The notes under the pieces are model-generated. The model was not told the DNA's origin, made no database searches, and saw only the letters and a program-made list of their open reading frames with translations. The translations under genes were made by a program, and so were the position numbers. From a cyanobacterium endosymbiont of Rhopalodia gibberula (GTDB lineage Bacteria; Cyanobacteriota; Cyanobacteriia; Cyanobacteriales; Microcystaceae), in the NCBI RefSeq assembly GCF_003574135.1, contig NZ_AP018341.1:2269740-2333739 (forward strand): a stretch of 64,000 bases of DNA. The letters run 5' to 3'. Position 1 is the stretch's first letter. Each line of letters opens with the position of its first letter. Below, in pieces: positions 1 through 64,000 of this stretch.

Positions 1-157
1 TTGTCATTGTATTAAGTTAATTTAATGTAAATTATTGGGTTGAGCGTTTTACGCAACAAGTATAAACGCTATGTCTGGCACATTCCATTTAAAACTCAGA
101 GTTTACTATAACACTTCCCATGCAATGGTTATTTCTTCTAGGAAGTCTTTCACTTAT

Positions 158-195
158 CACCGAATTTATTCGGTGTATTTTTATCTTTTAGAAAA
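158..195 (+). terminator. Hairpin with T-rich tail
   Basis: A 7-bp GC-containing stem (158-164 with 169-175, CACCGAA/TTCGGTG) and a 4-nt loop are followed by a T-rich stretch (176-195). This has the shape of a rho-independent terminator for a plus-strand transcript entering from left of the window. No gene end is visible on that side, so the gene it serves is unknown. Confidence 0.5.
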
Positions 196-230
196 AAGTA
201 CAACAATACCACTTTATCTTTAATTTTTTT

Positions 231-875
231 TTAAAAAAAGCTGATTTTACTTTCTTTTTTATTCAAATGGGAAGTGTCCCCATTTAATTTCAATTGCCAG
301 CGATCATCTTTATAAACGACTTTAACTAAACAGCATAAAGTAGCTCTAATTTTAGGGGTTCCTGCTACTAATCCCCAAGTCGTTCCTAAAACTGATATCC
401 CATGACCGACTAATAAGATGTCCTCGGAGAATTCAGCAATTAATTGCTTAACGATTTCCCCTGTTCGTTGCATTACTTTAGTTTCAGTTTCGGGATATTG
501 GGGGATAAATTTTGAGGAGTAATGCCAATTGATCCGAGGATATTCTCTATTTAAATAGTCGGGGGGATGTATTGTTGGATGTTCACTCATCCATTCTGGA
601 TTGTACCATTCCGCGAGTCCCGCTTCTAGTTTAATCTCAAGATCAAGAATTTCCGCTACCTGATGGGCAGTTTGAATAGTTCTTAAAAAAGGTGAGGCAA
701 AAATATGGACGATATTTTCTGATTGTAGCCGTTTTCCTAATTGTTGAGCTTGTATAATTCCGTCTTCAGAGAGAGGAGGATCGTAAGGATATTCAGCCGT
801 ATCAAACCACTCAGGGTTAACAAAATCCAGACGATTTCCATGTCTAGCGATCCAAACAGTCTGATTAGAATTCAT
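231..875 (-). CDS. Histidine phosphatase family protein (phosphoglycerate mutase-like)
   Basis: This is a cytoplasmic member of the histidine phosphatase (branch 1) superfamily. The N-terminal catalytic motif is ARHGNR with the phospho-accepting histidine; the second conserved histidine sits in LLVGHG near residue 165. Both halves of the fold are present at a typical length of about 214 residues. I chose the start MNSNQT at 875 because the motif follows within ten residues; the frame is open to 908 but those 11 extra residues look unlike the family. The substrate (sugar phosphate, small metabolite or protein) cannot be told from sequence. The stop codon lies in a T7-A9 tract (about 224-240) that can fold into an AT-only hairpin. 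No operon partner is close by. Confidence 0.85.
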   Translation of the reverse strand: MNSNQTVWIARHGNRLDFVNPEWFDTAEYPYDPPLSEDGIIQAQQLGKRLQSENIVHIFASPFLRTIQTAHQVAEILDLEIKLEAGLAEWYNPEWMSEHPTIHPPDYLNREYPRINWHYSSKFIPQYPETETKVMQRTGEIVKQLIAEFSEDILLVGHGISVLGTTWGLVAGTPKIRATLCCLVKVVYKDDRWQLKLNGDTSHLNKKESKISFF

Positions 876-931
876 CAATTTTAAGTACCTCTTAGTTCTT
901 CTGTCCAATTACTAATTTATTGACCTATAAC

Positions 932-1225
932 TTATAAAAAATACTGTAAACTTGTAAATACATCTAATTCGTTAGGTAAAGAGCTTTTATTATCGTTTCT
1001 ATTTTCAAACACGGCTTTAGAGGAAATTAATTTTAAGGTTTTCCTCATAGTTTTTGGTGGGTTTTCAGCAATTACATTCATAACCAGTTTTTTGTTCGAG
1101 ATACACATTGCAAAGAGCAGAATAGAAGCAGACGATAGCAGCCCCATTTGATGGTTTGAAATAGTACGCACTAGTTTCTTTAGAAACTGTTTCTGTATCT
1201 TATGGGCGACATAGCCAATATTCAC
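932..1225 (-). CDS. Unrecognised 97-aa ORF, possibly a remnant
   Basis: This open frame of 97 codons lies just upstream of the phosphatase on the same strand. One hydrophobic stretch (about residues 28-43) could be a membrane segment; the rest is Lys/Asn-rich and not similar to any family I know. Base composition matches the surrounding AT-rich spacers. It may be a small membrane protein or the open tail of a decayed gene. Confidence 0.3.
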   Translation of the reverse strand: MNIGYVAHKIQKQFLKKLVRTISNHQMGLLSSASILLFAMCISNKKLVMNVIAENPPKTMRKTLKLISSKAVFENRNDNKSSLPNELDVFTSLQYFL

Positions 1226-1801
1226 AAAGAGAATATCTTCTAATTAGGAAATTAATAACACTACAAAGCAATTAATGAGGGATAAATAATCAAAAAGCTT
1301 TGCTCTATGAGTAAAAATCTGAGTTTTTAATGATTTACCTCGGCTTCTAAAATTAAGTTACCAGAAAAGATGGTTTGCCCCAATCTCGACGGAACAAAGT
1401 CACAGCTACTGTACCAAGAGAAATTACTTTCAGACCTAACATATTTTCAAATATAGAGTATATATTCTAGGTTTAAAGATTGGAATTGAAAGGTAATTTT
1501 AGGCATAGCCAACTCAACTGCAATGCTTCTAATTTAGTTTTTGAGAGTCAATCTCACCGCTCCTTAACCCTGAGTGCTAGCCACTTCTACAGTGGTTGGT
1601 ACTACAAACTAAGCAAAACTGCTAACACATTAAAACCCTTTAAGTTATTATGACATATTTTCTAAACCTATTCTAGGTTTAAATCCCTGCTGGACTTGTT
1701 ACACTTTCCCCTTTCAGTTTTCCTCTTTACTTTTCCGAGAGAAGATCCTTTATGATGAAACAAGGATCAAATTAATATCGATTTGGTTCCAGATCGATTT
1801 C
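1226..1801. other. Spacer, 576 bp
   Basis: No convincing gene. On the minus strand about 1355-1445 there is a short coding-like run (GLKVISLGTVAVTLFRRDWG) starting from an ATG and closed after 29 codons, with further sense in another frame. This fits a decayed gene that I could not identify. Confidence 0.4.
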
Positions 1802-2599
1802 GTGCTTATACCCTCATTGAATAATCTCAATATTAGTCAATATTTTTTAATGCTAGACCAGGTCGTCGATTCTTCCCTTATATTTAGTTTCAAAACTATT
1901 CTAATATTTTTAGTTATCGTTATTTTAGAGGCTGTTTTATCTGCCGATAATGCTATTGCTTTGGCTGCTATTGCCCAAGGATTACCAAATCTAAAATCAC
2001 GAAAATATGCTCTAAATTTAGGCTTGGTTTTCGCTTATATTCTACGAATGGCCCTAATTTTAACAGCGACTTGGGTAATTAATTTCTGGCAATTTGAGCT
2101 ATTAGGAGCATTATATTTGCTGTGGTTGACGTTCAATTATTTTACTTTCCAGAAAAAAGAAGAAGATCATCACAGTTCACAATCTCAATCGTTATGGCAA
2201 GCGATTCCTTCAATTGCTATCACAGATTTAGCGTTTTCTCTTGATAGTGTCACCACTGCAATCGCTATTGCTGACGATCTTTGGTTAATTCTTTTAGGGG
2301 GAACAGTTGGGGTAATTACCCTAAGGTTTTTAGCCGAACTGTTTATCCATTGGTTAGAGGAATATACTCATCTTGAAGATGCAGGTTTTATTACCGTGGG
2401 GTTAGTTGGAGTTAGACTCTTAATACGGGTAATTAACACTGATTTTGTCCCTCCTGAATGGTTAATGATTAGTACTATAGCACTGTTATTTTTATGGGGA
2501 TTTTCTAAACGATCTTCTGAAACAATAGAAGCTCACAAAGTTACAATGGAAGACCTGGAAATTAGGGAACACGAGGAGCGTAAAAAAATTTCCTCATAG
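1802..2599 (+). CDS. TerC/YkoY-type integral membrane protein
   Basis: This is a member of the TerC family (Pfam TerC), a polytopic inner-membrane protein linked to metal (manganese or calcium) handling; in plants and cyanobacteria a relative aids thylakoid protein insertion. It has about seven hydrophobic segments. The family's two acidic repeats are clear: EAVLSADNAIALAA near residue 40 and LAFSLDSVTTAIAIADD near residue 147, which carry the conserved membrane Asp/Glu residues. The C-terminus is a charged tail. The frame opens with GTG at 1802; an ATG at 1850 (MLDQVV) is an equally plausible start and there is no clear ribosome-binding site. It stands alone, about 110 bp upstream of mutS on the same strand. 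The transported ion is not determinable here. Confidence 0.85.
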   Translation: MLIPSLNNLNISQYFLMLDQVVDSSLIFSFKTILIFLVIVILEAVLSADNAIALAAIAQGLPNLKSRKYALNLGLVFAYILRMALILTATWVINFWQFELLGALYLLWLTFNYFTFQKKEEDHHSSQSQSLWQAIPSIAITDLAFSLDSVTTAIAIADDLWLILLGGTVGVITLRFLAELFIHWLEEYTHLEDAGFITVGLVGVRLLIRVINTDFVPPEWLMISTIALLFLWGFSKRSSETIEAHKVTMEDLEIREHEERKKISS

Positions 2600-2710
2600 T
2601 TAAGGGATTTATGACTGATCCTACTTAATAGGAATATCGAGGGAATAACAAAGTTTTACTCCGAAACTTTAAGATACTAACTCTGAACTAGATGACTAAC
2701 CGTTTCAATT

Positions 2711-5338
2711 ATGACCATTTCTCCTGATCCTAATTCTCAATCAAAACTTGGAACAAGCAAATCTCCTCATACTAGTTATCGTCATCTTGACTTCCAGAAG
2801 TTAACCCCCATGTATCAACATTATGTGAAGGTTAAATGTCAATATCCTAATGCTTTATTAGTGTATCGGGTGGGAGATTTTTTTGAATGCTTTTTTCAGG
2901 ATGCCGTAATAGTCTCCCAGGAATTAGAATTAGCGTTAACTAGTAAAGATGGAGGAAAGGAAATCGGTCGAGTAGCCATGACAGGAGTTCCTCACCATTC
3001 CTTAGAAAGATATAGTCGCTTATTGATAGAAAAAGGCTATGCTTTGGCTATTTGTGACCAAGTAGAAGACTCTTCTCAAGCAGTCGCTCAAGGGCGTATG
3101 GTGGAAAGAAAAGTTACCAAATTACTTACTCCCGGGACCCTAACAGATGATGGGATGCTACAAGCCAAGCGAAACAATTTTTTGGCTGCCGTTGTAGTAG
3201 AGAAAAAACATTGGGGACTTTCCTATGCTGATATCTCAACTGGGGAGTTTTTCACTACTCAAGGACAGGAATTAACTAATCTAAACTTAGAATTATTACG
3301 TCTACAACCCTCAGAAATTTTGGTTCCTAGTAATGCTCCTAATATTAATAGTTTACTGCGTCCTGGAGAACAATCAGAACATCTAATTGATGGGTTGCCA
3401 AACTGTTTTTGTTATTCCTTGCAATCACAAACCCCCTTCACTTTAGATAAAGCCAAATCCAAGCTTTTAATAACCTTTGGTATCCGTTCTCTCGAAGGAA
3501 TGGGATGTGAACATTTACCTCTAGCAATTCGAGCTGCTGGGGGGCTATTAGAATATATCGAAGATACCCAAAAAGTACATCAAATTTTACTACAACCACT
3601 AAGAACTTACAATCAGGTTGATTTCCTTATTTTAGACTATCAAACCCGTCGTAACCTCGAAATTACCCAAACTGTAAGAGATGGAACCTTTCATGGTTCT
3701 TTATTATGGGCTTTGGATCGCACTTGTACTGCCATGGGAGGCCGAGCGTTACGTCGTTGGTTAATCGAACCTTTGCTAAATATCAAAGAAATTAATGCTA
3801 GACAAAATACAGTCAAAGAGTTAGTAGAAACTCCTTCATTGCGCCAAGATTTACGTCAGTTATTACGCAGTATTTATGATTTAGAAAGAATTACCGGTAG
3901 AGTAGGTTCGGAAACGGCGAATGCTCGGGATTTATTGTCATTAGCCGAGTCTTTAGTCCGGCTAACCAAATTAGTAGAATTAGCTTCTCAAGGAACTTCT
4001 CCTTATTTAAAAAATTTACAAAAAATTCCCCCTGAATTAGAAAAATTGGGTAGACATGTTATTAACCATTTAGTCGAATCTCCTCCTCTTCATTTAAAAG
4101 ATGGAGGCGTAATTCGGGATGGGATTAACAGTGATTTAGATACAGTCCGTCATCGTCTTGAAGATGATCGTCAATGGTTAGCTAATTTAGAAGTTACAGA
4201 AAGACAAAAAATCAGAGTATCTAATCTAAAAGTTGGTTACAATAAGACTTTTGGTTACTATATTAGTCTTCCTCGTAGTAAAGCAGAATTAGCTCCAGAT
4301 AATTACGTTCGTAAACAAACGTTAACTAATGAAGAAAGGTACATTACTCCTGAATTAAAAGAACGAGAGACTCGTATTTTGACAGCACAAGATGAGCTCA
4401 ATAAATTAGAATACAAAGTTTTTACAGAATTACGTTCAAAAGTAGCTGAAAAAGCTCAAGAAATTCGCAATGTTTCTAAGAAAGTAGCAGCTATTGATGT
4501 CTTATCAGGGTTAGCAGAAGTAGCAGTTTCTCAAGGATATTGTTGTCCTGAAGTCAACAAAGGAAGGGTAATAGAAATAATTGATGGAAGACATCCAGTT
4601 GTTGAACAATCTTTGGCAGCAGGTGTATTTGTTCCTAATTCAACCTTGATAGGCAAAAATCAAGATAATGATGCTCCTGATTTAATTGTTTTAACTGGTC
4701 CTAATGCCAGTGGCAAAAGCTGTTATTTAAGACAAGTAGGACTGATTCAATTAATGGCACAAACTGGAAGTTTTGTTCCAGCTACAACCGCAAAATTAGG
4801 AATTAGTGATCGTATTTTTACTCGTGTAGGAGCAGTGGATGATTTGGCTACAGGACAGTCAACCTTTATGGTGGAGATGAATGAAACCGCTAATATCTTA
4901 AATCACGGAACTGCTAAATCTTTGATTTTATTAGATGAAATTGGGCGAGGAACAGCTACTTTTGATGGACTATCTATTGCTTGGGCGGTAGCAGAATATT
5001 TGGCAACAGAAATTCAAGGAAGAACGATTTTTGCAACTCACTACCATGAATTAAATGAATTAGCATTTATTCTTTCTAATGTTGCTAATTATCAAGTGAC
5101 AGTACAAGAATTACCCCATGAAATTATTTTTTTACATCAGGTCCGTCCAGGGGGCGCAGATAAATCCTATGGGATAGAAGTAGGAAGATTAGCTGGATTA
5201 CCTAATTCAGTCATTAAACGGGCCAAACAAATGATGAATCAGATTGAAAAACATAGTAAGATTACTCTAGGAATACGCCAAGGAACCAGTAAATTTGGTT
5301 CTTTGAAAGAGATAGAAGAATCGGGCTCAACTAATTAA
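2711..5338 (+). CDS. mutS: DNA mismatch repair protein MutS
   Basis: MutS recognises mispaired and slipped bases and starts mismatch repair with MutL. All five domains are present in 875 residues, normal for the family. The mismatch-reading Phe-X-Glu motif is in VGDFFECF near residue 57. Connector and lever/clamp domains follow. The ATPase carries the Walker A GPNASGKS near residue 665, the Walker [11 protein letters not shown], the ATHYHEL histidine motif and the helix-turn-helix dimer tail near [20 protein letters not shown]. The start ATG at 2711 gives an N-terminus about 25 residues longer than minimal MutS, with a low-complexity Ser/Pro-rich leader; an internal start is not favoured. It is intact, which is notable because mismatch repair is often lost in shrinking genomes. 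Confidence 0.97.
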
Positions 5339-5671
5339 ACAATTATTTTTTTCAAAAGTAAATATTTAGTTTTTAATAGTTATTGCCCTAACTAAAATTT
5401 GTAAAATCTATTAGATTAGGACAAGACAGAAAAATACTGATTATACTCAACTGACAATCTAAAATTAATCAATGGAATGCCAATTTAAAAACCTTCGAAG
5501 TTAAAATTTGATAAAGTTCCTCTGTCTATAAGTTCTTTTTTAAAAAAAAACTAAATTTACTGTTGACACTTTTCGCCGTTCCTCAATCAAAATATACAAT
5601 CACTTTTATAAAAGTAAGGACTAATTGTCTATATTTTTTTGGCATGATAAATACTATTTTTATAGTAAATC

Positions 5672-5724
5672 GACTAATTATAGTAATACTTAATTCTTAA
5701 TTAGAAGTATCACTATAATTAGTC
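5672..5724. repeat. Imperfect inverted repeat
   Basis: Arms 5672-5684 and 5712-5724 pair over 13 bp. After one A/C mismatch a further 6 bp pair (5686-5691 with 5705-5710). It is too far (about 330 bp) from mutS to be its obvious terminator and has no T tail. Confidence 0.7.
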
Positions 5725-7516
5725 TAAATTTTAATTTAAATTGTTAATTTTTTATAAATTTTATGTAATTTTAATTTTGTTTTTTTACTTAAAATTAAGA
5801 ACATTTCAGTAAAAAATATTTATCTTTGCTTTAACTTAATATAGTTTTTACCTAGTTGATCTCTCGTGCAAGGATTATTTTTTGATAAGCTAATTGAATA
5901 TTAACCAATTTTATTTTTTAAAAAATATCTGCTGATACTTCGCTATGAAGTGTTAATTGACTGATAATTTTTGCGTAAATTTTTATAGTATATAGATTAA
6001 TCTATTTAGTTTTAGCAAAACCTTTTTTACCAAGCTTCTAGCTATTTTATTATTTTTTCAGATGTTTTTGTTTCTATAATTTATACGCTAACCTCTTTAT
6101 ATGAAACAACTGGCACCACATAATAAATTATTTACCTTTTAATTACGGCGATTTTATCAACTACCAATCTTTTCAAGAGTTAAAATTTTTTATATACAAT
6201 TTCTTATCTAAATATATTAGATAGTCCACTTAACTCTTATATGAACTTAATTTATATTAATTACGTCTCATTCGAAGAAAAATAATATTGAAATAGACGT
6301 GGTTCTCGGCTCAATACAAATTACTAATAGTTAATTTATTATTTTGATGTAGTTTTCTGGTGGTTTAACCACAATAAATACAAGTTGCTGTTCAGTCTAT
6401 TTTTTGATGTAAATTTACAATTTTAAATATTTGACTCAATTAAATATTTTATGCTACTAACATAAGTTAAGTTAATATTTCTAGTCTAACATATTTTGTT
6501 TGTTAAACAAAACTTGCTGTAGTAGTGTTTATTTTTTAACTAAAACTTTTGATAAAGCTAATACTAACAATTAAACTTTATCCTTATATTTTTTATATTT
6601 ACATAAGAGGTTCAGTAGAACTAAGATATTAAGTTAACTATATCAATAAAAATAAATTCGCAGTAAGCATTGCCCCTGAGTAGTTGACCGTTAATTTAAT
6701 ATTTTGACTTCCAATCATGGCTTAGATAATTTTTAGAGACTACAGACTATAACCTAAGAAGGTACAAGGACAGTTATTTTTGATCCCAAGTATTGGCCTT
6801 GTTGTCAGATAATTGTGTAATACAATTAGTTTTTAGTGGAATGATAAGAGGAAATTTCGAGAAATGATGGTAAATGTGAAAACCTATTAAGAAAAAGATA
6901 TTGAATGTACCATCACATCTCGTCCTTTTAGCAAAAGTCGAGATGTGGAAAGTTGATGGGTCAATGACAGTGACAAAACGATTGTGAATCAGAAGTTCAA
7001 AACTATTATCGGGAGCATCCCATAGAAAATAAAGCTTTATCAATTTTTTTAAGTAAATTAAATAAATTTAAAGTTAACAACTAATTCCAAGATCTGGATA
7101 AAAAAACTAAATTAATTTTAGAATCTAACAATTCTTTTTCTTTGAATTTAATGATTGCTTAGCAGAAGACTAATAAGTTACGTCCTTGCTTTTGATCAAG
7201 TGATATAAAGACAGTATGAGTATCAAAAATATAGCTCTTGATTTTTAATTTTTTGATGATGTTATGTTATTAATCTGGTGGGTAAACTTTAATTTATAGC
7301 TAAAAATATCACTATTTATTGAGTGTAAAGTTAAAGCTTTGGATTTAATTAAAATACTTACAATTCTTTTGTTAATGGTGAAGATGACATCATTTTCAGT
7401 ATTGATGGCTAAAGCACGACGATATTTAGTGAAATAATAATACGTTTTCTATCATTAATTTTTGTGGGGTTTCTTTGGTATGTCATTACAATTCATGGTG
7501 TAGTCCATAAGACTTT

Positions 7517-7558
7517 AATTTTAGCTAAACTTTTAATTTTAAAAGTTTAGCTAAAATT
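7517..7558. repeat. Perfect 20-bp inverted repeat, 2-nt spacer
   Basis: Arms 7517-7536 and 7539-7558 are exact reverse complements, with only TT between them. No gene lies within 400 bp. It belongs to the group of unrelated long palindromes in this window. Confidence 0.9.
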
Positions 7559-8020
7559 ATATAAAGTGATTGAAACTACATAAGATAAGCTAGCCATTAT
7601 TTCTTCAATCGAGTTTATTTTTTTTGATTATGTTCTCTAAACAAATAACTCTGTAAACGTAGAAAACTTATTTTAGAATAGGTATTCTATGGGTGAAAAT
7701 AAAAATTTATACTAAAATTTATATACCGATTTTTTAAAACTAAAATCAATAGAAATTAACTTAATAAAGTTTGCAAAAAAATATTAATAATTAGAAAAAA
7801 TTAAAATTTAGTCCAAGAATAAATAAACTCTTAACTGTCTAACAATTCAGCTTTGTATTCTACTAATATTTGTGCGACTTACCAAACTTTAGCAGTAAGC
7901 TTGGAACCAAAGTATTCAACGAGATTAACTCAGTTTAAATCCATAAATTAACATTGAGTCGGCAACAGGAACTAAGTTGTTGTAGAATCAGGCTTGAACC
8001 TGTCATTAATGTATTGAAGA

Positions 8021-8029
8021 AAGGAGGAG
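8021..8029 (+). promoter_or_regulatory. Strong Shine-Dalgarno that fixes the DUF3110 start
   Basis: AAGGAGGAG ends five bases before the ATG at 8035 and is the best anti-16S match I noticed in the window. It argues for the 8035 start over the 27 residues of open frame that extend upstream to 7954. Confidence 0.8.
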
Positions 8030-8034
8030 TTTGT

Positions 8035-8421
8035 ATGGCTAAAGTTTATGTTCTACTGTACAATGCTCGCACCGAAAACGAAGGAATTCACACTGTTCAA
8101 ATGGGTGATCGCACCAAAGTTTTGATGTTTGAGTTTGAAGACGATGCTACCCGCTACGCCTTGCTACTCGAAGCTCAAGATTTCCCGTCCCCATCCATTG
8201 AATCTTTAGACTCAGAAGAAGTAGAAGAGTTTTGTCGAAAAGCAGATTATGATTATGAATTAATTAAAGAAGGAATGTTAGCCATTCCTCCGGAAACAAA
8301 TGTAGACACTGATTGGGAAAATGAAAAAATTCCCCAAAAAAACAATCCGCCAGAAACGACTTATGATATGTCTTCTGACGAACTGGACCGCATTCGTCGT
8401 CAACTAGAAGGGTTAATATAA
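8035..8421 (+). CDS. DUF3110 family protein
   Basis: This is a small acidic cytoplasmic protein (128 residues) of the DUF3110 family, widespread in cyanobacteria and plastid lineages, function unknown. The family's N-terminal block is clear: AKVYVLLYNARTENEGIHT followed by FEFEDDATRYALLLEAQDFP. The C-terminal third is a linker rich in Pro, Asn and Asp ending in a short helix (LDRIRRQLEGL). The start is chosen from the strong ribosome-binding site at 8021-8029. The stop is 8 bp before murQ on the same strand, so the two are probably one transcript; no functional link between them is known to me. Confidence 0.9.
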   Translation: MAKVYVLLYNARTENEGIHTVQMGDRTKVLMFEFEDDATRYALLLEAQDFPSPSIESLDSEEVEEFCRKADYDYELIKEGMLAIPPETNVDTDWENEKIPQKNNPPETTYDMSSDELDRIRRQLEGLI

Positions 8422-8429
8422 CAAAATCT

Positions 8430-9335
8430 ATGGATTATTTAGAAAAACGAGACCATCTATTAACTGAACAGATTAACTCTAATAGTAGTAATTTAGACCA
8501 GTTAAGTTCCGTAGAGTTGGTCGATCTGTTTAACCGAGAGGATGCTCAAACTCTCAAAGCCATTGCTCAAGCAAGACTGGAATTAGCTCAAGCCATTGAA
8601 GTGAGTGCAAAATCTTTAGGTCGAGGAGGACGATTATTCTACGTTGGAGCAGGAACTAGTGGACGGTTAGGGGTCTTGGATGCGGCCGAATGTCCCCCCA
8701 CATTTTGTACCCATCCTGACTTAGTACAGGGTATTATTGCCGGAGGAGCTGCTGCCTTGGTGAGAAGTTCAGAGAATCTCGAAGATCGTAAAGAAGATGG
8801 AGCCTTTGCGATCACCCAACGCCAGATTGTGGATAAAGATGTGGTTGTAGGAATTAGTGCCGGAGGAACCACCCCTTTTGTTCACGGTGCGCTAGAAGCT
8901 GCCAAAAAGTGTGGCGCAACCACTATTGTTGTGACTTGCGTTCCTGCCAAACAAGTCCCTATAATAGCCGATGTTGATATTCGCTTGCTTACTGGTCCAG
9001 AAGTTTTAGCCGGTTCTACTCGTCTGAAAGCTGGAACAGTCACCAAGATGGCTCTAAATATTCTGTCTACAGGAGTGATGGTGCGCCTAGGAAAGGTTTA
9101 CGGAAATCGTATGGTGGATGTTTCAGTGACTAATCGAAAACTTCATGATCGTGCTCTCAAAATGTTAGAAGATCTTACAGAGTTAAGTCGTGAAGAAGCA
9201 GAAATCTTACTAGAAAGTAGTGGGAAAAAAGTGAAATTAGCATTGTTAATGCACTGGAAAGCACTAGATGCTCAACAAGGACAACAGTTATTAGATAACC
9301 ATCAAGGAAACCTCAGAAAGGCAATCCAAATGTAA
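8430..9335 (+). CDS. murQ: N-acetylmuramic acid 6-phosphate etherase MurQ
   Basis: MurQ cleaves the D-lactyl ether of N-acetylmuramic acid 6-phosphate to give N-acetylglucosamine 6-phosphate, a step in recycling cell-wall sugars. The single SIS domain spans about residues 50-210. The signature GAGTSGRLGVLDAAECPPTF (about residues 73-92) contains the phosphosugar-binding serines and the catalytic glutamate. The C-terminal helical part with TNRKLHDRA follows. At 301 residues it is full length. It lies 8 bp behind the DUF3110 gene. No MurNAc phosphotransferase or anhydro-MurNAc kinase is nearby, so its substrate supply would have to be encoded elsewhere. Confidence 0.95.
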   Translation: MDYLEKRDHLLTEQINSNSSNLDQLSSVELVDLFNREDAQTLKAIAQARLELAQAIEVSAKSLGRGGRLFYVGAGTSGRLGVLDAAECPPTFCTHPDLVQGIIAGGAAALVRSSENLEDRKEDGAFAITQRQIVDKDVVVGISAGGTTPFVHGALEAAKKCGATTIVVTCVPAKQVPIIADVDIRLLTGPEVLAGSTRLKAGTVTKMALNILSTGVMVRLGKVYGNRMVDVSVTNRKLHDRALKMLEDLTELSREEAEILLESSGKKVKLALLMHWKALDAQQGQQLLDNHQGNLRKAIQM

Positions 9336-9759
9336 AATCAAAGTTAGTCGAAATTTTAGGATTAATTAGCAAAATACAGAGTTTTATTTTTGAATAGTTA
9401 TTATGTCTCTTAATTGTTTCAATCGTGGTTTTGTTCCTAGTGACTCTCAGTGGTTGTAGACCACGAAATTTAGTTAAGAACTCAGAGAAATATACTTAAA
9501 ATAAAAAAAAGCATAATAAAGATTGTTCAGAACGTTTATGTAAAGTTTATCTTTAAAGTGTCAAGACAACGTAAAGGCAAATCCATTAAAAATGCGTTAG
9601 CGTTAGTCCAGATATAATTAATCCGATGTGTTATAAAACTTTGAAGGGAAAAAACTTAGTAAAAAGCAGTAAGTTATACGAGTATCTTTCTAAAAGATTA
9701 CCAATTACAACGGAGTTTAACAGGGAGATGTGTAAATTTTTGCTTGGTTACTGAGCTCG
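9336..9759. other. Spacer, 424 bp
   Basis: AT-rich sequence upstream of the CDF transporter gene. I see no gene, RNA or strong hairpin in it. Confidence 0.5.
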
Positions 9760-10803
9760 TTGAAGTATTGTCTCCGTTCTCTAGCTAGTTTTCAAGGAAG
9801 TGCAAAATCTCAGTATAATAAAACTGAACAAAGGTCAGAAACCTCTGGCTCAAAGACTTGGAGACTTTATTTAACCTCCGTGGTACAAGATAACTATTCT
9901 CAAGTTCGTCAGGTCTTGCTCATCACTCTGTTTCTCAATCTTTTTGTGGTGGGGTTAAAGGCTACAGTAGGCATTATGACTGGTTCGTTAAGTTTACAGG
10001 CGGATGCCATTCATAGCATTACGGATAGTGCCAATAATATTTTGGGGTTAATTGCCAATAGTTTGTCTTCTCCTAAACCTAATCGCTATCACCCTTACGG
10101 ACGGCAGAAATATGAAGGAGTAGCTACCTTAGGAATTGTAGCTTTTTTAGGCATTGCCTGTTTTGAAATTCTTCAAGGTACAATCCAAAGAATCTATTAC
10201 GGTGGTCAAGAAGTTAGAGTCTCTGGAGCACAAATATGGATTTTGTTAATTGTTTTAGGCGTTAACATTTTTGTTGCTTTTTATGAACGTCGTGTGGGAA
10301 AACGATTAAACAGTCCTATTTTAGTGGCGGACGCTTATCATACCATGAGCGATATTTGGGTGACAATTATGGTACTAGGAGGACTAATTGGAATTTGGCA
10401 AGCAAAACAATTAAATTTACCGCAACTTCAGTGGCTAGACGCTATATTAGCTTTTCCCGTCGCCTTTTTGGTGTTTATCAGTGGTTGGCAAGTGCTGCGA
10501 AGCAATGTACCTTGGCTAGTAGATGTCATGGTGATCGCTCCTGAAGCGATCCATGAGATTGTGATGGGAGTTCCTGGGGTACTTAACTGTCATGATATTG
10601 CTTCGCGGGGACTTTTAGGAAGACAAGTATTTATTGAAATGCATTTGGTGGTAAATTCTCCAGACGTAGAAAGTTCCCATTACATTACAGAGATAGTAGA
10701 AGAGAGATTAGAAGAACGTTTTAGTCCAGTACGAGTGGTGATTCATATAGAACCCCCGGATTATCAGTCTTCCAAAATTAGTTTTGGGACTGAAATTTCT
10801 TAG
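9760..10803 (+). CDS. Cation diffusion facilitator (CDF) transporter
   Basis: This is an inner-membrane proton-coupled exporter of divalent metals (zinc, iron, manganese or cobalt) of the CDF family. Six hydrophobic segments lie between about residues 45 and 245. The two metal-site motifs are visible: LQADAIHSITDSANN in the second helix and LVADAYHTMSD in the fifth. The cytoplasmic C-terminal domain (about residues 255-345) has the ferredoxin-like fold pattern ending VVIHIEP. The frame opens at a TTG (9760); the first 40 residues are atypical, and a GTG at 9880 (VQDNYSQVRQ) would give the usual family N-terminus, so the true start may be there. Metal specificity is undetermined. It is monocistronic as far as can be seen. 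Confidence 0.88.
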   Translation: MKYCLRSLASFQGSAKSQYNKTEQRSETSGSKTWRLYLTSVVQDNYSQVRQVLLITLFLNLFVVGLKATVGIMTGSLSLQADAIHSITDSANNILGLIANSLSSPKPNRYHPYGRQKYEGVATLGIVAFLGIACFEILQGTIQRIYYGGQEVRVSGAQIWILLIVLGVNIFVAFYERRVGKRLNSPILVADAYHTMSDIWVTIMVLGGLIGIWQAKQLNLPQLQWLDAILAFPVAFLVFISGWQVLRSNVPWLVDVMVIAPEAIHEIVMGVPGVLNCHDIASRGLLGRQVFIEMHLVVNSPDVESSHYITEIVEERLEERFSPVRVVIHIEPPDYQSSKISFGTEIS

Positions 10804-11273
10804 AAAGCGCAAAACAAAACACATTAAACTTCCTATCGGTAGAACGAATTTCTATATAGAAAAATCTATATAGATTACTGAGCTATATCTCAGTTCTTGC
10901 AAAAACGCTATCACTAATTTGTTTAGTCACTGTAATTCCTAGAGTAATGTCATTTAAACTTCTATTTATTATTATTTCTAAAGTAGAAAAATTCATGTTT
11001 TTAAACTTTATATCGTTATATACTCTATCTAAGTATTTACTTTTTAGTAAAAAGACATTAATATTGCAACTGTGTAATTTATACCGAAGTTTTTTTTTAT
11101 AGAATAGGTAAGTACAAAAAGATTTATATAAGCGCTAAAGATCATTCAATAATTTAAAGGTAATTAGGAGAATAAATTCTCCATAACTGATTATGTAAAA
11201 TCAACTAGTGAAATGCAAAATGAAGAAAATTTATGGTTGAAAATCGACAATTTTTTTGAATTTTTAAGCTATT

Positions 11274-11304
11274 GTGTTAAATCTACTAGGAGTAGATTTA
11301 ACAC
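11274..11304. repeat. Perfect 14-bp inverted repeat, 3-nt loop
   Basis: Arms 11274-11287 and 11291-11304 are exact reverse complements separated by AGG. No T tail and no gene within several hundred bases. Confidence 0.9.
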
Positions 11305-11948
11305 TGACAATTAACTCCTCTAGATTAGATTCTCTTCTTACCACTGGCTATTTTCCTGGTTAGTGTAAATATTTACAAATCATCCTATTTTTGTTTTTTT
11401 TCTTACTTAAAAATATTGCAATAAAACTCCAGCATATTTTTAGTCTAGTTTTAGAAAGTTCTTTAAAATCAAAAATAATCTATTTTTTTTTAGTTTGATA
11501 ACTTTTATAAGAAATTAATAAGCATAAACTGTATTAGACTCTTTAGCTATTTTTATGGTTAAAATTACTTATTTTTTAGGTAGTAAACTAACGGATATAA
11601 AATTAAAATATAAAATAATAATTTCTATTTTTTGATGCGATTATATTTGTATTTTTGACTCGTAAGTTTTTTGTAAATTACTTAATTAATAGTAGTTAAT
11701 TTTATATCTTTGATGTTTATTAAATTCATTTATTTTTGATTTCACCGGCAGAATTTTAGAAAAAGTTATTCAGTATATAAGTTTATTAAAAATAAGTAAC
11801 TTGTTCTTAAGATTAGATTTACATTAAATAATAGTGAATTATATCTAACTTTAATGAAATTTTTTAGATTCTAAATAAATTGATTGCAATCAGTTCTAAC
11901 TAAAAAAAAATTATTTGATTATGATGAAAGCAACTATAGTTTTTTCAC

Positions 11949-11987
11949 ATCTATATTTTTAGTTTAAAAAAAACTAAAAATATAGAT
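11949..11987. repeat. Perfect 17-bp inverted repeat, 5-nt loop
   Basis: Arms 11949-11965 and 11971-11987 pair exactly around AAAAA. It lies about 90 bp beyond the 3' end of the minus-strand ORF at 12076-12480, so it could serve as that ORF's terminator, but no U tract follows. Confidence 0.85.
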
Positions 11988-12075
11988 ATTATATTATCGA
12001 TCAAACTTTTTGTTATAAAATTAAAATGAATTGGTAATTAGATTTTTTTTAAATATCTAGAATATTTTCAATAAT

Positions 12076-12480
12076 TTATGATCTAAAAAATGTGTAATTA
12101 TTTTTTTTAAATAAAGCTTGTTTGGAAAACATATTAATACCACTTAGGGCAAATAAAACTTTTCGATTTAATAAAATTAAATAGCCAATTAATTCTAAAA
12201 TAATTAGCATCACCACTATTGAATAAATTGCTGCTTTTACTAGGAGAATATTTTTGTTTTTTGCTTTTAATCTTTTAAGATGAATTTCGATTATATCTCT
12301 GGGATTAGCTTTCATATATACTAATATATTGACTAATACTATAAGATTTTCTAAGGAATAATGATCTGTTTTAAAAATCTGTTCTTCTAAGGCAAGGTAA
12401 AGTAAGCAGTTTCCATAGACTTGAGAAAATTCTTGAAAAACATCTGGCAAACTTCCCAAGAAACCATACAAGCCGCACAT
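12076..12480 (-). CDS. Unrecognised 134-aa ORF with one membrane helix
   Basis: This isolated frame sits between two spacers. The N-terminal half is helical and mixed in charge; residues about 80-107 (YSIVVMLIILELIGYLILL) form a strong hydrophobic segment preceded by a Lys-rich stretch, as in a signal-anchor or tail-anchored protein with a cytosolic N-terminus. I recognise no family. Composition is like the spacers, so this may be a true small membrane protein or the surviving part of a decayed one. Confidence 0.35.
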   Translation of the reverse strand: MCGLYGFLGSLPDVFQEFSQVYGNCLLYLALEEQIFKTDHYSLENLIVLVNILVYMKANPRDIIEIHLKRLKAKNKNILLVKAAIYSIVVMLIILELIGYLILLNRKVLFALSGINMFSKQALFKKNNYTFFRS

Positions 12481-13602
12481 TTTCGCTATAATTCCTGTCG
12501 TTTAACTAAAAAATCCTAGGGACTCTAATTTAGAAAATTATCCAGTTTATTACTGTTGCTGTTATTGCAGGGCTAATTTTGTCTTGTATTGTGTCGAATA
12601 GAACAATGAACATATATTAACTAAGTTGATATCAACGATGGTGATTTGCAAATTTATAGATTTTTATAGGTCACCGATTTAAATGATTTCATCATTGATG
12701 TCTTATATATTATCTTATAATCTCTGTGATCAGTTTTGATAATTCGACAATAATTTAAATATTTGTAAATTTCTTTTTAATCTTAATTAAGATCATTAGT
12801 GTAGTTCAGTGGAGATCTCAATTGTTTAGCAAAAAACAATGTTGAATCTCAGACAACAAGTTACGTAACAAATCAATATTATTTAATTCGTCTTCTATTG
12901 AAGAAGTACTACAGATATCTTGTGTGATTTAATACTGTAATAATTATATAACCTTAGAATTAGTGAGTTTTAAACATGCTATTTTAACTTTAACTAAAAA
13001 ATTAGATTTAACTCTAATTTAGATATTTCTTTCTAAATAAATTAAAAACAGTTTTTGGAAGAATCTGTTTTGTAAAGAGGAATATGATTTTAGTGGGATT
13101 TATAGTCTTTACTTAGTTCTCTCCTAAGAAATTAGGAGGTTTTCAAAAGTCAATGTCAACACGAAAGGTAGGGAGTTGCTTATGATACAATTCATACATC
13201 CTGATATGGCAAGTAGACAGCTAAAACCAAGCTAAATAGATATCAATTTTTGATCACACCGTGTTTGTGCTATTAGAACAAAGGGGCAGCCTATCGTTCG
13301 ATCGCAAGACTTGTTATGTCTTCTAACACAGCAAGCAGATGTCTAGGTTAGAGGCCAATGTCAAAATCGCAAAATTTAATGTTCGGTATTTCATTACCAT
13401 ATACTTAACTTACTCGAACCTGTTGGGGTTTTGTGGGATTAATCTTTTCTATTGAACCAATCCCTTGGATATTGGCTGATATTAATCAATAACCAAGGTA
13501 TCGATCCGAAGTTCACAGGTTGAAACTTCACCGTTTGGAGCATTTAGATGACATGGGAAAAAAGCCAAGTTAACAGTTGGTGTTTTGCATTTAGGGGGAA
13601 CT
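12481..13602. other. Spacer upstream of prk, 1.1 kb
   Basis: The last 400 bp (about 13200-13560) have higher GC and scattered coding-like runs on the plus strand (for example GLIFSIEPIPWILADIN about 13433-13485) broken by stops, so they may hold a gene remnant. I could not identify it. The prk promoter must lie here but I cannot place it. Confidence 0.45.
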
Positions 13603-14601
13603 ATGTCCACTCAGCCAGATCGCGTGGTTCTTATCGGGGTCGCTGGGGATTCCGGTTGCGGTAAATCAACTTTTTTACGTCGTTTAACAGATTTATTTAC
13701 TACAGAATTTATGACAGTTATCTGTCTAGATGACTACCATAGTCTTGATCGCCAAGGGAGAAAAAAAGCCGGAGTAACAGCCTTGAACCCTAAGGCTAAT
13801 AACTTTGACCTAATGTATGAGCAAATTAAAACTCTTAAGTCAGGCAAAGGCATCGATAAACCAATTTACAATCATGAGACTGGAATAATTGATCCACCAG
13901 AACGGATAGAACCAAATAGAGTGGTTGTCATTGAAGGGTTACATCCTCTCTACGACCAGCGAGTTCGTGAGTTAATTGACTTTAGTGTTTATCTTGATAT
14001 TGGAAATGAAGTTAAAATTAATTGGAAAATTCAGCGCGATATGGCTGAACGGGGTCACACCTATGAAGATGTACTAGCCTCGATTAACGCTAGAAAACCT
14101 GATTTTAACGCTTATATTGATCCGCAGAAACAATACGCGGATATCGTTATTCAGGTCTTACCGACTCAACTACTTGAAGATCATGAAAGTAAGCTTTTAC
14201 GGGTACGTTTGATCGAAAAAGAAGGGATCGCTTATTTCGAACCTGCTTACTTATTTGATGAAGGATCTACTATTGACTGGCGACCCTGTGGTCGTAAACT
14301 TACTTGTGCCTATCCAGGTATTAAGATGTACTATGGTCCCGATAATTTTATGGGAAATGAGGTTTCCATCTTAGAATTAGATGGTCAATTTGATAATCTC
14401 GAAGAAATGATTTATATCGAAAGCCATCTTAGTAAAACTGGGACAAATTATTATGGTGAAATGACAGAATTGTTACTTCACCATAAAGATTATCCTGGTT
14501 CTAACAACGGAACAGGTTTGTTCCAAGTGTTAGTGGGACTTAAAATAAGGGAAATTTACGAAAAAATAACCGCTGCTGCCGGGTTTTCTATTCAGGTATA
14601 G
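13603..14601 (+). CDS. prk: Phosphoribulokinase (Calvin cycle)
   Basis: Prk phosphorylates ribulose 5-phosphate to ribulose 1,5-bisphosphate, the step that feeds RuBisCO. At 332 residues it is full length. The P-loop is GDSGCGKST (about residues 15-23). The regulatory cysteines of the photosynthetic class are kept: Cys19 in the P-loop, Cys41 in VICLDDYH, and the C-terminal pair Cys229 and Cys235 (WRPCGRKLTC). These fit thioredoxin control and the CP12-GAPDH complex. The start at 13603 follows an AGGGGGAA ribosome-binding site; the frame upstream to 13585 is not needed. It is apparently a single-gene transcript. It is intact, although half the surrounding DNA is decayed; whether RuBisCO survives in this genome cannot be seen. 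Confidence 0.97.
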   Translation: MSTQPDRVVLIGVAGDSGCGKSTFLRRLTDLFTTEFMTVICLDDYHSLDRQGRKKAGVTALNPKANNFDLMYEQIKTLKSGKGIDKPIYNHETGIIDPPERIEPNRVVVIEGLHPLYDQRVRELIDFSVYLDIGNEVKINWKIQRDMAERGHTYEDVLASINARKPDFNAYIDPQKQYADIVIQVLPTQLLEDHESKLLRVRLIEKEGIAYFEPAYLFDEGSTIDWRPCGRKLTCAYPGIKMYYGPDNFMGNEVSILELDGQFDNLEEMIYIESHLSKTGTNYYGEMTELLLHHKDYPGSNNGTGLFQVLVGLKIREIYEKITAAAGFSIQV

Positions 14602-14799
14602 TTTTAGTTGATGTAAAGACAGCCCAGCGCACCACTCGTAAACAATGACGTGCGTCCAGAAGGCAGACAGTGTCCAGCCCGATAGTTTAGTTTTTGTCTT
14701 AAGCCCAATTGTTATTCTCTCTTATTAACTTTTAGAGTTGATTTTCTTACCAAGCTCTCCTCCTGATATTTAAGTCGGTGTTAATAATCTGATTTAATA

Positions 14800-14991
14800 T
14801 TACTGGGAAGAGTCAGATCTGGTATGAATCTGTTTAAGCAATGCACCCAGTCCCTTTTCGTAGTTGGAAGCGATCGCCAAAAAGGCTCCAGCTAAAATAT
14901 AAAGAGGAAAAGGAAGCATAAACCCCTGAAACCACTGAAATAATTGAATGAGAGCAAAAAGAATACAAACCGTTATCATCCAGACTCCCAT
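14800..14991 (-). CDS. Small cyanobacterial membrane protein, 63 aa
   Basis: A 63-residue protein with two hydrophobic segments (about residues 3-20 and 24-42) and a basic C-terminal tail (GALLKQIHTRSD). I believe similar short proteins occur in other cyanobacteria but I know no function. The frame, the ATG at 14991 and normal codon use support it being real. It runs opposite to prk, the two genes converging with about 200 bp between them. It holds the only HIP1 octamer (GCGATCGC, 14870-14877) I found in the window. Confidence 0.65.
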   Translation of the reverse strand: MGVWMITVCILFALIQLFQWFQGFMLPFPLYILAGAFLAIASNYEKGLGALLKQIHTRSDSSQ

Positions 14992-15483
14992 ATGGAATAC
15001 CTCCAGTCAATCACTACGACATCTTGATACTATCATGGGTGAACAGCATAGGATTACCACTTAAATTACACTCAACTAGGTTCGTTAAATTATTAGCTAT
15101 TGTTGACCGAGAACTCCATCCAAGATCCCCTCCACAAGTGTTTGTTCAAAGTTGGACCACCTGACAGTAGACTGAAGTGTTGTTAGGGTGTTTAGTAGCT
15201 TGGAATTAACCCACTATTAAACAGGCTATCGTCTTTTGTTGAGTTCAACTGGGTAAGGTTTCTCCACCGTAGAAAATGTCTCAACAAGAATTTATCAGCT
15301 ATTCTCAAATACAAAATTATAGAAAGTTCTAAGGTAAGAAACATAAAAACACACTTTGCGCACATTACCATCGAGAATCATGATGCATGCAACATTCTTG
15401 CTCCTACTCCTAGTAAAGGCAGTTCAAAAGAGTTGACAATTTGCTAAGGTTTATGAAACAATAAGGTTCTGACGGGGGAAGTT
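14992..15483. other. Spacer, 492 bp
   Basis: Moderate GC but no sustained frame on either strand. Nothing identified; it must contain the promoters for the 63-aa protein and tRNA-Gly. Confidence 0.5.
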
Positions 15484-15555
15484 GCGGGTATAGCTCAGCG
15501 GTAGAGCGTCACCTTGCCAAGGTGAATGTCGCGCGTTCGAATCGCGTTACCCGCT
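15484..15555 (+). tRNA. tRNA-Gly (anticodon GCC)
   Basis: A complete cloverleaf: acceptor GCGGGTA pairs with TACCCGC (15548-15554), the D arm is GCTCAGC...GAGC, the anticodon stem TCACC/GGTGA encloses TTGCCAA with anticodon GCC, and the T arm GCGCG TTCGAAT CGCGT follows with one G-T wobble. Discriminator base T. CCA is not encoded. Confidence 0.97.
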
Positions 15556-15954
15556 TTGGGGAGTCTGAAAAAACATTCAAGACAAAGCTCAACGACTGCT
15601 AGCCTTCTAAGATTGGTGACGGTCATTAACTATAGCCTTGAGGGAGAGGGGGAGTAAAGGGGTTGATTAAGCGGAGATTTAGTGTTAGTGTCCGAGAATT
15701 GGGGGCTGTACTATGTACACATAGCGGAAATTTTGAAGCAACTGAACTGACGCTCGTGCGACCTCAAAAGCTTACGAAACTTGATTTAAGCAATGATTAT
15801 TCCTGTCTATGTCGGCAGCAATATCCTCTCTTTCCAATTGTTCTTACCAAATCTTTCGTCCGTGATCGATGTCAGCAGATATTCGTTTTTGAAGAAAATA
15901 AACAAATTATTGAACGGTTGTCGTTGAGCTGCCTGTACTGGCGATCTTGGAGTT
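15556..15954. other. Leader between tRNA-Gly and proA-like gene, possible gene remnant
   Basis: A TTG-initiated frame is open from 15663 across the start of the proA-like gene to 16052, but its 129-residue product resembles nothing I know, overlaps the next gene, and runs out of frame over a clear membrane helix near 15955. The GC content is gene-like and sense is spread over two frames, so I read it as decayed coding sequence rather than a gene. Confidence 0.4.
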
Positions 15955-16032
15955 ATGGTAATCTGGATTGTTCTTATGGGACTATTAGTAACGTTATCGG
16001 CAATAATTTTTTTGTTAGCCTATCGGCGTTGA
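15955..16032 (+). CDS. Possible 25-aa single-helix membrane peptide
   Basis: ATG at 15955 opens a 25-codon frame that is almost entirely one hydrophobic helix (IVLMGLLVTLSAIIFLLAYR) ending in two arginines, with GGAG four bases before the ATG. It stops 10 bp before the proA-like gene. Its size and shape are like the small subunits of photosynthetic complexes, but it matches none of those I know (PetL/M/N, PsaM, PsbM/T). It could equally be the C-terminus of a decayed membrane gene. Confidence 0.35.
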   Translation: MVIWIVLMGLLVTLSAIIFLLAYRR

Positions 16033-16042
16033 TGCAAACTCT

Positions 16043-17305
16043 ATGGCAATAGAAAGCTCTCCTAACGTACTTCTGACATCTGTTCAACGGGCTTACAATG
16101 CTTTTCTCGCCCTGGAAACAAGTGATAGTATTCATCGTAGCCAAGGCATCCGTGCTATGGCTCAGGGAATAAACCAAGCCTTTGATGACATTTTGGAGGC
16201 TAATACACTTGATCTCGAAATGAGCAGGGAGATGGCAGTTCCAGATCTTCTAATTGATTGGCTAAAATTGACCCCTGAACGACTTAATCAAGTAGTCTCT
16301 ATTTTAGAGCGTTTAGCTGAAGTCCCCGACCCAATTCGACGAGTTTTTCACGCACCTTATCCCCTGAGTGCATCCCAGACTTATTGTCAATTGATGCCCT
16401 TAGGAGTCATAACTTTAATTTACGAAACCTTTCCTGAATTGGGGGCAATTACGGCTGGATTTTGTCTAAAAACAGGCAACAGTCTTATTTTACGGGGTTG
16501 TGGTTCATCTACTCATTCCAATACCGTTATTGCTGAAATTCTCCAAGTTGCCCTTGAGCAGGTCAAATTACCGAGGGGGTGTCTGGAAGTTCTTTCAGGG
16601 GATGAGGGGGCTTCCATTCAAGATTTAGTAACCCAGGATCAGTATCTTAGTTTAGTGATGCCCTATGGCCGTCCTAGTCTAGTCGATCAGGTGACGCGCT
16701 TAGCGACGGCTCCTGTGCTTAGGTCGGCGATGGGAAATTGTTATCTTTATTGGTCTCCTACGGTAGATTTAGATTTAGTACGATGGGTGATTCTTGATAG
16801 CCACGCCAGTGAACCTGACCCTGTTAATGCCATTGAAAAAGTTTTAATTAGCCCCTTACACAATCCGTCTATTCTAGTAAGGTTATTCAACACTCTACGA
16901 GGCAAAGGATTTCAATTACGTGGTGATGAAGAGTTATCGGCAGAGTTTTCTGATTATCTCACTCCTGTTAAATCGTCGGAATGGGGAAATCCCTATCTTG
17001 ATAGGATTATCGCCTTTAAGATAGTTAACGACTTATCTGAAGGAATTGGCTGGATCAATCAATATAGTAGTGGTCATGCCGATTGTCTAGTGACAGATTC
17101 GTACCCAGAAAGTCGTCAATTTGCTATGGAAGTTGACAGTGCCCTGGTTTATATTAATGCCTCTCCTCGTTTTTCTCGTTATCCTAAGCAAGGAGAATCT
17201 CTATTTCTAGGAGTCTCCAATCAAAAAGGACACCATAGAGGTTTAATTTCTTTGGAAACATTTACAACCCTTAAACATGTGGTTCAAGGAAATGGGAAGT
17301 TATAA
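16043..17305 (+). CDS. Gamma-glutamyl phosphate reductase-like protein (ProA family) lacking the catalytic Cys
   Basis: This belongs to the ProA branch of aldehyde dehydrogenases, which reduce gamma-glutamyl phosphate to glutamate semialdehyde in proline synthesis. The cofactor domain, with LGVITLIYE and LKTGNSLILRGCGSS, and the C-terminal SLETFTTLK are preserved over 420 residues. In canonical ProA the catalytic cysteine immediately precedes N-A/T-x-E-T; here the aligned stretch is DPVNAIEKVLI, with Val at residue 261. No cysteine is adjacent. Either this is a non-catalytic or altered paralogue, as cyanobacteria often carry two ProA-like genes, or the enzyme has been lost. The start ATG at 16043 is straightforward. 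It is probably not co-transcribed with der, 306 bp further on. Confidence 0.8.
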   Translation: MAIESSPNVLLTSVQRAYNAFLALETSDSIHRSQGIRAMAQGINQAFDDILEANTLDLEMSREMAVPDLLIDWLKLTPERLNQVVSILERLAEVPDPIRRVFHAPYPLSASQTYCQLMPLGVITLIYETFPELGAITAGFCLKTGNSLILRGCGSSTHSNTVIAEILQVALEQVKLPRGCLEVLSGDEGASIQDLVTQDQYLSLVMPYGRPSLVDQVTRLATAPVLRSAMGNCYLYWSPTVDLDLVRWVILDSHASEPDPVNAIEKVLISPLHNPSILVRLFNTLRGKGFQLRGDEELSAEFSDYLTPVKSSEWGNPYLDRIIAFKIVNDLSEGIGWINQYSSGHADCLVTDSYPESRQFAMEVDSALVYINASPRFSRYPKQGESLFLGVSNQKGHHRGLISLETFTTLKHVVQGNGKL

Positions 17306-17611
17306 AAAAAGATTATTGAGGGGTTCTCCCATTATATTAATCTTCGCTAAGAGAACCATAAATGGTAAGCATCATTAAAGTACTAGTCTGTTATTAGGTA
17401 GACATAATTCTCATCTTCCATTACTCATTATGGTTTGTTGTTTTATTTCATTAACCCTCCGTGCTGGAGATACCGCATATGTAGCAAACAAATGTTATTG
17501 ATTTTCAAGTTGCTGGTTTTCACAGAATCACTAAATGAAAGATCAATCAAAGTGTACCTTAGTTAATTAAGAAAACTCATAGTATTTTTGTTGAGAATTG
17601 AGATAAAAATT
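17306..17611. other. Spacer, 306 bp
   Basis: AT-rich stretch between the proA-like gene and der. I see no gene or strong hairpin. Confidence 0.5.
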
Positions 17612-18970
17612 ATGCCACTACCTATTGTTGCTATTATCGGACGGCCTAATGTAGGCAAATCAACCTTAGTTAATAGGCTAGCAGGGGATCAGCAGGCTAT
17701 TGTCTATGATGAGCCAGGAATTACTCGTGATCGTACTTATCGGCTTTGTTTTTGGCAAGATCGAGATTTTCAGGTAGTAGATACGGGAGGATTGGTATTC
17801 GAAGATGACACGGAGTTTTTGCCGTTAATTCGAGAACAAGCCATGGCTGCTTTAAAGGAATCAAGTGCGACTATTTTCGTCGTGGATGGACAAACTGGTC
17901 CCACGGCTGGCGATCATGAAATTGCAAGTTGGTTACGTCAACAATCCGTTCCTGTGTTGTTAGCTGTCAATAAGTGTGAATCTGTGGAACAGGGAATTAT
18001 TCAAGCGGCACAATTTTGGGAATTAGGATTAGGAAATCCTTATCCAATCTCAGGAATTCATGGTAGTGGGACAGGAGAACTTTTAGACGATTTAATTCCC
18101 TATCTTCCTCATCCCGAAGAATTAACCGATACCAATGAAATTAGTGTAGCAATTATTGGTCGTCCTAATGTAGGAAAATCTAGTCTTTTGAATGCTTTTT
18201 TAGGAGAAAACCGGGCAATTGTTAGTCCTATTTCAGGAACTACAAGAGATGCTATCGATACGGTTGTTGAACAAGATGGACAAAGCTATCGGTTAATTGA
18301 TACGGCAGGAATTCGTCGCAAAAAGAATGTTGAATATGGAGCAGAATTTTTTAGTATTAATCGTTCTTTTAAAGCCATTTGCCGTTCTGATGTTGTGTTA
18401 TTTGTGATTGATGCAATCGATGGAATAACAGAGCAAGACCTAAAATTAGCAGACAGAATTATCGATGAAGGTCGCGCAGCTGTAATTGTAGTTAATAAAT
18501 GGGATGCTGTTGATAAAGACTCATATACCATTTATGAATATAAAATAAGGATATTTTCTCGACTTTATTTTATGGAATGGTCTCCTATTATTTTTGTCAG
18601 CGCAATGACAGGTCAACGAGTTAAAAAAGTTCTCGATTTAGTTAAAAATTCAGCTGAGGAACACCGTCGTCGTGTGAGTACAGCTGTAATCAATGAGGTT
18701 TTACAAGAGGCAGTTAGTTGGCATTCTCCTCCTACAAATCGTCAAGGAAAACAAGGAAAAATTTATTATGGAACTCAGGTATCGAGTCAACCACCAACTA
18801 TTGCTTTATTTGTAAATGAGCCGAAACGATTTAATGATAATTATCGTCGTTATATTGAAGGTCAATTCCGTCAGCAATTAGGTTTTCCGGGGACTCCTAT
18901 TCGTTTACTATGGAGGGGAAAGAAAGTTCGAGATCTTGAACAAACTGTTAACCGAGCAACCAAAGTATAA
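17612..18970 (+). CDS. der: Ribosome-assembly GTPase Der (EngA)
   Basis: Der is the bacterial GTPase with two consecutive G domains that matures the 50S ribosomal subunit; it is normally essential. Domain 1 has GRPNVGKST (about residues 9-17), the DEPGITRD switch and DTGG, then NKCE. Domain 2 has GRPNVGKSS (about 185-193), [15 protein letters not shown] and NKWD. The C-terminal KH-like domain ends RNA-binding style (RLLWRGKK). At 452 residues the size is normal. I chose [10 protein letters not shown] at 17612, eight residues inside the open frame, because family members begin there. Confidence 0.97.
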
Positions 18971-20364
18971 AGATATAAAATATAGATAAAAACTAAAATT
19001 TAAAAGAAAATATATTCTTTACTTTATAGATAAAGGTAAACTTGTTCAGATTAAAATAAGTCAGCATGGCTGATTAGAATGGTAGTGGTCAATATTATAA
19101 ATAACTAAACCTAAATAAAAAATAGAAAAAGTATAAGTGATACATTTAGTAGATCAAGGAAAGATATTTATTGTATTAAAATACAATATTAAAGGTTAAA
19201 AACTAACTAATACTTAAAGAAATAAATTGTAGTAGTAAAGTCAATCGGTTTAAGATTAAAAATCTTACCAGTTCCCCCAACCATATAGATAAAAATATAC
19301 GAAAATATATAATTAATTACCCCATAGGTTGAAGCATAAATTTTATTTAATTTATTATCTGTTAACACTTAAAATCTTACAATTGTTTAAGCTTCAGTAT
19401 TTTTTAAAAAGTTGCCTTTTGATAAAAAGGTAACTTTTTGTACAAGATAGACTCGTAGATTATTAAAAGTGAAATTTTAATGCGTTTATTTCAGAGTATT
19501 TATTATGAGTACTGAGATTATAACTTCAACTTTGAAATCAAAAGTTTTAAGATGTTTATACAATTTATTTTATCTATTAAACTAAAATTCTTTTTAGTAA
19601 ATTGTTTATTATAACAATTAGAGATAGTATTTATTTTTCAATTGATTTTAACTTTTTTACTTGACCCTTAGTTAAGGTATTCAATACCTTATTATCAGAA
19701 ATAAATGCTATTAATTTAGTCTGTTTTAGAGTATTATTAAAAACCAGATAATTACTTTAATCAACACTTAGATAAATTAGCTCTAATTAAAGTCTAATTA
19801 CTAAAATTAGTTTTTTTATAAGTTGATTTTTTTTAGATTACTATCAACTAAGTCTAAATCTTAAATAGCAATTATTGAGGTTAAGTTACTTTAGATCAGT
19901 TTTACTCAAAGAAAATTAGCCTTATGAGGGAAAACCCTACTTAAATTAGCTTTGTATATAAAAATTAGTGTCTTAAATGTTCGCACATTTAAAGTCAATA
20001 TTGGTGAAATCAAACTAACTAAGATTTTTTTTTAAAAAAAGAGAATAATGTCAGTATTATGATCTGATCACGCCATTTATTCCATAATTGTGATATGATC
20101 TATAATCATTAAAATATATAATAAATCATTGATGAGGATTGCCGTAAGATACTTATTCATGAATGTCAGAAAATTATATTATTTTTTATATAAAAGTAAA
20201 AGAGGAAAATTTATTAGTAAGCTAGCTGTTTTAGTGGTCAAAACCGTATCCATTAAGTTATAAGTAAAAGCTCAGGTACTAGTAAATTAAAGGGATCAGT
20301 CTTAAATTTAAGATTTTTATATTTTAGAATTCGCCAACGAGAAAATTATCGATTTTTATATCTA
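18971..20364. other. AT-rich spacer, 1.4 kb
   Basis: No gene seen. It contains the hairpin at 19406-19439 and a T9-A7 tract near 20020-20041. Stops occur in all frames every few codons. Confidence 0.5.
19406..19439. repeat. 15-bp hairpin with GATA loop
   Basis: Arms 19406-19420 and 19425-19439 pair over 15 positions with one G-T wobble. The ends are A5/T5 and the core is GC-containing, so it has terminator shape in either direction, but der ends 435 bp upstream. Confidence 0.7.
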
Positions 20365-21159
20365 ATGAAAGATATTAGTTTAATTCATCTGTCTCAATCT
20401 CATTTGAATTTATTAGAAACTTGTCCTCCTCAATTCCAACGTGTTTATCTAGAACAATTGGGTACTCCTTTAAGTCCAGAAAAACAAGAAAAATTATCCT
20501 GGGGAAATCAATTTCACCAGCTAATGCAACAGAATGAATTAGGATTACCAATTGAGTTGCTTGTGGCTCAAGACAAACAAATGCAGAATTCTTTAAACGC
20601 ATTAATTAATGCTGTCCCTAACCTGAGACATCCTTCTAAAAATAGTTGGAAAGAAGCTGAACATTGTCGTAATTTTGAGTTTAAAGGATATTTATTAACT
20701 GTTATTTATGATTTATTGATTGCTGAGCCAGAAAAAGCTGAGATTTTAGATTGGAAAACCTATCTTAAACCAGAAAATCCTGAAAAATTAGCTAATCATT
20801 GGCAAACTCGACTTTATTTATATGTATTAGTGGAAACGTCTAACTATTCACCTGAAGACATTTCTCTAACTTATTGGTTTGTGAAACTTCCGACTAAACC
20901 GCAATCTTTGACATTTTTTTATGATAGAGATAAACATAAAAAAAATTATGAAGATTTAACAATACTTTTAAACCAACTCAATAATTGGTTAAATGAATAT
21001 ACTCAAGAAAACATTAATTTTCCTCATCTTGCCAGTTGTCGAACAAGCTGCCCTCATTTTCAGCTATTGGGTTTTGAGCAATCTCAGGAAAAAAAACTAA
21101 ATGAAGTAAAAAAAGATTGGCTATCTATAATTGAAGAAATCCAAGAAGTTTCTCTATAG
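20365..21159 (+). CDS. PD-(D/E)XK nuclease family protein (RecB/Cas4-like)
   Basis: This is a single-domain nuclease of the RecB-like PD-(D/E)XK superfamily. The catalytic core is visible as LLTVIYDLL (Asp) followed by EILDWKTYL (Asp-X-Lys), about residues 111-135. A C-terminal cysteine/histidine cluster (LASCRTSCPHF, about 229-239) may be part of the iron-sulfur or zinc clasp seen in AddB and Cas4; the fourth ligand could be Cys19 (ETCPPQF) near the N-terminus. At 264 residues the length suits a stand-alone member common in cyanobacteria. No cas genes or helicase are adjacent, so I assign no pathway beyond DNA processing. The start at 20365 is the only ATG before the core. Confidence 0.8.
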   Translation: MKDISLIHLSQSHLNLLETCPPQFQRVYLEQLGTPLSPEKQEKLSWGNQFHQLMQQNELGLPIELLVAQDKQMQNSLNALINAVPNLRHPSKNSWKEAEHCRNFEFKGYLLTVIYDLLIAEPEKAEILDWKTYLKPENPEKLANHWQTRLYLYVLVETSNYSPEDISLTYWFVKLPTKPQSLTFFYDRDKHKKNYEDLTILLNQLNNWLNEYTQENINFPHLASCRTSCPHFQLLGFEQSQEKKLNEVKKDWLSIIEEIQEVSL

Positions 21160-22533
21160 TAAAAACTTCTAATTATTGGTAGTTAGAAAGTTCAGAAATA
21201 GCTAGTATAAGGAAATATAAATTTTTGTCAATAAATACTAAAAAATTATGCTTTATATCAGTCTTATTCATGGTATGTATATTCTTGAAAGATAAATAAT
21301 GTTTCTCCAGATAATCTCTGAGGTTATAATTTCAATTTTGATTTTTATGATTTCAGTTAATTGTTGTTTAAACCGTGTTTAATTAGACTTATCTGTATTG
21401 AATATTTCAATACTTATTAATTTGTCTAAATATTTCGTTTATTAGAAGTAATTATTGTTAAGTTAGTTTTTCCTAATCATTTTTTTAAAAAGTTTTAGTT
21501 TTTATTTAATTAAACTTAATTTATATTTTTATGTTCAGATAATCAAAGTTAAATTTATATTCCTTGAATTTATATTTCCTAGAGGTTTTCGATAAATACT
21601 TTATTTGAATGCGTTAGCCAAATTATATTTATATTCTATTATCCGTTATATTTAGTTCTGAGCTATGAGTTAATAGAGTATATAAATATAATTCTTTGCT
21701 TTCCCAATTAATTTTTTTAGCTCTTCTATGTTTATCAACTGAGTCTTCTTATTTACATAAGATTTAACTCTGTCTTAAAGTTTTTTCTATGTTTATAATC
21801 TTTCCAAAGATTTTGTAAATTATTTCCTAGATTAATTAAAACTTTTTTTATTTTAGAATTATATATTTTTTATCTATTTTTAATTTTTAAATCTCATTTT
21901 AAAAAATCAAAAACACATTCTTTATTTTTTGTTTTTATTTCTGGTATAGAATTATAATTATTCTATTTCTTAAATTATTTATCTAGAAATAATTTTCTTA
22001 ATAACATTCTGTGAGAGTCATGCCCTATTTTAAATTTCTCTAACTTTAGATCCTCTTAAATCTACACATAAAATTATAATTTTTATTCGTTTTTTTTAAA
22101 AGAAGTCGTAAATTAACTTTGATAATACTTATTTTTCTATTTTTATTAGCTTTTCTTTAAGAAAGTTTATATTAAGTGATTATTATTCTTTAATTACTTT
22201 TCAACTGTAGACTTATTTAAGCTTGCTTACTTATTAGATAGGGAAAACCTAATGAGATAAGCATTACTCAAAATTCATCTTTTTTGAATCATATCTACTT
22301 AAACCAGCTTGATATGAAAAGTATTACTTAAGTTTGTATTCCTTAACATGACATTCAAACAAATAGTAGAGGTAAAGTCTACATTGTGGGAGTTAGTTTT
22401 ACGATAAAAAGTTATGTTTAAATTGGCTTTGTTTAGATTAGTACTTTCTAAAATTAACTTTGATTATGTCAGTATTTCTATGGAAAAAAGATATTACTAC
22501 ATATTAATTTTCTTAAACTTACACCATTAATAA
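21160..22533. other. AT-rich spacer, 1.4 kb
   Basis: Extremely AT-rich with stops in all frames. No gene, RNA or long palindrome recognised. Confidence 0.5.
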
Positions 22534-23418
22534 TTAAGGTAGCTTACTTAAAAACTCTTCAGTTAATTTAATAAAAGCTTTGGAACCACTAGAATTCGGC
22601 ATAGCTGTTACTACGGGACGAAAACTATCAACTGCTTTAGCCACATTAACATCCATAGGAATTAGAGTATCAAACAACTGATAAGGGTTAAAATCCTGTT
22701 GAACCCTTTTGATAACACGGTCATAATAACGGCTGAATAGTCTTCCTCCTGATGAAATAAACACAACGCCCAATAAATGTAAATTTAAAGGATCAGTTTT
22801 TTGATGACTTTCTTTGAGTTTAGCAATGCGTCGTTCTAAAAGCTGCATTCCCACCACTGATAAAGGTTCAGGACGTGCAGGAAGTAAATAATAATGGCTA
22901 GCGGCTAAACCACTTCGAGTTAATAAATTGTAACCAGGAGCACAATCCATTATAATTAGGTCGTAGTGTTCAATAACCGATGTAATAATTTTCTCAATCA
23001 AGACTCGTTCAAAGTGGTTCCACACTGTTTCAAAATCAGGTTTGCCAACGGTTGCTGCCTGTTTATGTAAAATTTCTGAGATAACATATTCATCATAAAG
23101 TTCTAAGTCTCCCGGCAATAAGTCCAACCCTTCTATATTGCAAATATAAGGTTGAACTATGTCATGAACATCCAATTTACTATAAGGATTTGGTTTAATA
23201 ATGTTATTGAGTAAATAGCTCAAGGTGCGACGTTTTTTTCTTGTTTTGGCAAACTCATGAGGTGAGATTAGACTGAGGGTTGCACTAATTTGAGAATCTA
23301 AGTCTAACACCAGTACTCGCTTTCCATGATATTTAGCCAGACAGGTGGCTAAATTAACTGTCAGGGTCGTTTTACCGACTCCCCCTTTCATGTTGACGGT
23401 ACTAATCACTAATCCCAT
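22534..23418 (-). CDS. ParA family ATPase
   Basis: This is a Walker-type ATPase of the ParA/Soj/MinD group. The deviant Walker A is MKGGVGKTTLTVNLA at residues 9-23, with VLVLDLDSQ (A') and LIIMDCAPGYN (Walker B) following. At 294 residues it lacks the N-terminal DNA-binding domain of plasmid ParA, as in chromosomal Soj. No parB or centromere-like repeat is adjacent; only a decayed channel gene lies downstream of its start and a spacer beyond its stop. It may act in chromosome or carboxysome/protein-cargo positioning; the sequence does not say which. Confidence 0.88.
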   Translation of the reverse strand: MGLVISTVNMKGGVGKTTLTVNLATCLAKYHGKRVLVLDLDSQISATLSLISPHEFAKTRKKRRTLSYLLNNIIKPNPYSKLDVHDIVQPYICNIEGLDLLPGDLELYDEYVISEILHKQAATVGKPDFETVWNHFERVLIEKIITSVIEHYDLIIMDCAPGYNLLTRSGLAASHYYLLPARPEPLSVVGMQLLERRIAKLKESHQKTDPLNLHLLGVVFISSGGRLFSRYYDRVIKRVQQDFNPYQLFDTLIPMDVNVAKAVDSFRPVVTAMPNSSGSKAFIKLTEEFLSKLP

Positions 23419-23541
23419 TGATAAAATTCCTTGTTAAGACAAAAAATAAATGCTTCAACTAGGATTAGTGTATCAGAATCGCTAGAGATTAACTTCTTTG
23501 TTAATTGGAAAAGGTTATGCTCAATCAACTTATTTGTTTTT

Positions 23542-25070
23542 TTAATTTTTTTTTAAATTATTTAACCATTTTCGTAATTGTCCCGCGGCTACTTTATATC
23601 CTCCTAATCTAAAAGCGAGAATAATTGCCGCCACAATGTGATCTTACTGATAAATAAAATACTAGATTTACAATATCAGGAGCCAGTCTTATCTGTTGTA
23701 GAGTGCCATAATAACTACAAAAATGATAATAGAAATTCGAGCTGTATTGTTGAGAAAATTAACTTTAGTGGTCCCTGAACTAATAATTAAACTGAAAGCC
23801 AAATTGGATAAATATAGCTTCAAGGATAAAATGACAATCTTTATAAATACTTGAAGTTAAATCAGCAATATAAGTACCAAAGACAGTTCCAAGTATTTCT
23901 ATTCATAGGATATTAACGGCTGTTCAGGTAGCTTCTAACATTACCACTACTAAGATAATGATTTCCAAAAAGTCTGAGAGGGTTGACTGGAAGTTGTTAA
24001 CCGGGTTTTGCTTGCTTTAGATTCTATGGCTGTTGTTTCAGGTGTAGAAAAGACAACCTCCAACTCAGTTAGTCCCAACCATTGCAAAATCAAAATATTG
24101 TTAAGCTCAATATTGATTTAGAAGATTATTCACCATTTACGAAGGAAATTATCTACACTTATAAGCAATTGCTAAAAATACTGTAATTGTAACTAATGTA
24201 GGTAATATGATTTAATATTTGATTAAATAGAGCGATTGCTGATTAGGAAATAGTGGCAATCTACAGTATATCAAGAGCGATAATGTCCACTGGAATTAAG
24301 ATTAAGGTATGAAAAAATAGTTCTCAAAATCCCTAACAACGCACCGCATTATCTGAATAGTGATTCCAACCAACTAACTACCCTAATAAGTTAAGTTATC
24401 GCCACTAGAATATTAGGCAGAATCCCTAGAACATAAATCGTCAATGAACTTCTGAACATGGACTAATGTTCCCTATATGAGGAGACTGAAGAGCGATAGT
24501 AAAAACAGAAGAGAGATAAACTCATAAAGGACATTGCTAATGGTATTTCATCGATATAATTTGATTGTCTTAGTCTGAGGCTTGTATTGGTGACTGTAAT
24601 CGTTCATTAATACTTTAAGTAAACTAGAATCAGAAAGTCGCGATTTTTTTATTAAAAGTGGCTAATACTAAGCAACACCTGGTAAAATTTTAGCTTTGAG
24701 AAATTTTGGTGGAAAAGTTGCGATTTCTGCGATTAAGACATTGAGTAATTGTGATATCAATTGTATATTGAGAGTGTTTAAATAAGCCACACCACTGCAA
24801 ATAAGAAAACTAGTCAATACACAAATTTACCAATTCAATGATTTGTTTTTCAATGAGGATTAATTTATCTTCTTGTCGGTTGCCAATCTAGTTAGTAATT
24901 CTGTTATCAATGTTAAATTGTTTAAGTAGTTTATCTACTTTCCTGCATAGTAAACAGAACCACAATCGAGCCCAAAAGTAAGATAGCAATGAACTCGATT
25001 AAAATAGAAAAGCCCTTCCCAAAAACAGCAATAATTTTGTTTCGCGTTGAGGGAGAAGATTCATAAAATT
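23542..25070 (-). pseudogene. Decayed multi-TM channel-like gene (conserved TM helix repeat, mechanosensitive-channel type)
   Basis: Read on the minus strand, fragments in shifting frames follow the pattern of the cyanobacterial membrane proteins with conserved TM helix repeats (PF05552, related to mechanosensitive channels). In order: FGKGFSILIEFIAILLLGS (about 25025-24965), KVDKLLKQFNIDNRI (about 24940), LQWLGLTELEVVF (about 24090-24040), SDFLEIIILVVVMLEA (about 23970), LAPDIVNLVF (about 23685) and AAIILAFRLGGYKVAAGQLR (about 23635-23575), then a natural stop at 23542. Many stops and frameshifts lie between. The gene would have encoded about 500 residues. The family assignment is from memory of the repeat pattern; the 5' end is approximate. 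Confidence 0.72.
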
Positions 25071-25202
25071 GAACTAGGATCTGAGGTATAAGTTGATTTA
25101 TAACTTATACTTATAAAGGATTTTCTAGGATTATTTGTAGCTTTACAATAGCGAAATTATCGACTATATTCCTCTTCTCAAAACTTATAAAAATTTAACT
25201 CA

Positions 25203-25895
25203 TTAAGTTGTTACCTGTACGATAGGTTTTTGAGTAAGACAATACCAATGACAAATAAATAGATTGGGTTGTTGATATCTTAGAGAAGCGATAGCTGGAG
25301 CTGCTGGAAATGGCCAGAGCCGGTCAAAAATAATCTCATTACTCAATAAGCGAAACTGGACTAGATAGACTGAGGGAGGAGCATCAAGGGAAGTTAATAA
25401 TTCCTGAGCTAGAGAGTGAAGAGATTTCTCCACTCTACGGTCCAACTCAACCGGTTGCTCATAAGAATTAGGAATTGCTCCTTCACCAATGACTGAACCA
25501 TACAACATTTGTTTACCTGTCACAACGATAGGTAACCACAAATCTCCTAACCAAGAATCTCGAATACTGGTTTTGTATCCTAAATTTTGTTCAACCCATT
25601 GTTGTAATCCTGGGATATCTTGACAAGTCTGATAGAGTTTTTGCACAGGAAATGAAAATTTAGGAGGAATTTCAATGGTTAGGGGACAGTAAATGAGATT
25701 AGAATTAGACTTTGAATAAGTCAAGTTATTAGACCACAAGGAAGCCGCTGAGATAACGTCAACCTCGGTCGAGTCAGAATCAGCCAAGATAGCTCTTTGT
25801 AGAGCTGTTACCATAGTTCTTGTCGCAGGGGAACCTAGAGAAATAGCTCCTTGTGCGTTTACCTCAGCATTAACAATAACAATAACCTTGTGCAT
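25203..25895 (-). CDS. Conserved cyanobacterial protein of unknown function
   Basis: A 230-residue soluble protein starting MHKVIVIVNAEV. I do not recognise a domain. Its frame is clean, its codon use is like the neighbouring sasA, and Trp/Pro-rich motifs (SIRDSWLGDLWLPIVV, LWPFPAAPAIASL) look conserved rather than random. It lies 89 bp downstream of sasA on the same strand, so it may share its transcript, but a role in clock output would be speculation. Confidence 0.65.
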   Translation of the reverse strand: MHKVIVIVNAEVNAQGAISLGSPATRTMVTALQRAILADSDSTEVDVISAASLWSNNLTYSKSNSNLIYCPLTIEIPPKFSFPVQKLYQTCQDIPGLQQWVEQNLGYKTSIRDSWLGDLWLPIVVTGKQMLYGSVIGEGAIPNSYEQPVELDRRVEKSLHSLAQELLTSLDAPPSVYLVQFRLLSNEIIFDRLWPFPAAPAIASLRYQQPNLFICHWYCLTQKPIVQVTT

Positions 25896-25984
25896 TTCGA
25901 GATTTAAAATACAGCGATATGTTGGTAGGCTTAGGGAGCTAAGAGCCCAAAATCTTCATCAATACACCTTAATTTTTAGGGTAT

Positions 25985-27166
25985 TTATTGACGACAAACA
26001 GGCAATGTAAATTGAAAACAGCTACCCTGGTTGAAGACACTATCGACCCAAATTTGTCCATAGTGAGCGCGAATAATTTTTCGACATAAAGATAAGCCTA
26101 ACCCATAACCTTCTTTTTCTTGATCGCGCTTGAGGCGGAAGTAACCTTCAAAAATCTTCTCCCGCTTCCCTTCAGGAATACCTGGCCCTGTATCACAGAC
26201 ACTGACTTGAACTTTTTGAGTGGTGCGGTGGAGAATTGAAACAGTGACCTTTCCTCCTAATGGAGTATATTTAATTGCATTATCTAATAGATTGACGATC
26301 ACTTGGCGAATCAATTTTTCATCAGCATAAACTAGGGGAATATCTTGAGGAATATCCCTCACTAAAACTAAGGATTTTTCTTCAAATAAGTTAGTATACT
26401 GTTCTAGGATTTCTTCACATAACACCTGTAATAAAATATCATGGCAATGAACAGCTAATCCCGTTTTTGTTGTTTGTGATGCTTGTAGTATATCTGTAAT
26501 TAAACGGTTCATGATACGAAATTGTTTTCTGGCTTGCTGGTAAAGTTCTTCTTTCAATTCCGCGCTGCGTTGAAGATTTTGATGATTTTGAGCGAGTTCG
26601 AGAGTTTCGACGGTGATAGACGCGGCTGTCAAAGGACTTCGCAAATCATGGGCAAGCATAGCTAAAACTTGATTTTTGAATTTTAGTTGTCGTATGAGTT
26701 CCTCTTTTTCTTGATTGAGGCGAAAAATTTTATCGGATAACCGCATCAGTTCGACCGAATGACTTAGGGAGTTAATGGGATTGGGAGAGATTGGTTTCTG
26801 GATTTGTCCATTGTTATTAGCGTCAGAACGACTTTCTTCGAGAGCTAATTGCCATCTCGGCCACCATTTCTTAAGTTGGTTAACAATATTGCTTCCCGCT
26901 AAGGTTTGTCTGGGTTCTGGAGACACTTTCACTAAGGCAGGAGTAGCCACAAGACGAAAATGTTCCACTAGGTGGGGCTGTTTAGGGATTTCAATGACTT
27001 GCAGTTGATATGAAAAGTCCGCTTTTAGCTGTTTAAAGTAATGTTGGATTTTTTGAATGTGTTCATAGGAGCTTGGACGCTCATCGACAAACAACAAAAG
27101 CTGAATCGACGTCGATGAAGATATGTCAGATCCAAATGTTGTTTCGAGGTTGGTAGGTTCTAGCAC
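25985..27166 (-). CDS. sasA: Adaptive-response (circadian clock output) histidine kinase SasA
   Basis: SasA binds KaiC through a KaiB-like N-terminal domain and passes clock phase to the response regulator RpaA. The thioredoxin-like domain covers about residues 20-105 (IQLLLFVDERPSSYEHI). A coiled coil leads to the HisKA box LAHDLRSPLT with phospho-acceptor His173. The ATPase domain has the N box IVNLLDNAIKYTP, G1 DTGPGIPEG and G2 GYGLGLSLC. At 393 residues it is full length. The start is GTG at 27166. It is divergent from the GH57 gene, with 297 bp between. No kai genes are in the window, so whether a full clock remains is unknown. Confidence 0.95.
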   Translation of the reverse strand: MLEPTNLETTFGSDISSSTSIQLLLFVDERPSSYEHIQKIQHYFKQLKADFSYQLQVIEIPKQPHLVEHFRLVATPALVKVSPEPRQTLAGSNIVNQLKKWWPRWQLALEESRSDANNNGQIQKPISPNPINSLSHSVELMRLSDKIFRLNQEKEELIRQLKFKNQVLAMLAHDLRSPLTAASITVETLELAQNHQNLQRSAELKEELYQQARKQFRIMNRLITDILQASQTTKTGLAVHCHDILLQVLCEEILEQYTNLFEEKSLVLVRDIPQDIPLVYADEKLIRQVIVNLLDNAIKYTPLGGKVTVSILHRTTQKVQVSVCDTGPGIPEGKREKIFEGYFRLKRDQEKEGYGLGLSLCRKIIRAHYGQIWVDSVFNQGSCFQFTLPVCRQ

Positions 27167-27463
27167 TGGAAGTCAAGACTATAGGCTTACAAGGTAAACA
27201 AGTTGATCGGTAACAGGACTTGAAGACACCGAATTGGATTGATCCTAATGTCTATTGGCATAGTTAGACAATTAAGCCAGAAATCCAAATCTCTCCGACT
27301 GACACCCATCAGATAAAGATAATCGAAGAAGGCGCACTGAAATGTATAAATAATTTTTTTCATGCTCCTTCTATTTTAGAATCTAAAGAGACTATAAAAT
27401 ATATGGTACTCGCTCTTAAAGTTCAACCGAAAAAACTTAAATCATAAAATCTTCGAAATTATT

Positions 27464-29053
27464 ATGGCTCTTGGCTATGTTGCCCTTGTCCTCCATGCTC
27501 ATTTACCTTTTGTTCGTCATCCAGAAAGTGACTATATTTTAGAGGAAGAATGGCTCTACGAAGCTATTACAGAAACATACATTCCTCTCCTTTATGTTTT
27601 TGAAGGGTTAAGACGGGACGGAATTGACTTTAAAATGACTATGAGCATAACGCCCCCGTTGGTTTCTATGCTCAGAGATCCCTTACTTCAAAAACGCTAC
27701 GATGAACATCTAGCTCGGTTACAAGAACTGATCGAAAATGAAATTGTCCGCAACGAACATAACGGACATCTTCGTTATTTGGCTGAATACTATGCTAGAG
27801 AATTTGGTCAAATTCGGGAAATTTGGGAATGTTACAACGGCGATTTGGTCCTTGCGTTTAAACAATTTTTTGATAGCCATAACCTGGAGATTATCACTTG
27901 TGGTGCGACTCATGGCTATTTTCCTTTGATGAAAATGTATCCAGAAGCAGTTTGGGCACAAATTAAGGTGGCCTGCGAGCATTATGAGGAGAACTTTGGC
28001 CGTCCCCCTCAAGGAATTTGGTTACCTGAATGTGCCTATTATGAGGGAGTAGAAAGAATGTTAGCCGATGCTGGCTTACGTTACTTTCTGGTAGATAGCC
28101 ATGGTATCTTATATGCCCGTCCTCGCCCCCGTTACGGAACCTATGCCCCTATCTTTACGGAAACTGGAGTAGCAGCCTTTGGTCGAGATCATGAATCCTC
28201 TCAACAAGTCTGGTCTTCTAAGATAGGTTATCCAGGAGACCCTGAATATCGAGAATTTTATAAGGATTTAGGTTGGGAAGCTGAATACGAGTATATCAAA
28301 CCTTATATTATGCCTAACGGTCAACGGAAAAATACAGGCATCAAATACCATAAAATTACCGATCGTCAGGCAGAACTTTCAGATAAGACTTTCTATGACC
28401 CCTACTGGGCGCGGGAAAAGGCCGCAGAACACGCAGGAAACTTTATACATAATCGAGAACAACAAATAAGTAATTTAGCGGCAATCATGCAACGTACCCC
28501 TATTGTTGTTTCTCCCTATGACGCAGAGTTATTTGGTCACTGGTGGTATGAAGGACCTTGGTTTATTGATTATCTTTTCCGTAAGGCTTGGTACGATCAA
28601 AATACTTTTAATATGACCCATTTGGCGGAGTATTTACAGGATAATCCTACTCAACAAGTCTGTCGTCTTTCTCAATCGAGTTGGGGTTATAGGGGTTTTC
28701 ATGAATACTGGTTGAATCATACCAATGCCTGGATTTATCCTCATCTCCACAAAGCAACAGAACGAATGATTGAACTTAGTCACCTAGAACCTTCTGATCA
28801 GTTACAATGGAGAGCGTTAAATCAGGCTGCACGAGAACTACTGTTGGCTCAATCTTCCGACTGGGCATTTATTATGCGGACAGGAACCATGGTTCCTTAT
28901 GCAGTTCATCGTACACGATCACATCTACTTCGGTTTAACAAGATTTATAATGATGTTAAGGAACAAAAAATTGACTCAGGTTGGTTAGAAAAAGTCGAGA
29001 ATATTGATAATATTTTTCCTGAAATTAACTATCGAGTCTACCGACCTGTATGA
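27464..29053 (+). CDS. GH57-family 1,4-alpha-glucan branching enzyme
   Basis: This is a glycoside hydrolase family 57 enzyme of the DUF1957 type, which forms alpha-1,6 branches in glycogen. Family motifs appear in order: HAHLPFVRHPE (residues 11-21), CGATHGY (about 148), GIWLPECAYYEG with the likely nucleophile Glu (about 184), and SPYDAELFGHWWYEGP with the acid/base Asp (about 350). The C-terminal helical domain with SSDWAFIMRTGT follows. 529 residues is the normal size. The start is ATG at 27464. It is intact and so, with prk and tpiA, suggests that carbon storage is still functional. Confidence 0.93.
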   Translation: MALGYVALVLHAHLPFVRHPESDYILEEEWLYEAITETYIPLLYVFEGLRRDGIDFKMTMSITPPLVSMLRDPLLQKRYDEHLARLQELIENEIVRNEHNGHLRYLAEYYAREFGQIREIWECYNGDLVLAFKQFFDSHNLEIITCGATHGYFPLMKMYPEAVWAQIKVACEHYEENFGRPPQGIWLPECAYYEGVERMLADAGLRYFLVDSHGILYARPRPRYGTYAPIFTETGVAAFGRDHESSQQVWSSKIGYPGDPEYREFYKDLGWEAEYEYIKPYIMPNGQRKNTGIKYHKITDRQAELSDKTFYDPYWAREKAAEHAGNFIHNREQQISNLAAIMQRTPIVVSPYDAELFGHWWYEGPWFIDYLFRKAWYDQNTFNMTHLAEYLQDNPTQQVCRLSQSSWGYRGFHEYWLNHTNAWIYPHLHKATERMIELSHLEPSDQLQWRALNQAARELLLAQSSDWAFIMRTGTMVPYAVHRTRSHLLRFNKIYNDVKEQKIDSGWLEKVENIDNIFPEINYRVYRPV

Positions 29054-29389
29054 GTTTGATTTAGAATGCAATCCGAATAGTCGAATAGTCAGTGAACTTT
29101 AAACAAATATTTGGAACAGATACGTGTAGACGGAAATCTCGCGTTTTTTATAAGAAATGACTGAAAACTAGATGAGTTTAATGAAGCAAAAATCATAGGT
29201 AGCTCACCTGCATAAGTTTTAAAACATAACTAGCAAGTAGAGGTTAATAACTATTGACTCCTACTTAATACTTTCTGCCTTGTGCGTAGCAATATAACTT
29301 ATCGATTTTTTCTTGTTTTAAATAACTAGGATCATTTTACAGTGCTCAGTTTTATAATAAAACTGCTAAATTGGTAATAATAATGGTCA

Positions 29390-29830
29390 TCATTGTCGTT
29401 GACTTCCAAATTTCCTAAATCTAACGAAGGATTTATCGTTAATGCTTGCTTATTCAACAAGTCAACAATATGAAAACCTGCCTAATTTGCTGCCATTTAA
29501 CAAGATTCTAGATATTCGTTGATATAAGGCATTTCCACTCAAGTAAGATCAATCAGCCTCTAAATTTATCAAATTTTTAGTAGCTAAATCTGCATTAGGT
29601 TGCGTCCATTTAATCATAGGGATTTGATCGTTTAATCGGCCTACAGAAATTAAAAGAAAATTCTTAATTAATCGTTTTCTAACCAAGTCATATAATGCCT
29701 GACTTTCATCAATTCCAGAAATGAACCTTTTTACTTTATTAGGAAAATCATGATTTATCAAAATAATCGCAATTATTGAGTGAGAGCCAAAACTCCTATG
29801 GTAAGTTAGGTCTAGACTTAAAACTTCTAT
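29390..29830 (-). pseudogene. Unidentified decayed gene on the minus strand
   Basis: A 70-codon frame (29549-29761, containing GIDESQALYDLVRKRLIK and GRLNDQIPMIKWTQP) continues after its stop in other frames as NALYQRISRIL and then GFHIVDLLNKQALTINPSLD (about 29480-29410). The frame is also open upstream of its ATG to about 29830. The amino-acid patterns look conserved but I cannot name the family. At least two frameshifts or stops interrupt it. Confidence 0.5.
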
Positions 29831-30236
29831 CAGCTTAATATTCTCTGTTTAGGGATAAACTGAAAATAGTCTAGAAATATGGGAGACATTGGAAAATCTT
29901 AACTACAGTAAAGATAATAGAGAAAGAAAAATATATATTTAAAAAATATTGACACCTAAGGCTAGGGCAAATCTCGTAACATTTTTTTACTATGTTTAAT
30001 ACTTCTTTATATTAAGATTAAAGATGAGTGCGATAACCCAACAACAGAAAAATGACAATAGAGAGAAAACCTTAATTGAGCATGTAAATACTTTCTATAC
30101 TTAGATAAATTTGCTCTGAACTGTACTTGACTAAGGATCAATTGCGCTTGAATTTGTTTACTACAAATTATCTTTTATAGAAAAGCCACAATCAATCAGT
30201 TTACTTAATACAAAATAGTTGAAAAATTAAGAAGCC
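29831..30236. other. Spacer, 406 bp
   Basis: AT-rich sequence upstream of the glycosyltransferase gene; nothing recognised. The 29054-29389 stretch on the other side of the pseudogene is likewise empty. Confidence 0.5.
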
Positions 30237-31442
30237 ATGATAAAACTCAGTCTTTGTATGATTGTTAAAGACGAAGAAAAAAACTTGACTACATGTCTAG
30301 AAAGCGTTCAAGATATTGTAGATGAAATGGTGATACTAGACACTGGATCAACTGATCAAACGATAGAAATTGCTCAAGAATTTGGAGCAAAAGTCTATTT
30401 CTTTACATGGTGTAATGATTTTGCCATTGCTCGTAATGCAGCTCTTAGTTATGTTACTGGAGATTGGGTGTTGATTCTAGATGCTGACGAAGTATTTAAC
30501 CGGAAAATTGCCTCTCAAGTTAGAGAAGCAATTGCTGATGAAAATAATTTAGTGATTAATTTAGTTCGTCATGAAATTGGTGCGTCTCAGTCTCCTTACT
30601 CTTTGGTATCCCGGTTATTTCGGAAGCATCCAGCGATTGAATTTTCTCGCCCTTACCATGCCATTATTGATGACAGTGTTACCGAGTTATTAAAACGGGA
30701 ATCTCGATGGAAAATTATGGAATTTCCGGCAATAGCAGTGTTTCATTATGGTTATCATCCTAAAACTATTGTTTCCTTAGATAAGTATAAAAGGGCGCGA
30801 CAAGCAATGGAAAATTTTATCAAAGATCACCCTAATGATCCCTATGCTTGTAGCAAACTCGGCGCACTTTATCTACAGATAAACCAAAAAAAAGCAGGAA
30901 TAAAATTACTAAAACAAGCATTAAAATCCAATAAAGCTAATTCTCATATTTTATTTGAGTTACACTACCATTTAGGTAATGCCTATGCAAGGCAACAAGA
31001 TAATGGTAAGGCTGTTAAACATTATCAAAAAGCTCTAGCTCAAGAAATAATGCCTCCTTTAAAATTAGGAGCATACAATAATTTAGGCGTTGTTTTACAA
31101 GCTATGGGAGACTTAAAAAGTGCGTCTAAAGCTTATGAAACAACTATACAAATAGATCCAAGTTTTATTACAGGATATTATAATTTTGCCATGAGCCTCA
31201 ATACTATGGGAAAATTAGCTGATGCAGAAGTAATTTACAATAAATTATTATCTTTAAGTCCGAATTACGCAGCTGCTTATCAGAATTTAGGAGTGGTTTT
31301 ATTTAAGTTAAAAAAAATACTTAAAAGTACAGAAGTATTTAGAAAAGCAGTTAGTCTTTACGAGGAGCAAGATTCTTATAAAGAAGCTGAAGAATTGCGA
31401 AGTAAGTTAAAAAAAATAGGGCTTTGGAAAGACTATAATTAG
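30237..31442 (+). CDS. Family 2 glycosyltransferase with C-terminal TPR repeats
   Basis: The N-terminal 230 residues are a GT-A glycosyltransferase of the SunS/KdtX-like GT2 type: LCMIVKDEEKNLTTCLESV, the nucleotide site ILDTGSTDQT and the metal-binding GDWVLILDADEVF (DAD). From about residue 200 to 390 there are four to five tetratricopeptide repeats (for example AYNNLGVVLQAMGDLKSASK), a protein-interaction scaffold. The acceptor could be a peptide, protein or cell-surface glycan; the fusion is common in cyanobacteria. It is an isolated gene, and the start at 30237 begins the fold directly. Confidence 0.9.
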   Translation: MIKLSLCMIVKDEEKNLTTCLESVQDIVDEMVILDTGSTDQTIEIAQEFGAKVYFFTWCNDFAIARNAALSYVTGDWVLILDADEVFNRKIASQVREAIADENNLVINLVRHEIGASQSPYSLVSRLFRKHPAIEFSRPYHAIIDDSVTELLKRESRWKIMEFPAIAVFHYGYHPKTIVSLDKYKRARQAMENFIKDHPNDPYACSKLGALYLQINQKKAGIKLLKQALKSNKANSHILFELHYHLGNAYARQQDNGKAVKHYQKALAQEIMPPLKLGAYNNLGVVLQAMGDLKSASKAYETTIQIDPSFITGYYNFAMSLNTMGKLADAEVIYNKLLSLSPNYAAAYQNLGVVLFKLKKILKSTEVFRKAVSLYEEQDSYKEAEELRSKLKKIGLWKDYN

Positions 31443-32996
31443 TCTAAAAGATAATAATTTTCTAGACTAATTAAAATTAATTTTTAATAGATAAGAACTA
31501 AAAGTATTGCTTTATAATGTTTTTGAAATCACAAAACTTTTACTTCTATAAAAATTAAGTTCTTTGATTTGAAGTTATAAAACACATTTTTTATAATAAT
31601 AAAAATCTTAGAAGTTATTAGTTACTGATTCACTAGATCTAGGCTAGATAATAAATAATTGTGGTATATTTCAACAGTTCGTTATCTGCAAAATTTAGAA
31701 AAATAAATTCGATAATTTTTACAATTATTTATCATTATCTCAAATGAGGCTAACACTATTTATATAGTATTTTCAAACTTTTTGATTCTTTGGGTAATAT
31801 AAAAATTTTTTGAAGTGATTTTATTTCAAGTCTAAGACTTGAACACATCATTTCCATAGGACAAGTGACATAATCAAGAGAATGGTACAGTAAAAAATGA
31901 GACAAGTAAGTTTATCTTCACAAGTATAAGTACAATCATTTTGTGAATATGAATTTTAAGATTGACTTCCGAGAAAGAGTGTTTACTGATTGAGTCTCGT
32001 TTTCCATGACTGACTCTAATCCTACTTTAGATTCATAAAAAACATATATATATATTTTATATTGTTAATATTTTTTATTAAAAACGATAGATTATTTATA
32101 CTTTTATTTCAAACTTTAGCAAAAGTATCTGAGCTTTTTTAAGTAATTTTATCTTCTTTATATCTAAATTTTTTAGTTCTGGTTAACAAAGATACGGAAC
32201 AGTAAAAATTATATTCATTGTCTTTATCTAAATTATTCACTTCTTATTATAAATGTATTTTGATAACTAAATTTAGTAAGATTTTTTTTGTAAGAAATGT
32301 GAATTTTTATTAAATACGTTATCCTAATAACTGTAAATGTAGAGATATAAAATAATTTAGTTTACTGATATTTACTTATAGCTATTTACTTAGTTATATA
32401 TAATACTTACCATTTTAGTAGCTTTTGACAAAAAAGAGAAATTTAAAATTTAAATGTTACTGTATGGATACACGAGATATTTTTTTATTGATTAAATTTA
32501 TTTAATCAGATTATCTAGATAAGTCTTTTCTAAAAAAAATCATCTTAAAAGATTGTGGAATGGGGAGTAAAGTCAATATCCTTCAGACATAAAAAACTTT
32601 ACTAATTAATATAATCGGGGTTTAAATAATTTGTTAACTTACGATCAACAATTTACTTAAGACAGATTATATTTAATAGTAGTGATTATCAATTAAAGTA
32701 TTAACAGTCTAAGATTAGAAGATAATTTATTTTAAGTATTAGATATTTATCTGGACAAAATAAATTTTGCTTTTTTAAAAGAAGAAAACAGTCTCGTATA
32801 CGTAAAGTCTTTAAAAGAAAAGAGTTTGTAATTTTGGAAGATATTTTTTTATTTTAGAAGTAAACTCTTACAAAGATTAATTTCTAAACTACTTTTACTA
32901 ATTTTTTTTAAGAAAAACTAACTAAGATTATTAACCTTACATAACATAAAAAATATAAAGTTTTACAAAAAATTTTATAATCAATTCTTAATAGAA
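31443..32996. other. AT-rich spacer, 1.55 kb
   Basis: No coding frame beyond chance length and no strong palindrome. I see nothing here. Confidence 0.55.
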
Positions 32997-33761
32997 TTAT
33001 TCAAAATTTAACCAGCGTAAAACTTCCTCTTTCAGTTTACATAAATCGTGAGATAAATTACATTGTGTCCATTGTACTATCGCATCTAAGGGAGAAAAAA
33101 AATCTCCTGTTTGCCACTTAATTCTTTGTCCTAAAGGGGTTAAATGATTCCCAGAAAGATGTAATAAAGTAACCATATTCGAAAATCTTTCTTGTAACAT
33201 AGGGTTTAAGATTAAAGTTTCATCAATATCATCTCTTTTAAATTTGATAAGTAAGTTACGACAAATTTTATAATTTTTAGCAATAAGAATCTTAGTTTCC
33301 TTTGGGGAAGGGGTAAATTCTAAATTTAACGAATTGTCAATGTCAATCTGTTCAAGAAAGGGAATTGCACGACGTACCGGATAATTATTAAAAGATATTA
33401 GAATATTACCTGCTCTTTCAACTTCAAATAAACTCCCAATTAATAAATGGATTTTACACCCCATACTGTGTCCTATGCCATAAATCGGTAAATAACGTTG
33501 TTCAAGAACATTTCTGGTATGGAGACGATCTAAAATACTTTCAAAACGGTTAAGAACATTACGAGCGACTGCCAAGTGGTCTAAAGTATTAACAAATGGA
33601 GTAGCGATTACAGCGCAACCTGACTTACTTAACTCTTCTAATAGCCAACGATAGGTAAAATCAGGAGCAGTTCCGACAAAAGCTCCTCCTAGAAAATGAA
33701 CCATCATAATGGGATGAGAGGGAATCAAGACTGAACTCCCAGAGATTTTCCGCCATTCCAT
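32997..33761 (-). CDS. DUF1350 family protein (alpha/beta-hydrolase-like)
   Basis: This is a soluble protein of the plant/cyanobacterial DUF1350 family, which has the alpha/beta-hydrolase pattern. MVHFLGGAFVGTAPDFTYRW (residues about 20-39) resembles an oxyanion-hole region and YGIGHSMGCKIHLLIGSL (about 92-109) the nucleophile elbow G-X-S-X-G. The C-terminal half is typical in length (254 residues in all). Start: MEWRKISG at 33761 is preferred over the ORF start at 33785, since family members open at this Trp-Arg motif. Function unknown; a lipase or esterase role is only a guess from the fold. Confidence 0.87.
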   Translation of the reverse strand: MEWRKISGSSVLIPSHPIMMVHFLGGAFVGTAPDFTYRWLLEELSKSGCAVIATPFVNTLDHLAVARNVLNRFESILDRLHTRNVLEQRYLPIYGIGHSMGCKIHLLIGSLFEVERAGNILISFNNYPVRRAIPFLEQIDIDNSLNLEFTPSPKETKILIAKNYKICRNLLIKFKRDDIDETLILNPMLQERFSNMVTLLHLSGNHLTPLGQRIKWQTGDFFSPLDAIVQWTQCNLSHDLCKLKEEVLRWLNFE

Positions 33762-33845
33762 CTTAATTTGCGCAGTGAACATCAAATAATCACAAGAGAA
33801 ATATACGTCCTATAGCTCAATTTACCCGCTATTAATAACTATAAT

Positions 33846-34112
33846 ATGTCAACTTCTAATACTCACTTTTTCCGTCTTAATTTTCAAAAAGACGCTCAAA
33901 TCTCTACCTGTCGTCAAGTGTCTCCGTCGAACGATTACGAATTGTCCCAGAGTACCTTGACTGCTATCGAAGCAGGAAATCTCCTGGAAGGAGAAGTTTT
34001 AGCAACTGCTAAACCAGTATGAATTACAGTGGAAGTAAAAACTACCATCATTGTTTTTATAGATACTTTAATTATTTATGACATAACGAAAGCATTAAAA
34101 AAATTCATGTAA
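33846..34112 (+). pseudogene. moaC: Remnant of moaC (cyclic pyranopterin monophosphate synthase)
   Basis: The plus frame encodes an N-terminal part ending LTAIEAGNLLEGEVLATAK, the conserved MoaC motif (ETL-AI--G---KG-V-ATA). It then meets TGA at 34020 and continues in the same frame with ITVEVKTT and LIIYDITKALKKFM, which match the MoaC C-terminal block (V--TGVEMEALTA-SVAALTIYDM-KAL-K-M). The central substrate-binding part with the IPLCHP motif is deleted, as are most of the TGVEMEA residues, so the product would be inactive. MoaC makes the first intermediate of molybdopterin. Confidence 0.78.
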
Positions 34113-34250
34113 ATCAAAAATCTAATATTTTTGAGTAAAATATGATGTAAATAAGGAGATTGTTTTATATTGAAAATATATATGAATTGGCTACTAGTCA
34201 ACTTTTAATAATAAAAAATTTCCTATTTTTATAGAAGTAAAACACGAATT

Positions 34251-34286
34251 TAAAATATAGTTAAGTGACTACTTAACTATATTTTA
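34251..34286. repeat. Perfect 16-bp inverted repeat, 4-nt loop
   Basis: Arms 34251-34266 and 34271-34286 are exact complements around GACT. It is one of three palindromes within 280 bp downstream of the moaC remnant. Confidence 0.9.
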
Positions 34287-34395
34287 TAGACCATTTTTTA
34301 ATAAAATTTAAGAGAAAATTTTTATGAATCAACTTTGTTTTAAATGATTTGGGAAATAATGGTTAAATATATCAGATATAATCTAGTATATTGTT

Positions 34396-34427
34396 TAATG
34401 GCTAATTAAGCTTACAATTAGCCATTA
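34396..34427. repeat. Perfect 12-bp inverted repeat, 8-nt loop
   Basis: Arms 34396-34407 and 34416-34427 are exact complements. Unrelated in sequence to its two neighbours. Confidence 0.85.
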
Positions 34428-34484
34428 TATTATACTTTTATAAATTTTTCTAACGGTCTTATTGTTTGTTATTGTATTTCTCTG

Positions 34485-34526
34485 TATCTATATCTTGCTC
34501 TTCTAAAGAAGAGCAAGATATAGATA
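34485..34526. repeat. Perfect 20-bp inverted repeat, 2-nt loop
   Basis: Arms 34485-34504 and 34507-34526 pair exactly with AA between. An ORF of 70 codons on the minus strand across it is a by-product of the palindrome and spacer. Confidence 0.92.
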
Positions 34527-34924
34527 TTAATTACTCTACAAGGAACTACTCTCAAAAAGTAGGATTTTTTAACTTTTCTGTAAAGATTATGTGAAATAAC
34601 TTTATTAAATTGATCAATACATTCATCAACAGGTAAATAGACCAATATTCTCCGAGTTCTTAGTAACCACTTAATTAGCAACTACCATAATATTTAGTTT
34701 ATCGACTCTACAGTCTTCAAGACTTAATTATTTAGGAATATCAAGAAAATAACTAAGTTAATAGAAAGTGTGATAACTAGATTACAATTTCTACTTAAAA
34801 GTTGATAAAATTAAATGGCTTTAATGAGCTTGAATAAATTTAAAAATAAGTGATATTGGAATGAATAATTTTTATAATCACCAGATACTTTTAGAAACCT
34901 GACGGCTTCAGCCACGATGGCTTA

Positions 34925-35190
34925 GTAAAAGTGAAAAATTATCAGCAATAGGATGAAATACCTGTTTATCAAACATAATGAGAATGGAAAAATTCTTCTG
35001 GTTTTGAAAATCAATAGAGAACTTTTTAAAGGGTTCATCTAGAAAGTTCTCTTAACTCTATAAAATTTCAAGAATTATAAAAAGTTTACGAAAAACTGAA
35101 TGTTCTTCTAAACAAGAAAGAGCTTCACACTCTTTGGCTTCTTGAATTTCCCTCAAACTAGTCTTATTAAGGTTACACGAATAGATATAA
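34925..35190 (-). pseudogene. Unidentified decayed gene on the minus strand
   Basis: One frame can be followed from about 35190 to 34925 with only two in-frame stops (both near 35050). It contains TSLREIQEAKECEALSCLEE, then FRKLFIILEIL, then PFKKFSIDFQNQKNFSILIM and FHPIADNFSLLL. The composition is protein-like but I do not recognise the family. Confidence 0.5.
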
Positions 35191-35340
35191 AAATTAAGAA
35201 ATTTATACTAGAAAAATATCAAAAGCTTAAACACTGAATAAAACTCGATGCACTATCCTCACGACAAATTGTAGAGAAGACTATTGGTGAAATTCGATGT
35301 ATATTATAGTTGCCATATACTAACTATTTGATTATTTTTT

Positions 35341-35544
35341 ATGTTTTCTCTCTGGTCTCGTAAACCTAATCGCACTGCTCCTAAATTCTGTTGTCTTGAT
35401 GATCGAATGAATTATACGGTTCGTGTCAGAATTTTTCTCGCTGTCCAACTCCAGTATCCAGTTTGTTTACAATTTCAAGCAAGCCGGGTTAACTCAGATT
35501 ACTTGGTTTACCGAAGTATAAGCGATAATATTATTAGTTGTTAG
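35341..35544 (+). CDS. Doubtful 67-aa ORF
   Basis: An ATG frame of 67 codons 50 bp before the DUF3181 gene. The N-terminus is basic (LWSRKPNRTAP), then it contains four cysteines and Arg/Gln-rich sequence; no family is recognised. It may be a short leader protein or a remnant. Confidence 0.25.
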   Translation: MFSLWSRKPNRTAPKFCCLDDRMNYTVRVRIFLAVQLQYPVCLQFQASRVNSDYLVYRSISDNIISC

Positions 35545-35593
35545 GTCGTCTCACTTAATACTGAGATGGTTACAGATCATTCAGAAGAATCTT

Positions 35594-35902
35594 ATGGCTA
35601 ATTTCACTACTACTCAAGCAATTGAAACCCTCGCTGCAAAAATTGGCGGAAGCGTCTATATCGAGATCGCAAAATGGCATCTCTATCTTGCAGAAGCCCA
35701 TCTCCATACCGAAGTGGCGGAAAAGGTTTATCCTCTCATAGAAAACCATAAATTAAGTGAAAACAAAGTATTATCTATTCTTCGTGATATAAAGGTTCCT
35801 TTAGGAGGAGGAACACTCGAAGTTTCTTTAATAGATTTGTTACCAGCCCAATGTAAGGCAACTTTAATAAATCTTCTTCAAGAAGATCAACGTAATCAAT
35901 AG
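35594..35902 (+). CDS. DUF3181 family protein
   Basis: A 102-residue soluble protein of the cyanobacteria-specific DUF3181 family. The typical opening (AIETLAAKIGGSVYIEIAKWHLYL) and the closing DLLPAQCKATLINLL are both present. Predicted mostly helical. No function is known. The start ATG at 35594 fits the family length. Its neighbour on the right, gloA, runs on the opposite strand and converges. Confidence 0.88.
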   Translation: MANFTTTQAIETLAAKIGGSVYIEIAKWHLYLAEAHLHTEVAEKVYPLIENHKLSENKVLSILRDIKVPLGGGTLEVSLIDLLPAQCKATLINLLQEDQRNQ

Positions 35903-36157
35903 TCAAGTGTTTAACTGTTTACAATAACTAAAAGTCTTGTTTATTATAGTGGGAACTGTATTAATAACAACATTTAGATTCAATTGTAACAACCCATTCA
36001 TAAGGTAGGGAGTGAGTCTGCGGAATAAACACAGCTATAACGAAAATATAGAAAAGAGTATTCGGACAACAAGCAATGTAAGAGACTTCATCAACTGACC
36101 TGAGGGGTGGGCACTGCCCACTGCCCACTTTACGCAAAAACCTAAGACAATTCCTTG

Positions 36158-36592
36158 TCATAAAAGGTTAGCATCTCTTAAGGTGGTTTCTCTTTGGGTT
36201 GAACTGTGGGAACTTAATTGAATTAACTCGATTTTATAACCAGTGGGATCTTCAACAAAAGCAATGACTGTTGAACCGTGTTTCATCGGTCCTGGTTTAC
36301 GGGTAATATTCCCTCCAAGTTCTTGGATTTTTTCACAGGTTTTATATATATCATCAACGCCTAAGGCAATATGTCCGTAGGCATTTCCGATCTCGTAGGA
36401 ATCCAGACCCCAATTATAGGTTAATTCAATGACTGCATTTTCAGACTCATCTCCATATCCTACAAAGGCTAGAGTGAACTTGCCGTCTGGATAATCTTTC
36501 TGACGCAGCAATTTCATCCCTAAAATATCGCAATAAAACTTAAGGGATTCGTCCAGGTTATTAACCCGCAGCATAGTGTGCAATATCCGCAT
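36158..36592 (-). CDS. gloA: Glyoxalase I (lactoylglutathione lyase)
   Basis: This enzyme isomerises the hemithioacetal of methylglyoxal and glutathione to S-lactoylglutathione. The two beta-alpha-beta-beta-beta modules and metal ligands are visible: His5 (RILHTMLRV), Glu in [11 protein letters not shown], His in [10 protein letters not shown] and Glu in YKIELIQ. The family length is about 130 residues, so the start is MRILHTML at 36592, preceded by GGAG ten bases upstream; the frame is open to 36634. The stop lies 85 bp past the pyrE start-to-stop unit, on the same strand, so pyrE-gloA co-transcription is possible. Confidence 0.93.
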
Positions 36593-36676
36593 GGGCAATT
36601 TACGCTCCTTTGGTTTGTATTTCTTCGTCTCCATCTTAACCGCGATATTGCACTGTCAACTATTGACTATTCACTA

Positions 36677-37282
36677 TTAAAGCTTTTCTTGATAAACTTT
36701 TTGAAGTTCTGTAATTGAAAAGACAGCTTTAAATTCTAGTCCTTGGGACTCACAACGAAAAGCTCCTCCTTGTTCACGATCTACAAGAGCAATGACTCTA
36801 TCAACTTTATAACCAACAGCCCGCAACCTTTCCACCGCTAGCATGACAGATTTACCTGTCGTTACCACATCTTCTAAAACCACAACCTTAGCTCCATCTT
36901 CGAGTGTTGGACCCTCAATATAAGATTGAGTCCCATGTCCTTTGGACTCTTTACGGACTATTAAAGCAGGAATAGGACGGTTTTCATAGGCAGAAACCGT
37001 ACTAACACTAGTAACAATTGGATCGGCTCCCAAGGTTAACCCGGCCACCCCCTGAGTATCTTCAGGTAGCATAGATAATAACAATCGACCAATTATCACA
37101 GCCCCCTCAGCTCTTAGGGTTACCTGTTTTCCATTGATATAGTAAGCACTTTTTTGTTGGGACGATAATAGAAAATTACCTTCAGCGTAGGCATGATCAA
37201 CGAATAATTTTAAAAGATATTGACGCAATACAGATAAATCAGCTTTTTTGACACAAAAGGTATTGATAGAATTAGATTGCAT
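36677..37282 (-). CDS. pyrE: Orotate phosphoribosyltransferase
   Basis: PyrE converts orotate and PRPP to orotidine 5'-monophosphate in pyrimidine synthesis. The PRPP motif is VVVLEDVVTTGKSV (about residues 131-144), and the catalytic-loop region IVRKESKGHGTQ and the N-terminal FLLSSQQKSAYYINGKQ are typical. At 201 residues it is full length. The start ATG at 37282 is accepted; a start slightly downstream cannot be ruled out. It is followed by gloA on the same strand with 84 bp between. Confidence 0.95.
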   Translation of the reverse strand: MQSNSINTFCVKKADLSVLRQYLLKLFVDHAYAEGNFLLSSQQKSAYYINGKQVTLRAEGAVIIGRLLLSMLPEDTQGVAGLTLGADPIVTSVSTVSAYENRPIPALIVRKESKGHGTQSYIEGPTLEDGAKVVVLEDVVTTGKSVMLAVERLRAVGYKVDRVIALVDREQGGAFRCESQGLEFKAVFSITELQKVYQEKL

Positions 37283-37820
37283 AGCAAAAGCCTAAGGAAA
37301 AATTATCAACAATGATGTCTCTAGATTCCGAATGTTGCGACTTGAAAGATAAACACTTTAGTCTATAGCTTGAACTTTCGCTAAAATTAAGCAATGCTCT
37401 AGTCAAGATCTCTGACAATTGAAGTATGGGTTGATATTTTATCGAACCATACTTTTGATGAAGTCAAAGTCTTTGGACCGACCTTAAGTTTAATTTAGGG
37501 ATTATCAAACAACCTCACAACAAGTCTAGAGTATAAAACAATTACGGGATGTTTCTTCTATTAACTGAATCTTATCAGGCGTTAAAGAATATAATCGAGA
37601 ATTAACAATTACAAAACCTTTGAAACTGTGTACTGGGATACTTCGAGGTGGAAAATTTCAGACTCAGGAACTTCAGCGCTGAATCCAGCCAATACTGTCA
37701 ATAATTCGGTACAATATACCTTTTCCTATCTGTTCTATGAATCAACTATACTTTATGCTCAAATTAACATCATAATGCAACTAATCCCGATCACTTCTCA
37801 GAAACCTAGAAGGGTTTAAG
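37283..37820. other. Spacer, 538 bp, possible remnant
   Basis: On the minus strand about 37530-37650 there is a coding-like run (SLTPDKIQLIEETSRNC preceded by FKGFVIVNSRLY) that ends in stops. I could not identify it. A 63-codon plus-strand ORF at 37628-37819 overlaps the same DNA and looks non-coding. Confidence 0.4.
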
Positions 37821-37893
37821 TCCAGGGTGCAGGAGTTGAACCTGCCTTGGGCAAATTATGAGTTTGCTGCCTCAACCGCTCGGCCAACCCTGG
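37821..37893 (-). tRNA. tRNA with CAU anticodon, probably tRNA-Ile2 (or Met)
   Basis: The minus-strand cloverleaf is complete: acceptor CCAGGGT/ACCCTGG, D arm GCCGAGC, anticodon stem GCAAA/TTTGC around CTCATAA (anticodon CAU), T arm GCAGG TTCAACT CCTGC, discriminator A. The AACTCATAATT anticodon arm and the T arm resemble the chloroplast trnI-CAU, whose C34 becomes lysidine and reads AUA, more than elongator Met. The identity call is inferred from that resemblance. Confidence 0.9.
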
Positions 37894-38050
37894 CAGTCCC
37901 TAATCCATAAGAAGTCGACTGCTTTGGTTGACTTGCTTATCGTTAGAGTATACTCTTATTATAGCTAATATAGCTCGCACAAGAGTCCTTAGTCAGCCTT
38001 GTTTGAAGTTTTTCTTTCGCCTTTTTGATATATTGACTTGATTATTAATT

Positions 38051-38494
38051 ATGACAATCTCAATTGGTTCTACCATTAAATGGACTATACCACTTTTGTT
38101 GGTTATGTCTGGAGTTAGTACAGCCAGCGCTTATATTGCCTATAAAGCTGGATATAAAGCCTTACAAGGGGTTGATCAACCGACTGCTAATCCAGCTAAA
38201 AAGTTAACAAAAGTAAAAAAATCATCCACTCGACCCACTGAATTTGAACCGGTTGACGAGAAAATGATCTTGATTAAGGTCTATGACCATATTCATGCTC
38301 AAGAAAAGAAATCTGGTTCTAAGTTATCATCAAAAAAAACTAAGAAAAAAAAATCCGAGAAAACATCACAAAATAAACTAGATTCCTCTCAGTCTAAAAA
38401 TGTATTAATAGGCAATTTCCTTACTGAGATTCAGGATGGCGGGGTGAGTTTAGAAATTACTGATTCTAATAATCAAAATGCAATATCTTATTAA
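38051..38494 (+). CDS. Lys/Ser-rich single-pass protein of unknown function
   Basis: A 147-residue protein with one N-terminal hydrophobic segment (about residues 10-28, TIPLLLVMSGVSTASAYIAY) acting as a signal anchor or uncleaved signal, followed by a disordered, strongly basic stretch (KKTKKKKSEKTS near residue 95) and an acidic end. No family recognised, though similar low-complexity anchored proteins occur in cyanobacteria. It starts 157 bp past the CAU tRNA, which runs the other way. Confidence 0.6.
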   Translation: MTISIGSTIKWTIPLLLVMSGVSTASAYIAYKAGYKALQGVDQPTANPAKKLTKVKKSSTRPTEFEPVDEKMILIKVYDHIHAQEKKSGSKLSSKKTKKKKSEKTSQNKLDSSQSKNVLIGNFLTEIQDGGVSLEITDSNNQNAISY

Positions 38495-38934
38495 GAGTTA
38501 AAAAGTTTATTCGATGAATAACCTTCCAATAATGCAGGCTTTAAAAATTTCTAGTTCTCTAATGAATGATATGAAAGGTTTATTGATTAATATGACAGAT
38601 TGTGATGACAAGAAAATAAACCTAAAACTGGCTAAAATCCCTGTTGTTAGATAACACCTTCTAATCTTTCTTAGAGATAATTTGTGAAGTAAGTTTTAAA
38701 AGTAATGAAAGTCTTGTTTAAATTGAGGTTTAGTTTTTTTGAAAAAATAGAAATTTTTGACATCCTACTCATCTTTATAAATTTTACCAAATCCATGATA
38801 TGGCATTGTTAAAAATCAAAAATAGGAGCAAAAAAACCGATAAAATTAACATTTACTTAAATCTAGAATTCTTAGTCTTAAAATTGAATCATAAGCAGTT
38901 CTATGAATGATACATGGCCAATAATAACATTGCA
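38495..38934. other. Spacer, 440 bp
   Basis: AT-rich, no gene seen, between the Lys-rich protein and the Uma2 remnant. Confidence 0.5.
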
Positions 38935-39200
38935 ATGGAACGCTGTTCAACAGGGGAAATAATTATCATGTCCCCTGTTGGTAACAAGAGTAGAGCAAAA
39001 GAAAGCGAATTATGTTGCCGACTTAAATATCTAGAATCGTCAAATACAACTAGGTGAAGTCTTTAAGTTCTTCAAACGTTTTAAAGTTACCGAGTGGAAA
39101 CTATCACTCTCCTAATGCAGCCTGGGTAAAGCTAGATAATCACAAAGTCAAGACACAGAATAAAAAATTTTCTCCTGTGTCTTGACTTTGTGATTTGACG
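38935..39200 (+). pseudogene. Remnant of a Uma2/DUF820 family endonuclease gene
   Basis: The first frame gives STGEIIIMSPVGNKSRAKES followed by ELCCRLKYLESSNT and TGA. One base over, LGEVF continues, and after another shift SSSNVLKLPSGNYHSPNAAW then VKLDNHKV. This order (EI--MSP-G, GEVF-SS-GF-LP-G, SPDAAWVKLD) is the Uma2 restriction-endonuclease-like fold. The sequence then enters a 21-bp inverted repeat and ends; the PDFVIE catalytic region is only recoverable, shifted, in the right arm. Function is lost. Confidence 0.78.
39138..39195. repeat. Perfect 21-bp inverted repeat inside the Uma2 remnant
   Basis: Arms 39138-39158 and 39175-39195 are exact complements with a 16-nt loop. The loop and the right arm read as the Uma2 -KFSPV--DFVI segment with a small deletion, so at least one arm is ancestral coding sequence. 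It is also terminator-like but lacks a T tail. Confidence 0.9.
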
Positions 39201-39451
39201 CCATTCTAAAAACAATAATTTGAAGTTTCTATAAATAGATATATAAGAATACCTTTCCAGTATTCTTAAGATAGAATTGCTGATCAATTCTTACGGTCAA
39301 AAGACTGAGATCTCCTAAACAAATCGGGACCTAGATATTATGGGTCTCTTTGCTTTTCTTTCAGATAAAAATCTACTACTAGGACAAAACTTGACAGTCG
39401 AATAACATAAGTTAAGTAAAAATGATTGGTTTTTAGAATTCTCTAAGAGTG

Positions 39452-41584
39452 TCAAAGTTGTTGTTTCCTTCGATACCAAGCTCTGACTAACTTAATCTCA
39501 CTGTAGCTGTAATCATCTCCTAAATATTCTTTGATAGGAGTTAGGGTGCTGTCCCCAATTTTCTTGATGGCTTGAACAATAATATTTTGTCTAACTGGAA
39601 GAACCAATTTATCGATATCTACTGGTTGTCTTACTTCAATCAATTCCGAGAGGTGAGAGTAAATGGTACTTTCTTTCAACCCTCGCCTCTTAGCGATTTC
39701 CGCCGTATCCAATCCCTGTTGGTATAGCTGTAAAGTAACCATATTACTTTGGGTCGGTAGAGAATTTATAGAAGTTTGTCCTCGAAAAAACAACCTAATT
39801 TCTAACAAAAATTTCTCTCCATATTGATTGACTTTAAAGTCAGTTACTCCAGAAATTTTGGAGAATTCTTGTATATTTTTAGGTTTTAATTGTGCCATTA
39901 GCTTTAAACTTAAATCGGAAAAAATAACATAGGGAGCTATATTATTACTGTCTGCTAACTGCTTCCTTAAAAGTCTTAATCGATCAAAGAGTAATTCAAT
40001 CTCAGTTGCCACGTATTCATTATCTGTTAAGACTTTTAAGGCTGATTTTTGATTAACTGAAATCTTTACTTTTCTCTGTTTTCTTAAAATTTCCCAACTT
40101 TGTTTATTGAGTTTTAATACTGAAAATCCATCGCTAGTTTCATCTAATAGGTCCTGATGAATTAGAGACCGCCCAAGCATTTTCCATTCAGCTAAACTTT
40201 TATCTTTTCCAATACTATAAGTTGACAAAAGATGATGTCCATATTGTTCAATTTTACGCTTTTTTGATCCTCGTAAGACATCAATAATATGAGTCATGCC
40301 AAATTTTTCATTACAACGGACAACACAAGAGAGAAATTTTTGTGCTTCAATTGTCCAGTCTTCTGTCGGTTTTGGGTTAAGACAATTATCACAGTTACCA
40401 CACTTTCCTAAAAATCTTTCCCCAAAATACCGTAATACAATGGTGCGACGACAGTCAACACCTTCAGCATAGTCTACTACTTGACGTAACTGCTGACGGG
40501 ATACTTTCCTTTCTTGAGAGGAGGTTTTTTGATTAATTATATATTCAATTCTTTTGAGGTCAGATAAACTAAAAAACAAAGTACACTTTGCTGGTTCTCC
40601 ATCCCTTCCTGCCCGTCCTGACTCTTGATAATAACCTTCTAAATTACGGGGTAAATCATAATGAATAACGAAGCGAACATCAGGTTTATCAATGCCCATT
40701 CCGAAGGCAATAGTTGCTACTATCACTTGCACATCATCTCGGATAAAACGGTTTTGATTTAATCGTCTTGTCTGATCATTCATTCCTGCATGATAGGGCA
40801 AAGCCTCAATTCCATCTTTTTGTAAATAAAGGGCAATTTTATCTACTGAACGACGACTCAGACAATAGATAATTCCTGTCCCTTTCTGTCCACGAATATA
40901 GGTCAGTAATGTATTATAACTGTGGCGTTCTTTAGGTTTTACATCGTAGTAAAGGTTAGGACGATTAAAACTAGCAATATGAATTCTTGGCTGTCTCAAT
41001 CCTAACTGTTTGATGATATCTTCTTGCACCCGCTTGGTAGCTGTTGCAGTTAAAGCAAACATAGGAACTTGAGGATAGCATTGACGAAGTTGCTTTAATT
41101 GTCGGTATTCAGGGCGGAAATCATGCCCCCATTCAGACACACAATGAGCTTCATCAATTGCGAAAGCAGAAATACCTATTTTTTGAAAAATAAAACCTAA
41201 AAAAGGGGCAAATTTTTCATTTAATAATCTTTCCGGGGCAATATATAGCAATTTTATTTTGCCATGAACAATTGCTTGTTCACGAGACCGTATTTCTTGA
41301 GAACTGAGACTACTATTAAGAAAAGTTGCCCCAATGCCATTATCTAACAGAGTGTCTACTTGATCTTGCATGAGGGCGATTAAGGGAGAGATTACTACAC
41401 TTAAACCAGGTTTTAGCAAGGCAGGCAGTTGAAAACAAAGGGATTTCCCCCCCCCCGTCGGCATGATTACTAATAAGTCACGATTTTGTAAGGCTTCTTC
41501 GACGATTTTTGCTTGTCCAGGACGAAAACTATCATAACCAAAAAAATGTTTTAAGAACTGTTCGAGAGAATTAGATTGAGACAT
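39452..41584 (-). CDS. recQ: ATP-dependent DNA helicase RecQ
   Basis: RecQ unwinds DNA in recombination and fork repair. The superfamily 2 helicase core has motif [11 protein letters not shown] (about residues 41-50), DEAH in [19 protein letters not shown], and motif [17 protein letters not shown]. The RQC domain has the zinc cysteines ([15 protein letters not shown]). An HRDC domain follows (about 520-600), then a C-terminal helix-turn-helix ([20 protein letters not shown]). At 710 residues it is full length. I take [10 protein letters not shown] (41584) as start; the frame opens two codons earlier. A run of ten C (41447-41456) encodes the motif I glycines. Confidence 0.95.
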
Positions 41585-41707
41585 TATCATAGAAAGAGTC
41601 AGAAGGAGTTACTATTGTTTCTCCCAACACCCCAAGTCAACAAGTTAATTTATTTAAAATGAGCTTTTTTAGCTCTATGTTCTATCCATTATCTTTAATT
41701 TTACCAT

Positions 41708-41759
41708 CGTTAACTAACAAAGCTAATCTGATATATCAGATTAGCTTTGTTAGTTAACG
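41708..41759. repeat. Perfect 52-bp palindrome with no spacer
   Basis: Positions 41708-41733 and 41734-41759 are exact reverse complements (26-bp arms, no loop). Its right end overlaps the stop codon and last codon of the small ORF at 41754-41864. It could act as a terminator for that ORF but no T run follows in that direction. It is the longest perfect palindrome in the window. Confidence 0.95.
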
Positions 41760-41864
41760 GTTTACCTTGAAAAATAATCTAGTAGCGGTAAGAATAGCAC
41801 CAAACAAAAGAACAATTAACGCCCAAACTTGATTTTTTAAGTTTTTTATACTTTTTCTAGTCAC
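41754..41864 (-). CDS. Possible 36-aa single-pass membrane protein
   Basis: GTG at 41864 with GAGGG nine bases upstream opens a 36-codon frame: a basic N-terminus (TRKSIKNLKNQ), a hydrophobic helix (VWALIVLLFGAILTATRLFF) and a basic end KVNR, following the positive-inside rule. The stop lies in the 52-bp palindrome. It is too short for most gene finders. The layout resembles small thylakoid subunits, but I match it to none. It lies 170 bp upstream of recQ on the same strand. Confidence 0.5.
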   Translation of the reverse strand: MTRKSIKNLKNQVWALIVLLFGAILTATRLFFKVNR

Positions 41865-43266
41865 TTATCTATTCCCTCGACGAAAAAAGTTGAGGTTATT
41901 ACTCCCAGCTTTGAATCTATCATAATTTTTTTAGAAAAATTTCAACTTATGATTAACTTACCTTGAGTTTCTATTTAACTTAATCTCAAATACACTCAAG
42001 AATTTCTTTGCTTGAATAGACAACAGTAGTTAGTTTATCCATGATTTACACTTCTAATTAAATTCTTTTTTATACAAATCTATACAATAAAAATAAGATA
42101 GTGAGTTTTATGAAAAAGGAGTTGATAGATAAACTGATAAAATTTAGTAGTAGCTATTTTATTTTACAAATTAAATTCTTGATCACATCATTTAAATAAA
42201 ACTGCTAAATTTAAATAAAAACCAACAATTAAATAATAATTGATATCTAGAAGGCTAATTAACTCTAATTTTGTTATTATCAAATAATAAAATACAATGG
42301 TTTATGATATCACTATAATAATTTTTTTACTCAATAGACTTGTGAAGTTAGTGATGTTATGTTACCTATTCTCTTTCTAGAGAGGTAACTAATTTAAAAT
42401 TAGTAATTTTCATAGTAAAAGACTAAAATAAACAGGATTAATAATCAAACTTTAGTAGGAATAGATTATGTTCCTGCAAATGCTTTAAATAAACAGAACA
42501 ACAATCCTAAGTAAATAAAAATTTACCGTACTGTAAAAATATATAAAATGGTAAAATTAAGGAAATTACTTTAACCGTGCAAGGGTAAAAAGTAAGTAAT
42601 TTTAATAGTCAAACTAATATCTACTATTGCTAATAATTATTTTCAAAAATAGTTGTTAACTTTAATACAATAATTTCCATTATAATGACGATAATATAGT
42701 CTCCTTTTAAGGAAAACTACTTTAGGTAGAAGTAAAGGTAATAGCCGATAACACAAAAATATTTAAAATCGTGCTGACAATAAATAATATGGGTACGATA
42801 AGGATTTCAAAGATTCTAAAATCGATAAAAATAGTCTCGCAAAAAAATTTGGATAATTGAGGTAAATAGACAGCATAGATGACCTAAATTTTTAACAAAT
42901 AGACTAGACCAAAAACATAGCAATTTTTATAAAAAAGCTAATCATGACTTATTGATTATAAAAAACTCAAAATAACCTCTTATCAAAACCTTGAAGGATT
43001 TTTAGTAAAAAATACTACTGAGTAATAATCTTTTAAGAATTTTTTGTCTCCGTTAAAAAAATCGACCTAAAATTAAAACAAGCACAAAGTTTAATTGATT
43101 ATTTTAAATTTTACTTTGTATTTATATTCTTTAATAAGATCGTTATATTTCGATTGTTATTTAACAGTACTGCCACGATTGTTGATAAGACAATTATTGT
43201 CTGATTAATAAATCATATCACTAGGTTTTTATATAAAAAATTACTAGTAATTAGTAGTTAAAAAAG

Positions 43267-43305
43267 AAATTATAAGTTAAACTCAGCTAGCTTGACTTAT
43301 AATTT
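43267..43305. repeat. Perfect 11-bp inverted repeat, 17-nt loop
   Basis: Arms 43267-43277 and 43295-43305 pair exactly in an otherwise featureless spacer. Confidence 0.7.
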
Positions 43306-44453
43306 AGACGTAATTATTATCCTAATTACTAGTTTAGTCACTATCAGCTTAACTTTGGTAAAATAGATGAGTATTGGCTCAGGTAATTTAGACAAAAAAT
43401 TAACTTAACTCTAGGAGTACTTATTCTATCTTTAACTGTTAATAAGTTTAATTAAAATTGTTTTTAGTGTATTTTTTATTTTTTTTAAATTTAGAATAGC
43501 TCTTTAAATAAAATTTAAAAGCTTAATTATTTTGACTGTTATGTTAAAAATTATTCTGTTGAAAATAAATTATATAAAAACTTATAGACATAAAACTAAA
43601 TATTGACTTTAACGAAATCTTTTGTAATCTAGGTCACTACTATCAAAAATAAAAACAGCACTATTATCTTGTTTATCAACTGACAGTATTTTTTAAAGAA
43701 AAAAGTGCCATTTTTTTAAAAATAGATAAAACGATAAGCAATGTAACTGCTTGTAATTGGTCAGAATATCAAAATTTTAAAGATTAATACTTTACGATTT
43801 TTTCTAATTTAAATAAATATTTATTGATAAAGTTATATATTTTTTTATAAAAATTATCTCTGATACATGGATACCAATACTCTAGTTTTTACTGACTTAT
43901 AAATAATAAATAATAGGAATTGATTTTATAAAACTTACTCTGATAAAAATCAGTCATCATTATTGTAATTAAATATACTGAGTTTTTAAAAACTTAATTG
44001 CATTAGTTCAATAGTTAGTATGAAATCATGTGAAATAGCATCATAAATTTAAACTACATTGGATTATAAACGACTGCGGTAAGTTATTGGCTTTAAAGTT
44101 AACTCCAGGTAACATAGATGGACATAAATGTATTCCTGAGTTAACGTAGTGTTTAATTTAAAAATTATTTAGAAATCGAAAATATATTGTTCAAGAAGTC
44201 TTTGAAAAACCTCTATTGATTAAAAACTTTAATTAATTATTTGTTGCAAATAAAAACTAAAATGAGAGTTAACAAAATTTATTAATAAATATTATTTTTA
44301 TGGAATTTATATAAGCTTAAGTTTTTTAGTTTTAAACGGCTAATTTGTGTAAATTGACAAGATTATTTAATCTATACTAATTTTTAAAAAAATCCTAGTA
44401 GCGTTAGCTATTAAAATCTGATTTTTAAAAAATTTTCCTTACTATGATGACAA

Positions 44454-44478
44454 TAGATATTAGTTACGCTAATATCTA
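44454..44478. repeat. Perfect 10-bp inverted repeat, 5-nt loop
   Basis: Arms 44454-44463 and 44469-44478 pair exactly, about 160 bp upstream of the glycosyltransferase start. It could be an operator or an attenuator, but nothing further supports that. Confidence 0.65.
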
Positions 44479-44636
44479 ACGTTGAACTTTATTTATCAAC
44501 TGTAATTGATTCACCCCGAATTTTTAGAAACCTTGCAATAACTAAAAAAAAACTGGTATAAGCAAGGAGAAAAAAAGAGTAAAGTTAGGTCAATAAACAA
44601 AATTAACCATTGAAAGGATGTTTGAGGAGATCTCTT

Positions 44637-45443
44637 ATGAAATTATCGATTGTTATTCCTGTTTACAATGAAATTCATACTATAGAAAGTTCTTTAACCA
44701 AAGTAGTTCAATCCCTTCCAGGGATTTCTAAAGAAATTGTTCTAGTTGATGATGGATCGACTGATGGAACCAGAGAATGGTTATTACAAACCTTTGGACA
44801 AGCAAATAGCCAGAGGATGAAAATTGAACTTGATAGTAATCAGCGATTAATAGTTATCGAATGCGAAACTCATCATCCTCAATCAGAAGTAGCGCCTTCT
44901 GGCTCCTTATCTGTCGGTGTTCAAGTGATCTTCCATAAACGTAATCAAGGTAAAGGGGCTGCCTTACAAACAGGGTTTAAAGCCTCTATAGGAGAAGTTA
45001 TCCTGATTCAAGATGCCGACTTAGAATATGATCCCCAAGACTGGAAACGGATGTGGCGATTAATTGAGGAAGGGTGGGCTGATGTGGTTTATGGATCTCG
45101 TTTTTATGGTGAACCCCATCGGGTTTTATATTTTCATCACCTCTTAGGTAATAAAGTTATTTCTAACTTTATTAATTTACTTTGCAACACAACTTTAACA
45201 GATATTGAAGTGTGTACAAAAATGTTCCGAAGGGAAGTGTTAGATGATATAGAATTGACTTGTAATGACTTCGGTTTTGAAGTGGAGTTCACCGTTAAGG
45301 TAGCTAAGTCTCGTCGTCGTTGGCGTTTATATGAAGCAGGAATTTCCTATTATGGGCGATCTTATGCTGAGGGTAAAAAAATTAATTGGACGGATGGGGT
45401 GAAAGCCCTTTGGTATGCTATCAGATTTTGGGCAACAAATTAA
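44637..45443 (+). CDS. Family 2 glycosyltransferase (dolichol-phosphate mannosyltransferase-like)
   Basis: A GT-A fold enzyme transferring a sugar from a nucleotide donor, probably to a polyprenyl phosphate. The motifs are KLSIVIPVYNEIHTI, IVLVDDGSTDGT (about 40-51), FHKRNQGKGAALQTGF, and IQDADLEYDPQDW with the metal-binding DAD. No C-terminal membrane helices, so it is the short DPM1-like form. The start is MKLSIVIP at 44637, behind GAGGAGA; the nine residues of frame upstream are excluded. It stands alone with long spacers on both sides. Confidence 0.9.
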   Translation: MKLSIVIPVYNEIHTIESSLTKVVQSLPGISKEIVLVDDGSTDGTREWLLQTFGQANSQRMKIELDSNQRLIVIECETHHPQSEVAPSGSLSVGVQVIFHKRNQGKGAALQTGFKASIGEVILIQDADLEYDPQDWKRMWRLIEEGWADVVYGSRFYGEPHRVLYFHHLLGNKVISNFINLLCNTTLTDIEVCTKMFRREVLDDIELTCNDFGFEVEFTVKVAKSRRRWRLYEAGISYYGRSYAEGKKINWTDGVKALWYAIRFWATN

Positions 45444-46165
45444 AGGAAATATAAATTTAGAAATGAGTCAATTGACACAGCTAAAATAGTGCATATGGTG
45501 CATAAAAATCTAGGTTGGTAACAAGCTTTTGGTTTGGGTCTACTAACAGAGCCAAGACCTTGCTACCAACTAAATACTTTGTGTATGTTAAACTAGCAAG
45601 AGAGTTAGAAAGATTATATCAATGGGACAGAAACTAAGATGATTAAAGTCATGGTAGTTGGTTTATATCAAAAAAATCTTACTAGAGCAATTTATTGATT
45701 TTAATTATTCGTTTAATTACGTAAGAAGATACCATAAATAAAAGTTGTATGTTTTTTAAAATAGAAATCGTTCGTTAAAATAACAGACTTTATAAAGAAT
45801 AGGGATAGTTGCGTCATTGTCTACCCAGTACTATTAAATCTATCCAAAAGGGAGATGGCTTACAATTAAAGAAAGAAAACGAATCTATACTTAAGAAAGT
45901 TATTAAGTGAAAATAATTAGAATCTTCTGAATCATTTGCCCAACGAATAGTTAAAAATTTATTCAATGAAGATTGATATCCTATTAGTTAAGTTTGATGA
46001 GAATCTAATTTGAATATGTTCTTAATAAAACTTGACAGGATCGGAAATTAGGACCGTCCTCTTCCCTACCGCTCATCATACTACCGATTAAAATAAGAGT
46101 ACTAGGATAAGTTGAAACCGTATTGTCGTCAACTTTTGCCTTACCCGCAGGGAATTAAGCCAATA
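45444..46165. other. Spacer, 722 bp, possible remnant
   Basis: A quasi-palindrome is listed separately. At about 45800-45975 on the plus strand a Lys/Glu-rich reading (DGLQLKKENESILKKVIK, then LESSESFAQRIVKNLFNED) is broken by two stops and may be a former gene; not identified. The clpB promoter must lie near 46000-46110. Confidence 0.45.
45514..45570. repeat. Quasi-palindrome downstream of glycosyltransferase
   Basis: Arms 45514-45520 and 45564-45570 pair over 7 bp; after one mismatch 4 more pair (45522-45525 with 45559-45562) and an inner TTGG/CCAA can extend the stem. It starts 70 bp after the glycosyltransferase stop and may be its terminator, though without a T tail. Confidence 0.6.
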
Positions 46166-48835
46166 ATGCAGCCAACTGATTCAAGTAAGTTTACAGAACA
46201 AGCCTGGGACGCAATCGTCAAATCACAAGACGTAGCCCGGCGTTTTAGACATCAAACCTTAGAAGTGGAACACGTTGTTTTAGCCCTGTTAGAACAGGAA
46301 AAAGGTTTAGCTATTCGCATTTTAGAAAAAGCTAACCTAGATGTCCTTCGATTACAACAACAGTTAGAAGTTTTTAGCAACCGTCAATCTAAAGTAATTA
46401 CCGTCGATCAACTTTACTTAGGACAAGGCTTAGACTTGATGTTAGATCGTGCGGAAGCTTCTCGTGAAAGTTGGCAAGATAAATATATTTCCGTTGAACA
46501 TCTGTTGATGGGATTTGCTGAAGATGAAAGGATTGGACGACGTTGCTTGAAGAGTTTTCAATTTGATCCACAAGATTTAGAAAAAGAGATAAGGGCGCTT
46601 AGAGGGTCACAAAAAGTCACCGAACCTAACCAAGAAAAGAATTATGAAGCCCTTGTGAAATATGGGCGAGATCTTACTGAACAAGCAAAAAAAGGAAAAC
46701 TTGACCCTGTAATTGGCCGAGATGAAGAAATTCGTCGTGTGATTCAGGTTCTTTCCCGTCGATCAAAAAATAATCCCGTCTTAATTGGAGAACCAGGAGT
46801 CGGAAAAACTGCAATCGCCGAAGGGTTGGCTCAACGTATCATTAACGGGGACGTTCCTGAGTCTCTCAAAAATCGTAAATTAATTTCCCTAGATATGGGG
46901 AGTCTCATCGCGGGAGCAAAATATCGAGGGGAATTTGAGGAACGTCTACGAACTGTAATGCGAGAAGTTACCCAATCTGGGGGAGAAATTATTCTCTTTA
47001 TAGATGAACTTCATACCGTTGTTGGGGCAGGTTCTCGTGAAGGAGGAGGCATGGATGCAGGCAACCTCTTAAAACCAATGTTAGCCCGCGGAGAATTGCG
47101 CTGCATCGGTGCAACAACTCTTGATGAGTACCGGAAGCATATTGAACAGGATCCTGCGCTGGAACGGCGTTTTCAGCAAGTGTATGTCAAACAACCGAGT
47201 GTGGAAGATACAATTTCTATTCTACGGGGACTCAAAGAACGCTATGAAGTCCATCATGGGGTCAAAATTACTGACTCAGCATTAGTGGCTGCAGCAACTC
47301 TTTCCCATCGTTACATTACTGATCGCTTTTTACCCGACAAAGCTATTGACCTTGTAGATGAAGCTGCAGCTAAGTTAAAAATGGAGATCACCTCTAAACC
47401 CGTTGAATTAGAAGATGTTGATCGTCGTTTAATGCAGTTACAAATGGAAAAACTTTCCTTAGAGGGAGAAGAACAAAGAGGAATGTTAATCATCGATCGC
47501 GCTTCCAAAGAACGCTTAGAAGGAATTCAAAAAGAAATAAAAAATTTAGAATCTACTCACGAACAACTCGCGTCCCAATGGCAGTCAGAAAAGCAGATAC
47601 TTAATGATATTAATACTCTCAAAGAAGAGGAAGAACAGTTACGTCTACAAGTTGAACAAGCAGAAAGGGCTTACGAACTGAACAAAGCTGCCCAATTGAA
47701 ATACGGTAAACTAGAGGTGGTTCAACGGCAACGCGAAGCAAAAGAAACCCAACTTCTTGATATTCAAGCGCAGGGCAAAACCTTACTCCGAGAACAAGTC
47801 TCTGACTCTGATATTGCTGAAATTGTAGCTGGATGGACAGGTATTCCTACCAATCGTTTGTTAGCGACCGAACGTCAAAAACTTCTTAAACTTGAAGGAC
47901 ATTTACACGAAAAGGTTATTGGACAACAAGAAGCTGTAGCCGCTGTTGCTGCTGCTATTCGCCGTGCTAGGGCTGGAATGAAAGATCCCTCCCGTCCTAT
48001 TGGTTCATTCTTGTTTATGGGTCCTACGGGGGTGGGAAAAACTGAGTTAGCTAGAGCATTAGCCGCTTTTCTCTTCGACTCAGAAGAGGCAATGGTTCGC
48101 ATCGATATGTCTGAGTATATGGAAAAACAGGCTGTCTCTCGATTGGTAGGTGCGCCCCCTGGATACGTGGGGTATGAGAAAGGGGGACAATTATCTGAAG
48201 CAGTCCGTCGCCGTCCCTATTGTGTCGTGTTGTTCGATGAAGTGGAAAAAGCCCATTTAGATGTCTTTAATGTTCTTTTGCAAGTCCTCGATGATGGACG
48301 TATTACTGATTCTCAAGGACGAGTGATAGATTTCCGTAACGCTATTATTGTAATGACTAGTAACATAGGAAGTAGCCACATCCTCAACCTTACACAAGAT
48401 GACACAGATTATGAGGAAATGCGTAAAAAAGTTTTGCAATCATTACGTAAACATTTCCGTCCCGAATTTCTAAACCGTATCGATGATCTGATTATTTTTC
48501 ATACCCTTAAAAAAACAGAGTTACGGCAAATTGTGCGTCTGCAAATCAAACGAATTGAAAAATTACTTAAAGAACAAAAAATTAGGATAAAGTTAACAGA
48601 CTCAGCCCTAGACTACATTGTTAATTCTGGCTATGATCCGGTCTATGGAGCTCGTCCTTTAAAACGGGCTATTCAACGAGAATTGGAAAATCCTATGGCG
48701 ACAAAAATACTAGAAAATAGATTTGTTTGTGGTGATCAAGTCATTGTTGACTGTCATAATAATAACTTAGAATTTTGTAAAAAACAATCAGAAGAAGATA
48801 TTGTTACAGTGAAACCTGAAGTAATTTTTCCCTAA
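46166..48835 (+). CDS. clpB: ATP-dependent disaggregase ClpB
   Basis: ClpB is a hexameric AAA+ chaperone that pulls proteins out of aggregates with DnaK. The two Clp_N repeats cover residues 1-150. AAA-1 has [13 protein letters not shown] (Walker A) and ILFIDELHT (Walker B). The coiled-coil M domain spans about 405-525. AAA-2 has [13 protein letters not shown] and [10 protein letters not shown], and the small D2 domain follows. No ClpP-binding IGF/L loop is seen, consistent with ClpB rather than ClpA/C. I chose [10 protein letters not shown] at 46166 (889 residues); the frame upstream to 46112 is not family-like. Confidence 0.96.
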
Positions 48836-49506
48836 GGTTCTTAAACACTTCTGTAGAAGTAGTTTTTTTATAAAAAAGTGGGGACATAACTTATCAAATT
48901 CTTAAGCTACACTAAGTAATATAGCAACTTAGCGGTTGCTTAATATATTCTGAACCATTGTTTCAAGGCAATAGTAGACAGAAAAATATCCTAACTGTTT
49001 TGGCGATTACTCTGATGATAGGAAAAATTTAGATAACTTCGATTTTACTTTAGCAAAAAAAACTAGGTTTAGGGTTGGTACGGATAGTCAGTAAGTAGAC
49101 TAGTTAGTCTAATTTTTTAGCTCACAATTTATTATCTTTTTTTTGAAAATCATTAAAAAACTATTCCTCTTTTTTATAATTTTTTATTTATGTCAAAATC
49201 TTTATTAAATTAAACGTCTTAAAAAAAGATAATAAATTGTCTAAACTCTTTAATTATGTTGGATCATAAGAGCAGAGGCATAATTACTGAAGTCCCGATT
49301 ATGAAAACATGAGGGACTTCAGTCCTAAAAGGCTTGCTATAAACTTTAAATTAATTTAATAACAAACTTTGCTTAAAGTTCTTTGACTTACCTTCAAGGG
49401 AAGAGTTATTCTCACTTATAACTCACAAATGGTCACGTATTTGTCACAGAAATTTTTCCCTCCAATCAACTAATTGTCGAACTTAAAGAACAAGCACCAT
49501 AACGCT
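48836..49506. other. Spacer before the nifJ remnant, 671 bp
   Basis: No gene. It contains an 11-bp hairpin (49286-49323). Confidence 0.5.
49286..49323. repeat. Perfect 11-bp inverted repeat, 16-nt loop
   Basis: Arms 49286-49296 and 49313-49323 (ACTGAAGTCCC and complement) pair exactly about 185 bp before the nifJ remnant. GC-richer than most hairpins here; could be an old terminator or leader element. Confidence 0.8.
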
Positions 49507-51069
49507 ATGAACACTCAAGTCTATGTCACTTTCGATAAAAATAAAGCGATTGCTAGAGTTACTTATCACGTTAATGAAGTGATTTCTATTTATCCCATTA
49601 CATCTTCGTCACCTAGAGGAAAATGGGCGGATGCTTGGGCTTCTTAATTATAACCAAACCTCCGGGTGAGTGTACCTTTTTTCGTCGGAACGCAAAGCGA
49701 GGAATGGGTAATAGAAGTTATTAATGAAGCATTGTAAACGAGAGTATCAACAACCGATTTACCGCTTACCAGACCTTATATATTGATAATTTATAATCTC
49801 TACAAAATAGCAGAAAAAACCACGTCAATTGGTACTCTATGTCGCAGCGCGATCTCTGGCTGCCTAAGCATTGTCTATTTTCGGCGATCATAGTGATATG
49901 ATAGCTATTCGTAGGACCGGGTTTGTGTTGTTAAGTTCTGCATCTGTGCAAGATTTAGCTGTAATAGCAACAGCAGTTAGTTTTGAAGCACAGGTTTTTA
50001 TAAAATTTTTGATGGGTTTGGAACTTTCTATTAAGTGCAGAAAGTGGAGTCATTAGAGGGTAGTGTCTTGCGATCACTGACTAAAGATAAATAGATGATT
50101 GCCCACTGTGAACAAGCGTCAACTCTTGATTATCTGATTAGTCGAGAAACTGCTACAAAAAGCAATAGATAAGTTTGCTTAACTAACGAGACGAAAATAT
50201 CATTTGTTTGAAGATTATAGTAATCCTGAAGCAAAAAAAGTTATTATTTTGATAGGTTTTGGTTGTAAACTCCCTCACGGAGGGGTGGATTATTTATTAA
50301 ACTAAGGAAAAAAGTTGGAGTCATCAAAATTATATTAGATTATCTATTTGAAGTAACAAAATTTATTAAAGTTTTACTAAAAATAGTAAAATAAATAGCG
50401 ATATTAGACCGAATTAAAGAACCTAAATCGGTTGTAAGTCTTTTGTGTCTAGATGTTGTCTCTGCTGGTTTAAAAAATGATTTGGAGCAGATACTAATCT
50501 CAAATTTGAAATCCAAAATATGAAAATAGTTGTTGGGAAACACTATTGATTTTCTTCTAAAACACTTTTTAAGTATTAAACAAATTTGTAATAGTTTGGT
50601 GTCAAATAATTTTTAAAAATTACTTTGTTTTTATAATTAAAGATAGTTTCTATTTTACCGTCTAAATTATAATTATAATTTTTTTACAGAATCTAATAAT
50701 GTTATTATAGCTATAATCTATGATTTGTACCTAAATTTGATTTTTTTTAAAAAATTAAATCTATCGGAGAATAAACTAATAATTACGTTCAATGATGCTT
50801 TGCATATGGCTCTAAAATATCTACTTTTGTAACAGTTATCTGTTCGTATTTTAAAATTTACTTGGCTCAATTAATTAACCTAGTTAATAACGCTCACTTG
50901 GTATTTACCATTTATGAATTTTTTTCAAAAAATTCATTGTTTAAAATAATTAACTAACAACTTATTATTTATTAATAAATAGTCTTTATATATTGAAAAA
51001 TATAGTGTTATTTTTTTAGCTCTTTCTAAGAAAAAATTATTGATAATTAGCTGCAAGTTTATGCTATTA

Positions 51070-51115
51070 ACACTCCTAATAAAGCAAATCTGTATTTCTG
51101 CTTGATTAGGAGTGT
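51070..51115. repeat. Inverted repeat inside the nifJ remnant
   Basis: Arms pair over 11 bp (51070-51080 with 51105-51115), then after one A/G mismatch a further 5 bp (51082-51086 with 51099-51103). The right arm lies in the reading that aligns with the NifJ segment before TYGKKGE. Confidence 0.8.
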
Positions 51116-51803
51116 CACTTCGATAAAAAACTATCGAGCAAATTTAAAAACATAGTCGTAAGACTTACGGTAAAAAGGGCGAACAAATTGTACAAATGAA
51201 TATGAAAGCGGTTGACTTAGCGTTAGATTATCTTCATTAAGTAACTGTTCTGACAACGATAGATGACGACGCAGCCAACATTGAACATCTGCTCTCCGAT
51301 ACCATATTTGCATTTATCTGTGAGGAATAAAAAAATTATGGCAAAATGGAAAACTTGCAACGTTATTCAATAAATACTTGTATGATACCTCAATGTCCGT
51401 GTTCAATATAATAGTAAGTGTGTCTTAGTGTATTCTTATGTAGTCATTCGGTCTAAAGTATATGAGAAATAAGTATTGACCAATGTACTCAAATGTACCA
51501 AAAATATTCAAAACTACTTATACAAAGGATTTAAACTGGGAAAAACTTGATTAAAATTCACTATCTAAGTCACTGCGGAGGACTATATCTGGTGTTGGGT
51601 TTGCCTAGATGTTTGTACTGAAAAAAATAAACCTTAATCCGAGTTAAAAGCAATAAATATGACTTTTCAATTACCAATACAGGAGCAAAATACCTTACAA
51701 TTCAATAAAATTAGCTATCAACAGATGTAAGAACCATTGTTTAATTTTTTTGTGCTTGTGCAGAATGCAGGCAAACCCCTTATATAAAATTAGCCACCCA
51801 ATA

Positions 51804-51853
51804 ATGGACGATAGTATGGCAGTCACATTTGCGACTGCCATACTATCGTCCAT
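51804..51853. repeat. Perfect 21-bp inverted repeat inside the nifJ remnant
   Basis: Arms 51804-51824 and 51833-51853 are exact complements with an 8-nt loop. The left arm reads DDSMAV where NifJ has GDRMLI; the right arm runs directly into the preserved NifJ motif GDNLPTTP. Both arms therefore derive from nifJ coding sequence. Confidence 0.92.
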
Positions 51854-52167
51854 GGAGATAATTTGCCAACTACTCCTTTAATTCATAACGAGAAAGGACG
51901 CGGACCTATATGGTCTAATTTTTATTTGAAGATAATGCCGAGTTTGGCTTAGGCTTTTGTGTTTCCATTGATAGAAAAAAAAATTTGCCTCTGAGCTAGT
52001 TGAAAGTCTTACAGATAAGATAGGGAAAAGTTTAGCAATCGACATCTTAATAATTCACAACAGACTTACGAAGCAGATATCGTTAAACAACAGGAACTGA
52101 TTTTTATATTGAAGCAACGGTTGACCTAGAATAACTTAGATAAGATAGTGCAGCAAGAAATGTTTAG

Positions 52168-52350
<183 letters not shown>

Positions 52351-52498
52351 TAAATTAAACAAAAAAAATTGCAAGGTTGATATTTATTGTTCTTGAAAAG
52401 ATGCTAACTTTTTAGATAGCCTAATAAACATAAGTTATGGTTCAACTTTACCTCAATTTATTTCAAATTCAATAGAAGTATTGTGCTCTTAGCTAGTA

Positions 52499-54187
52499 TT
52501 AATCAATTTTCCAACGATTTGCGATAGGCATTTTCCAGCCTGTTCCAAATGCTCTATCAGTTATTCTTAATCCAGGGCAAGCCTGTTTTCGTTTAAATTC
52601 AGCACTGGTAACTAATCTTGTTACTTTATCGATAGTGGCTAAATTAAATCCTGCTTCATTAATTTGACTAACTGATTGATGGCGATGAATTAATCGCTCT
52701 AAAATCTCATCAAGTACCTCATAAGAGGGTAAAGAGTCTTGATCGGTTTGATTAGGTTTTAATTCCGCACTAGGGGATTTGGTTAAAATACTATGAGGTA
52801 TTATTTCTCTGTCACAATTTAGCCAGCGACAAAGAGAAAATACACGGGTTTTAGGTACATCTGAAATAACAGCCAACCCTCCATTCATATCACCATATAA
52901 AGTGCAATAACCCACTGCCATTTCTGATTTATTCCCAGTAGATAGTAGAAGATGACCAAATTTATTAGCAATAGCCATCAATAAATTACCCCGAATGCGA
53001 GATTGAATATTCTCTTCAGCAATCCCAAATTCTGTTCCCCTAAATAAGGGGTCTAATAGAATCTTATAAGATTTCATAACATCTCCAATAGGCAACTTAT
53101 AACTGTCAATACCTAAATTTTTAACTAAAGCTTCAGCATCAATAATAGAATGGTGAGAACTATAAGGAGATGGCATAAGTAATGCTAATACATTTTCTTT
53201 TCCTAACGCTTCTGCAGCAATCGCAGCAACTAACGCAGAGTCAATTCCCCCACTTAACCCCAAAACCACCTTAGAAAAACCACATTTTCTTACATAGTCT
53301 TTAACCCCTAAAACTAAAGCTAGCCAAATTTCTTCTTCCTCTATTTTTATTTCATCATTTATTTTTGATAAAGAAATATCTTTATCTTTGATATTTAAAT
53401 TGACGAAATCAATATTTTCCTCGAATGCTTTTAATCGTAAAACTATTTCACTCTTTTTGTTTATAGCAAAACTATTTCCATCAAAAATTAAGTCGTCATT
53501 ACCACCGATTTGATTGACATAAATAATAGGAATTTGATAGTATTTACTACTATATTTTACCATTTTTTCTCGTATCTTTTGCTTACCGATATTATAGGGA
53601 GAAGCAGATAAATTTATAATAAAATCAACCCCAACTTTAAGCAAATCTTCTAGGGGATTATGCTCATAATATTTCTTTCCCCAAAATTTTTCATCATTCC
53701 ATAAATCTTCACATATTGTGATACCAATTTTCAAAGGAGTAGATGACTGGGAATCGGGGAATAATTCGAAATAATTACTTTGTCGTCCTGGTTCAAAATA
53801 GCGATCTTCATCAAAGACATCATATGTCGGTAAAAGTCTTTTATGAAATATCTTTTTTATCCGACTATTTTCTAACCAAGCAATACTATTAAAAAGAGGC
53901 TTTTCTCCTTTCATATAAGCACCATGATTAGGAGTAACTGTTCCTACTAAAATAGCTAATTGAGAGGGGGACTTCTGAGCTAAACTTTGTAATTCAATAG
54001 AAAGGGATTTAATAAAACTAGGATCAAGGAGTAAATCGCGGGGAGGATAGCCACATAAAGATAATTCAGGAGTTAGTAAAAGCCTAGCATTTTGATGAGC
54101 AGCAAATTGAGCTGCTTCTACAATTTTTTTTGCGTTATTTTCTAGATCTCCAATGATTGGATTAAGTTGAGCAATGGCAATTTTCAT
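52499..54187 (-). CDS. nadE: Glutamine-dependent NAD+ synthetase
   Basis: NadE amidates nicotinate adenine dinucleotide to NAD+, the last step of NAD synthesis. The N-terminal nitrilase-type glutaminase domain has the catalytic Glu (LLTPELSLCGYPPRD), Lys (FHKRLLPTYDVFDE) and Cys (GITICEDLW, about residue 150). The C-terminal synthetase has the PP-loop GLSGGIDSALVAAIAAEALG (about 305-324) and STGNKSEMAVGYCTLYGDMN. 562 residues is normal for the two-domain form. It is the last gene of a minus-strand NAD operon, 17 bp behind the nrtR-like gene. Confidence 0.96.
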   Translation of the reverse strand: MKIAIAQLNPIIGDLENNAKKIVEAAQFAAHQNARLLLTPELSLCGYPPRDLLLDPSFIKSLSIELQSLAQKSPSQLAILVGTVTPNHGAYMKGEKPLFNSIAWLENSRIKKIFHKRLLPTYDVFDEDRYFEPGRQSNYFELFPDSQSSTPLKIGITICEDLWNDEKFWGKKYYEHNPLEDLLKVGVDFIINLSASPYNIGKQKIREKMVKYSSKYYQIPIIYVNQIGGNDDLIFDGNSFAINKKSEIVLRLKAFEENIDFVNLNIKDKDISLSKINDEIKIEEEEIWLALVLGVKDYVRKCGFSKVVLGLSGGIDSALVAAIAAEALGKENVLALLMPSPYSSHHSIIDAEALVKNLGIDSYKLPIGDVMKSYKILLDPLFRGTEFGIAEENIQSRIRGNLLMAIANKFGHLLLSTGNKSEMAVGYCTLYGDMNGGLAVISDVPKTRVFSLCRWLNCDREIIPHSILTKSPSAELKPNQTDQDSLPSYEVLDEILERLIHRHQSVSQINEAGFNLATIDKVTRLVTSAEFKRKQACPGLRITDRAFGTGWKMPIANRWKID

Positions 54188-54204
54188 GATTAATATTATT
54201 GAAT

Positions 54205-54930
54205 TTAAATGAATATAAAAGGTTTATCTTTAAAGGTAGCAAATGCTTCAGCGTCAAAGCGATACAAACTGGCAGGTCTTCCTGTACCTCTAGAGACTTT
54301 TCTTTCAGTATCTATCAGAAAACCTAATTTTAATAACCGAGATTTAAAATTAGAATAATCAGCAAATTCTTTTTCTAAAAAAGTTGTATAAACTTTATCA
54401 AAATCATTTAAAGTAAATAAGTATGGTAAAATCTCAAAAGCAATAAGAATATATTCAAGTTTATTACTTAATCGTTGATAACCATAATTTAAAGTTTGAT
54501 TATGATCAAAAAATAATTGAGGAATCTTTTGAATTATGTACCAAGTAGTTCTATCATCATTGTCAATACTTAATAGTTCTGTTTCTTCAAAACGAACTAA
54601 AGAAAAATAGCTAACAGAAATATAGCGAACACTACAACTCTCAAGAGATACTCTTGGATCTAGATTTAGTATTTCAAAGGTATGTAACTGCTTTAGATAT
54701 AAATTATTACCTCTGATTTTTTCAAAAAATATACTTTGGGAAGCCTCTTGCAGAGGTTTCCTATTTCTTACCAAAGTTTCAGGTAAACTCCATTGATTAT
54801 CAAAAAATTTTTCTTCCTGTTTAACCAATAAAACTAAGAGTTGATGATGGTGAGAATCGATGGAGAAAATTACATTGTTTACTTCAACCTTAAAAGCTGC
54901 TAAAGTGAGTTTGTTTTTCTCTAAATTCAT
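54205..54930 (-). CDS. NrtR-like Nudix regulator of NAD metabolism
   Basis: A 241-residue protein with an N-terminal Nudix-fold domain and a C-terminal winged helix (about residues 150-235, SRLLKLGFLIDTERK...GTGRPASLYRF), the architecture of NrtR, which represses NAD genes and senses ADP-ribose-type ligands. The Nudix box is degenerate: where G-x5-E-x7-REUxEExGU is expected there is LPETLVRNRKPLQEASQSIF without the catalytic Glu pair, so hydrolysis is unlikely, as in true NrtR. Its start codon overlaps the nadD stop by 4 bp, and it lies 17 bp before nadE, so it is in the operon it probably controls. Confidence 0.82.
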   Translation of the reverse strand: MNLEKNKLTLAAFKVEVNNVIFSIDSHHHQLLVLLVKQEEKFFDNQWSLPETLVRNRKPLQEASQSIFFEKIRGNNLYLKQLHTFEILNLDPRVSLESCSVRYISVSYFSLVRFEETELLSIDNDDRTTWYIIQKIPQLFFDHNQTLNYGYQRLSNKLEYILIAFEILPYLFTLNDFDKVYTTFLEKEFADYSNFKSRLLKLGFLIDTERKVSRGTGRPASLYRFDAEAFATFKDKPFIFI

Positions 54931-55493
54931 CGGTATAACTGCTCTTGAGAAATATATTCTTGAATAGGTTGAATCAATACATTTTGATTTTGGTTTTCTC
55001 GATAAGCAGTTGAAGAAACGGCAGGAGCATTAAGAGCAGCGATCTGATAGTTTCCTCCTAATTTTTTTAAAGCTATTAAATCTTTTTGAATAAGATCGTA
55101 TCCAGAGCGAGGAACAATTAAAAGATTGACTTGATCTAGTAAATCTTCAATATGATACCAACGACGAATTTGACTAACTAAATCAGACCCGATTACCAAA
55201 CTATAATCAGGGTTGTTTCCCCAAATTTCCTTAGCTTTAGCTAAACTAATCAAACTACATCGATGACTTAGCTTCTCACTAAGATAAATATTGTTTCTGG
55301 GGAGATTGATATCATCAATTAATAACTTTAACATTGCCATACGATGGGACCAAGAAGTTTGATGAGTTTTAAAGGGATTATCCGAAGTCCAAACCCCAAC
55401 CCAATCATAGTGAGTAGATAACCAACGGAGAATTGATTGATGTCCGGCGGTAGGAGGATCAGCACTGGTTCCAAACAGAGCAATTTTTGTCAT
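54927..55493 (-). CDS. nadD: Nicotinate-nucleotide adenylyltransferase
   Basis: NadD joins nicotinate mononucleotide and ATP to form nicotinate adenine dinucleotide. The nucleotidyl-transferase motif is IALFGTSADPPTAGHQS (residues 4-20; the usual G-x-F-D-P-x-H becomes GTSADPPTAGH, still with the G/T and H of the family). The C-terminal ISSTxxR motif is present as AVSSTAYRE. At 188 residues it is full length. It follows the broken pncB by 36 bp and overlaps the next gene by 4 bp. Confidence 0.92.
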   Translation of the reverse strand: MTKIALFGTSADPPTAGHQSILRWLSTHYDWVGVWTSDNPFKTHQTSWSHRMAMLKLLIDDINLPRNNIYLSEKLSHRCSLISLAKAKEIWGNNPDYSLVIGSDLVSQIRRWYHIEDLLDQVNLLIVPRSGYDLIQKDLIALKKLGGNYQIAALNAPAVSSTAYRENQNQNVLIQPIQEYISQEQLYR

Positions 55494-55529
55494 GTGATTA
55501 ATAATTAATGCTCAACTATTCACTATCAA

Positions 55530-56867
55530 CTAACCTAAAGATTGACACAACGATTCGAGCTCATTGGAAATTTTAACCTCAATTGAAGTGAGTTGACTAA
55601 GATGACGAGTTGCAGAGGGAAGACTCTCAACTGACCTTTGAGTTCGTTGACGAATAGTCTCTAAAGATTCAGGTTGAAACAAAGATTTTCCTTCTTTCAT
55701 CACCAACTGTAAAAGTGGAGTTTCCGCTCTCTCAATCGAGACAGTGGCTAATCCTAAACGATCACCTTTAATTATGCCCTCATTGTAGGTCCTAAAAACC
55801 TGTTTTCGCCCTGGATAAGTGGCTTTCTGGCTAGATTGTTTCATGGTAGTAATTCCATCAATTTCCACTAATTTATAGACTCCGTTAAGAGGTTTGCCGG
55901 TGACAAGGTTGGTTCCGAGTCCATAACCATCAATAGAGGCACTTGCTTTCTTGAGACGGGCAATTCCCCATTCATCAAGATCGCCACTGGTAAAGATTTT
56001 AATATTGGGTAACAGCGACGCACTTTTTGGGATAATGCAGCTAAATCTCCCGAATTTAAGCGAACTCTTGTTACATTTAGGGTTCCTTTATTAACTTTCT
56101 CCGCTAATCTTTCTGCTGCAGCTACTGTATCATAGGTATCAAGTAGTAAAGTAGCTCCTGGAAAATAACGACTAAAAGCATAAAAAGCTTCATCTTCATT
56201 CCCTGATACAGCTTTGATAGCCATAATTAAAGAGTGGGCCATGGTTCCACTAAGTTTACACCCTAATTTCAGAGCCGCTAACACATTGTGGCATCCAACC
56301 CTCCTGCTAAAGCTGCCCTGGACGCCCATACTGAGCCCTGGGGACTGAACGCACGTCGGGTCCAAAATTCTAGTAATAAGGCGTTTTTACCAGCTACATA
56401 ACGTATTCTAACAGCTTTAGTAGCAATTAAACTTTGATAGTTGAGGGTGTTTAAAAGGTAGGTTTCTACAAGTTGAGCTTGCCACAAAGGGGCTTCTATC
56501 CGCAATAGGGGTTGATGGGCAAACACCGCCGTTCCTTCAGGCACTGCCTAAACTTCTCCCTTAAAGTCTTCTTAAGCTAGAATTAACCAAAATTTAGTGT
56601 AAATAGTCAAAAATTCTAGTTTTTTAAAATTTTCTAGTTGCTCTTGACTAAAGTACATATTTTCTAAATAATTCAAACCCTGAGTGAGTTCTATGGCAAT
56701 TAAATAACCAAAAAATTCTGGGAGATGATGTATAAATAGTTCAAAACTCGCTCGACGATGGGTAAGTTTCTCTCCGGTGTAACAACAACCATGGTTAGCT
56801 CGTACAAATCTATGAGCAAACTATAATCATTAGAGGATAAAGTCAATCCTTGGTCTTGGGAAAACAT
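55530..56867 (-). pseudogene. pncB: Broken pncB (nicotinate phosphoribosyltransferase)
   Basis: PncB makes nicotinate mononucleotide from nicotinate and PRPP, entering NAD salvage. The whole gene can be traced from ATG at 56867 (FSQDQGLTLSSNDYSLL) to the stop at 55530, about 445 codons. Frame breaks: a shift near 56790; TAA near 56563; TAG at 56548-56550 where the family has Trp (EV*AVPEGTAVF); a shift near 56290 between ALAGGLDAT and NVLAALKLG; and another near 56010 before DGYGLGTNLV in the last third. Conserved blocks (EAPLWQAQLVETYLLNTLNY, FPGATLLLDTYDTVAAAE, LNSGDLAALS, MKQSSQKATYPGRKQVF) are still very similar to the family, so the loss is recent. Confidence 0.95.
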
Positions 56868-57677
56868 AGGCAATCGAGTTTACTAAATCAGATACAATCA
56901 TCCTGAGTCCTTTCGTTTAATTAAAGGAAATTCTACAAAAACTAACTGGATTTAAAAGTTTAAATCTAGGTGCATAACAACCATAGATGGTATCCTAATA
57001 GATTGAATATGTACTTTTCTTTCGTTGATTAGATTTTACTTTGGGAGTCTTGCTATTATGTCAATATAATTTACAATATCCATCTTAGTTAAAACTTTAG
57101 TCTCTAAAAATTCTCAGCAATTGTGAGATTAGCTTTTATTTAGGACAGGAATGATAGGATTAAAGGAATATCGTAGTACGATTCAATAAATCCAACGCAC
57201 CACTACATCTATAAACTGTCTTACAATGCCTAAATTGTCAGAGTAGATCTATTAATGATTAAACTTGTTCGTTTTATATAAGGGTTGTCATTGAAATTCC
57301 TTAATATTTAAGTCTTTTTTAAGAAAAAAGCTCAGTTGACACTCTAATGTTTCTTCTCGATACGGATGAATTAAATCAACTGATTTAGTAGAGACAATAG
57401 TTTTTTAGGGGTTTTTCAACAAAAAAACTACTATTATAGTTAGACTAAATTATTTATAAATCAATACTAGCTAACATTTTACTTTATAAAAGTAAACAAA
57501 AATACAAAGTATATTCTTGTAATTTCAATATTTATTACAAACTTGTTCCAAGGTTAAAATTTTCTTAGATAATCAGGAACAGAGGAGATTTAAAGAAAGA
57601 TCTTCTAACCCAAAAAATATAAAAACTTAGCAAGTTAAGTTTTTAATGAAGTTCATGGAAGTTACGAGGCAGATGTT
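56868..57677. other. Spacer upstream of pncB, 810 bp
   Basis: AT-rich; no gene recognised. The promoter of the NAD operon and of the divergent 49-aa gene should be here. A T5-A6 type hairpin occurs near 57313-57332. Confidence 0.45.
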
Positions 57678-57827
57678 ATGAGTTTTAATAAAATGTTGCG
57701 AAGCTTAGTTCAATATATTGCCGAAGGCTTTTATAGCATTTTTAGTCCAACTAAAGATGAATGTCCCGATATTGGAGTCCAACCGTTTGATTCTGCAATC
57801 TATCAGGAGACATCTGATAGAGTATAG
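57678..57827 (+). CDS. Small conserved cyanobacterial protein, 49 aa (GVQPF tail)
   Basis: ATG at 57678 opens a 50-codon frame. The pattern is an amphipathic N-terminal helix (MLRSLVQYIAEGFYSIF) followed by SPTKDECPDIGVQPFDSAIY. This matches my recollection of a family of 45-60-residue proteins found across cyanobacteria with the ending SP-rd-YP--GVQPF-G-P; no function is known. It is too short for the usual ORF threshold. It sits alone among spacers, yet its frame is clean, which supports selection. Confidence 0.7.
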   Translation: MSFNKMLRSLVQYIAEGFYSIFSPTKDECPDIGVQPFDSAIYQETSDRV

Positions 57828-58124
57828 AGTTTAAAGAAGCAAATGATCTAACAGAGTATTACTAGATTTTAGACTAGTAAGCCGTTGTTCTTCAAACTGG
57901 GATTACTGAAGATAAATATGCAGGATATTCTTTAGTCCATACATACTTCACTAAAACGTGTGTAACGTGTGTTAGGTGTGTTTTAGTTTAGATCTTCTCT
58001 GTTTAAGAGGCGTGTACTCTTCCTTGATGTTTTGTATTTGAATTATCTAAATTGAACTAGTTTATTCGTTAGAAAAATCTTAGAATAGATACTGCTGAGG
58101 GGGTTTTTTTGAGTCTAGATTATC
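57828..58124. other. Spacer, 297 bp
   Basis: Contains a short imperfect tandem repeat of GTGTGTAAC/GTGTGTTAG units (about 57957-57984). Nothing else recognised. Confidence 0.4.
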
Positions 58125-58372
58125 GCTTAGTTAAACATACTAGATGTTTCAAGCGACCTGAAGTAAATAATCTCTACTGTCCATCGTCGTTCTAGTAAGT
58201 CTTAGTTGTCTTTCAATAAAAGTTAAGTAGGGAAAGCAATAAAAACTCTATAACGATGACATTTAGTTGCTTGTTGAAATATTCTCTAAAACTCGAATCA
58301 TCTCCCGTTCAAGTTCTAGCGAATAAGCGTAACTGTAAAACTTTATTCTAATCCTAAACCAATCTCTTGCTA
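58125..58372 (-). pseudogene. Unidentified decayed gene on the minus strand
   Basis: Reading leftwards from 58372: SLELEREMIRVLENISTS, then after a one-base shift ATKCHRYRVFIAFPT, a stop, LLLKDN, a stop, and DLLERRWTVEIIYFRSLE. The runs are clearly protein-like and in the right order for one gene. I cannot name the family. Confidence 0.5.
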
Positions 58373-58398
58373 AAAAAAATTTTCCAGGACTTGTTATT

Positions 58399-58451
58399 TA
58401 ACACTATTAGAATAATAATGTATTTAAAGCATTATTATTCTAATAGTGTTA
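58399..58451. repeat. Perfect 22-bp inverted repeat, 9-nt loop
   Basis: Arms 58399-58420 and 58430-58451 are exact complements. It lies about 440 bp upstream of tpiA with no gene around. The remaining sequence to 58887 is spacer. Confidence 0.92.
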
Positions 58452-58887
58452 GAACTTCTAATTTAGAATTAGAATAATTTGTTAACGATTATAGTTTTTT
58501 TAAAATTATATGATAGAGTAGGGCTTATTTTTAGCATCTTAAGTTCGGTAGAAATAAAAAGATATGATTGTCTGAGTTAGAAACTTAGATCTTTTTAAGA
58601 AAAAGGTTAGGTTTGTTGTAGCTTCTTTTAAAAATATGGTGAAAAAATTTAATAGTTAAAGCATAAGAATCAGTTTCTATTAAAAAATATTTAAATAGAA
58701 ATTGATTTTTATCTCAAGTTTGAGAAAGAAAAGAATTAAGAACTGAAAGAAGTGATTATGAGTCATGTTTCTTAATACATTCTCTTCTTTCCCAAACTTT
58801 GTCCTTGTGTACTCTTCCCCCTGATCCCCTTAAGGTATTACACTAGAAGACTGCAAAAGACGTTGAAATTAATGTTTAGAGATAGCT

Positions 58888-59613
58888 GTGGGAAAAATTA
58901 TTATTGCGGGTAATTGGAAAATGCACAAAACTCAGGGGGAAGCTCTGGAGTTTTTGCAAAAATTTAAATCAAATCTCAAAGAAGTGAACGGAACAAGGGA
59001 AGTAGTTTTGTGCGCTCCCTTTACAGCTTTGGGTGTTATGTCAAAAAATCTATGTGGTGGGTTGATTCATTTGGCGGCGCAAAACATCCACTGGGAAGAC
59101 AAAGGAGCTTATACGGGGGAGATCTCTGGTACAATGCTGACAGAGCTTGGGGTAGATTATGTGGTGGTTGGCCATAGTGAACGTCGTCAATATTTCGGTG
59201 AAACTAATGAAACAGTCAATCTACGAGGTATAGCCGCCCAACGCTACGGATTAACCCCCATTCTCTGTGTGGGAGAAAGTAAGTCACAACGGGATGCAGG
59301 AGAAACAGAAATTGTTATTATTAACCAAGTAAAACAGAGTTTAGTTAATTTGGATCAAAGTCATTTAGTCATTGCTTATGAACCTGTTTGGGCGATTGGG
59401 ACTGGAGAGACTTGTGAAGCGACTGAAGCTAACCGCGTTATTAGTATCATTCGCTCTCAGTTGTCAAATAAAGAAGTTACTATCCAATATGGAGGATCAG
59501 TTAAACCTTCTAATGTTGATGAGATTATGGCACAACCTGAAATTGATGGAGTGTTAGTGGGAGGAGCTAGTTTAGATCCGGTAGGATTTGCACGCATTGT
59601 TAATTATCAATAA
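58888..59613 (+). CDS. tpiA: Triosephosphate isomerase
   Basis: TpiA interconverts dihydroxyacetone phosphate and glyceraldehyde 3-phosphate in glycolysis and the Calvin cycle. The active-site residues are in place: Asn/Lys in AGNWKMHKT (about 7-15), catalytic His in [13 protein letters not shown], Glu in [12 protein letters not shown] and the phosphate loop GGSVKPSN...LVGGASL. At 241 residues it is full length. The start is GTG at 58888, four residues ahead of the first beta strand. A terminator-like hairpin follows at 59630-59663, then folP. Confidence 0.97.
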
Positions 59614-59629
59614 ATAACTGAGTCTATCG

Positions 59630-59663
59630 GAAATAAGGGAGCGCAACGATCGCCCCTTATTTC
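59630..59663 (+). terminator. Terminator-like hairpin after tpiA
   Basis: GAAATAAGGG (59630-59639) pairs with CCCTTATTTC (59654-59663), extended by GCG/CGC with one bulged A, loop CAACGAT. It lies 16 bp past the tpiA stop. The descending T-rich arm serves as U tract. It would separate tpiA from folP at least partly. Confidence 0.75.
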
Positions 59664-59699
59664 TTATGCAGTAGTATGCTGAAAGTATCTGAATCTATT

Positions 59700-60539
59700 A
59701 TGGCTGATCTAAAACTAAGACAACATTCCTTTTATTGGGGAAAAAGAACCTATATCATGGGGATTCTTAACATAACCCCTGACAGTTTTAGTGATGGTGG
59801 TCAGTTTAATACTTTAGAAACCGCTTTAATTCAAGCTAGAACTCTCATTAATTCAGGAGCAGATATTATCGATATTGGGGGACAATCAACACGGCCCGGA
59901 TCTCAACAAATTCTTTTTGGAGAAGAATTAAATCGTGTTATTCCTTTAATAAAATTACTGCGTCAGGAAACGTCTATTCCTATTTCGATTGACACCACTA
60001 GAGCATCAGTTGCCAATGCTGCAATCGAAGCAGGCGCAGACTTAGTAAATGATATTTCTGGAGGAACCTTTGATTCCCAGATGTTCACAGTGGTGGCTAA
60101 GTTAAAAGTCCCTATTATCCTAATGCATATTAGAGGGAATCCTCAAACTATGCAACAATTGACGGGTTATACTGATCTAATAGGAGAAGTTAGTCAATGG
60201 TTAGATAATCAACTGAATTTAGCTATACAAGCTGGAATTAAGCGATCACACCTCATCATTGATCCTGGTATTGGTTTTGCCAAAACTTACTCACAAAATT
60301 TAGAATTATTGCGGCGTTTGTCAGAGTTTAGGAGTTTAGGCCAGCCTATACTGGTAGGGGTTTCTCGTAAGCGTTTTATTGGTCATATTTTGCAAGAGAA
60401 TAACCCAAGACAACGACTCTGGGGAACTGCCGCAGCCTGTTGTGGAGCGATATCCCAATCAGCAGATATTTTAAGGGTTCATGACGTAGCACAAATAGTA
60501 GATGTAGCGCTAGTAGCTGATGCTATTTGGCGAAGTTAA
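59700..60539 (+). CDS. folP: Dihydropteroate synthase
   Basis: FolP condenses dihydropterin pyrophosphate with p-aminobenzoate, a step in folate synthesis. Its landmarks are MGILNITPDSFSDGG (about residues 19-33), DIGGQSTRPG, ISIDTTRASVANAAIEAGA, VNDISGG, DPGIGFAKT and GVSRKRFIG. Length about 279 from MADLKLRQ (59700), the start I prefer; an ATG at 59676 is also in frame. No other folate genes are adjacent, as is usual in cyanobacteria. speA follows 43 bp later on the same strand and may be co-transcribed. Confidence 0.95.
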   Translation: MADLKLRQHSFYWGKRTYIMGILNITPDSFSDGGQFNTLETALIQARTLINSGADIIDIGGQSTRPGSQQILFGEELNRVIPLIKLLRQETSIPISIDTTRASVANAAIEAGADLVNDISGGTFDSQMFTVVAKLKVPIILMHIRGNPQTMQQLTGYTDLIGEVSQWLDNQLNLAIQAGIKRSHLIIDPGIGFAKTYSQNLELLRRLSEFRSLGQPILVGVSRKRFIGHILQENNPRQRLWGTAAACCGAISQSADILRVHDVAQIVDVALVADAIWRS

Positions 60540-60582
60540 TGCTTTTCGATAACTCAGTGAATTTAACCTCAGATTAATTTTT

Positions 60583-62571
60583 ATGAAAAAATCAGAAATT
60601 TCTTCGAGATGGACGATTGAAAATAGTAGCAACTTGTATCAAATTGATGATTGGGGAGATCCTTATTTTTCTATTAATGCTGAGGGTCATGTGGTAGTGT
60701 CTCCTCGAGGGAATAAGGATGATTCTCTAGACCTATTTGATTTAGTTGAATCTTTACAAGAGAAAAATATTAGTTTACCTTTATTGATTAGATTTCCTGA
60801 AATTTTAGCTGATCGCCTAGCTCGATTAAATAATTGTTTTAAAAATGCAATTAATCATTACAATTATTCTAATCACTATCAAGGAGTTTATCCTATTAAG
60901 TGTCATCAAAATCGTCAAATTATTGAATCGATTGTTCGTTATGGAAAACCATATCAGTTTGGATTAGAATCAGGTTCTAAACCAGAATTAATGATCGCTT
61001 TAGCCACCCTAGATCCTAATGCAAGTGTATCCGGTAATTCTTCAATCATTGTTTGTAATGGTTATAAAGATGCAATTTATATTAAAACCGCTTTGTTAGC
61101 TGTTCGTCTAGGATACAAACTGGTTATTGTCATTGAACAGTTAGAAGAACTTTATCTGACAGTACAAATAAGTGAACAATTAGCGATTGAAGCAAGCTTA
61201 GGGATACGAGTAAAATTAAGCACCAAAGGGTCAGGACGTTGGGGAAATTCTACAGGTGATCGCGCTAAATTTGGCTTAGATATTCCTCAAATTTTAACTG
61301 CAATTCAGTATCTGAAACAAAAGAATATTCTGTTCTATTTACAATTTCTTCATTTTCATATTGGCTCACAAATTTCTTCTATCAGTGTTATCAAAGATGC
61401 CATGCGTGAAGCGAGTCAAATTTATGTGCAGTTGGCAAAAATTAATCCAAACATGAAATATCTTGATGTGGGAGGAGGTTTGGGCGTGGATTATGAAGGT
61501 TCAAAGACCAACTCTTATGCATCAAAAAACTATAACATGCAAAATTATGCCAATGACATTGTTGCCGAAATTAAAGAAGCTTGTGAAGAAGCTGGTGTTG
61601 CAGCACCTATTTTAATTAGTGAAAGTGGGAGGGCAATTACTGCTCATCATTCCGTTGTGGTTTTTAATATACTTCACACTAATAGTGTTTCTAGCATAGT
61701 TCCTCCTCCTCGAGAAGAAGAAGAAAATTTGATTATTTGTAATCTTTGGGAAACTTATAAATCAATTAATCCGAGAAATTACCAAGAAATGTATCATGAT
61801 GCCATTCAATTTAAAGAAGAGGCTATCAGTCTATTTAATTTTGGTTATTTGAATTTAATAGAAAGAGCAAAGGCAGAGCAGTTGTACTGGGTTTGTTGTC
61901 AAAAAATTTATGACACGATTCGACATCAAGATTATATCCCCGATGATCTTGAAGACTTAGAGAAAACTATGGCTTCAATTTATTATGCTAATTTATCAGT
62001 TTTCCGTTCTACTCCCGATGCTTGGGCGATTAATCAACTGTTTCCTATTATGCCCGTTCACCGTTTAAACGAAGAACCTACTCAACGAGGAACTTTAGCC
62101 GACTTGACCTGTGATAGTGATGGTAGGATAGATCAATTTATTGATTTACGGAATAGCAAACCTGTTTTAGAATTACATCCGCTTCGGCAATCAAAAGTGA
62201 ACAAAGATAATAATTTACTTCCCCTAAAGTTTTCTGATTCTGAATATTCCATGAAAGAACCTTACTATTTGGGAATATTTTTAGTAGGAGCATATCAAGA
62301 AATTATGGGTAATTTTCACAATCTCTTTGGTAATCTAAATCAAGTTCATATTGTCACCAATTCAAAGGGATATAAGATTGATAATTTTGTTCAAGGGGAT
62401 ACAATTGCCCATGTATTGAACTATGTTCAATACGACACGAATAAACTAAGCCAACAAATTCGTCAACGTACTGAGCAAGCTGTACAAGAGGGTCGGATTA
62501 CACAAAAAGAATCTGAGATTTTATGGCGTAATTACAAAGAAAATCTTGATCTTTATACTTATTTAGGCTAA
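60583..62571 (+). CDS. speA: Biosynthetic arginine decarboxylase
   Basis: SpeA is a PLP enzyme that decarboxylates arginine to agmatine, the entry to putrescine and spermidine and a route to mobilise nitrogen. The PLP lysine is in GVYPIKCHQNRQI (about residues 102-114); the fold-III barrel shows KLSTKGSGRWGNSTGDRAKF, LQFLHFHIGSQI and YLDVGGGLGVDYEG. The C-terminal domain has GRIDQFIDLR and LGIFLVGAYQEIMGNFHNLF with the second active-site Asp/Cys region. At 662 residues it is full length. The start ATG is 43 bp after folP. Confidence 0.96.
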   Translation: MKKSEISSRWTIENSSNLYQIDDWGDPYFSINAEGHVVVSPRGNKDDSLDLFDLVESLQEKNISLPLLIRFPEILADRLARLNNCFKNAINHYNYSNHYQGVYPIKCHQNRQIIESIVRYGKPYQFGLESGSKPELMIALATLDPNASVSGNSSIIVCNGYKDAIYIKTALLAVRLGYKLVIVIEQLEELYLTVQISEQLAIEASLGIRVKLSTKGSGRWGNSTGDRAKFGLDIPQILTAIQYLKQKNILFYLQFLHFHIGSQISSISVIKDAMREASQIYVQLAKINPNMKYLDVGGGLGVDYEGSKTNSYASKNYNMQNYANDIVAEIKEACEEAGVAAPILISESGRAITAHHSVVVFNILHTNSVSSIVPPPREEEENLIICNLWETYKSINPRNYQEMYHDAIQFKEEAISLFNFGYLNLIERAKAEQLYWVCCQKIYDTIRHQDYIPDDLEDLEKTMASIYYANLSVFRSTPDAWAINQLFPIMPVHRLNEEPTQRGTLADLTCDSDGRIDQFIDLRNSKPVLELHPLRQSKVNKDNNLLPLKFSDSEYSMKEPYYLGIFLVGAYQEIMGNFHNLFGNLNQVHIVTNSKGYKIDNFVQGDTIAHVLNYVQYDTNKLSQQIRQRTEQAVQEGRITQKESEILWRNYKENLDLYTYLG

Positions 62572-62732
62572 TTAAGCATATGCGTGTAAATTTATTTTGA
62601 GAGATTTTTATCCTAAAAATTGCCCTAGAATGCTTTTTTTTAAAAAAAAAGAAAAAAGTTACCTGATTGAGAATATTATGTTAAGATGAAGGGCAGTGAG
62701 TTAGCTAAACTACACTAAGTGAAGTACATCTT

Positions 62733-63038
62733 GGGGGCGTGGCGGAATGGTAGACGCTACGGACTTAACAAAGTTGAGCCTTGTTAGAGAAATCTATCAA
62801 GTGACCGCTCTCAAACTCAGGGAAACCTAAGTCTGAGATACAGATAAGGCAATCCTGAGCCAAGCCTCGGACTTTTCGAGGAAGGTGCAGAGACTCGACG
62901 GGAGCTACCCTAACAGGTAAGGCTGAGGGTAAAGAGAGAGTCCAATTCTCAAAGCCTGTTTTGGCAGTAGCGAAAGCTATAAGAGAATGAAAATCCGTTG
63001 ACCGCAAGGTCGTGAGAGTTCAAGTCTCTCCGCCCCCA
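62733..63038 (+). tRNA. tRNA-Leu (UAA) interrupted by a group I intron
   Basis: The 5' exon 62733-62766 (GGGGGCGTGGCGGAATGG... ending GGACTT) and the 3' exon 62990-63038 (AAAATCCGT...CGCCCCCA) join to a full class II tRNA with anticodon UAA and a long variable arm (TGACCGCAAGGTCGT). Acceptor GGGGGCG/CGCCCCC pairs perfectly; T arm GAGAG TTCAAGT CTCTC. The intron sits between U34 and A35, the ancient position shared by cyanobacteria and chloroplasts. Confidence 0.97.
62767..62989 (+). other. Group I intron in tRNA-Leu (UAA)
   Basis: A 223-nt self-splicing-type intron without an ORF. It follows the last U of the 5' exon and ends in G (62989). Core elements are recognisable: the P/Q region (CTCAGGGAAACCTAAGTCTG, about 62816-62835), AATCCTGAGCCAAGCC (about 62851-62866) and the R/S region with GTGCAGAGACTCGACGGGAG. 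These match the standard cyanobacterial tRNA-Leu intron. Confidence 0.95.
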
Positions 63039-63094
63039 TTAAGTTTGAATAAGAAAACGACTGATTCCATATCAGTCTGGCTCTATCCGGTTAG

Positions 63095-64000
63095 TCAGCC
63101 CAGGCGACGAATCGCCTCTAACAACCCTCTGGCTTTGTTGATAGTTTCCTCGTACTCTGTTTCTGGGTCAGAATCAGCTACTAATCCTGCTCCTGCCTGG
63201 ACAGAGACAATATGCTGATCCTCACCCATAGGGCGGACGACCATTGTCCTAATCGCGATTGCAGTATTTAACTGTCCTTCAAAATCGTAGTAGCCATAGA
63301 CTCCCGAATACGGTCCCCTTCGTTCTGGTTCCAACTCATGGATAATTTCCATCGCTCGGATTTTTGGCGCACCGCTCACCGTTCCTGCGGGAAAACAAGC
63401 TTTAAGCAAGTCCCAAGCAGTCTTATCGGGAGCCAGCTCTCCTGTTGCGTTGCTCACAATGTGCATGACATGGGAATAGCGTTCAATCACCATCAATTCA
63501 TCAATAGTGACACTCCCTTTAACGCAAACCCGGCCTAAATCGTTACGTCCCAAGTCGACTAACATAACATGTTCGGCTATTTCTTTTGGATCTTCTAATA
63601 ATTCTTCAGCCAAGGCCCGATCCTCGATGGAAGTTTTTCCTCGTCGTCGAGTTCCAGCAATAGGTCGTAAGACAGCTTTGATCTTATTTTCAATGCGTTC
63701 AGCTTTAACCATCACCTCTGGACTTGAGCCAATAATTTGCCAGTCTCCAAAATTGTAATAAGCCATATAAGGGGAGGGATTAATCAACCGAAGAGAACGA
63801 TATAGATTGAAAGGATCATTATCATAAGTCGCGCTAAGGCGTTGGGAAACTACAACCTGAAAGATGTCCCCTGCACGGATGTATTCCTTCGCTCTGAGGA
63901 CATTTTTACAAAAACGTGACCGCCCCACGTTACTATCATATTCTGAAAGATCTGACTCGGCTAGTTTAGGATCTAATTCTAGAGCTTTAGCTTCCACGGG
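63095..64000 (-). CDS. trpE: Anthranilate synthase component I, C-terminal part (runs off the window)
   Basis: TrpE makes anthranilate from chorismate and ammonia, the first step of tryptophan synthesis. The chorismate-binding domain is nearly complete: [60 protein letters not shown] and [18 protein letters not shown] near the end. These forms ([14 protein letters not shown]) are of TrpE rather than isochorismate synthase or PabB, though PabB is hard to exclude from this part alone. The frame is still open at 64000; the N-terminal half, with the Trp feedback site, lies outside. It converges with tRNA-Leu, 56 bp away. Confidence 0.93.

Follow-up and report, generated by a model that had tools for sequence, protein, structure and literature searches.

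The perfect palindrome at 39138-39195 lies in the remnant of an Uma2 gene and, judged from alignment with related genomes, its left arm is derived and an older quasipalindrome was thereby made perfect. We consider it very probable that this palindrome is a functionless mutational scar of quasipalindrome template switching, a process that acts genome-wide in non-coding DNA. The window, by which we mean the whole stretch of 64,000 nucleotides analysed (C1:2269740-2333739), belongs to the one-contig, low-GC genome of a cyanobacterial endosymbiont of Rhopalodia gibberula, most likely the nitrogen-fixing spheroid body (G000; 3,020,309 bp). It was compared with three similarly reduced genomes of the same genus (G001, 3.07 Mb; G003, 2,794,318 bp; G004, 2.48 Mb), with relatives of free-living size (G002, G005 and G006, the last with a contig of 4,679,413 bp) and with a UCYN-A-like genome of 1,443,806 bp (G013). 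The features discussed are collected in the table.

Features of the window, with the observations on which each assignment rests
Feature	Position	Strand	Observation
Palindrome	7516..7559		Left arm nearer relatives, right arm altered; weak alignment
Palindrome	11949..11987		Missing from G001: insertion in window or loss in G001
Palindrome	34251..34286		Right arm rewritten; compared with G001 only
Palindrome	34485..34526		Both sides partly rewritten; compared with G001 only
Uma2 (PF05685) pseudogene remnant, downstream of recQ	about 38851..39378	+	tblastn with intact G006 Uma2, E = 1e-12
Left arm, judged derived in the window's lineage	39138..39158	+	Exact reverse complement of 39175-39195; G001, G003 and G004 differ from it and are mutually similar
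Loop, NKKFS of Uma2	39159..39174	+	Translated frames
Right arm, ancestral Uma2 coding DNA, D-F-V-I in shifted frame	39175..39195	+	Kept in G001 and G003 save one or two changes
recQ, intact; synteny anchor	39452..41590	-	
52-bp perfect palindrome upstream of recQ	41708..41759		Rewritten in the outer left arm and, in part, the inner right arm
Weaker, imperfect palindrome	51070..51115		Most of it missing in relatives
Palindrome in nifJ-like remnant	51804..51853		Left arm ancestral, right arm derived
Palindrome	58399..58451		Left arm nearer relatives, right arm altered

The palindrome is composed of two exact 21-bp arms, AATCACAAAGTCAAGACACAG on the left and its reverse complement on the right, which enclose a loop of 16 nt (AATAAAAAATTTTCTC). 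When mismatches are allowed, counting inward, the arms extend to 28 nt with a complementarity of 93%. In versions of this DNA generated by a third-order Markov model, arms of 16 bp or longer numbered 0 per 100 kb, which excludes a chance origin. The preliminary description, made from the letters of the window, had already reported the exact arms and had read NKKFSPV of Uma2 in the loop; both observations hold, with the refinement that the loop alone gives NKKFS and the remaining residues are encoded where the right arm begins. The right arm also contains GAC-TTT-GTG-ATT (D-F-V-I, as had been claimed) in a shifted frame. The identity of the remnant was established by tblastn with the intact Uma2 of G006 (...RWQGLTEQEQEKFPPLCPDFVIELRS...), which matched the window as listed in the table and the corresponding remnant in G001 with E = 4e-22. 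Together with this homology, stops and frameshifts mark the region as an Uma2 (PF05685) pseudogene; a PF05685 profile search of the genome at E <= 0.001 missed it.

Synteny downstream of recQ is kept in G001, G003 and G004, so far as this region is concerned, and the two arms fare differently there. The left arm reads NHKVKTQ in the window and departs from Uma2 (RWQGLTEQEQ in the intact gene, HHSS*TSKQQ in the G001 remnant), and its counterparts in the three relatives are non-palindromic, mutually similar and still alignable with Uma2. The right arm is conserved in the alignment save a few changes. Because the left arm differs in all three relatives and the right arm is conserved, we identify the left arm as the derived one, and because G004, which among the three resembles the window least, agrees with G001 and G003, the change is assigned to the lineage of the window. 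This bears out the earlier proposal that at least one arm is ancestral coding DNA; an unchanged match of the left arm to Uma2 genes, which had been named as evidence to the contrary, was not found in the relatives. The orthologous site in G001, G003 and G004 already carries a bulged quasipalindrome, hence an imperfect repeat was there to be perfected and the left arm is foreign only in part. The changes in the window comprise a 6-nt deletion, single-base indels and substitutions, with exact gap positions that depend on the alignment, and jointly they make the repeat exact, one arm having served as template for the other. Clustered changes that all perfect an older quasipalindrome are the footprint of template switching, and on these grounds the central idea of the preliminary description stands.

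According to this explanation, the dying Uma2 gene would first have carried an inverted repeat with imperfect arms. A strand under synthesis, in replication or repair, would then have folded into the repeat or jumped across it, copied one arm from the other and returned to the normal template, which would remove several mismatches and bulges at once and leave a perfect hairpin. Selection would have left the palindrome in place because the DNA was already non-coding, and the same process would operate wherever these endosymbiont genomes are non-coding. A polymerase template switch in one event probably made the change. Several changes in succession, or repair of hairpin heteroduplexes, would look nearly the same in the sequence, and the changes at this site, clustered on one lineage, fit a single or a stepwise origin alike in the genomes compared. 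The palindrome at 41708-41759, which has no loop, shows rewriting of either arm from the other, and this points to several events or to a hairpin whose repair was mixed.

Quasipalindrome template-switch mutation is established in E. coli reporters (PMC7202029), and the site described here resembles those reporters and the Ripley model in that an imperfect repeat is perfected by clustered changes from the other arm. It differs in that the reporter events were selected, whereas the endosymbiont genomes bear long natural arms at many sites per genome that accumulated in non-coding DNA over evolutionary time. Template switching has also been proposed for the birth of hairpins (PMC8794818), and in that work and in great apes (PMC7954356), as here, reverse-complement copying makes or repairs stems and relatives provide the polarity; those studies concern RNA genes and ape genomes, whereas the present clade consists of bacterial endosymbionts in which such events lie very densely.

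Template switching gains further support from elsewhere in the window, in which eight repeats combine exact arms of 16 bp or more with loops no longer than 30. The third-order Markov model predicts none, and most of the other palindromes look similarly rewritten, in one arm or in a mixed manner, or lineage-specific. The companion case that had been proposed in nifJ proved to be of the same kind with the opposite polarity (51804-51853), the NifJ-like motifs of that remnant being recognised by eye and not by profile. The weaker case noted earlier at 51070-51115 is likewise real, if imperfect.

Direction of change was assessed beyond the window on 97 palindromes for which two sister genomes supplied orthologues. 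The better-conserved arm was 79% identical to the sisters and the worse 62%, compared with 81% and 71% for control non-coding segments (asymmetry p = 1.5e-5). Orthologous arm pairs were 55% complementary, as against 30% in controls and 32% after in silico overwriting of arms at random sites. As 55% pairing could also reflect ancient palindromes decaying in the sisters, polarised changes were counted. Changes unique to the focal genome exceeded the outgroup average 2.12-fold in the worse arm, 1.21-fold in the better arm and 1.08-fold in flanks; the worse arm was picked for its low identity, a choice that partly inflates the 2.12, and the ratio for both arms pooled, with no choice of arm, was 1.68. 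This excess indicates that most palindromes were newly perfected. The derived arm showed no strand bias (25 left, 21 right), replication direction at these sites not being known. A stem of at least 14 bp occurs at the orthologous site in a minority of cases only; in these sequence comparisons the palindromes are mostly lineage-specific, and a minority appear shared and older. A derived arm, a perfected quasipalindrome and the genome-wide pattern together support the earlier view that a common mechanism behind the palindromes is likely.

Palindrome density was estimated from sampled DNA (136-723 kb per genome; exact arms of at least 16 bp, loops up to 30). Per 100 kb, the reduced genomes contained 9.7 (G000), 14.6 (G001), 14.6 (G003) and 10.8 (G004) such palindromes and G013 11.2, compared with 0.2 in G006, 0.0 in G002 and 0.97 in eighty loci of other bacteria; the longest arms in the samples were up to 34 bp. 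Palindromes with arms of at least 14 bp avoid open reading frames, 8 lying inside and 315 outside, with ORFs accounting for about half of the DNA. The enrichment over genes that the preliminary description had predicted is therefore present in the sampled stretches, but the part of the prediction that concerns pseudogenes stays undivided: ORFs of at least 150 codons served as a proxy for intact genes, and the non-ORF class holds pseudogenes and other intergenic DNA together. Presumably such events are purged from genes by selection.

The genome of the R. gibberula spheroid body, probably the one analysed here, was sequenced from amplified DNA (PMC5638926), and inverted chimeras of multiple displacement amplification or assembly could in principle imitate such repeats. 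We regard an artefact of this kind as highly unlikely, since artefacts would avoid neither ORFs (8 versus 315) nor sites that are not already quasipalindromic in relatives, and four genomes agree. Some spheroid body genomes are moreover long-read builds, though not necessarily those compared here.

Intergenic hairpins are commonly terminators, and the palindromes could be intrinsic terminators or hairpins maintained by selection for some other reason. In the four reduced genomes, however, they are just as dense between divergent genes, the distance to gene 3' ends typically runs to hundreds of bases and T-tracts are about as frequent as in controls; most palindromes are not shared, and the window palindrome at 39138-39195 has no T-run on either side. 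Neither this palindrome nor those of the four reduced genomes thus show the terminator arrangement of a T-tract after the stem near a gene 3' end, and selected hairpins are a very improbable explanation for them. G013 is the place where this explanation finds support: its sample (L241-L248) contains many long exact hairpins near gene 3' ends with T-tracts, which are probably unusually long terminators. Because these look like ordinary terminators, G013 is not counted as an independent case.

Dispersed palindromic elements have spread through some reduced genomes, and copies of a mobile or dispersed element could account for numerous hairpins here too. This origin is barely credible for the present set. 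A second copy of the arm sequence was absent from the genome even with up to 3 mismatches allowed, so related copies of the REP or MITE type were not found; the 326 palindromes form just 8 small clusters and are otherwise unrelated; and one arm is ancestral DNA. Spheroid bodies also retain only transposase fragments (PMC11131595).

If template switching made the palindromes, their abundance may have more than one cause. The rate of switching could be ordinary, the excess arising because these genomes retain much old neutral DNA of a kind that free-living relatives delete or constrain. We hold this to be somewhat more probable than not as an account of the excess. It agrees with the near confinement of palindromes to non-ORF DNA, with the share of the four reduced genomes that lies outside long ORFs (about half) and with intact SbcCD and RecJ. 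Per non-ORF base, however, the density is still about 42-fold higher, with 237 palindromes with arms of at least 16 bp in 939 kb of the four reduced genomes versus 1 in 166 kb of G006 and G002 together, an excess that is not decisive since non-ORF DNA differs in age and constraint between genomes. Loss of a repair nuclease was also considered and rejected: SbcC, SbcD and RecJ are kept in the reduced genomes, and ExoVII (XseA) is absent even from free-living-size G006.

The other candidate cause is loss of RNase HII, with unremoved ribonucleotides or RNA:DNA hybrids triggering switching at quasipalindromes, so that rnhB-negative genomes would be mutators. RNase HII (rnhB, PF01351) is absent from G000, G001, G003, G004 and G013, none of which contains an rnhB remnant, and present in the other relatives searched except G023; RNase HI is kept in the four reduced genomes of the genus. 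The same pattern has been reported for Rhopalodian endosymbionts and UCYN-A, where RNase HII was absent from all endosymbionts studied and RNase HI present (PMC12903740). Yeast without RNase H2 shows quasipalindrome mutations, and these fall by a factor of 10 or more once RNase H1 is also removed (PMC3820800); the mutation class is the same, and the symbionts likewise lack the type 2 enzyme, in its bacterial form, and keep type 1. The yeast effect, however, was seen in reporters and requires high transcription, whereas the symbionts offer a correlation only, and among the scar-bearing genomes that correlation amounts to essentially one evolutionary loss. G013 lacks rnhB and yet has terminator-like hairpins, and genome stability is reported to be unaffected by rnhB deletion in M. 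smegmatis (PMC4300193). A causal role of RNase HII loss is accordingly possible but doubtful, and it would be an addition to the template-switch explanation, not a replacement for it. Long retention of neutral DNA is more likely the main reason, and the two are not exclusive. It can be proposed, tentatively and against the odds as we see them, that these lineages would have become quasipalindrome mutators when RNase HII was lost at an early stage of the symbiosis with diatoms, and that template switching would thereby have become a leading source of complex mutations in genome decay; if so, the same scar is to be expected in other symbionts that lack rnhB and are rich in neutral DNA. G023, a 4.8-Mb draft from the same order, also gave no PF01351 match.

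The template-switch mechanism itself is known, otherwise from reporter systems and from alignments in apes and yeast; what is new is its scale in a natural bacterial lineage, together with the RNase HII lead. In the openly licensed literature we found no description of a bacterial lineage whose neutral DNA is filled by long perfect template-switch palindromes, and the openly licensed endosymbiont genome papers searched for the words palindrome, inverted repeat and hairpin mention none of them. A survey of bacterial inverted repeats found, in its available part, that the species with the highest frequencies were more often endosymbionts, in line with the high frequency here (PMC10434271). The survey counts tens per kb, which implies mostly short repeats, and that part of it does not cover ancestry, mechanism or Epithemia. 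The reduced genomes would offer hundreds of polarised natural events from which the rules of template switching could be learned, and the RNase HII correlation names a concrete gene for testing. They also counsel caution, in that hairpins in degraded genomes should not be taken as functional RNA elements.

The Uma2 family as a whole has collapsed in the reduced genomes, with 102 PF05685 matches in the whole genome of G006, 52 in that of G002 and 0-4 in the four reduced ones. Downstream of recQ in G002, just a truncated Uma2 start is left (L115, about 5779-5903). As G002 is of free-living size, decay of this gene may predate the symbiosis, or be independent of it.
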